Shown here: in pieces, positions 1 through 34,117 of the stretch
Layout of the letters: each line of letters opens with the position of its first letter
Numbering within the stretch: the stretch's first letter is position 1
Assembly (NCBI GenBank): GCA_022447205.1
Contig: JAKVBQ010000033.1
Coordinates: 1-34,117, forward strand
DNA from: Phycisphaerales bacterium
Lineage (GTDB): Bacteria > Planctomycetota > Phycisphaerae > Phycisphaerales > SM1A02
Length of the DNA stretch: 34,117 nucleotides
Direction: 5' to 3'
Notes under the pieces: model-generated
Database searches by the model: none
What the model was told of the DNA's origin: nothing
What the model saw: the letters and a program-made list of their open reading frames with translations, nothing else
Program-made: the position numbers and the translations under genes

Positions 1-281
1 GCATGGGTGAAGCCGAGTTCCCTCGCCCACGCGAATCCCGCCTGCATGGCCGCAGCCTTGCCCTGATTGACCTCCAGCCGGCAGACCCTGCAGGGCGGGT
101 CCGCGGAACGGTCGGACCAGCGGTCCAGCAGTTCCGTGGTCCCGTCATCCGAACCGTCGTCGACCACGATCACCGGCAGGCCGCATGGCACGAGCCCGCT
201 CAGCACATCGAGGATGCTCTCCTCGTTGTTGTAGACTGCCACCACGATCGCGACGCCTCCGGAGTGAGGCGAGGACTTCAT
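1..281 (-). CDS. Glycosyltransferase family 2, N-terminal part (runs off the window)
   Basis: The first 93 codons of a minus-strand gene that leaves the window at base 1. The reading begins MKSSPHSGGVAIVVAVYNNE, continues through VIVVDDGSDDGT and then NQGKAAAMQAGFAWA. This is the nucleotide-binding half of a GT-A fold family 2 glycosyltransferase: the A-V-Y-N-N-E strand, the VDDGSxDGT motif and the N-x-GK helix are all in the expected order. Such enzymes move a sugar from a nucleotide or polyprenyl-phosphate donor to lipids, polysaccharides or proteins; the acceptor cannot be told from this fragment. The start is not certain. An in-frame ATG at 308 would add nine residues and overlap the first bases of the divergent aminotransferase gene, and neither start has a clear ribosome binding site. 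Confidence 0.85.
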   Translation of the reverse strand, partial: MKSSPHSGGVAIVVAVYNNEESILDVLSGLVPCGLPVIVVDDGSDDGTTELLDRWSDRSADPPCRVCRLEVNQGKAAAMQAGFAWARELGFTH

Positions 282-306
282 CGATTCTCGAGACACGGAC
301 TTCGTC

Positions 307-1686
307 ATGTCGGACATTGATCTCGGTTCGATCCTGGGCAGCTGCACCAATCCGGGGGATCGGTACGCTCGGCTGCTGAATCCACGATTCTACAAGCTCC
401 TGCGCGCCCTCGGGTTCGACCGGACCTTCGTCCGTGGAGAAGGCCCCTGGCTCTTCGACGAGGCGGGTGACCGGTACCTGGACGCGATCGCCGGCTATGC
501 GGCGATCACGATCGGTCGGAACCACCCGGTCCTGATCGATGCCCTGCACCAGGCCCTTGATTCGGGGCTGCCTTCGCTGGTCCAGTTCGAGGCGAACCCG
601 CTCGCCGGCGCCCTCGCGGAACGCCTGCTCGAGACGACAGGACGCGGCGGTGACCGGGTGTACTTCACCAACTCCGGAACCGAAGGCGTCGAGGCGGCGA
701 TCAAGTTCGCACGTGCCTCGACCGGTCGCAGTCGACTGATCCACTGCACGCGCGGATTCCACGGACTGACCCTGGGTGCGCTGTCACTCAACGGGAACCC
801 GGGCTTGCGGGAAGGCTTCGGTCCATTGCTCGCGGATGTCCGGGAGATCCCGTTCGGGGATCGTGAAGCACTTGCCGCCGCGCTCGCGGAGGAACCGACG
901 GCCGCGTTCATCATCGAGAGCGTGCAGGGCAAGACCCTGGCCGTCGCCGAGAACGAGTGGTTGCAGGAGGTCGAACGACTGTGCCGTGAACACGGCACCC
1001 TCCTGATCGCCGACGAGGTGCAGACCGGACTCGGTCGGACCGGCGCGATCCTCGGCACCGACCACGCCGGGATCAGGCCCGACATCGTGGTGCTCTCGAA
1101 AGCGCTCTCCGGCGGCATGGTCCCCGTCGGCGCGGTGATCGCACGCGACTCGATCCTCGAGGACGTCTTCGCATCGATGGCCCGGTCGCATGTGCACAGC
1201 TCGACCTTCAAGGAGAACGTGCTTGCGATGGTCGCGGGGATCGCGAGCCTCTCCATCCTCCGCGAGGAACGTCTCGAACAGCGTGCGGAGGAACTGGGCG
1301 CACTGCTGCGCACCCGTCTCGAGACGGTGGCTGCCGAAACCGGCTGCATCCGGGCGGTCCGTGGCCGGGGGCTGATGCTCGGGATCGAACTCGACGTCGA
1401 ACGGATGGCGGGTTCGATCAAGCTGCCCGTGATCGGCAGGCACCGCAGCACGCTTGTCGCCCAGGCGGTGGTGAGGCACCTGCTGATCGAGCACCGCATC
1501 CTCGCCCTCTCGACCTCCGCGGAGTCCGCGACGATCAAGTTCACGCCGGCACTGGTGATCGAGCACGAACAGATCGAGCAACTGGCCGCCGCGGTCCACC
1601 AGACGCTCGAACGACTCGACGGCACGACCCTGGGCGCCGACATCCACGGCCTCGCCGGGCTGACCCGCGGCATCATCGGTGGCTGA
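307..1686 (+). CDS. Class III (PLP-dependent) aminotransferase, aspartate aminotransferase family
   Basis: A 459-residue fold-type I, class III aminotransferase of the group that holds acetylornithine, ornithine, putrescine and 4-aminobutyrate aminotransferases. Visible landmarks are the phosphate-binding NSGTEG at residues 122-127, the pyridine-binding ADEVQTGLGRTG with Asp236, and the Schiff-base lysine in LSKALSGG (Lys265). The HSSTFKEN stretch just after it is also typical. The length is normal for the family. It catalyses transfer of an amino group between an omega- or alpha-amino donor and a 2-oxo acid; the substrate cannot be assigned from sequence alone. The start lies 26 bases from that of the divergent glycosyltransferase, so the promoters must overlap or lie inside the neighbouring gene. 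The hydrolase gene follows 60 bases downstream in the same direction, probably in one transcript. Confidence 0.9.
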   Translation: MSDIDLGSILGSCTNPGDRYARLLNPRFYKLLRALGFDRTFVRGEGPWLFDEAGDRYLDAIAGYAAITIGRNHPVLIDALHQALDSGLPSLVQFEANPLAGALAERLLETTGRGGDRVYFTNSGTEGVEAAIKFARASTGRSRLIHCTRGFHGLTLGALSLNGNPGLREGFGPLLADVREIPFGDREALAAALAEEPTAAFIIESVQGKTLAVAENEWLQEVERLCREHGTLLIADEVQTGLGRTGAILGTDHAGIRPDIVVLSKALSGGMVPVGAVIARDSILEDVFASMARSHVHSSTFKENVLAMVAGIASLSILREERLEQRAEELGALLRTRLETVAAETGCIRAVRGRGLMLGIELDVERMAGSIKLPVIGRHRSTLVAQAVVRHLLIEHRILALSTSAESATIKFTPALVIEHEQIEQLAAAVHQTLERLDGTTLGADIHGLAGLTRGIIGG

Positions 1687-1746
1687 ACGCGGCGTTGCGT
1701 GATCCACGTCCCGGGACGACCTCTTCACCCACAGGAACCCCGACGA

Positions 1747-2712
1747 ATGACCCCGGAACAGGAACGCATCGATGCCGAGATCCGGGAGGCGATCGTCGCC
1801 TTCCACCATCCCTCGATTCCGGTGCTGCGCGAGCTGACGGTCGAGGAGGGTCGTGACTTCCTCGAACTCTTCGTCCAGCAGAACCCGCCCAGCAGGGTCG
1901 AGATCGGCGAGATCAGGGAACTCGAGGTCGACGGTGGCGATGGCCCGATCCACGCCCGGCTCTACCTGCCCGCCGGTCGCACCGGTCCCCACCCGGTCAT
2001 GGTCTGGTTCCACGGAGGTGGCTGGGTCTTCGGTTCGGTCGAAGGGACCGATCCGCATGCGCGGAAACTCTGCCGGGACACCGGGGCCGCGATCCTCTCG
2101 GTCGAATACCGCCTTGCGCCGGAACATCCCCATCCGGCCGCCGTCGAGGATGCGATCGCGGCGATGCGATGGACGCACGCCCATGCCGCGGAACACGGTC
2201 TTGATGCGAATCGGATCGCGGTCGGTGGTGACTCCGCGGGCGGGAACCTCGCCGCGGTCTGCACCCTGGATGCACGTGACAACGGAGGTCCGGACCTGAG
2301 CGCCCAGTTGCTGGTCTATCCGGTGGTGGACGACGACCTGGACCGACCGTCGTACCGGTCGTTCGCGGAGGGACTGCTTCTCGAGACCGCGGACATGACC
2401 TGGTTCTGGAACCACTACTGCCCGGAAGCGGCCCTCCGTCGGTCGTGGCGATGCAGTCCCCTGCGCGCAACGAACCACGAAGGTCTCCCCCCTGCCGTGG
2501 TCATGATCGCGGACCTCGATCCTCTTCGTTCGGAGAACGAGGCGTACGTGGAGCGACTCCGGGAAGCAGGCGTCACCACCGAGGTGGTCCGACTCCCCGA
2601 CCTGCCCCATGGTTCGTTCGGAATGTCCGACAACTGCGGTGCGGTCCGGATCGCGATCCGCGAGGCCTGCCTCGGGATCGCCGGTCACCTTGGAACGACA
2701 CCGACCGGGTGA
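1747..2712 (+). CDS. Alpha/beta hydrolase, hormone-sensitive lipase (HSL) type
   Basis: A 321-residue esterase of the HSL family (bacterial lipolytic family IV). The oxyanion-hole motif HGGGW lies at 89-93 and the nucleophile elbow GGDSAGG puts the catalytic serine at 163. The acid is probably Asp258 in LDPLRSE and the base His288 in LPHGSFGM, so the triad is complete. There is no signal peptide, so a cytoplasmic carboxylesterase is expected, probably for short-chain acyl esters. I chose the ATG at 1747 because AGGAA lies about ten bases upstream; an in-frame GTG at 1699 would add 16 residues but has no binding site. It follows the aminotransferase by 60 bases in the same direction. Two of the hairpins at 2728-2881 could end the transcript. 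Confidence 0.9.
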   Translation: MTPEQERIDAEIREAIVAFHHPSIPVLRELTVEEGRDFLELFVQQNPPSRVEIGEIRELEVDGGDGPIHARLYLPAGRTGPHPVMVWFHGGGWVFGSVEGTDPHARKLCRDTGAAILSVEYRLAPEHPHPAAVEDAIAAMRWTHAHAAEHGLDANRIAVGGDSAGGNLAAVCTLDARDNGGPDLSAQLLVYPVVDDDLDRPSYRSFAEGLLLETADMTWFWNHYCPEAALRRSWRCSPLRATNHEGLPPAVVMIADLDPLRSENEAYVERLREAGVTTEVVRLPDLPHGSFGMSDNCGAVRIAIREACLGIAGHLGTTPTG

Positions 2713-2727
2713 ACCAGGCACGAAAAA

Positions 2728-2768
2728 GCCGACGACCCGGCCCGGAGAAACCAGGCGGGGTCGTCGGC
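2728..2768 (-). terminator. Hairpin terminator, best for the minus strand
   Basis: An 11 bp perfect stem (2728-2738 GCCGACGACCC with 2758-2768) around a 19-base loop. On the minus strand it is followed by TTTTT (complement of the A run at 2723-2727), so it fits an intrinsic terminator for the MshEN-domain gene that ends at 2919. On the plus strand there is no T run, though it may still slow read-through from the hydrolase gene. Confidence 0.6.
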
Positions 2769-2778
2769 GAGCACCGGG

Positions 2779-2881
2779 ACTGTGCATGGCATGGAGAACC
2801 GCACAGTTCGCAAGGAGTCGAGAGAACCAGTCTCGCACTCGTTGGTCCATAGTCACGCACCCCGTCGATGTGACGGGGTGC
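2779..2881. repeat. Three further consecutive hairpins between convergent genes
   Basis: Between the hydrolase and the MshEN-domain gene lie three more inverted repeats: ACTGTGC/GCACAGT (2779-2785 with 2801-2807, 7 bp), GAGTCGAGA with its complement at 2831-2840 (9 bp, one bulged base, 7-base loop), and GCACCCCGTC/GACGGGGTGC (2857-2866 with 2872-2881, 10 bp, 5-base loop). The last is followed on the plus strand by GTTCGATTTCCTT and may terminate the hydrolase transcript. Together with the hairpin at 2728-2768 they fill almost all of the 206-base gap. Confidence 0.6.
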
Positions 2882-2918
2882 GTTCGATTTCCTTGAAAAA
2901 CTCGTCAGGGGTTCCGGT

Positions 2919-3422
2919 TCAGGCGGCGTCATCACCGAACTGGAGCAGGTCCTGCGGCTGGAGCTCGGCAGCGACGACGCGCTCGTCCAGGCCGGGCAGT
3001 GCGTAGTAGTCGTCGAGCCTGCCCGCGAGGTAGTGGGCATCGGTCAGCACGAAGCGGCACGGTCGATCGAGCACTCGAGTCGCGAAGCGCACGGCACGAG
3101 AGAGGTGCTGCTCCGTGGTCGCCGCGAGGAGCGAACCGTCACTCTCCATGCGCATCGGCAGGAACCGGAACTGCCACGCCTGACGGCGGGTCACGAGGTC
3201 GAGTACGTTCAGGTCGATCTCGGAGTCGGTCGGACGAACGATCTCCCCGAGTCGAATCGTGGTTTCGGTCCAGATGTTCTCGATCCGCTGGGGATCGAGT
3301 CCGTACATCCGCTGGGCCAGGAGGCCGAAGGGTTCCGGATGGCTCTGCTGCCTTCTCAGGATGAATTCGGTCTGTTCAACCGTCAGCAGTCCGGCCGACA
3401 CGAGCATTTCACCGATACGCAT
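2919..3422 (-). CDS. Standalone MshEN / GspE N-terminal domain protein
   Basis: A 167-residue protein made only of the domain normally found at the N terminus of type II secretion and type IV pilus ATPases (GspE, PilB, MshE). Residues 2-25 fit the MshEN motif R-x-G-x-x-L-x-x-x-G-x-x-x-x-x-Q-x-x-x-x-L-x-x-Q, known in MshE to bind cyclic di-GMP. A second, looser copy follows at about 32-54 (FGLLAQRMYGLDPQRIENI). The middle (about 66-130) resembles the alpha/beta part that follows in GspE. No ATPase domain, Walker motif or membrane segment is present. A good ribosome binding site (GGGAGG) lies about seven bases before the ATG. A role as a cyclic di-GMP-sensing adaptor is inference from the domain alone. 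It stands alone and converges on the hydrolase gene. Confidence 0.75.
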   Translation of the reverse strand: MRIGEMLVSAGLLTVEQTEFILRRQQSHPEPFGLLAQRMYGLDPQRIENIWTETTIRLGEIVRPTDSEIDLNVLDLVTRRQAWQFRFLPMRMESDGSLLAATTEQHLSRAVRFATRVLDRPCRFVLTDAHYLAGRLDDYYALPGLDERVVAAELQPQDLLQFGDDAA

Positions 3423-3793
3423 TCTCTCAGCCTCCCTCAGGTGATCGAATCAGGATTCAAGTGCTTCCTACATCGACGCGGACCAGGCTCGGGTCGAGCC
3501 GCAACCACCACAAACACGCGGCTTGTCGCTGGCGGGACGGTGCATGGGCGAACAGGCGCACGGAGCTCGATTCTTTCGGGACCTGCCGCCGGAACGACCC
3601 CGACAAAGAGTCGTCCGAGAAGACGGGTCGGGCTTGGAATCGGTGATTCCGGACGCTACGCTTCATTCGAACCCCTTGCTGGAAAGGTGGAGCGGGACTG
3701 ACTCGCGGCGGACACGACATCGAATCACGACTCCAGGCGGAACTCAGCGCCTGGGGTGATCTCCCTGCCGGAGGAGGCTCCGCGGGACGCCGG
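3423..3793. other. Divergent intergenic region with hairpins and a candidate promoter
   Basis: This 371-base gap separates two divergent genes. It contains perfect inverted repeats GGCTCG/CGAGCC (3486-3500), GGAATC/GATTCC (3636-3650) and CCAGGCG/CGCCTGG (3733-3754), plus a CCCGAC/GTCGGG pair near 3599-3632. A sigma70-like promoter for the plus-strand gene can be read as TTGGAA (3634-3639), 17 bases, TACGCT (3657-3662). I see no clear promoter for the minus-strand gene. Confidence 0.5.
3634..3662 (+). promoter_or_regulatory. Candidate sigma70-like promoter
   Basis: TTGGAA at 3634-3639 and TACGCT at 3657-3662 are 17 bases apart. Transcription would begin near 3669, about 125 bases before the ATG of the following gene. 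The -35 box overlaps a 6 bp inverted repeat (3636-3650) that could act as an operator. Confidence 0.4.
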
Positions 3794-4621
3794 ATGAAAC
3801 GACGTCTCGAGTCGGTTCTGGACGGTCCCCTCGGTGCATCAGGCGCCCTCGCGGAGGCGCGCGTGGCGAGACGCCTGATCGATGCAGGCTGTGCGCTCGA
3901 GATCGAACTCCCGACACCCAACGGGCGCACCTGCGACTTCGAAGTCACGGTCGACGGCCGGTCGTTCTTCCTGCACGTGAAGTGTCTGCAGGCGGAGAAC
4001 ACCTCCCACCCACCGCTTCCGAGCTTCCTTCGCTCGATCGAACAGGTCGAACGCCCGTTCCTGGTCGAGGTCGACTGGCGCGGTGATCTCGAGGACCGGG
4101 AGCTGGCCTCCTTCGCCTCGGCCGCGCGGGCATTCGTGCAGGAGGCCCGGATCGGCGAGGAGCTCCTGCACCGTGATGCCGAAGGACACCCCGCGGGCAC
4201 GGTCCGCATCAGCACGCCGTTGAACACGGAACGAGCGGTCGTCGCGGTCTCGCGGTGCACCCCGGAGATGATCTCCCGCGTGGGTCGACTCCTGGAACGT
4301 GCCTACGTCCAGTTCATGCCCGGCGGTGAGAACGTGATCCTGGTCATGACCGAGGACCCCGCACACGAACGCGTCGTCGACCTCGCCCTGCTTGGCACGC
4401 ATGTCGAACGCTGGGACCGCATTCCCCGAAGCGGCAAGCGAGTCGCCCACGGTCGGGCCGAGGACGGCTTCTGGTCCGGCGAACGTTTCGACCTGAGCCG
4501 GGTCGTTGGTTGGATGCAGTTCGATTCGGAAGCGATGCCACCGCGCCTCTGGTTCCGCCACGAGGAGCGACCGGACGAACCGCTGCGGGGCACGATCATC
4601 GAGGCACTCGGCGCGGACTGA
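3794..4621 (+). CDS. Unknown protein with a possible PD-(D/E)XK nuclease-like core
   Basis: I do not recognise the family of this 275-residue protein. Its N-terminal third has the order of a restriction-endonuclease-like fold: a helix with Glu21 (GALAEARVARRLIDAG), a strand with Asp48 in CDFEV, and a strand ending HVK (His61, Lys63) in place of the usual (E/Q)xK. If real, the second acidic residue is replaced by histidine or supplied by Glu50. There are no membrane segments or signal peptide. The start is unclear. The frame stays open upstream to 3647, and the added residues (about 32 from a CTG at 3698, which follows AGGTGGAG) read like protein. The nearest SD-like run to the ATG at 3794, GGAGGAGG, ends about 16 bases away, which is far. 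It converges on hflX, 30 bases away, but no functional link is evident. Confidence 0.6.
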   Translation: MKRRLESVLDGPLGASGALAEARVARRLIDAGCALEIELPTPNGRTCDFEVTVDGRSFFLHVKCLQAENTSHPPLPSFLRSIEQVERPFLVEVDWRGDLEDRELASFASAARAFVQEARIGEELLHRDAEGHPAGTVRISTPLNTERAVVAVSRCTPEMISRVGRLLERAYVQFMPGGENVILVMTEDPAHERVVDLALLGTHVERWDRIPRSGKRVAHGRAEDGFWSGERFDLSRVVGWMQFDSEAMPPRLWFRHEERPDEPLRGTIIEALGAD

Positions 4622-4631
4622 ATCCGGAGCA

Positions 4632-4646
4632 CCGTCCGACGGACGG
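4632..4646. terminator. Small hairpin between convergent genes
   Basis: CCGTCC and GGACGG form a perfect 6 bp stem with a 3-base loop in the 30-base gap between two convergent stop codons. There is no T run on either side, so at most it is a weak two-way terminator. Confidence 0.35.
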
Positions 4647-4651
4647 CCGAA

Positions 4652-6082
4652 TCAACCCAGATGCTCCTCCGGCCAGTCGCGATCATGCGGCGGCACCTCC
4701 GGCAACCTGCGTTGCACGGGCTCCGGCCAGATCTCGAGCAGTGCCTCCTGAGCGGGCACCCCGTCGAGCGTGAAGTTCGAACCCCTTGCCAGCAGCTGCT
4801 CGACCTGCCGGCGGCCGATCAGGACGCGGTAGACGCTGGTGGTCTCCGTCCAGGAACGTTCGAGGACCTCGGTTCGCTTCTCGAGGAAGTCCATCAGCCG
4901 TCCATCCGACATCGGGGCTTCAAGCGACACCTCCGAAGTCGGTCCCTTCATGAGCTCCTGCACACGCGCAACGAGTCGGTCCCGACCCTCGCCGGTGCGA
5001 GCGCTCAGGGGAATCGCCTCGGGATCACGTTCCAGCCAGGCCTCGATCGGATCGACCGCGAAGAAACCGCGGTTCGTCTGCTCGCGAATGACGTCGACCT
5101 TGTTGAGGGCGAGAATCCTCGGCTGGTCACCTGCTCCGATGCCGTCCAGGACCTCGAGCACCGTCTCGTACTGCATCACCGCATTCCGATCGGAGACGTC
5201 GAGCACGATGACCAGCACGTGCGCACGGACCGTCTCCTCGAGCGTTGAACGGAAGCTCGCGACCAGGTGGTGCGGCAGGTTGCTGATGAAGCCGACGGTG
5301 TCCGACAGGAGCGCGCGGGCTCCCCCACCGAGCGGCCAGGATTCGACCCTGGTGCCGAGCGTCGCGAACAGCTGGTCCGCGACGTAGGCGCCGCCTTCGG
5401 TCAGGGTGTTGAAGAGCGTCGACTTCCCGGCGTTGGTGTAACCGACCAGTCCCACGGTGAAGTGTTCGAGGGTCCGTTGATCCACCTCGCGGATCTTTCG
5501 CTTCTGCACGTCGACCAGTCGTTCACGAAGCTGACTCAGTCGCTTCTGGACGATTCGACGGTCGATCTCGAGCTGCTGCTCACCGGGACCACGGGTACCC
5601 ACGCCGATCGGTGCACCGCCGGTGACCTGGCCGAGGTGCGTCCACATCGCCCGCAGGCGCGGTGCGGTGTACTGGAGCTGGGCGATCTCGACCTGCAGGC
5701 GAGCCTCCCTGGTCCGAGCCCGCGTCGCGAAGATGTCGAGGATCAGCTCGCTTCGATCGAGGACCTTGCAGCAGACCGCCTCCTCGATTGTCCGGATCTG
5801 CATGGGCGCGAGTTCGTTGTCGAAGACCACGACCTTCGCATCCACCATCTCGACGAGATGGACCAGTTCCTCGAGCTTGCCCTTGCCGAGATAGCTGGAT
5901 CCCTTGGGACGCTCACGCTTCTGGAGCAGCTCCCCCACCACCTGCCCGCCGGCGGAATGGACGAGCGCACGGAGCTCCCCGAGAGGGTCCTCGCCGGACT
6001 GCTCCTCGCGGGTCAGCAGCACCTTCACGAGCACCGCCCGTTCAGCCTCGACCTCGATGTTGGTGCGGACGCCTTCTTCCAT
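4652..6082 (-). CDS. hflX: Ribosome-associated GTPase HflX
   Basis: A 476-residue HflX, which in other bacteria binds the ribosome, splits stalled 70S particles and aids recovery from heat or antibiotics. The N-terminal nucleotide-binding domain covers about 15-125 (KGSSYLGKGKLEEL near 60-73). The glycine-rich GTRGPGE linker is at 163-168 after a coiled region, and the G domain has G1 GYTNAGKS (214-221), G3 DTVGF (261-265) and G4 NKVD (327-330). The C-terminal domain is complete. The ATG at 6082 is preferred because GGAG lies five bases before it. The frame is open much further upstream, but that part overlaps tsaD on the other strand and does not look like HflX. It diverges from tsaD across a 72-base gap; a TAGACT box on the minus strand (6111-6106) may be its -10 element. 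Confidence 0.96.
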   Translation of the reverse strand: MEEGVRTNIEVEAERAVLVKVLLTREEQSGEDPLGELRALVHSAGGQVVGELLQKRERPKGSSYLGKGKLEELVHLVEMVDAKVVVFDNELAPMQIRTIEEAVCCKVLDRSELILDIFATRARTREARLQVEIAQLQYTAPRLRAMWTHLGQVTGGAPIGVGTRGPGEQQLEIDRRIVQKRLSQLRERLVDVQKRKIREVDQRTLEHFTVGLVGYTNAGKSTLFNTLTEGGAYVADQLFATLGTRVESWPLGGGARALLSDTVGFISNLPHHLVASFRSTLEETVRAHVLVIVLDVSDRNAVMQYETVLEVLDGIGAGDQPRILALNKVDVIREQTNRGFFAVDPIEAWLERDPEAIPLSARTGEGRDRLVARVQELMKGPTSEVSLEAPMSDGRLMDFLEKRTEVLERSWTETTSVYRVLIGRRQVEQLLARGSNFTLDGVPAQEALLEIWPEPVQRRLPEVPPHDRDWPEEHLG

Positions 6083-6127
6083 GGAACTCCAATCTCGAGC
6101 TGAGGAGTCTAGCGGCTCAGGACTCGG

Positions 6128-6133
6128 TACCCT
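6128..6133 (+). promoter_or_regulatory. Candidate -10 box (TACCCT) for tsaD
   Basis: TACCCT ends seven bases before an ATG at 6141, which would place the transcription start at or next to that ATG. No good -35 box is seen 17 bases upstream (GAGTCT). The ATG opens a five-codon frame whose stop overlaps the tsaD start. Confidence 0.35.
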
Positions 6134-6140
6134 CTGCAGC

Positions 6141-6158
6141 ATGGGACGAAACCCGTGA
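6141..6158 (+). CDS. Possible leader peptide (MGRNP) coupled to tsaD
   Basis: A five-codon frame, ATG GGA CGA AAC CCG TGA. Its stop shares bases with the GTG start of tsaD (GTGA). If transcription starts at the TACCCT box the frame would be leaderless, and ribosomes finishing it would sit on the tsaD start. This may be chance; nothing but position supports it. Confidence 0.2.
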   Translation: MGRNP

Positions 6159-7219
6159 ACACCGGAAAGACCCTCATCCTCGCCATCGAATCCTCCTGCG
6201 ACGAGACCGCCGCGGCGGTGGTCGCCGACGGACGTGAGGTGCTCTCGAACGTCGTCGCGACCCAGCATGAACTGCACGAGGAATACCGGGGCGTGGTTCC
6301 GGAGATCGCCTCTCGCGCCCATCTGGAACGCGTTCTTCCCGTCGTCCGCCAGGCTCTTTCGGAAGCGGGCATCCGGGCGGATCAGCTCGATGCGGTCGCA
6401 GCAGGCACACGCCCCGGCCTGATCGGCGCGTTGCTGGTCGGGGTGAGTCTCGCCAAGGCCGTCGCCTGGAGCCTGTCGATTCCCTTCCTCGGCGTCGACC
6501 ACGTCGAGGCCCATCTGCTCGCCGGACTGCTCGGGGACCGGGAGGTCACCTGGCCGGCGGTCGGACTCGCGGTGAGCGGCGGGCACACCAGCCTGCACGC
6601 GATGCAGGGGCCGCTCGAGCTCGAGCGCCTCGGTGGGACGATCGATGATGCGGCAGGCGAGGCGTTCGACAAGGCGGCGATGATGCTCGACCTGCCGTAC
6701 CCGGGCGGCCCGGCACTGGATGAACTGGCGGAACGGTACGAGGGGGAGCTGACGACCGAACTGCCGATCTCGCTGATGAAGAAGTCCTCGCTGGACTTTT
6801 CCTTCAGCGGCGTGAAGACCGCAATGCTCTACGCGATCCGCGGCAAGCCCCGTCGCGAGGATGGACGGACGATCTTCGAACGATCGGTGGAAGCGCTGAC
6901 CCCGTCACAACGGATGGAACTTGCCGCGAGCTTCCGCTCGGCGGTGGTGTCGGCACTGATGCGCAAGACCAGTGCGGCCCTCGACCAGACGGGAGCGCGG
7001 ACCGTCCTGGCCGGAGGTGGCGTGGTCGCCAATCGACTTCTTCGCCGTGAACTGCAATCGCTTGCCGAGGAACGAGGGCTCGAGCTGCACTTGCCCGGCA
7101 TGGCGTTCTGCGTCGACAATGCCGCCATGCTCGCCGTCTCCGCCCATCATCGATTCCTCAGGGGTGATCGTGACCCACTCACGACCACCGCCCAGCCGAC
7201 CTCGCGTGGGAGGGCGTGA
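6155..7219 (+). CDS. tsaD: tRNA N6-adenosine threonylcarbamoyltransferase TsaD
   Basis: A 354-residue TsaD (Gcp/Kae1 family) of full length. With TsaB and TsaE it transfers the threonylcarbamoyl group to A37 of tRNAs reading ANN codons. The start ILAIESSCDETAAAVV (8-23) is the family signature. The metal ligands His116 and His120 are in DHVEAH, with Asp321 in VDNAAM as the third; SGGHT lies at 141-145 and GGTIDDAAGEAFDK at 160-173. I take the GTG at 6155 as the start because it gives the expected N terminus. It diverges from hflX and is followed three bases later by the RF-1-like gene, so the two are probably co-transcribed and coupled. TsaB and TsaE are not in the window. Confidence 0.97.
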   Translation: MNTGKTLILAIESSCDETAAAVVADGREVLSNVVATQHELHEEYRGVVPEIASRAHLERVLPVVRQALSEAGIRADQLDAVAAGTRPGLIGALLVGVSLAKAVAWSLSIPFLGVDHVEAHLLAGLLGDREVTWPAVGLAVSGGHTSLHAMQGPLELERLGGTIDDAAGEAFDKAAMMLDLPYPGGPALDELAERYEGELTTELPISLMKKSSLDFSFSGVKTAMLYAIRGKPRREDGRTIFERSVEALTPSQRMELAASFRSAVVSALMRKTSAALDQTGARTVLAGGGVVANRLLRRELQSLAEERGLELHLPGMAFCVDNAAMLAVSAHHRFLRGDRDPLTTTAQPTSRGRA

Positions 7220-7222
7220 ACC

Positions 7223-7780
7223 ATGGGGTACCGACCACCCTGGATCGACCCCAGGTCGATCTACGTCGAACAACCACACCCGGCCACCCTCGAGGAGCAT
7301 GAGCTGCTCCAACAGGTGGAGATCTCCTTCGGCCGGAGTTCGGGACCCGGCGGCCAGCATCGGAACAAGGTGGAGACCGGAGTCCGGATCGTCCACCCCG
7401 AGACCGGCATCGAGTCACGGGCGACCGAACGCCGCGAGCAGCGAGTCAATCGGTCCAAGGCGCTCTTCCGGCTTCGCATGAAGCTTGCGATCAAGGTCCG
7501 TACCCCGACGGGCCGGGACAACCACCGACCGAGCCGGCTCTGGGAAGCTCGCCGCCAGGGCACCAAGATGCCGGTGAACCCCAAGCACGAGGACTACCCG
7601 AGCCTGCTTGCCGAGGCCCTGGACGTGATCATCGCCCGCAAATACGACGTCGCCGGGGCGGCGGGCATCCTCGGCATCACGATGAGCCAGCTGACCAGGC
7701 TGCTCCGGCAGGAGAAGCACGTCCTCGCCCGGGTGAACGATGGTCGTGAATCGGTCGGCCTCCCTCGACTGCGCTCGTGA
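7223..7780 (+). CDS. RF-1 domain (GGQ) protein, ArfB/release-factor-like
   Basis: A 185-residue protein with the peptidyl-tRNA hydrolysis domain of class I release factors. SSGPGGQHRNKVETGVRIVH (39-58) contains the universal GGQ at 43-45, the loop that triggers ester cleavage in the peptidyl-transferase centre. The codon-recognition domains of RF1 and RF2 are absent, so it is a rescue or quality-control factor of the ArfB/ICT1/PrfH class rather than a normal release factor. Residues about 125-170 form a separate C-terminal segment (AEALDVIIARKYDVAGAAGI...) resembling a helix-turn-helix-like bundle, not the short basic tail of ArfB. The ATG lies three bases after the tsaD stop, pointing to translational coupling. 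A role beside HflX and TsaD in translation fidelity is inferred from context. Confidence 0.88.
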   Translation: MGYRPPWIDPRSIYVEQPHPATLEEHELLQQVEISFGRSSGPGGQHRNKVETGVRIVHPETGIESRATERREQRVNRSKALFRLRMKLAIKVRTPTGRDNHRPSRLWEARRQGTKMPVNPKHEDYPSLLAEALDVIIARKYDVAGAAGILGITMSQLTRLLRQEKHVLARVNDGRESVGLPRLRS

Positions 7781-7805
7781 CCGGGCAACGCACCGCGGGT
7801 AGGCT
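7777..7805 (+). promoter_or_regulatory. Candidate promoter giving a leaderless M20 peptidase mRNA
   Basis: GTGACC (7777-7782), a 17-base spacer and TAGGCT (7800-7805) are followed by seven bases and then the ATG at 7813. This spacing puts the transcription start at the ATG itself. The -35 box covers the end of the preceding gene and a GTG that could otherwise be taken as the start codon. Confidence 0.45.
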
Positions 7806-7812
7806 GGGAGGC

Positions 7813-9036
7813 ATGACCACCCAGACCAGCCAGCGTCTCGATCGTGCCCGACAGCTGATCGAAGAGGAACTCCCCCACCTGATCTCGATCCGGCACGATC
7901 TCCACGCCCACCCCGAGCTGCAGTACCAGGAGACCCGGACCAGCGGTGTCGTCCAGCGTGAACTCGAATCGGCCGGGGTCGAGTTCGTTCCCGGCCTGGC
8001 CGGCGGGACGGGGGTCCTTGGACACATCCCCGGCGAGACCGGATCGGCCATGGGGCTGCGCGCCGACATGGACGCCCTGCCGATCCTCGAGGAGACCGGC
8101 CTCGGCTACGCGTCGAGCATCGACGGTCGCATGCATGCATGCGGACATGACGGACACACGACGATCCTCATCGGCGCGGCACGCGTCCTCTCGAGGCTCT
8201 CGGCGGAATCCCCACTCCCCCAGCCCGTGACCATGGTCTTCCAGCCTGCCGAGGAAGGCGGAGCCGGCGGCAAGCGGATGTGCGAGGAGGGTGCACTGGA
8301 CGGTTCCAGGATCGGTCCTGCGGTCGGCTCGATGTTCGGCCTGCACGGTCACACCGAAAGCACGGTGGGCTCCGTCGGTTCCCGAGTCGGCCCCCTGCTT
8401 GCGGCCGCCGACGAGGTGATCATCGACATCAGGGGCGTGGGCGGCCACGCCGCGATGCCGCACAGCTGCACCGACCCGGTGCCCTGCGCGGCGAGCATCA
8501 TCCAGGCGCTGCAGGGCATCGTCTCGAGGAACACCAACCCGCTCGATTCCTCGGTGATCTCGATCACGCAGCTCACGGCAGGCGACGCGTTCAACGTCAT
8601 CCCGGACACGGTCCGGATCAGCGGCACCGTCCGCTCCCTGCAGGAATCGACGCGTGAGATGCTGGAACGTCGGATCGGCGAGGTGGCCACCGGGATCGCC
8701 AGCGCCCACGGCTGTACGGCGGTGGTCGATTTCATCCGTGGCTATCCGGTCACCCGCAACGAGGCCGGAGCGGTGGCGACCTTCGAACGAGCGGCCGGCG
8801 AAGTGCTCGGCGACGATTGGGTCCGCCCGATCGAGCATCCGGTCATGGGCGGTGAGGACTTTTCCTTCTACGGAGAGCGCGTCCCCGCCTGCTTCTTCTT
8901 CCTCGGACTCCTCCCCCCTGGCGAACAGGCGATGCCGTCCGTTCACAACGCCCGATTCGACTTCAATGACGAGGCAATCAAGACCGGAGTCGAGGTCTTC
9001 TGTAGCCTCGCGCTCGGACTGGGCACCAGCGAATAA
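7813..9036 (+). CDS. M20 family amidohydrolase (hippurate / N-acyl amino acid hydrolase type)
   Basis: A 407-residue M20D-type zinc amidohydrolase, related to hippurate hydrolase, IAA-amino-acid hydrolase and N-acetyl-diaminopimelate deacetylase. Landmarks are HDLHAHPELQYQE (28-40), RADMDALPI (83-91), the metal-binding HACGHDGH (108-115), the catalytic Glu pair 147-148 in PAEEGG, the dimerisation-domain loop GVGGHAAMPH (208-217), MGGEDFSFY (345-353) and the final VHNARFDF (377-384). It releases amino acids from N-acyl conjugates; the true substrate is unknown. I prefer the ATG at 7813. A GTG at 7777, overlapping the stop of the previous gene, would add 12 residues unlike the family. GGGAGG lies only one base before the ATG, too close for a ribosome binding site, in keeping with leaderless starting. 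Confidence 0.92.
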   Translation: MTTQTSQRLDRARQLIEEELPHLISIRHDLHAHPELQYQETRTSGVVQRELESAGVEFVPGLAGGTGVLGHIPGETGSAMGLRADMDALPILEETGLGYASSIDGRMHACGHDGHTTILIGAARVLSRLSAESPLPQPVTMVFQPAEEGGAGGKRMCEEGALDGSRIGPAVGSMFGLHGHTESTVGSVGSRVGPLLAAADEVIIDIRGVGGHAAMPHSCTDPVPCAASIIQALQGIVSRNTNPLDSSVISITQLTAGDAFNVIPDTVRISGTVRSLQESTREMLERRIGEVATGIASAHGCTAVVDFIRGYPVTRNEAGAVATFERAAGEVLGDDWVRPIEHPVMGGEDFSFYGERVPACFFFLGLLPPGEQAMPSVHNARFDFNDEAIKTGVEVFCSLALGLGTSE

Positions 9037-9045
9037 CCACCTGAT

Positions 9046-9065
9046 GGCCCCTGAAGGCCCCTTTT
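9046..9065 (+). terminator. Weak terminator after the M20 gene
   Basis: GGCC (9046-9049) can pair with GGCC (9056-9059) around CCTGAA, followed by CCTTTTG and a T5 run at 9071-9075. The stem is only four G/C pairs, so this is a tentative call. Confidence 0.3.
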
Positions 9066-9088
9066 GAGCCTTTTTCCGGACAAAGCGC

Positions 9089-9116
9089 TTGCCAAGGCGT
9101 CTATAACCTGTAGCAT
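9089..9116 (+). promoter_or_regulatory. Candidate promoter at the left edge of the hairpin-rich region
   Basis: TTGCCA (9089-9094), 16 bases, TAGCAT (9111-9116). A second AT-rich box, TATAAC, lies inside at 9102-9107. Transcription would begin between about 9114 and 9124, at or inside the palindrome at 9121-9134. It would read plus-strand into the hairpin-rich region. Confidence 0.45.
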
Positions 9117-9120
9117 TCAA

Positions 9121-9141
9121 TCAACGATCGTTGATCTTTGG
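9121..9141. repeat. Palindromic element, copy 1 (TCAACGATCGTTGA + TCTTTGG)
   Basis: A perfect 14 bp palindrome (9121-9134) followed by TCTTTGG (9135-9141). The same 21 bases with one change occur at 15840-15860 upstream of rpoB. It overlaps the likely transcription start of the hairpin-rich region, as a repressor site or a shared promoter element would. Confidence 0.6.
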
Positions 9142-9160
9142 TGACAGACCTGAGGCCAGA

Positions 9161-10336
9161 ATGCCCAACAGCGCCCACAAGACAACTGCCCTCTCCCTCA
9201 ACCGCACACCGGCTCCAGCCGAGCAACTCCGGGCGGACGAGTTCCCCGCCCGAGGTGGTTCACCGCGTGTGCATGGCTCTTCGCCGGAGCTGCCCCGACA
9301 CATCGATCCCGGCATGACCCCTCTCCATGCCGGAACCGAAGTGCACTGGATCGAGCAGGCGGGAATGACAACGTCGATCGAGCTCCTCCCGATCGACGGT
9401 GCACCCCACACCGAGCCCGCTGCTCCCTTCCGACAGGGCCGCTCCGGCAACGAGCCACACCTGGCCTCAAGGCGGCCGGCAACTGCATCGCTGCACGCAG
9501 TTGCCGGCCCCGAGAGGCACGGCACCAATGAGCAGGCGATCGTCTTCCGGTCCGCCCCACGACACGTCGAGCACACCTCGAACGGAACGTGGTCGGCATC
9601 CGGATCATCCGAGCCCTTCGGGGGAACCAAAGGCTTGGTCGATGCTTCAATTGACTCGTGCAGCATGACGGATCCTGCCAGGTGTGCCGGCAGGAAGGTG
9701 GCGGTGGGAGGACTCGTGGCGAGCAGGTTCGGAACCGGTTCCGACCTGCGTGATGCCGATACCTGGCGAGGCTCGAGCCTCGTCGACAACCTGACTGGAT
9801 GCACTGACACACAGTGCACCGGAGATCGGCATTCCGGGGCTGATCTCCATCATGCACCCCTGCCCCGACGTTCCGCGGCCGGGCAGGGCTTTGTTACCCG
9901 CGTCGGAGCGGTTCATGCCGGTTGGTGCGACGTATCCTCAAGAGACCGGCGAGGACCATCCGACCCTTCATGTGATTCCATCGGCGTCCACGGCGGCAAG
10001 TCGTTCCTTGCCGTCCGGATCGACCGGACCGTGATGCATCAGGAGGACGGCATCACGGTCGGGCCGACGAGGCTTCCTTCATTCCGGGGAACATCCCCAG
10101 CCTCATCCGATCGCCAGGGCGTCACATGGACATCCCGATCTGAATCCACCATCAACGACCCGGCCTTCTCCGAGCTTTCGTTCATCGGTTGCCCTGGCCG
10201 GGCAGGTGGATCCAGGACCCCGGACTCGGTGATGCTCACCGCCAAGGTCGGTACCGACCAGGGCGGCCCCGATGAGTGGATGCTTGTCGGCGGCGCGGGT
10301 TTTTTCGACTTGTTCCCAGGCGGCAGGCGGTGTTGA
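9161..10336 (+). CDS. Doubtful orphan ORF across the hairpin region
   Basis: An open frame of 391 codons from an ATG with GAGG about six bases upstream. The predicted protein is rich in Pro, Arg, Ser, Gly, Thr and His, has no recognisable domain, signal or repeat, and does not read like a folded protein. A hand count over the first 80 codons gives roughly 69, 55 and 73 % GC at positions 1, 2 and 3. The first 50 codons of the M20 gene next door give about 38 % at position 2 and 80 % at position 3, so periodicity here is weak. A terminator-like hairpin (9858-9895) and a T6 run (10300-10305) lie inside the frame. Its length is nonetheless surprising for random sequence, so I list it at low confidence. 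Confidence 0.18.
   Translation: MPNSAHKTTALSLNRTPAPAEQLRADEFPARGGSPRVHGSSPELPRHIDPGMTPLHAGTEVHWIEQAGMTTSIELLPIDGAPHTEPAAPFRQGRSGNEPHLASRRPATASLHAVAGPERHGTNEQAIVFRSAPRHVEHTSNGTWSASGSSEPFGGTKGLVDASIDSCSMTDPARCAGRKVAVGGLVASRFGTGSDLRDADTWRGSSLVDNLTGCTDTQCTGDRHSGADLHHAPLPRRSAAGQGFVTRVGAVHAGWCDVSSRDRRGPSDPSCDSIGVHGGKSFLAVRIDRTVMHQEDGITVGPTRLPSFRGTSPASSDRQGVTWTSRSESTINDPAFSELSFIGCPGRAGGSRTPDSVMLTAKVGTDQGGPDEWMLVGGAGFFDLFPGGRRC
9858..9895 (+). terminator. Terminator-like hairpin inside the hairpin region
   Basis: CCCTGCCC (9858-9865) pairs with GGGCAGGG (9881-9888) around a 15-base loop and is followed by CTTTGTT. If used, a transcript from the 9089-9116 promoter would end here and be about 775 bases long. 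Confidence 0.4.
10266..10305 (+). terminator. Second terminator-like hairpin with T6
   Basis: GCCCCGAT (10266-10273) pairs with 10286-10294 (8 bp with one bulged C and one wobble pair). TTTTTT follows at 10300-10305, five bases after the stem. The spacing is longer than ideal. It lies within the doubtful open frame, about 30 bases before its stop. Confidence 0.3.
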
Positions 10337-10594
10337 TGCCCCCCACTCGACACCGCTCGCTTGTGAACCCAGGTCGCCCCCACCTCCCCCATGCGGAGGT
10401 CGGGGCGGCTGTCATTGGGGCCCTCCCAGGAGGCTTGGAAGGTCCGAATCCCGATCGACCGAGGATTGAGGCCTCGACCACCCTCCGCAAGGGCAGGAAA
10501 TCGAGAAAGATCGGGTTTCGAGGCCGCAAAGGCGCTTTTGATCCCGTACATATAGAACATCGGAGGCGGCTCCTCACCGAACCGGATCCCTCCG

Positions 10595-10680
10595 AAGGCT
10601 GATGTCCCGACACGAACTGCACACATGAGGCTGGACGCATCCCACGCCGCGCCAGCCTGATCCCCACACTGGAGCACTCC
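10595..10680. other. Leader just upstream of the secreted protease
   Basis: Between the last hairpin and the protease ATG I see only a GGAG ribosome binding site six bases before the ATG. An AT-rich patch (CATATAGAAC, about 10548-10557) a little upstream could be a -10 region for the protease gene, but no matching -35 box is clear. Confidence 0.3.
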
Positions 10681-13281
10681 ATGTTTCTCCCTTTCCTGAG
10701 TCTCACCCTGGCCGCCACCACGATGACCGATGGAACGCCTCCTCCGATCCTCGATCGGATGGACTCCCCCATCGTCCGGACCAACCAGCCGAGTCCGTGG
10801 CGCGCGTTCAGCGCTTCAACGGTTTCGTCCGACCTCGCCGGGTTCGATGCGATCGCACGCAGGTCGAGGGACTCCGGACAGGACGTCCTCGTCGAACAGG
10901 TCCCGCTCGGTCTGGATGTCACGGTGAACCTCGTCCTGCGCGAATCCAGGTCGATCACCCCCGACAGTCGGTTCGTGCTGGCGTCACTCGAGGCCGATGG
11001 TTCGGTCACCGAGGTAGACCTGCCTGCACCGACGATCGTCGTGCTCACCGGACATGTCGAGGGCGAGCCGGACTCCGATGCGATGCTTGCACAGGGTGAC
11101 ATGGGTACCACCGGCTACGTCCGGCTGGGCGAGCGAACCTTCCTCGTCTCGAGCGGACCGCAGGGCTCGGACCAGCCCATCCTGAGTTTCGAAGCGGACC
11201 TGATGCCGGAAGCCGCCCTTGAGCTGGCTCCCGTCGCCTGCACCCTGCTCGAGATCGACGGACACGCCGGTGGAACCGAGAACAGCGACGAGGGCGGTCT
11301 GGCAGGAGGCGGCACGCTGCCCTGCCGGAAGGTCGGCTTCGCGATCGAGACCGACGAAGAGTACCTCGACATGTTCGCCAGCCAGAACGCCGCGAACGCC
11401 TATGCCTCCCTGCTGGTCACCGCGTCGAGCGAGATCTACCAGGAGCAGTTCAACACCTACCTCGAGATCGACTACATCCGACTCTGGTCGACCACCGACC
11501 CGTGGACGTCGTCCAACACCTCCAGCCAGCTGACGGAGTTCAGGGAGTACTGGGAAAGCAACATGGGCTCGGTCGAACGCGACCTCGCCCACTTCCTCTC
11601 CGGTCGTGGCCTCGGCGGCGGCGTGGCCTGGCTCGGCGGCCTCTGCGGCGGCAGCTATGCCTACGCCCTCAGCGCGAACCTCAACGGCTTCTTCCCCTAC
11701 CCGATCCAGGACAACAGCAGCCAGAACTGGGACCTCATGGTCTTCTCCCACGAGACCGGGCACAGCTTCGGCACCGGCCACACCCACGACAGCTACAACC
11801 CCCCGATCGACGGATGCGGCAACAACGACTGCTCGGTGATCCCCAACGGGACGATCATGAGCTACTGCCATCTCTGCAGCGGCGGCATCGCGAACATGCG
11901 GATGATCTTCCACCCACGCGTGGAAGAGGTCGTGCTGGACTACCTGGACTCGATCTCCTGCTCATACACCGGTGCCGGTGAAGGCGCGGTCGCAGCGGAC
12001 GACGAGTACGCGATCGACATCAACGAGATCGTGGTCCTCGATGCCCTGGTCAACGACATCGCACTGAGCTGCGGTGCGATCTCGGTCATCGACCATGACA
12101 CCACCACCGACGGAGGTGCCCTGGTCGAACTGATCCCGGCCCAGGGCACCAACGGGCGGGACCGTTTCCGCTACACCCCCCAGGATGGCTTCACCGGGGC
12201 CGACAGCTTCGACTACACGATCGCGGACGACAGCGGGAACCAGTCGAGCGCCGTGGTCACGGTGACCGTCGCCACGAACGTCTACTTCAACATCTCCGGC
12301 GGCGAACTGGACGTGATCTACGCCGAAGGCCAGCCGGTCACGGTGACCATCATCACCGCGGGCGTGACCGTCGACCCGTCAACCTGCACGCTGACCGTGA
12401 ACGACGGCACAGGGGCCCAGACCGTTCCGATGAACGCGAACTCCCCGACCTCCTTCAGCGGCACGTTCCCGACCCTGGTCTGTCCCGGAAACGCGGACTA
12501 CTCGTTCAGCATCCAGGCCGTGGGTGGCGCCAGCTACACCAGTGACCTGTACAGCTCGAACATCGGCTTCGAACTCGACGACATCCCAAGTGGCTGCTGC
12601 CTGACCTGGTCGGTGAGTGGAGACGCCGAAGGCCCCGAGACCGGGCGATGGGAGATCGGCGCCCCCTGCGGCACGACCACCCGAGGTGCACCGGGAACGG
12701 ACTTCGACGGCTCGGGAAGCTGCTTCCTCACCGGGCCCGGCAGCTGTGATGCCAACACCGATGTCGATGGCGGCACCACGATCCTGACCTCGAAGCGCTT
12801 CGTCGCGGACGAGGACACGAGGGTCACCTGGGCCCAGTGGTACGACAACACCGGCTCGGGAACCGGAGCCGACCCCGGCAACGACGTCTTCAGGGCCGAG
12901 ATCACCAATGACAACGGAGCCACCTGGGTTCTCGTCGAACAGGTCGGCCCCAACGACAGCCAGTCCAGCGGTGGCTGGTTCGAGAAGCAGATCATGGTGG
13001 TCGACTACGTCACCCCCACCACGCTCTGCAAGATGCGCTGGATCGCGGAGGACGCGGCATCCGGTTCGGTCATCGAGGCGGCGATCGATGCCTTCGGTGC
13101 CGGCAGCTGCGTCCCGCCGGACCAGCTCCTGGGCGACCTCAACGGCGATGGCCAGGTCGACGGGCAGGACCTGTCGGTCCTCCTGGGGAACTGGGGCACC
13201 AGCGGCAACGGCGACATCAATGAGGATGGCATCGTGAATGGTTCCGACCTGGCCGCCCTCCTCGGGAACTGGACAGGCTGA
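10681..13281 (+). CDS. Secreted metzincin metalloprotease (reprolysin/M12B-like) with C-terminal dockerin-like EF-hand repeats
   Basis: An 866-residue exported zinc protease. The start MFLPFLSLTLAATT looks like a short signal peptide, though without the usual basic residues. A propeptide-like region runs to about 210. The catalytic domain (about 215-430) holds HETGHSFGTGH, with zinc ligands His357, His361 and His367 and catalytic Glu358, and a Met-turn at Met393 (TIMSYC); this is the metzincin signature. A cadherin/Ig-like domain follows at about 445-540 (YTPQDGFTGADSFDYTIAD). The C terminus (about 817-866) has two calcium-loop repeats, DLNGDGQVDGQDL and DINEDGIVNGSDL, each followed by LLGNW, the dockerin-like tail common on planctomycete extracellular proteins. 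It probably degrades external protein. It follows the hairpin-rich region and ends in its own strong terminator, so it is probably transcribed alone. Confidence 0.9.
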   Translation: MFLPFLSLTLAATTMTDGTPPPILDRMDSPIVRTNQPSPWRAFSASTVSSDLAGFDAIARRSRDSGQDVLVEQVPLGLDVTVNLVLRESRSITPDSRFVLASLEADGSVTEVDLPAPTIVVLTGHVEGEPDSDAMLAQGDMGTTGYVRLGERTFLVSSGPQGSDQPILSFEADLMPEAALELAPVACTLLEIDGHAGGTENSDEGGLAGGGTLPCRKVGFAIETDEEYLDMFASQNAANAYASLLVTASSEIYQEQFNTYLEIDYIRLWSTTDPWTSSNTSSQLTEFREYWESNMGSVERDLAHFLSGRGLGGGVAWLGGLCGGSYAYALSANLNGFFPYPIQDNSSQNWDLMVFSHETGHSFGTGHTHDSYNPPIDGCGNNDCSVIPNGTIMSYCHLCSGGIANMRMIFHPRVEEVVLDYLDSISCSYTGAGEGAVAADDEYAIDINEIVVLDALVNDIALSCGAISVIDHDTTTDGGALVELIPAQGTNGRDRFRYTPQDGFTGADSFDYTIADDSGNQSSAVVTVTVATNVYFNISGGELDVIYAEGQPVTVTIITAGVTVDPSTCTLTVNDGTGAQTVPMNANSPTSFSGTFPTLVCPGNADYSFSIQAVGGASYTSDLYSSNIGFELDDIPSGCCLTWSVSGDAEGPETGRWEIGAPCGTTTRGAPGTDFDGSGSCFLTGPGSCDANTDVDGGTTILTSKRFVADEDTRVTWAQWYDNTGSGTGADPGNDVFRAEITNDNGATWVLVEQVGPNDSQSSGGWFEKQIMVVDYVTPTTLCKMRWIAEDAASGSVIEAAIDAFGAGSCVPPDQLLGDLNGDGQVDGQDLSVLLGNWGTSGNGDINEDGIVNGSDLAALLGNWTG

Positions 13282-13308
13282 TCCCGGCGGCCTTGACGGC
13301 AAGAAACC

Positions 13309-13345
13309 CCACCCCCGGCCCTCAGGGCCGGGGGTGGTTGCTTTT
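13309..13345 (+). terminator. Strong intrinsic terminator of the protease gene
   Basis: A 13 bp perfect GC-rich stem (13309-13321 with 13325-13337) with a TCA loop, followed by TTGCTTTTT. It separates the protease gene from the ribosomal protein operon. Confidence 0.92.
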
Positions 13346-13352
13346 TGGAGTC

Positions 13353-13381
13353 TTGATCCAGCCCGGGGGACCGGTTAGACT
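13353..13381 (+). promoter_or_regulatory. Sigma70-like promoter of rplKAJL
   Basis: TTGATC (13353-13358), a 17-base spacer and TAGACT (13376-13381), directly after the upstream terminator. Transcription would start near 13388, giving a leader of about 110 bases before rplK. Confidence 0.7.
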
Positions 13382-13387
13382 GCCCCG

Positions 13388-13498
13388 CTCGACATTCAAC
13401 ACCGCAAGGACTACTGCGGGGTGACCCAGGACCAGGCCGGTCCGGTCGCACACCAGGCTCGTCTGCCGGGTGACCCGTGGTGGGAGGTACGAAAGCTC
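13388..13498 (+). promoter_or_regulatory. rplK leader, possible autoregulatory region
   Basis: The leader carries a small hairpin CCGCA/TGCGG (13402-13419) and the palindromic nonamer GGGTGACCC twice (13419-13427 and 13468-13476), before the GGGAGGT ribosome binding site of rplK. In E. coli, L1 binds the leader of this operon. I cannot identify an L1 site here, so regulation is only a possibility. Confidence 0.3.
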
Positions 13499-13927
13499 AT
13501 GGCCAAGAAGGTATCAACCACGCTCAAGATCACCGCCCCCGGAGGTCAGGCCACGCCTGCACCGCCGCTGGGTCCGGCTCTTGGTGCCGCCGGGGTCAAC
13601 CCCGGTCAGTTCATCCAGCAGTTCAACGACAAGACCCGTGAACTCAACGGCAAGGTCGTCGGCTGTCTGATCACCGTCTTTGACGATCGATCATTCGACA
13701 TCGAGATCAAGTCGTCCCCCGCTTCCGTCCTGATCAAGGACGCCGCACGAATCGAGAAGGGTTCGGGCGAACCGCACACCAACAAGGTCGGCAAGATCAC
13801 GATGGATCAGTGCCGGGCGATCGCGGAGGAGAAGATGGAGGACCTGAGCGCTCACACCATCGAAGCCGGTGCGCTCATCATCGCTGGCACCGCCCGTTCC
13901 ATGGGCGTGGAAGTCGAGGGGAGCTGA
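13499..13927 (+). CDS. rplK: Large ribosomal subunit protein uL11
   Basis: A 142-residue L11 of standard length. It binds the GTPase-associated region of 23S rRNA with the L10/L12 stalk and works with elongation and release factors. The N-terminal domain contains KITAPGGQATPAPPLGPALG (11-30) and GVNPGQFIQQFN, and the C-terminal rRNA-binding domain ends in ARSMGVEVEG. The ATG at 13499 follows GGGAGG by about 10 bases; a longer open frame upstream does not belong to L11. It is the first gene of the operon and is followed after four bases by rplA. In most bacteria secE and nusG lie just upstream; here a terminator and a protease gene take that place. Confidence 0.98.
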   Translation: MAKKVSTTLKITAPGGQATPAPPLGPALGAAGVNPGQFIQQFNDKTRELNGKVVGCLITVFDDRSFDIEIKSSPASVLIKDAARIEKGSGEPHTNKVGKITMDQCRAIAEEKMEDLSAHTIEAGALIIAGTARSMGVEVEGS

Positions 13928-13931
13928 GCAC

Positions 13932-14606
13932 ATGGCACGATTCAAGCGACACAAGGCGAACGCAGAGATGCGACCGAAGGAACCGATGGAACTCTCGGCC
14001 GCGGTCGGCAAGCTTCGTGAATTCAAGGCCCCGAAGTTCGACCAGACCGTGAATGTGGTCGTCCACCTCGGGATCGACCCCAAGCAGGCCGACCAGGCCC
14101 TCCGTGGCTCGATCTCGATGCCCCACGGCATCGGCAAGTCCGCCCGGGTGGTGGCCTTCTGCCCCGCGGAAAAGGTCGAGGAAGCGATCGCAGCCGGTGC
14201 CGTCGAGGCCGGTGGCGAGGAACTCGTCAAGAAGGTCGAGGGCGGCTGGTTCGATTTCGACGTCGCCATCTCCACCCCCGACATGATGCGGGTGGTCAGC
14301 CGACTGGGTCGGGTCCTCGGACCCAAGGGCATGATGCCCTCCCCCAAGGCGGGCACCGTCGCTCCCAACATCGGCGAAGCCGTCAAGGACTACAGTGCAG
14401 GCAAGCAGGAATACCGCAACGACGAGGGTGGCAACATCCACTGCATCGTCGGGAAGATGAGCTTCACCGACGAGCAACTCCTCGGGAACCTCCAGCACTT
14501 CGCGGACACGATCGAGAAGATCCGACCTGCGGCCAGCAAGGGAACCTACCTCAAGAAGTTCGTCATCTCCGGGACCATGACCCCGGGCATCGAGATCGCC
14601 GTCTGA
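13932..14606 (+). CDS. rplA: Large ribosomal subunit protein uL1
   Basis: A 224-residue L1, slightly shorter than the E. coli protein. It forms the mobile L1 stalk near the E site and in many bacteria represses its own operon by binding the mRNA leader. Recognisable segments are VNVVVHLGIDPKQADQALRG, ADVAIS-like FDVAISTPDMM, and the highly conserved LGPKGMMPSPKAGTV (about 134-148). The ATG at 13932 comes four bases after the rplK stop, so translation is probably coupled. The shorter N terminus relative to E. coli may be a lineage feature. Confidence 0.98.
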   Translation: MARFKRHKANAEMRPKEPMELSAAVGKLREFKAPKFDQTVNVVVHLGIDPKQADQALRGSISMPHGIGKSARVVAFCPAEKVEEAIAAGAVEAGGEELVKKVEGGWFDFDVAISTPDMMRVVSRLGRVLGPKGMMPSPKAGTVAPNIGEAVKDYSAGKQEYRNDEGGNIHCIVGKMSFTDEQLLGNLQHFADTIEKIRPAASKGTYLKKFVISGTMTPGIEIAV

Positions 14607-14631
14607 CGGTCCAGCCAGAAGGAAGCAACCT

Positions 14632-15177
14632 ATGAGCAAGCCCGTCAAGGAAATGATCATCGCCGACTACCAGCGCCGCTTCAGCGACACTGACAGTGCC
14701 GTGGTGATCGAGATTCGCGGCATGAACGCGAACGACAACAACAACTTCCGCGGCCAGCTCTCCAAGAGCGACATCCGCGTGACGATCGTGAAGAACACCC
14801 TCGCCAACAAGGCGTTCAGCGGTGGCCCGCTGGAAGGCCTGGCCCCGGCACTCAGCGGCCCCTCGGCCCTGGTCACCGGCGCCGATTCCGTGGTCGAGGT
14901 CGCCCGAGAGCTGGTTCGCTGCGCCAAGGAGTTCGACGCGCTCGAACTGAAGGCCGCGATCCTCGACGGCGAGTTCTTCGAAGGCACCGCAGGCGTCAAG
15001 CGTCTGAGCGACTTCCCCACCAAGGAAGAAGCCCAGGCGAAGGTCGTCGCGATCGCCCTCGCCCCGTTCAAGAAGGTCGTCGGCGCCGCCTCGGCACCCG
15101 GCGGCAACATCCTGGGCGTGGTCAAGGAGATCCAGGAACGACTCGAGAAGGGGGAGACCATCAGCCCCGTCGGCTGA
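14632..15177 (+). CDS. rplJ: Large ribosomal subunit protein uL10
   Basis: A 181-residue L10, the base of the stalk. Its N-terminal domain binds 23S rRNA near L11 and its C-terminal helix carries L7/L12 dimers. The pattern MIIADYQRRF, VVIEIRGMNANDNNNFRGQL and VTIVKNTLANKA fits the family, and the end NILGVVKEIQERLEKGE is the long helix. AAGGA lies about six bases before the ATG. The gap to rplA is only 25 bases, so there is little room for the structured L10-binding leader known in E. coli. The gap to rplL is larger (119 bases). Confidence 0.98.
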   Translation: MSKPVKEMIIADYQRRFSDTDSAVVIEIRGMNANDNNNFRGQLSKSDIRVTIVKNTLANKAFSGGPLEGLAPALSGPSALVTGADSVVEVARELVRCAKEFDALELKAAILDGEFFEGTAGVKRLSDFPTKEEAQAKVVAIALAPFKKVVGAASAPGGNILGVVKEIQERLEKGETISPVG

Positions 15178-15296
15178 CTCCCTCCCACCAGTATTTGATG
15201 AACCGACTTTTTCACCAGCGTCACCGACTGGCCAAACAAGGTTAAACGTCGCCGAAGCGGCGCCTCTCGGAACGCGGAACAGAAAAGAGACCCAAG
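15178..15296 (+). promoter_or_regulatory. rplJ-rplL spacer
   Basis: A 119-base spacer with AT-richer patches and a small hairpin CGCCG-AAG-CGGCG (15250-15262) about 35 bases before rplL. It could set the raised output of L7/L12 (by processing or a second start site), but no clear promoter is seen. Confidence 0.3.
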
Positions 15297-15731
15297 ATGT
15301 CCGAAGAAGAAAACACCGCTGAAGAAACCCCCGCAGCAGAAGCCAAGAGCTTCGACGCGAAGATCACCAAGCTCGGAGACGAGATCGCCGGCCTGACCCT
15401 CAAGGAAGCCGTCGACCTCACCGACTACATGAAGGATGCCTACGGCATCGAGCCCGCAGCTGGTGGCGCCGTGATGGTTGCCGGCGGTGGTGGCGGCGAC
15501 GAAGGCGGCGCTGCCGAGCAGACCGAATTCGACGTCATCCTCGATGGTGCCGGCGACAAGAAGATCCAGGTCATCAAGGTCGTCCGCGAGATCACCGGTC
15601 TCGGCCTCAAGGAAGCCAAGGCCCTGGTCGACGGCGCTCCCCAGCCCATCAAGGAAAAGGCCTCCGAAGACGAAGCCAACGACATCAAGACCAAGCTCGA
15701 GGAAGCCGGCGGCGCAGTCAGCATCAAGTGA
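15297..15731 (+). CDS. rplL: Large ribosomal subunit protein bL12 (L7/L12)
   Basis: A 144-residue L7/L12, the multi-copy stalk protein that recruits elongation factors. It has the dimerising N-terminal helices ([19 protein letters not shown]), a Gly/Ala hinge ([15 protein letters not shown]) and the C-terminal factor-binding domain with [20 protein letters not shown] and [11 protein letters not shown]. It is about 20 residues longer than most homologues because of an acidic Glu/Ala/Thr-rich N-terminal extension (about 1-18). AAAGAGA before the ATG is a modest ribosome binding site. It is the last gene before a strong terminator that splits this operon from rpoBC. Confidence 0.98.
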
Positions 15732-15779
15732 CCCCGCCAGCCTTCCGTGGCGCCCCCAGGCCACGATTCGGCACGTTCC

Positions 15780-15816
15780 AGGGAGGCTCTCGATCGAGAG
15801 CCTCCCTGTTCATTTT
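15780..15816 (+). terminator. Strong intrinsic terminator after rplL
   Basis: A perfect 28-base palindrome: 12 bp stem (15780-15791 with 15796-15807) and a GATC loop, followed by GTTCATTTT. It should separate the ribosomal protein transcript from rpoBC, in contrast to the read-through seen in E. coli. Confidence 0.92.
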
Positions 15817-16074
15817 GAGTACGATCCGACCCCTCAAATTCAACGTTCGTTGATCTTTGGCCTGTGCTGGCCCCACCGCCGTGTCGATAATCTTGAATAA
15901 AACCCGGAATTTGACCTTCGAGTGGTATTGTTCTCGCTCTTAGGGGGGTTTACACTTCTACGCTTGTCGGCGAGCAGGCCTTAATTCCAAGTACGAGCAA
16001 ATGCGCATCGATCAATCCGGACCTCGGACTGCCGAAGGTGCGCACGCTTCTATCACCCTCGAGGGAAGGTGTCG
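15817..16074 (+). promoter_or_regulatory. rpoB upstream region and leader
   Basis: About 260 bases after the rplL terminator with no gene. The best -10 box is GATAAT (15886-15891); 17 bases upstream is TGTGCT (15863-15868), a poor -35 box, so an activator may be needed. The palindromic element at 15840-15860 lies just upstream. The leader of about 175 bases is AT-richer than its surroundings and has no clear terminator-type hairpin. GGAAGG (16064-16069) is the rpoB ribosome binding site. Confidence 0.5.
15840..15860. repeat. Palindromic element, copy 2 (TCAACGTTCGTTGA + TCTTTGG)
   Basis: Matches the element at 9121-9141 in 20 of 21 bases; the one change breaks the central pair of the palindrome. 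It ends two bases before the -35 position of the candidate rpoB promoter, where an activator might bind. Confidence 0.6.
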
Positions 16075-19878
<3,804 letters not shown>

Positions 19879-19951
19879 TCAGGCCCCGAGCGTCCTTCTT
19901 CCGTCGAACGAACAGCACTTCCAGCAACCCTCCAGGGGAGCTTCAAAGACC

Positions 19952-24427
<4,476 letters not shown>

Positions 24428-24452
24428 CCCGCTCGCACCACCAGATACTTCA

Positions 24453-24488
24453 AGCGGCCCTGCACCTCGGTGCGGGGCCGCTTTTCAT
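24453..24488 (+). terminator. Intrinsic terminator after rpoC
   Basis: A stem of 13-14 bp (24453-24466 with 24469-24482, one G/T pair, so about 12-13 bp around a CTCG loop) followed by TTTCATT. It lies between the convergent rpoC and YkgJ-type gene ends and may also slow transcription from the other side. Confidence 0.88.
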
Positions 24489-24980
24489 TCAGGGCTCGCC
24501 GTCGAACTCGAGGATGCGTGTCAGCATGTCACGCCATTCCCCGTAGGCATACGGGACGTCGAGTTCCTCGTGCAGGGCACGGACCCGGGCGTGCCAGCGT
24601 TCGTAGGCCGCCTCCTGCCAGCCTGCACGCGGGTCGCAGAAGTAACTCCGGCAACCGAACGGACGGATGTCATGCACGGTGCAGAGCCCGTCCTCGAGCA
24701 TCGGACAGTCACCCCTGCGACGGGCCTCTTCGACCATCGGGATCGTGAGCCGGTTCGTCCGCTCGGCGAGTTGGTCGATGAACCAGGCCGCTTCAAGCCC
24801 CGTGACGTACAGGCGATGACCATGAGCCTCGAAATGGCAGCAGCGACCGCTCGCCAGGCAGAGTGGACGCTCCCGCCGAACGGTCTCGGCACTCTCCTCG
24901 AAGATCAGCCTGAAGACCTCACCGACCCGATCATCGCGGGCCAGGTCGATCCATGTCCTCACTTCATCTGAAGGGATCAC
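24489..24980 (-). CDS. YkgJ-type Cys-cluster protein (second copy)
   Basis: A 163-residue protein with the cysteine pattern of the YkgJ (UPF0153) family, thought to bind zinc or an iron-sulfur centre. C-x(6)-CC lies in PLCLASGRCCHF, followed by GDCPMLEDGLCTVHDIRPFGC and YFCDP. The family function is not established. I take the GTG at 24980 as the start: it shares bases with the stop of the preceding gene (GTGA), which implies coupled translation. A second in-frame GTG lies seven codons downstream. It is the last gene of a three-gene overlapping operon. Its cysteines are spaced differently from the first copy, so the two are diverged paralogues rather than a recent duplication. Confidence 0.75.
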   Translation of the reverse strand: MIPSDEVRTWIDLARDDRVGEVFRLIFEESAETVRRERPLCLASGRCCHFEAHGHRLYVTGLEAAWFIDQLAERTNRLTIPMVEEARRRGDCPMLEDGLCTVHDIRPFGCRSYFCDPRAGWQEAAYERWHARVRALHEELDVPYAYGEWRDMLTRILEFDGEP

Positions 24981-25471
24981 CAGTCGGGATCCGCACAGCG
25001 ACGGGAGGCCTCTTCCGATTCCGTGAGTCGGATCGTGATCTCCTCGAGGGGGACCACCGAGCCCTGCCCCATCCCCGGACACGGGGTCGCCTTCTTCGCC
25101 TCGTCCCACGCCTCGGGACTCTCGAGGTTCTCGCTCCACCAGGGCCAGGTACGACACTGCGTGGGCCGTGCACGGTAGACCCGACACAACCCCCGACCGG
25201 GCTGGGTCTCCCGATCAAGCAGCACGCAGTCGAATCCATGGCGGGTGTGTCGTTCCCTCAGGCTGCGGCGTCCGTTGATCCTGCGGGTGAAGCGACGCAG
25301 GAAGTCCTCGAGCTTGATCCCCATGGCACGAGCCATGTCCGCGGCCTCCTGGTCGTCGAACCAGACCGCTCCGGGAGGGCCGGTGCAGCAGTTGCCGCAC
25401 ATGGTGCACTGGAAACCGAGTCCGTCACGGTACCAGGGCCCTGATTCGGCATTGCCGTCCTGCGCAGTCAT
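24977..25471 (-). CDS. YkgJ-type Cys-cluster protein (first copy)
   Basis: A 164-residue protein of the YkgJ family. The N-terminal LGFQCTMCGNCCTGPPGAVW has the hallmark CxxCxxCC cluster. Further conserved cysteines lie in FDCVLLDRET, GLCRVYRARPTQCRTWPWW and ATPCPGMGQG. Such proteins are thought to bind a metal or iron-sulfur cluster, but their biochemical role is unknown. The ATG overlaps the stop of the upstream gene (ATGA) and its stop overlaps the start of the second copy (GTGA), so the three genes form a tightly coupled operon. No signal peptide is seen; cytoplasmic. Confidence 0.88.
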   Translation of the reverse strand: MTAQDGNAESGPWYRDGLGFQCTMCGNCCTGPPGAVWFDDQEAADMARAMGIKLEDFLRRFTRRINGRRSLRERHTRHGFDCVLLDRETQPGRGLCRVYRARPTQCRTWPWWSENLESPEAWDEAKKATPCPGMGQGSVVPLEEITIRLTESEEASRRCADPDW

Positions 25472-26532
25472 GCCGCGTCATCATCCTGGCCGTCGTTCCC
25501 CGAATCATCGTTCCCGGAGTCGTCGGGGAAGGGTTCCCTCGGTCCGGGCTCTCCACCCTCGCCCCAGATGTCGATGGTGATGGTGTGCACTGCAGGTGCG
25601 GCCCGTCTCGGAGGAAGGTCCCCGAGTTCATCCGGTCGTTCATCGAAGGCGACGCGATCGATCGAATAGATCGACTGGAAGCTCCATTCCGGCATGCCGG
25701 CAAGGGCGTCGCTGACCAGCTCCTCGACCTGCTGGATCGAGGTCGCCGTCGACCAGATCGTGACGTAGGCGCCCCGCTCCGCCTGCTCGTCATGGGGTTC
25801 GACGACGATGATCGCCTGCCAGAGCGTGAACCCGAGCTGGCGACCACCTTCATCGACGTTGACGTCGCGTTCGACGTCGAGCTCGAGTGACCAGGCTTCC
25901 CGCATCTGGAGCAGGAGTTCGTCCAGGTCCGGGGACTGGTCGTCCTCCAGAACGAGAACGTCGCGGACCCGGGAGTTGTTGACCACCTCGTTCTCGATGT
26001 TGCTGGGCCAGGTCTCGACGACCTCCTGGAGGCCGAGCCCGACGAGCATCGTCTCCACCTCCTCCCGCATCCGCACCGGGACATGGATCGAGACACCCTT
26101 CCAGGCATCGAGGAAGATCTCGATCTCCGGCTCGATGGAGCTCGCGCCGGCACCGATCTGAGCGTCCTCGAGAAGGAAGGGCTCGAACTCCGACCAGACC
26201 TTCATGAAGTCACGCTTCGCGGTCGGAACACCCGCGGAGAAGACATCGATCGATCGATAGGCGTCCCTGGAGCCGACCTCGACGACCGGGAAGACCTCGG
26301 AAGGCAACAGCGTCAGGGCGGCATGCAGGATCGTGCGGACATGCTCGTGGCTGGCCACCACGTGGAAGGAGTAGGAATCGGCGTCCTCGACCTCGGCCGC
26401 GTTGTACTCGAGGGTGTACCCCTGGGTCGGACAGGGCAGGCCGACCGCTTCGACCCCGAGGGGAAGCTGGAAGCCCTGGGCATCGTGCCGATCAAGATCT
26501 TCACGCAGTCGATATCCGCGCATCGGCCCCAT
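25468..26532 (-). CDS. Uncharacterised protein with acidic C-terminal tail
   Basis: I do not recognise this 354-residue protein. It has no signal peptide or membrane segment. The body alternates strands and helices typical of a globular alpha/beta protein, for example YSFHVVASHEHVRTILHAAL near 54-73 and IYSIDRVAFDERPDELGDL near 290-308. The last 30 or so residues are an acidic low-complexity tail with the repeat DDSGNDDSGNDGQDDD. The ATG at 26532 has GGAGGT seven bases upstream. The gene overlaps the first YkgJ-type gene by an ATGA, so it probably works with the two Cys-cluster proteins. It diverges from the NSS transporter gene. Confidence 0.75.
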   Translation of the reverse strand: MGPMRGYRLREDLDRHDAQGFQLPLGVEAVGLPCPTQGYTLEYNAAEVEDADSYSFHVVASHEHVRTILHAALTLLPSEVFPVVEVGSRDAYRSIDVFSAGVPTAKRDFMKVWSEFEPFLLEDAQIGAGASSIEPEIEIFLDAWKGVSIHVPVRMREEVETMLVGLGLQEVVETWPSNIENEVVNNSRVRDVLVLEDDQSPDLDELLLQMREAWSLELDVERDVNVDEGGRQLGFTLWQAIIVVEPHDEQAERGAYVTIWSTATSIQQVEELVSDALAGMPEWSFQSIYSIDRVAFDERPDELGDLPPRRAAPAVHTITIDIWGEGGEPGPREPFPDDSGNDDSGNDGQDDDAA

Positions 26533-26717
26533 GGTACCAACCTCCGGCACCGGAAGCACCTCCCCCCGCGACCCTCGTGGCAGCTGGATTGCACTATCAT
26601 CGTGAGCGCTGGAGCGGGGCGTGTGCGACAGCGGCTTCGAACCAGCTGAAGAACAGGCGATGCGCTCCGGACCGGGGGCCGGGCCGACAACTCCCAGGCA
26701 TCTCGGAGGACAGCGAC
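26533..26717. promoter_or_regulatory. Divergent promoter region before the NSS transporter
   Basis: A 185-base gap. TATCAT (26595-26600) could be a -10 box for the plus strand, without a good -35. Downstream, GGAGCG and CGCTCC form a 6 bp inverted repeat around about 47 bases (roughly 26611-26669). GGAGGA lies eight bases before the GTG start of the transporter. Confidence 0.35.
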
Positions 26718-28526
26718 GTGAAGAGTGACGTGAGCACGCCAAGGGCACATTGGGGCAGTCGATTCGGCTTCATCGTCGCAGCGGCGGGCGGAGCGGTCGG
26801 GCTCGGCAACATCTGGAAGTTCCCCTACATCACGGGGACCAACGGTGGTGGCTGGTTCGTCCTGATCTACCTGGCCTGCATCCTGCTCGTCGGCCTCCCG
26901 ATCCTGGCGGCCGAGATCATGATCGGTCGCAGCGCCCAGAAGCAGCCCGTCGTCGCCTTCGAGGTCCTGCAGGGCCGTCGGACCGGCTGGTCGCTGATCG
27001 GCTGGATGGGCATCGTCGCCGCCTTCGTCATCGCGAGCTTCTACATCGTGGTCGCCGGCTGGACGATGGACTACACGGTGAAGCACCTGGTCGACTTCTC
27101 GAAGCCGGTGCGGGCCGAAGCACTCGAGAAGAGCCTGAACTACCAGGCCACCCAGCCGCTGGAGGACATGGCCTTCGTGCTGACCGAGGATCGCGCCGAG
27201 CGGATCGCGAAGCCGAAGGTCGCCGAGATCGAGAACAGCCTTCCGCCCAGTACCTGGGAGCTCTATCGGGAATTCATGCTGGCCATGGAACCCGATGACA
27301 ATCGAACATCGAGGCTTCCCGAGGTCGCTGCGGAGGAGCGCCGCGCCAACCTGCTGATCGATCCTGCCCTTGCTGCCGCGGTCGCGAGCGTGGAGGCGGT
27401 CCAATCCGAACTTGACGCCGCCCGAGCCGAGGCGCTCGCGGAAGCGGAGGCCGAAGTCGCGGCGATGAGCGACGAGGCGATCCGGCTGGAAGCCACCACC
27501 AACTACAGGCACAAGGTGATTGGTGACGCCATGGCGGCGAAGTTCGTCTCCCTGCTCGAAGACGGCTGGACCAGCACCTTCTGGGCGGTCTTCTTCATGG
27601 CGCTGACGATGGCGATCGTGGCCTCGGGCGTCACCCGGGGCATCGAACTCGCCTGCCGGATCCTGATGCCGGTCCTGATCGCGATGATGATCGGGCTGGT
27701 GATCTACGCCGCCACCCTGCCGAGTTTCGGCGAGGCGCTCGCCTTCGTCTTCAAGCCGGACGCGCACGCACTCAAGCCCTCGGGCGTCCTCGAGGCGCTC
27801 GGCCATGCGTTCTTCTCGCTCGGCATCGGCCTCGGTGCGCTGATCACCTACGGGTCCTACCAGAAGTCCAAGGGCACGCTCTTTGGCGAGTCGGTCTGGA
27901 TCGCGGGCCTCGACACCGGCATCGCGCTCCTCGCCTGCATGATGATGTTCCCGATCATCTTCGCCTTCGGGCAGGATCCGGGTGCAGGCCCCGGCCTGGT
28001 CTTCATCAGCATGCCGCTCGCCTTCGCGGAGATCGGTTCCGGGGGCATCCTGCTCGGCGCGATCTTCTTCTCCTTGCTCAGCTTCGCGGCGATCACCAGT
28101 GCGATCTCCCTGCTCGAGGTCTGCGCCAGCTATCTCATCGACCGCTGGAACTGGTCCCGCGTCCGCTCCACCCTGGTGATCGGCCTGATGATCAGCCTGG
28201 TGGGCGCACTGGTCGCCTTCAGCTCGGGTGACGGGTTCCTCTTCAGTTCCTGGACCTCGGGCTTCGGCATGAACTTCTTCGACACCCTCGACTTCGTCGC
28301 CAGCAACTGGCTCCTGCCGATCGGCGGCCTGCTGATCGCGATCTATGCGGGCTGGTTCCTGCCGAAGCGTCTTCGGGACACCGAACTCTCGGAGGAGCAT
28401 CCGTTCGCCTACGCGATCTGGCTCTTCCTCATCCGCTTCATCGCACCGGCGATGGTCCTCGTGGTCCTGGCCCAGAAGATCGGGCTCTTCGACGCCAACG
28501 AGGCTCTCTACACACTCTGGCACTGA
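26718..28526 (+). CDS. Neurotransmitter:sodium symporter (NSS/SNF) family transporter with a large extra loop
   Basis: A 602-residue sodium-coupled amino-acid transporter with the LeuT fold. TM1 (GFIVAAAGGAVGLGNIWKFP, about 17-36) carries the unwound, sodium- and substrate-binding GLGN with Asn31 matching LeuT Asn27; GGGWFVLIY starts TM2. HAFFSLGIGLGALITYGSY is TM6. Most bacterial NSS proteins have 440-520 residues. The extra length lies between TM3 (ends about 125) and TM4 (starts about 285). There an insert of about 160 residues includes an Ala/Glu-rich coiled-coil-like stretch (about 215-260, AVQSELDAARAEALAEAEAE). In LeuT this loop faces outside. The GTG at 26718 is chosen for its GGAGGA site and the fit of TM1. 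The AGCS transporter follows 66 bases downstream, probably in the same transcript. Confidence 0.92.
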   Translation: MKSDVSTPRAHWGSRFGFIVAAAGGAVGLGNIWKFPYITGTNGGGWFVLIYLACILLVGLPILAAEIMIGRSAQKQPVVAFEVLQGRRTGWSLIGWMGIVAAFVIASFYIVVAGWTMDYTVKHLVDFSKPVRAEALEKSLNYQATQPLEDMAFVLTEDRAERIAKPKVAEIENSLPPSTWELYREFMLAMEPDDNRTSRLPEVAAEERRANLLIDPALAAAVASVEAVQSELDAARAEALAEAEAEVAAMSDEAIRLEATTNYRHKVIGDAMAAKFVSLLEDGWTSTFWAVFFMALTMAIVASGVTRGIELACRILMPVLIAMMIGLVIYAATLPSFGEALAFVFKPDAHALKPSGVLEALGHAFFSLGIGLGALITYGSYQKSKGTLFGESVWIAGLDTGIALLACMMMFPIIFAFGQDPGAGPGLVFISMPLAFAEIGSGGILLGAIFFSLLSFAAITSAISLLEVCASYLIDRWNWSRVRSTLVIGLMISLVGALVAFSSGDGFLFSSWTSGFGMNFFDTLDFVASNWLLPIGGLLIAIYAGWFLPKRLRDTELSEEHPFAYAIWLFLIRFIAPAMVLVVLAQKIGLFDANEALYTLWH

Positions 28527-28592
28527 CCTTTCAAACAACAACCTCCGGCACGCACGAACGGTGCGGTGCGCCACGACCCTGGAGACCATGAC

Positions 28593-30425
28593 ATGGACGG
28601 ATTCAACGACTTCATCGAGATGATCACCGGCTTCATCTGGGCCGACTGGGTCCTGTACGTGGTCCTCGGTGTCGGCGTCCTCTTCACCCTGTGGAGCGGC
28701 TTCAGCCAGTACCGCGCGCTGACCCACGGCGTGGCCGTGACGCGCGGGAAGTACGACGACCCCGATGACCCGGGCGCGATCAGTCACTTCCAGGCCCTCT
28801 CCGCCGCGCTCTCCGCGACGGTCGGCCTCGGCAACATCGCGGGCGTCGCGATCGCGATCGCGATCGGTGGTCCCGGTGCGGTCTTCTGGATGTGGGTGGT
28901 CGGCATCCTGGGCATGGCGATCAAGACCACGGAAGTGGCGCAGTCGATGCTCTTCCGTGACACATCCGACCCGAACAATCCGCACGGTGGACCGATGTTC
29001 GTCGTCAGGGAGGGCATGAAGGCCTGGGGCCTCGGCTGGCTCGGCACGATCATCGGCGGCATCTTCTGCGTGACCCTGCTGATCTCGGCGGTCACCGGCG
29101 GCAACATGTTCCAGTCCTGGAGCGTCGGCGGCATCACCGAGGAGGTCCTCCAGGTGGAACCGTGGGTCAGCGGCCTGATCCTCGCGATCGTGGTGGCGAT
29201 GGTCATCCTCGGTGGCATCAAGCGCATCGGTTCGGTGGCGGGCGTCCTCGTCCCGTTCATGTGCCTGCTCTACGTCATCACCGCACTCGTCGTCCTCGTG
29301 ATGCACATCGGTGAGCTGCCCGCCGTCTTCGGCATGATCTTCAGCTCCGCGTTCGGCGCCTCCGAGGCCGGTGGAGCGTTCGTCGGTGGCGCCGTCGGCA
29401 CCGCCTTCCTCTGGGGCATGAAGCGCGCACTCTTCTCGAGTGAATGCGGACAGGGCTCCTCCCCCATCGCGCACTCCGCCGCCCAGACCAAGGAACCGAT
29501 CAGCGAGTCCGTGGTCGCAGGCCTCGAACCCTTCATCGACACCCTGGTGGTCTGCACGCTGACCGCGCTGATGATCCTCTCGACCGGTGCACTCACGCGT
29601 GGCACGGATGACGGCGAGGGAGCCGACGCACGCTTCGCGCAGGCCCCGCTCGTGAGTCACGATGCGGATGCCGGCTGGATCCTGGGCACCCCCACCGCCT
29701 TCAGGGATGCCGACTCGGACCCCACCAGCATGGCGGGCCGCACCGAGCTTCCCGAACGAAGCGAGGATTCACTCCGGATCGACGGTGCGTGGCGCGACGG
29801 CGACAGGGTCTTCATGGTCGTCACCGGCGGCGAGAGCGTCGCCGAAGAGACCGGCTCCAACCGTGCGGTGTTCAACGGCATCGTGCACCTCCCCGAGGAC
29901 CCGGAAGCCGAGAGCTACATCCGCTGGAAGCCGATCGCGAGCGATGATGGTTCGGTGGGCATCTATGCGTCGATGATCGGCTCGGACACCATGCCGACCG
30001 CGATCCCGAACGTCTACGAGGAGTACGTCGGCGCCACCCTGACCGCACACGCGATCAACCGGGACCTCCCGGGCTTCGGCAACTGGCTGATCCTGATCGC
30101 CGCCTGGCTCTTCGCGATCAGCACCATGATCTCCTGGAGCTACTACGGCGAACAGGGCGTGGTGTACCTCTTCGGGACCACGCTGGTGCCGTTCTACAAG
30201 ATCATCTACTGCCTGCTGATCGTGGTGGCGACCCTGCCACTGGTGAAGACCGCCCGCGAGATCGGCAACCTCTCCGACCTCGGTACCGGCATCATGCTCT
30301 GGGCCAACATCCCGATCATGCTCCTCTTCGGTGCCTACGCGATGACGAAGTACCACGACTACATGCGTCGCCTCAGGAACGGCGAGCTGGAGCCTGGTGC
30401 GAAGAAGGACGGCGACGCGAACTGA
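28593..30425 (+). CDS. Alanine/glycine:cation symporter (AGCS/AlsT) family protein with an inserted soluble domain
   Basis: A 610-residue AGCS transporter, which imports alanine, glycine or related amino acids with sodium. Family landmarks are SAALSATVGLGNIAGVA (70-86), HGGPMFVV (131-138), RALFSSECGQGSSPIAHSAA (278-297), GLEPFIDTLVVCTLTA (310-325) and STMISWSYYGE (510-520). Usual members have 440-500 residues. Here about 140 extra residues lie between the helix ending near 335 and GATLTAHAINRDLPGFG near 480. The insert is hydrophilic, rich in Asp/Glu/Gly and beta-like (WILGTPTAF, VFMVVTGG, GIYASMIGSD), so it looks like a folded soluble domain. GGAG precedes the ATG by nine bases. It follows the NSS gene and converges on lpxB with a 7-base gap. 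Confidence 0.92.
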   Translation: MDGFNDFIEMITGFIWADWVLYVVLGVGVLFTLWSGFSQYRALTHGVAVTRGKYDDPDDPGAISHFQALSAALSATVGLGNIAGVAIAIAIGGPGAVFWMWVVGILGMAIKTTEVAQSMLFRDTSDPNNPHGGPMFVVREGMKAWGLGWLGTIIGGIFCVTLLISAVTGGNMFQSWSVGGITEEVLQVEPWVSGLILAIVVAMVILGGIKRIGSVAGVLVPFMCLLYVITALVVLVMHIGELPAVFGMIFSSAFGASEAGGAFVGGAVGTAFLWGMKRALFSSECGQGSSPIAHSAAQTKEPISESVVAGLEPFIDTLVVCTLTALMILSTGALTRGTDDGEGADARFAQAPLVSHDADAGWILGTPTAFRDADSDPTSMAGRTELPERSEDSLRIDGAWRDGDRVFMVVTGGESVAEETGSNRAVFNGIVHLPEDPEAESYIRWKPIASDDGSVGIYASMIGSDTMPTAIPNVYEEYVGATLTAHAINRDLPGFGNWLILIAAWLFAISTMISWSYYGEQGVVYLFGTTLVPFYKIIYCLLIVVATLPLVKTAREIGNLSDLGTGIMLWANIPIMLLFGAYAMTKYHDYMRRLRNGELEPGAKKDGDAN

Positions 30426-30444
30426 TCGCGTCTCATCCGCGATC
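30424..30444. terminator. Inverted repeat at the AGCS/lpxB convergent junction
   Basis: GATCGCG (30424-30430) and CGCGATC (30438-30444) form a 7 bp stem with a 7-base loop exactly across the two stop codons. No T run follows on either strand, so termination is uncertain. Confidence 0.35.
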
Positions 30445-31620
30445 GAGGTCGCTGCCCAGCAGCTCCTCGATCGCATCAACCGATTCGACCGCGGGGTCGT
30501 GGTGTCCGAAGGACGCCACGACCTCGTTCAATTCACGGCGCATGCGTTCCATCGCTTCCGGATCACGGAGGAGCCCGTCCGCGGCCTCGATGATCGGACG
30601 GGGATCCGACATGTGCGGCACGAACTCGGGCACGATCCGACGTCCCGCGAGGATGTTCGGAAGCAGCCGGTCCTTCATGGAGAGGAGGAAGCCCGAGGCG
30701 TGGTAGGAGAAACGACCGACGCGATAGGCCGCGACCATCGGGACCGACTGGCGGGCGAGATCGAGGCTGACGGTGCCGGATGCGTTCAACGCCAGGTCCG
30801 CCCAGTCGAACCAGCCCTCGAGGTGCCCGGTGACCACCGTGACGTCGGACGGCAGGCCCTCGGGACACTGTTCATCGATCAGGGGGACCAGGTCCTCCTT
30901 GGCGGCGAGGATCACGGCGGTCGCCCCGGGATGTCGTTCGGCAAGCGCACGGAAGACATCGAGCAGGAGCCGGGTGTTCATCCGGATCTCGGAGCGACGG
31001 GAGCCGGGCAGGATCACGATGCGTGGCGAACCGTCAGGCTCGTCGAGCCCTGCACGTTCCTCCTCCACCCGGGAGGGGACGAGCGGCTCGTTGACCACGG
31101 GATGACCGACGAAACGAGCGGGGACACCACGTTCCCTGAACCAGGCCTCCTCGAAGGGCAGGATGCAGAGGACCTTCGCGGCGAGCCGCTTGAACCTGCG
31201 CAGTCGCCAGGGGCCCCATGCCCAGAACTGGGGTGCGACGAACTGGACATAAGGCGCGCCAAGCGACTTGGTCACCGGTGCGATGCGCACGTTCGCACTC
31301 GGCGAATCGACGCCGACGTGCAGGAGGAGGTTCCGTTCGGCACCAAAGGCCCGGATCCTCGCCCGTTCGCGATAGAGCATGCGGATCCGGGAAAGCCCGC
31401 CCAGGCCCATCACGCCATCCTCGGCGGTATGCGCCATGATGGTCGCCCCGGCCTCGGCCATCTTCGGACCACCCCAGGCCACGACCTCGATCGAGGGATG
31501 CCTGCGACGCAGCTCCGATATGATCCCGGCCGCGTGAGCATCGCCGCTTGGTTCGAAGGCAGTGAACAGGATGGTCCTGGGGGACTCGTCGGTCATTCTG
31601 GAAACAACGGTACCAGCCAT
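30433..31620 (-). CDS. lpxB: Lipid-A-disaccharide synthase
   Basis: A 395-residue LpxB (GT19), the inner-membrane-associated enzyme that joins UDP-2,3-diacylglucosamine to lipid X to form the lipid A disaccharide. Landmarks are FEPSGDAHAA (22-31), GVDSPSANVRI with Asp105 and Asn110, PQFWAWGPWR (130-139), LPFE (154-157), GHP (172-174) and LPGSRRSEI (204-212), then NASGTVSLDLA. All the usual conserved residues appear present. The ATG at 31620 has no close ribosome binding site, and an in-frame ATG at 31596 would remove eight residues. It lies alone, away from lpxA, lpxC and lpxD, and diverges from aspS across about 50 bases. It indicates an outer membrane with lipid A in this organism. Confidence 0.95.
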   Translation of the reverse strand: MAGTVVSRMTDESPRTILFTAFEPSGDAHAAGIISELRRRHPSIEVVAWGGPKMAEAGATIMAHTAEDGVMGLGGLSRIRMLYRERARIRAFGAERNLLLHVGVDSPSANVRIAPVTKSLGAPYVQFVAPQFWAWGPWRLRRFKRLAAKVLCILPFEEAWFRERGVPARFVGHPVVNEPLVPSRVEEERAGLDEPDGSPRIVILPGSRRSEIRMNTRLLLDVFRALAERHPGATAVILAAKEDLVPLIDEQCPEGLPSDVTVVTGHLEGWFDWADLALNASGTVSLDLARQSVPMVAAYRVGRFSYHASGFLLSMKDRLLPNILAGRRIVPEFVPHMSDPRPIIEAADGLLRDPEAMERMRRELNEVVASFGHHDPAVESVDAIEELLGSDLDRG

Positions 31621-31672
31621 GGCTCACTCGGGTATCCTTCCCCCCTTGGAAGCCTCCAATCAAGGATCCCGA

Positions 31673-33460
31673 ATGCTCAAGCGAACCCACATGTGCGGCA
31701 CCCTGCGCTCCGACCACGAAGGTACTGAAGTCGTGGTCTGCGGCTGGGTCAACACCTATCGCGATCACTCCAGCGGCCTGATCTTCATCGACCTTCGCGA
31801 TCGTGAAGGCCTGGTGCAGGTGGTGTTCGACGGAGACGATGCGGACGCCGCGGTGGTCGAGGCCGGGCGCGGGCTTCGCCGCGAGGACGTGGTGGCGATC
31901 AAGGGCTCGGTCCGGGCGCGAGCCGGGGGCGCGAATCCACGACTGGCCACCGGAGACATCGAGGTGGTGGCGACGGCCATCGAAATCCTGGCCAAGACCG
32001 ACACCCCACCGATCCTGCCCGACGAGCACGAAGCGGAGAAGATCGCCGAGGAGAACCGGCTGAAGTACCGCTTCATCGACCTCCGACGCCCGCGCATGCA
32101 GGAGATCCTGAAGACCCGATCGCTGGTCACCCGGACCGCACGCGACTACTTCATGGATCACGGCTTCCTCGAGATCGAGACACCGCTCCTGATCAAGACG
32201 ACACCGGAAGGTGCGCGTGACTTCATCGTGCCGGCCCGCCTGCACCCGGGCAAGTGGTACGCACTGCCGCAGAGTCCGCAGCTCTTCAAGCAGATCCTGA
32301 TGGTCGCCGGATGCGATCGGTACATCCAGATCTGCAAGTGCCTTCGCGACGAGGACCCGCGTGCCGACCGTCAGGCGGAATTCACCCAGATCGACCTCGA
32401 GATGTCGTTCGTCGATCGCGACGACGTCATCTCGATGATGACGGGTTTCGCACGCAGACTCTGGAAGGACGTGCTCGACGTCGAGATCGGCGAGATCCCG
32501 AGCATGACCTACGCGGAAGCGATGGACCGCTACGGCATCGACCGCCCGGACACCCGCTACGGACTGGAACTGAACGACGTCTCGGAGATCGCCGCCAGGA
32601 CCGACTTCCGCGTCTTCGCCGAGGCACTCGCCAAGGAGACCGGTTGCGTCAAGGCGATCCGGGTCCCGGGTGGTGCGGAGATCTTCACCCGCAAGGTCAC
32701 CGACGGCTACACGGCCTTCGTCCGGGACTTCGGGGCGGGTGGTGCACCCACCACGAAGCTGACCGAGAACGGCTTCGAAACCGGAGTCGCCAAGTTCCTC
32801 GAACCGATCAAGGACGAGTTGATCGCAGCCCTCGGTCTCGAGGTGGGTGACGCAGTCGTCTTCGCCTGCGACACCAGGACGATCGCGACACGCGCCCTCG
32901 GCGAACTGCGCCAGAAGATCGCACAGGACACCGACGCGATCCCCGAGGGCAAGTGGAACTTCGTCTGGGTCATCGATTTCCCGATGTTCGAACGAGACGA
33001 GGAGAACGGTCGCTGGGTGGCACTCCACCATCCGTTCACGAGCCCCAACCCGGGTCAGTTCGACATCCTCGAAAGCGACCCCGGAGGCTGCCTCTCGGCA
33101 GGCTACGACCTCGTCCTCAACGGCTCCGAGATCGGTGGCGGCTCGATCCGTATCCACGACCAGGAGGTGCAGGCGAAGGTCTTCAAGCTCCTCGGGCTCA
33201 GCCAGGAGGAGGCCCGCGAGAAGTTCGGATTCCTCCTCGATGCGCTCCGCTTCGGGGCACCCCCCCACGGCGGCGTGGCGTTCGGCCTCGACCGGCTCGT
33301 GATGCACCTGGTCGGAACCGACAACATCCGCGACGTCATCGCCTTCCCCAAGACCCAGTCGGGCGGGGACCTCATGACCGACGCCCCGGGGCCGGTGGAC
33401 GCCTCTCAGCTCGAGGAGACCCACGTCCAGTCGACCGCTGAGGTGGACGACGCCGGCTGA
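31673..33460 (+). CDS. aspS: Aspartate--tRNA ligase
   Basis: A 595-residue class IIb synthetase of the bacterial AspRS type. The N-terminal OB-fold anticodon domain reads VVCGWVNTYRDHSSGLIFIDLR (20-41). Motif 1 lies around 148-175, and YALPQSPQLFKQ (196-207) is the flipping-loop side of the active site. Motif 2 reads CLRDEDPRADRQAEFTQIDL (223-242). The bacterial GAD insertion domain occupies the middle, and motif 3 FGLDRLVMHL begins at 537. The sequence does not show whether it also charges tRNA-Asn. AAGGA lies seven bases before the ATG. A TATCCT box (31633-31638) may be its -10 element, though no good -35 is visible. A terminator hairpin follows the stop. Confidence 0.97.
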   Translation: MLKRTHMCGTLRSDHEGTEVVVCGWVNTYRDHSSGLIFIDLRDREGLVQVVFDGDDADAAVVEAGRGLRREDVVAIKGSVRARAGGANPRLATGDIEVVATAIEILAKTDTPPILPDEHEAEKIAEENRLKYRFIDLRRPRMQEILKTRSLVTRTARDYFMDHGFLEIETPLLIKTTPEGARDFIVPARLHPGKWYALPQSPQLFKQILMVAGCDRYIQICKCLRDEDPRADRQAEFTQIDLEMSFVDRDDVISMMTGFARRLWKDVLDVEIGEIPSMTYAEAMDRYGIDRPDTRYGLELNDVSEIAARTDFRVFAEALAKETGCVKAIRVPGGAEIFTRKVTDGYTAFVRDFGAGGAPTTKLTENGFETGVAKFLEPIKDELIAALGLEVGDAVVFACDTRTIATRALGELRQKIAQDTDAIPEGKWNFVWVIDFPMFERDEENGRWVALHHPFTSPNPGQFDILESDPGGCLSAGYDLVLNGSEIGGGSIRIHDQEVQAKVFKLLGLSQEEAREKFGFLLDALRFGAPPHGGVAFGLDRLVMHLVGTDNIRDVIAFPKTQSGGDLMTDAPGPVDASQLEETHVQSTAEVDDAG

Positions 33461-33485
33461 GCCGTCCCCCACGGACCAGATCCCG

Positions 33486-33514
33486 AACCGCCCGGCCCTT
33501 TGGTCGGGCGGTTT
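33486..33514 (+). terminator. Intrinsic terminator after aspS
   Basis: A 12 bp stem (33486-33497 with 33502-33513, one G/T pair) with a CTTT loop, ending in a short TTT. The T run is short but the stem is very GC-rich. Confidence 0.75.
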
Positions 33515-33542
33515 GCCTGTTCGGGGTGATTGCCCGTAGCCT
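33513..33542 (+). promoter_or_regulatory. Candidate promoter giving a leaderless DAACS mRNA
   Basis: TTGCCT (33513-33518), 18 bases, TAGCCT (33537-33542), then six bases to the ATG at 33549. No ribosome binding site lies between the box and the ATG, so transcript and protein would start at about the same base. Confidence 0.5.
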
Positions 33543-33548
33543 GCTCCC

Positions 33549-34117
33549 ATGCGCAAGGACACACTGATCACCGTTCTCATCCTCGTCGGCCTCGTCGCGG
33601 GAGCGATCGTGGGGCAGCTGCTCCACATGGGACTCACCGAAGGCGAGTCCCTCAACGGCATCTGGATGGAACTCGGCAACATCATCATCATCCGCCCCCT
33701 GAAGCTCCTGATCATGCCGATCGTGTTCCTGAGCGTGATCGTCGGGGTGACCTCGATCGGGGATCCCTCGAAGCTGGGCGTGATCGGTGGCTCGACCGTC
33801 CTCTACTACCTGGTGACGATGCTCCTCGCGGTGGTCCTGGGCACCGCCCTGGTGACGACGATCCAGCCCGGCGCGGGCATCGACCCCGAGGTCCGGATGA
33901 GCCTGATCGACCAGGGCGAGACCGACTACCAGGAAGGAAAGCTCGACACCCCGGCGGATGTGGCGAAGGAGGATGGACTCGGCGGGGCCTGGATGAAGAT
34001 CCTCAAGCAGCTGATCCCGACCAACGTCTTCGAGGAACTGGTGCAAGGCAATCCGCTCGGCGTCATCGTCTTCGCGCTGCTGCTGGGTCTCGCCCTCGCG
34101 GCCACCGGTCCACCAGC
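33549..34117 (+). CDS. Dicarboxylate/amino acid:cation symporter (DAACS, GltP/DctA type), N-terminal part
   Basis: The first 189 residues of a sodium- or proton-coupled glutamate, aspartate or C4-dicarboxylate symporter; the rest lies beyond the window. TM1 is LITVLILVGLVAGAIVGQLL (6-25). The second block, IIIIRPLKLLIMPIVFLSVI, holds the family pattern FxRxLKMxxxPLVFxxii. VLYYLVTMLLAVVLGTALVTTIQPG (about 85-109) is TM3. LIPTNVFEELVQGNPLGVIVFALLLGLAL (about 156-184) is the next block. The TM3-TM4 connection of about 45 hydrophilic residues looks a little long for the family. The start is fixed by the fit to TM1. There is no ribosome binding site; a TAGCCT box lies six bases before the ATG, so the message is probably leaderless. 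Confidence 0.93.
   Translation, partial: MRKDTLITVLILVGLVAGAIVGQLLHMGLTEGESLNGIWMELGNIIIIRPLKLLIMPIVFLSVIVGVTSIGDPSKLGVIGGSTVLYYLVTMLLAVVLGTALVTTIQPGAGIDPEVRMSLIDQGETDYQEGKLDTPADVAKEDGLGGAWMKILKQLIPTNVFEELVQGNPLGVIVFALLLGLALAATGPP

Follow-up and report, generated by a model that had tools for sequence, protein, structure and literature searches.

A spacer of the planctomycete Phycisphaerales genome GCA_022447205.1, downstream of an M20-type amidohydrolase gene (7777–9036; TIGR01891), raises the question of why a stretch between two genes should be so rich in inverted repeats. An earlier note, made from the letters alone, described positions 9121–10594 as a gene desert and as a candidate large structured RNA, with two alternatives, an array of small hairpin RNAs and a cruciform-rich DNA site. 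The window analysed here, the whole stretch of 34,117 nucleotides, forms contig 27 in a genome of 86 contigs and 3.25 Mb. On the other side of the spacer lies a gene (10681–13281) whose label, protease, is taken over from that note; its product is a large protein that matches tandem-95 and dockerin weakly. Relatives of this protein gene are found between M20 and rplK in G003, G015, G047 and G049, and in the window rplK and rplA follow it. The names rplJ and rpoB, also used for genes of the window, were assigned from sequence and position.

Our favoured answer, held with somewhat better than even confidence, is that 9121 to about 10425 is a fast-evolving, independently transcribed gene for a large structured RNA. 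We consider such a gene probable because the stretch folds better than chance and because hairpins are retained in a relative with changed letters. Transcription, strand and both ends of this RNA are what we infer from the features collected in Table 1.

Table 1. Features of the candidate RNA locus (positions in the window; two-sided changes are counted against the congener G001)
Feature	Position	Strand	Observation
Promoter-like hexamers TTGCCA and TAGCAT, 16 bases apart	9089–9116	+	Best match; 1% of shuffles reach it
5′ element TCAACGATCGTTGATCTTTGG, core self-complementary	9121–9141	+	Six loci, 0–2 mismatches
Candidate large structured RNA	9121–10425	+	Ends inferred, 3′ end by eye
391-codon open frame, translation possible	9161–10336	+	Not gene-like (codon usage, substitutions)
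9-bp hairpin, loop AGCTCCTCC	9372–9398	+	G001: loop identical, stem changed in part
13-bp perfect hairpin	9474–9509	+	By eye lost at the aligned G001 position
Helix	9673–9695	+	Three two-sided changes
Helix	9765–9784	+	Three two-sided changes
Helix	9858–9888	+	Three two-sided changes
Long interrupted helix, best conserved domain	9902–9964	+	19 pairs, two with two-sided changes
11-bp hairpin	10027–10060	+	Three two-sided changes; two A-C cells
GC-rich 3′ hairpin	10373–10412	+	No T run after it

Hairpins and their retention in a congener

Perfect stems with loops of 3–15 bases were counted in 9121–10594 and in two sets of references, namely 200 dinucleotide shuffles and 41 mutually overlapping control pieces taken from elsewhere in the window. 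Ten stems of at least 7 bp were observed against a shuffle mean of 1.74, five of at least 8 bp against 0.37, and three of at least 9 bp against 0.065, and none of these counts was reached by any shuffle or any control piece. The claim that the hairpins are far beyond chance is thus borne out. The individual hairpins listed earlier are also real: 9474–9509 (13 bp, perfect), 9372–9398 (9 bp) and 10027–10060 (11 bp) were confirmed, the palindromes at 9767–9782 and 10246–10259 can be read directly in the sequence, and the hairpins at 9723–9749 and 10375–10407 are both present in the computed fold. This fold, of 9122–10424 with a pairing span of at most 150 bases, contains 29 hairpins, 14 of which have at least five pairs. 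Nine-base loops do repeat within the 5′ part (ACGAGTTCC, ACCCCTCTC and AGCTCCTCC). Of 17 long loops, 6 are pyrimidine-rich; seven shuffles have 1–2 of 11–15 and an eighth equals the observed 6 of 17, so that the surplus is suggestive only.

Folding energies point in the same direction. Segments of 120 nt inside 9037–10680 have mean z-scores of −1.30 on the + strand and −1.16 on the − strand (26 segments per strand), and those outside have means of −0.45 and −0.42 (54 segments per strand; 20 shuffles each throughout). Shuffled sequences, which the earlier note had allowed might fold equally well, fold worse than 9121–10425.

Among 41 genomes, its own included, the spacer finds a DNA match only in the congener G001, besides its own genome. 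The two spacers are nearly equal in length, and identity in their alignment is 0.53, compared with 0.75 and 0.74 in the flanks. The aligned spacers have mean folding z-scores of −1.62 (+) and −1.63 (−) over 26 segments per strand, 23% of which fall under −3 on either strand, whereas the same measure gives 0.10 and 0.19 on the M20 side (32 segments) and −0.17 and 0.11 in the protease gene (42 segments). For the part from the 5′ element to the 3′ hairpin, the values are −1.87 and −2.19. In each of four helices, three pairs have two-sided changes; when alignment columns are shuffled, helices with at least two such changes number 0.06 on average and 1 at most (n = 50). A domain of 180 columns has 5 of its 45 pairs changed on both sides, which 15 of 500 shuffles reach and which compares with 0–1 in slid controls, although its structure was derived from this same alignment and the test is therefore biased in its favour. 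The strongest hairpin (9474–9509) is by eye not retained in G001. The fold of 9121–10425 is conserved more than its letters. Thus, of the related genomes in which compensatory changes had been suggested as a test, one relative displays them, and the covariation apparent from these alignments comes mainly from this one genome pair.

A common 5′ element at six loci

The 21-base 5′ element also occurs in G013, so that 3 of the 41 genomes carry it, and a search of the family matched 8 of 181 genomes: both genomes of the window's genus (g1), four of the five of a second genus (g13), and G004 and G123. The fifth g13 genome, in which the element was not matched, is 54% complete. The matches in G004 and G123, with two mismatches each, were set aside, as the stretches fetched there contain no M20 match. 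At the remaining six loci (the window, G001, G013, G202, G066 and G204), the element closely follows the same M20 gene and has 0–2 mismatches; it starts with AAACG in G066 and with CAACG in the others. The sequence TCAACGNTCGTTGA is found in 5 of 10 genomes searched and, apart from position 15840 of the window, only at these loci. A 20/21 copy of the element stands at 15840–15860, upstream of rpoB, and the rpoB surroundings fetched from G001, G013, G066 and G204 contain no match to the element with up to 5 substitutions. At the G204 locus (L059, G204:C4) the M20 gene gives three separate matches, as would be seen after a frameshift or a misassembly.

In a promoter search that required the −10 hexamer to end 3–9 bases before the element, a promoter-like −10 was found to end 3–4 bases before it at all six loci. 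The fractions of shuffles that match as well are 0.01, 0.176, 0.194, 0.005, 0.008 and 0.332 for the window, G001, G013, G202, G066 and G204, respectively, which means 0.01 or less at three loci, the other three being singly no better than chance. It is because a conserved 5′ element follows promoter-like hexamers that transcription of 9121–10425 as RNA is favoured, and 9121–9141 is likely to mark where the RNA begins, or else to be an operator.

With the 3′ end placed by eye, the candidate RNA would be 1303 and 1290 bases long in the two g1 genomes and between 826 and 915 bases long in g13. All six loci fold strongly. When the four longer sequences are cut to their first 900 bases and 20 shuffles are made per sequence, single-sequence z-scores on the + strand are −7.37, −5.21, −4.54, −5.62, −5.09 and −5.17 in the order given above, and those on the − strand are −5.02, −7.38, −5.06, −2.12, −2.06 and −8.53. 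Fourteen control stretches of 900 bases have a mean of −1.04 and a lowest value of −3.45 on the + strand, and −0.60 and −3.69 on the − strand. The + strand therefore lies beyond all 28 control folds at six of six loci, and the − strand at four of six.

Within g13, comparison of G013 with G202 yields one helix with two-sided changes against 0.02 in shuffles, and that of G066 with G204 yields zero. This one helix is the counterpart of 10373–10412, and a GC-rich hairpin near the 3′ end is present in G001, G013 and G202 alike. Mean alignment z-scores are weak for both pairs (−0.44 and −0.71 for G013–G202; −1.04 and −0.79 for G066–G204). Similarity of the RNA bodies is matched by 0 of 100 shuffles for G013–G066 and G202–G066, by 32 of 100 for G013–G204 and by 19 of 100 for G202–G204. 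Between the genera, the window or G001 against G013 or G202 is matched by 3 to 22 of 100 shuffles, and against G066 or G204 by 4 to 94 of 100. A two-sequence model of 9892–10070, run with stricter filters on the 181 family genomes, gave strong scores only for its own two sequences; matches at E ≤ 1 of any kind were seen in 24 genomes, with G105 (E 0.0011) coming next after those two, and the model misses the loci of G013, G202, G066 and G204. Homology of the bodies across the two genera would thus rest on position and on the 5′ element.

To survey other genera, 20 stretches were fetched from 95 genomes with an rplK match, and M20 is present in 14 of them. With borders placed by eye, the spacer measures 111 to 212 bases in five of these. 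Among the nine longer spacers, four were inspected, and those of G021, G007 and G005 look by eye like ordinary small genes; for the fourth, G049, and for the remaining five, absence of the RNA is presumed only because the 5′ element was not found there.

RNA, DNA or protein

Some of the same observations might be expected of other kinds of locus. The spacer could be a DNA site, its many inverted repeats forming cruciforms or single-stranded hairpins, which we regard as improbable. Pair alignments score alike on both strands, and in the four best window–G001 helices A-C cells outnumber G-T cells by 5 to 2, which would suit structure in DNA as well as in RNA. What argues for RNA is the 5′ element behind promoter-like hexamers at all six loci, albeit three of these are singly at chance level, and the + strand exceeds all controls six times out of six where the − strand does so only four times. 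Of the three possibilities raised at the outset, the structure common to them all is supported, and the 5′ element tips the choice toward RNA. The RNA is probably encoded on the + strand, and it may be one large molecule or several small ones. A long cis-acting leader, regulating the ribosomal-protein and RNA-polymerase genes from rplK onward, is in our view very unlikely. It would suit G066 and G204, where the first gene read downstream is rplK; that first gene is instead the protease gene in the window, G001, G013 and G202, followed by rplK in the first three of these, and the constant neighbour at six of six loci is M20, on the upstream side.

The description as a gene desert passes over an open frame of 391 codons that runs through the locus, and a fast-evolving protein of 391 residues with a strongly folded mRNA has to be considered. 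The longest stop-free frame is reached by 7 of 1000 shuffles for the window and 0 of 1000 for G001, in which a 385-codon frame has its ATG and stop aligned with those of the window. For the six loci in the order used above, the distance from ATG (chosen by eye) to stop is reached by fractions of 0.001, 0.0005, 0.16, 0.045, 0.07 and 0.045 of shuffles. In g13, however, the frame already closes at 145 to 187 codons. Gap lengths divisible by three account for 8 of the 12 gaps in the frame with MAFFT globalpair and for 5 to 9 of 9 to 21 with other MAFFT settings, but for just 23 to 33% with four Needleman–Wunsch settings. Codon usage ranks frame 0 over +1 and +2 in all six sequences, yet the best reverse-strand frame scores at least as high in all six, and the scores themselves (−0.12 bits per codon for the window, −0.21 for G001 and −0.20 to −0.57 for the four others) contrast with +0.29 to +0.72 for eight genes of the window, each left out in turn.

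Substitutions argue against a protein as well. Differences between the window and G001 by codon position are 155, 193 and 197 of 376, without excess at the third, and dN is 0.72 with a dS of 0.95. In the G066–G204 pair, the frame differs at 43/181, 49/180 and 51/188 positions, compared with 1/142, 0/142 and 15/135 for rplK, and ambiguous bases in G066 are distributed 7/8/0 over the codon positions of the frame and 0/0/7 over those of rplK. The window–G001 alignment of the frame scores 306, and the other frames score 334, 303, 290, 226 and 194, one being better and two about equal. The protein has zero NCBIfam matches, and its sole Pfam match, DUF7695 (E 0.067), is below cut-off. Structure models made by AlphaFold2 from single sequences are often poor; that of the window protein, made without a control fold, has a mean pLDDT of 32. 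Homologues were sought in 101 genomes, and 12 matched at E ≤ 1, namely the genome itself, G001 (2e-27) and ten others at 3e-4 to 0.74; viral contigs contained no confirmed match to the protein, and plasmids and phages gave zero DNA matches at E 1e-5. The frame is longer than chance yet not gene-like, and we regard it as unexplained rather than disproved; a protein-coding gene appears to us unlikely, if less so than a DNA site.

Known RNAs and possible function

Few large structured RNAs are known in bacteria, and their function is mostly unexplained. A search of the window with Rfam 15 gave zero matches at curated cut-offs, and the seven weak matches in 9037–10680 (E 1.5 to 6.8, far under the cut-offs) look like chance. 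RNase P RNA and tmRNA are housekeeping RNAs of several hundred bases and likewise structured. Neither model matches at the locus, and the genome has both elsewhere (G000:C8, G000:C67), so that both identities were rejected; among eight genomes examined for them, RNase P RNA is present in seven and tmRNA in all eight (six over cut-off). OLE, ROOL and GOLLD have Rfam entries. Unlike them, 9121–10425 has no Rfam match and is recognised in two genera of one family only. They share with it a large size, many hairpins and stems that covary while the sequence varies, and their self-complementary loops resemble its self-complementary element (PMC12286853). A table in PMC2864571 lists the Rhodopirellula-1 motif, a candidate RNA of Planctomycetes and Proteobacteria, with no Rfam number beside it; the parallel to 9121–10425 drawn here is this listing as a planctomycete candidate. 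Among the best-matching openly accessible papers listed for large bacterial and planctomycete noncoding RNAs, we recognised nothing as 9121–10425, and a search of the same literature for structured RNA of Phycisphaerae found none. The stretch 9121–10425 is probably a large structured RNA without match in Rfam, recognised so far in two genera.

If so, transcription of the + strand would probably start at the palindromic 5′ element under a sigma-70-like promoter upstream of it, the RNA would form a chain of local hairpins with a compact domain at about 9890–10070, and it would terminate near the GC-rich hairpin. Tentatively, the most likely mode of action of such an RNA would be in trans or as a scaffold, by its shape. 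The core of the 5′ hairpin, TCAACGATCGTTGA, has GATC at its centre and is complementary to itself, so that it could bring two copies together; AAACG instead of CAACG costs the element of G066 one pair. In OLE, a loop alternates among the palindromes GGCC, GAUC and AGCU, which its authors read as favouring contacts from one copy to another (PMC12286853), and joining of the present RNA through its 5′ core is a guess by analogy with OLE. Pyrimidine-rich loops such as AGCTCCTCC, identical in G001, could pair with ribosome-binding sites. A bolder proposal, to which we give little credence, is a new RNA family, recognised in two genera, whose members are translated by ribosomes as well as folded, with selection on the fold and on the open frame and not on the amino acids. 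In that event the act of translation, or the assembly of copies by way of the self-complementary 5′ hairpin, would be part of the function. The locus would add to the planctomycete lineage an RNA family whose fold outlasts its sequence, with a constant position in the genome and an as yet unexplained open frame, and the six loci render the candidate testable.

Elsewhere in the window, Pfam gave no match at E 1e-5 for four consecutive frames on the + strand (3033–3701, 3794–4621, 4661–5248 and 5267–6103). Very long mirror frames on the − strand (16012–19809 and 19943–24262) lie opposite rpoB and the next + frame in the region 16012–24427, and are probably a side effect of codon usage rich in G+C.
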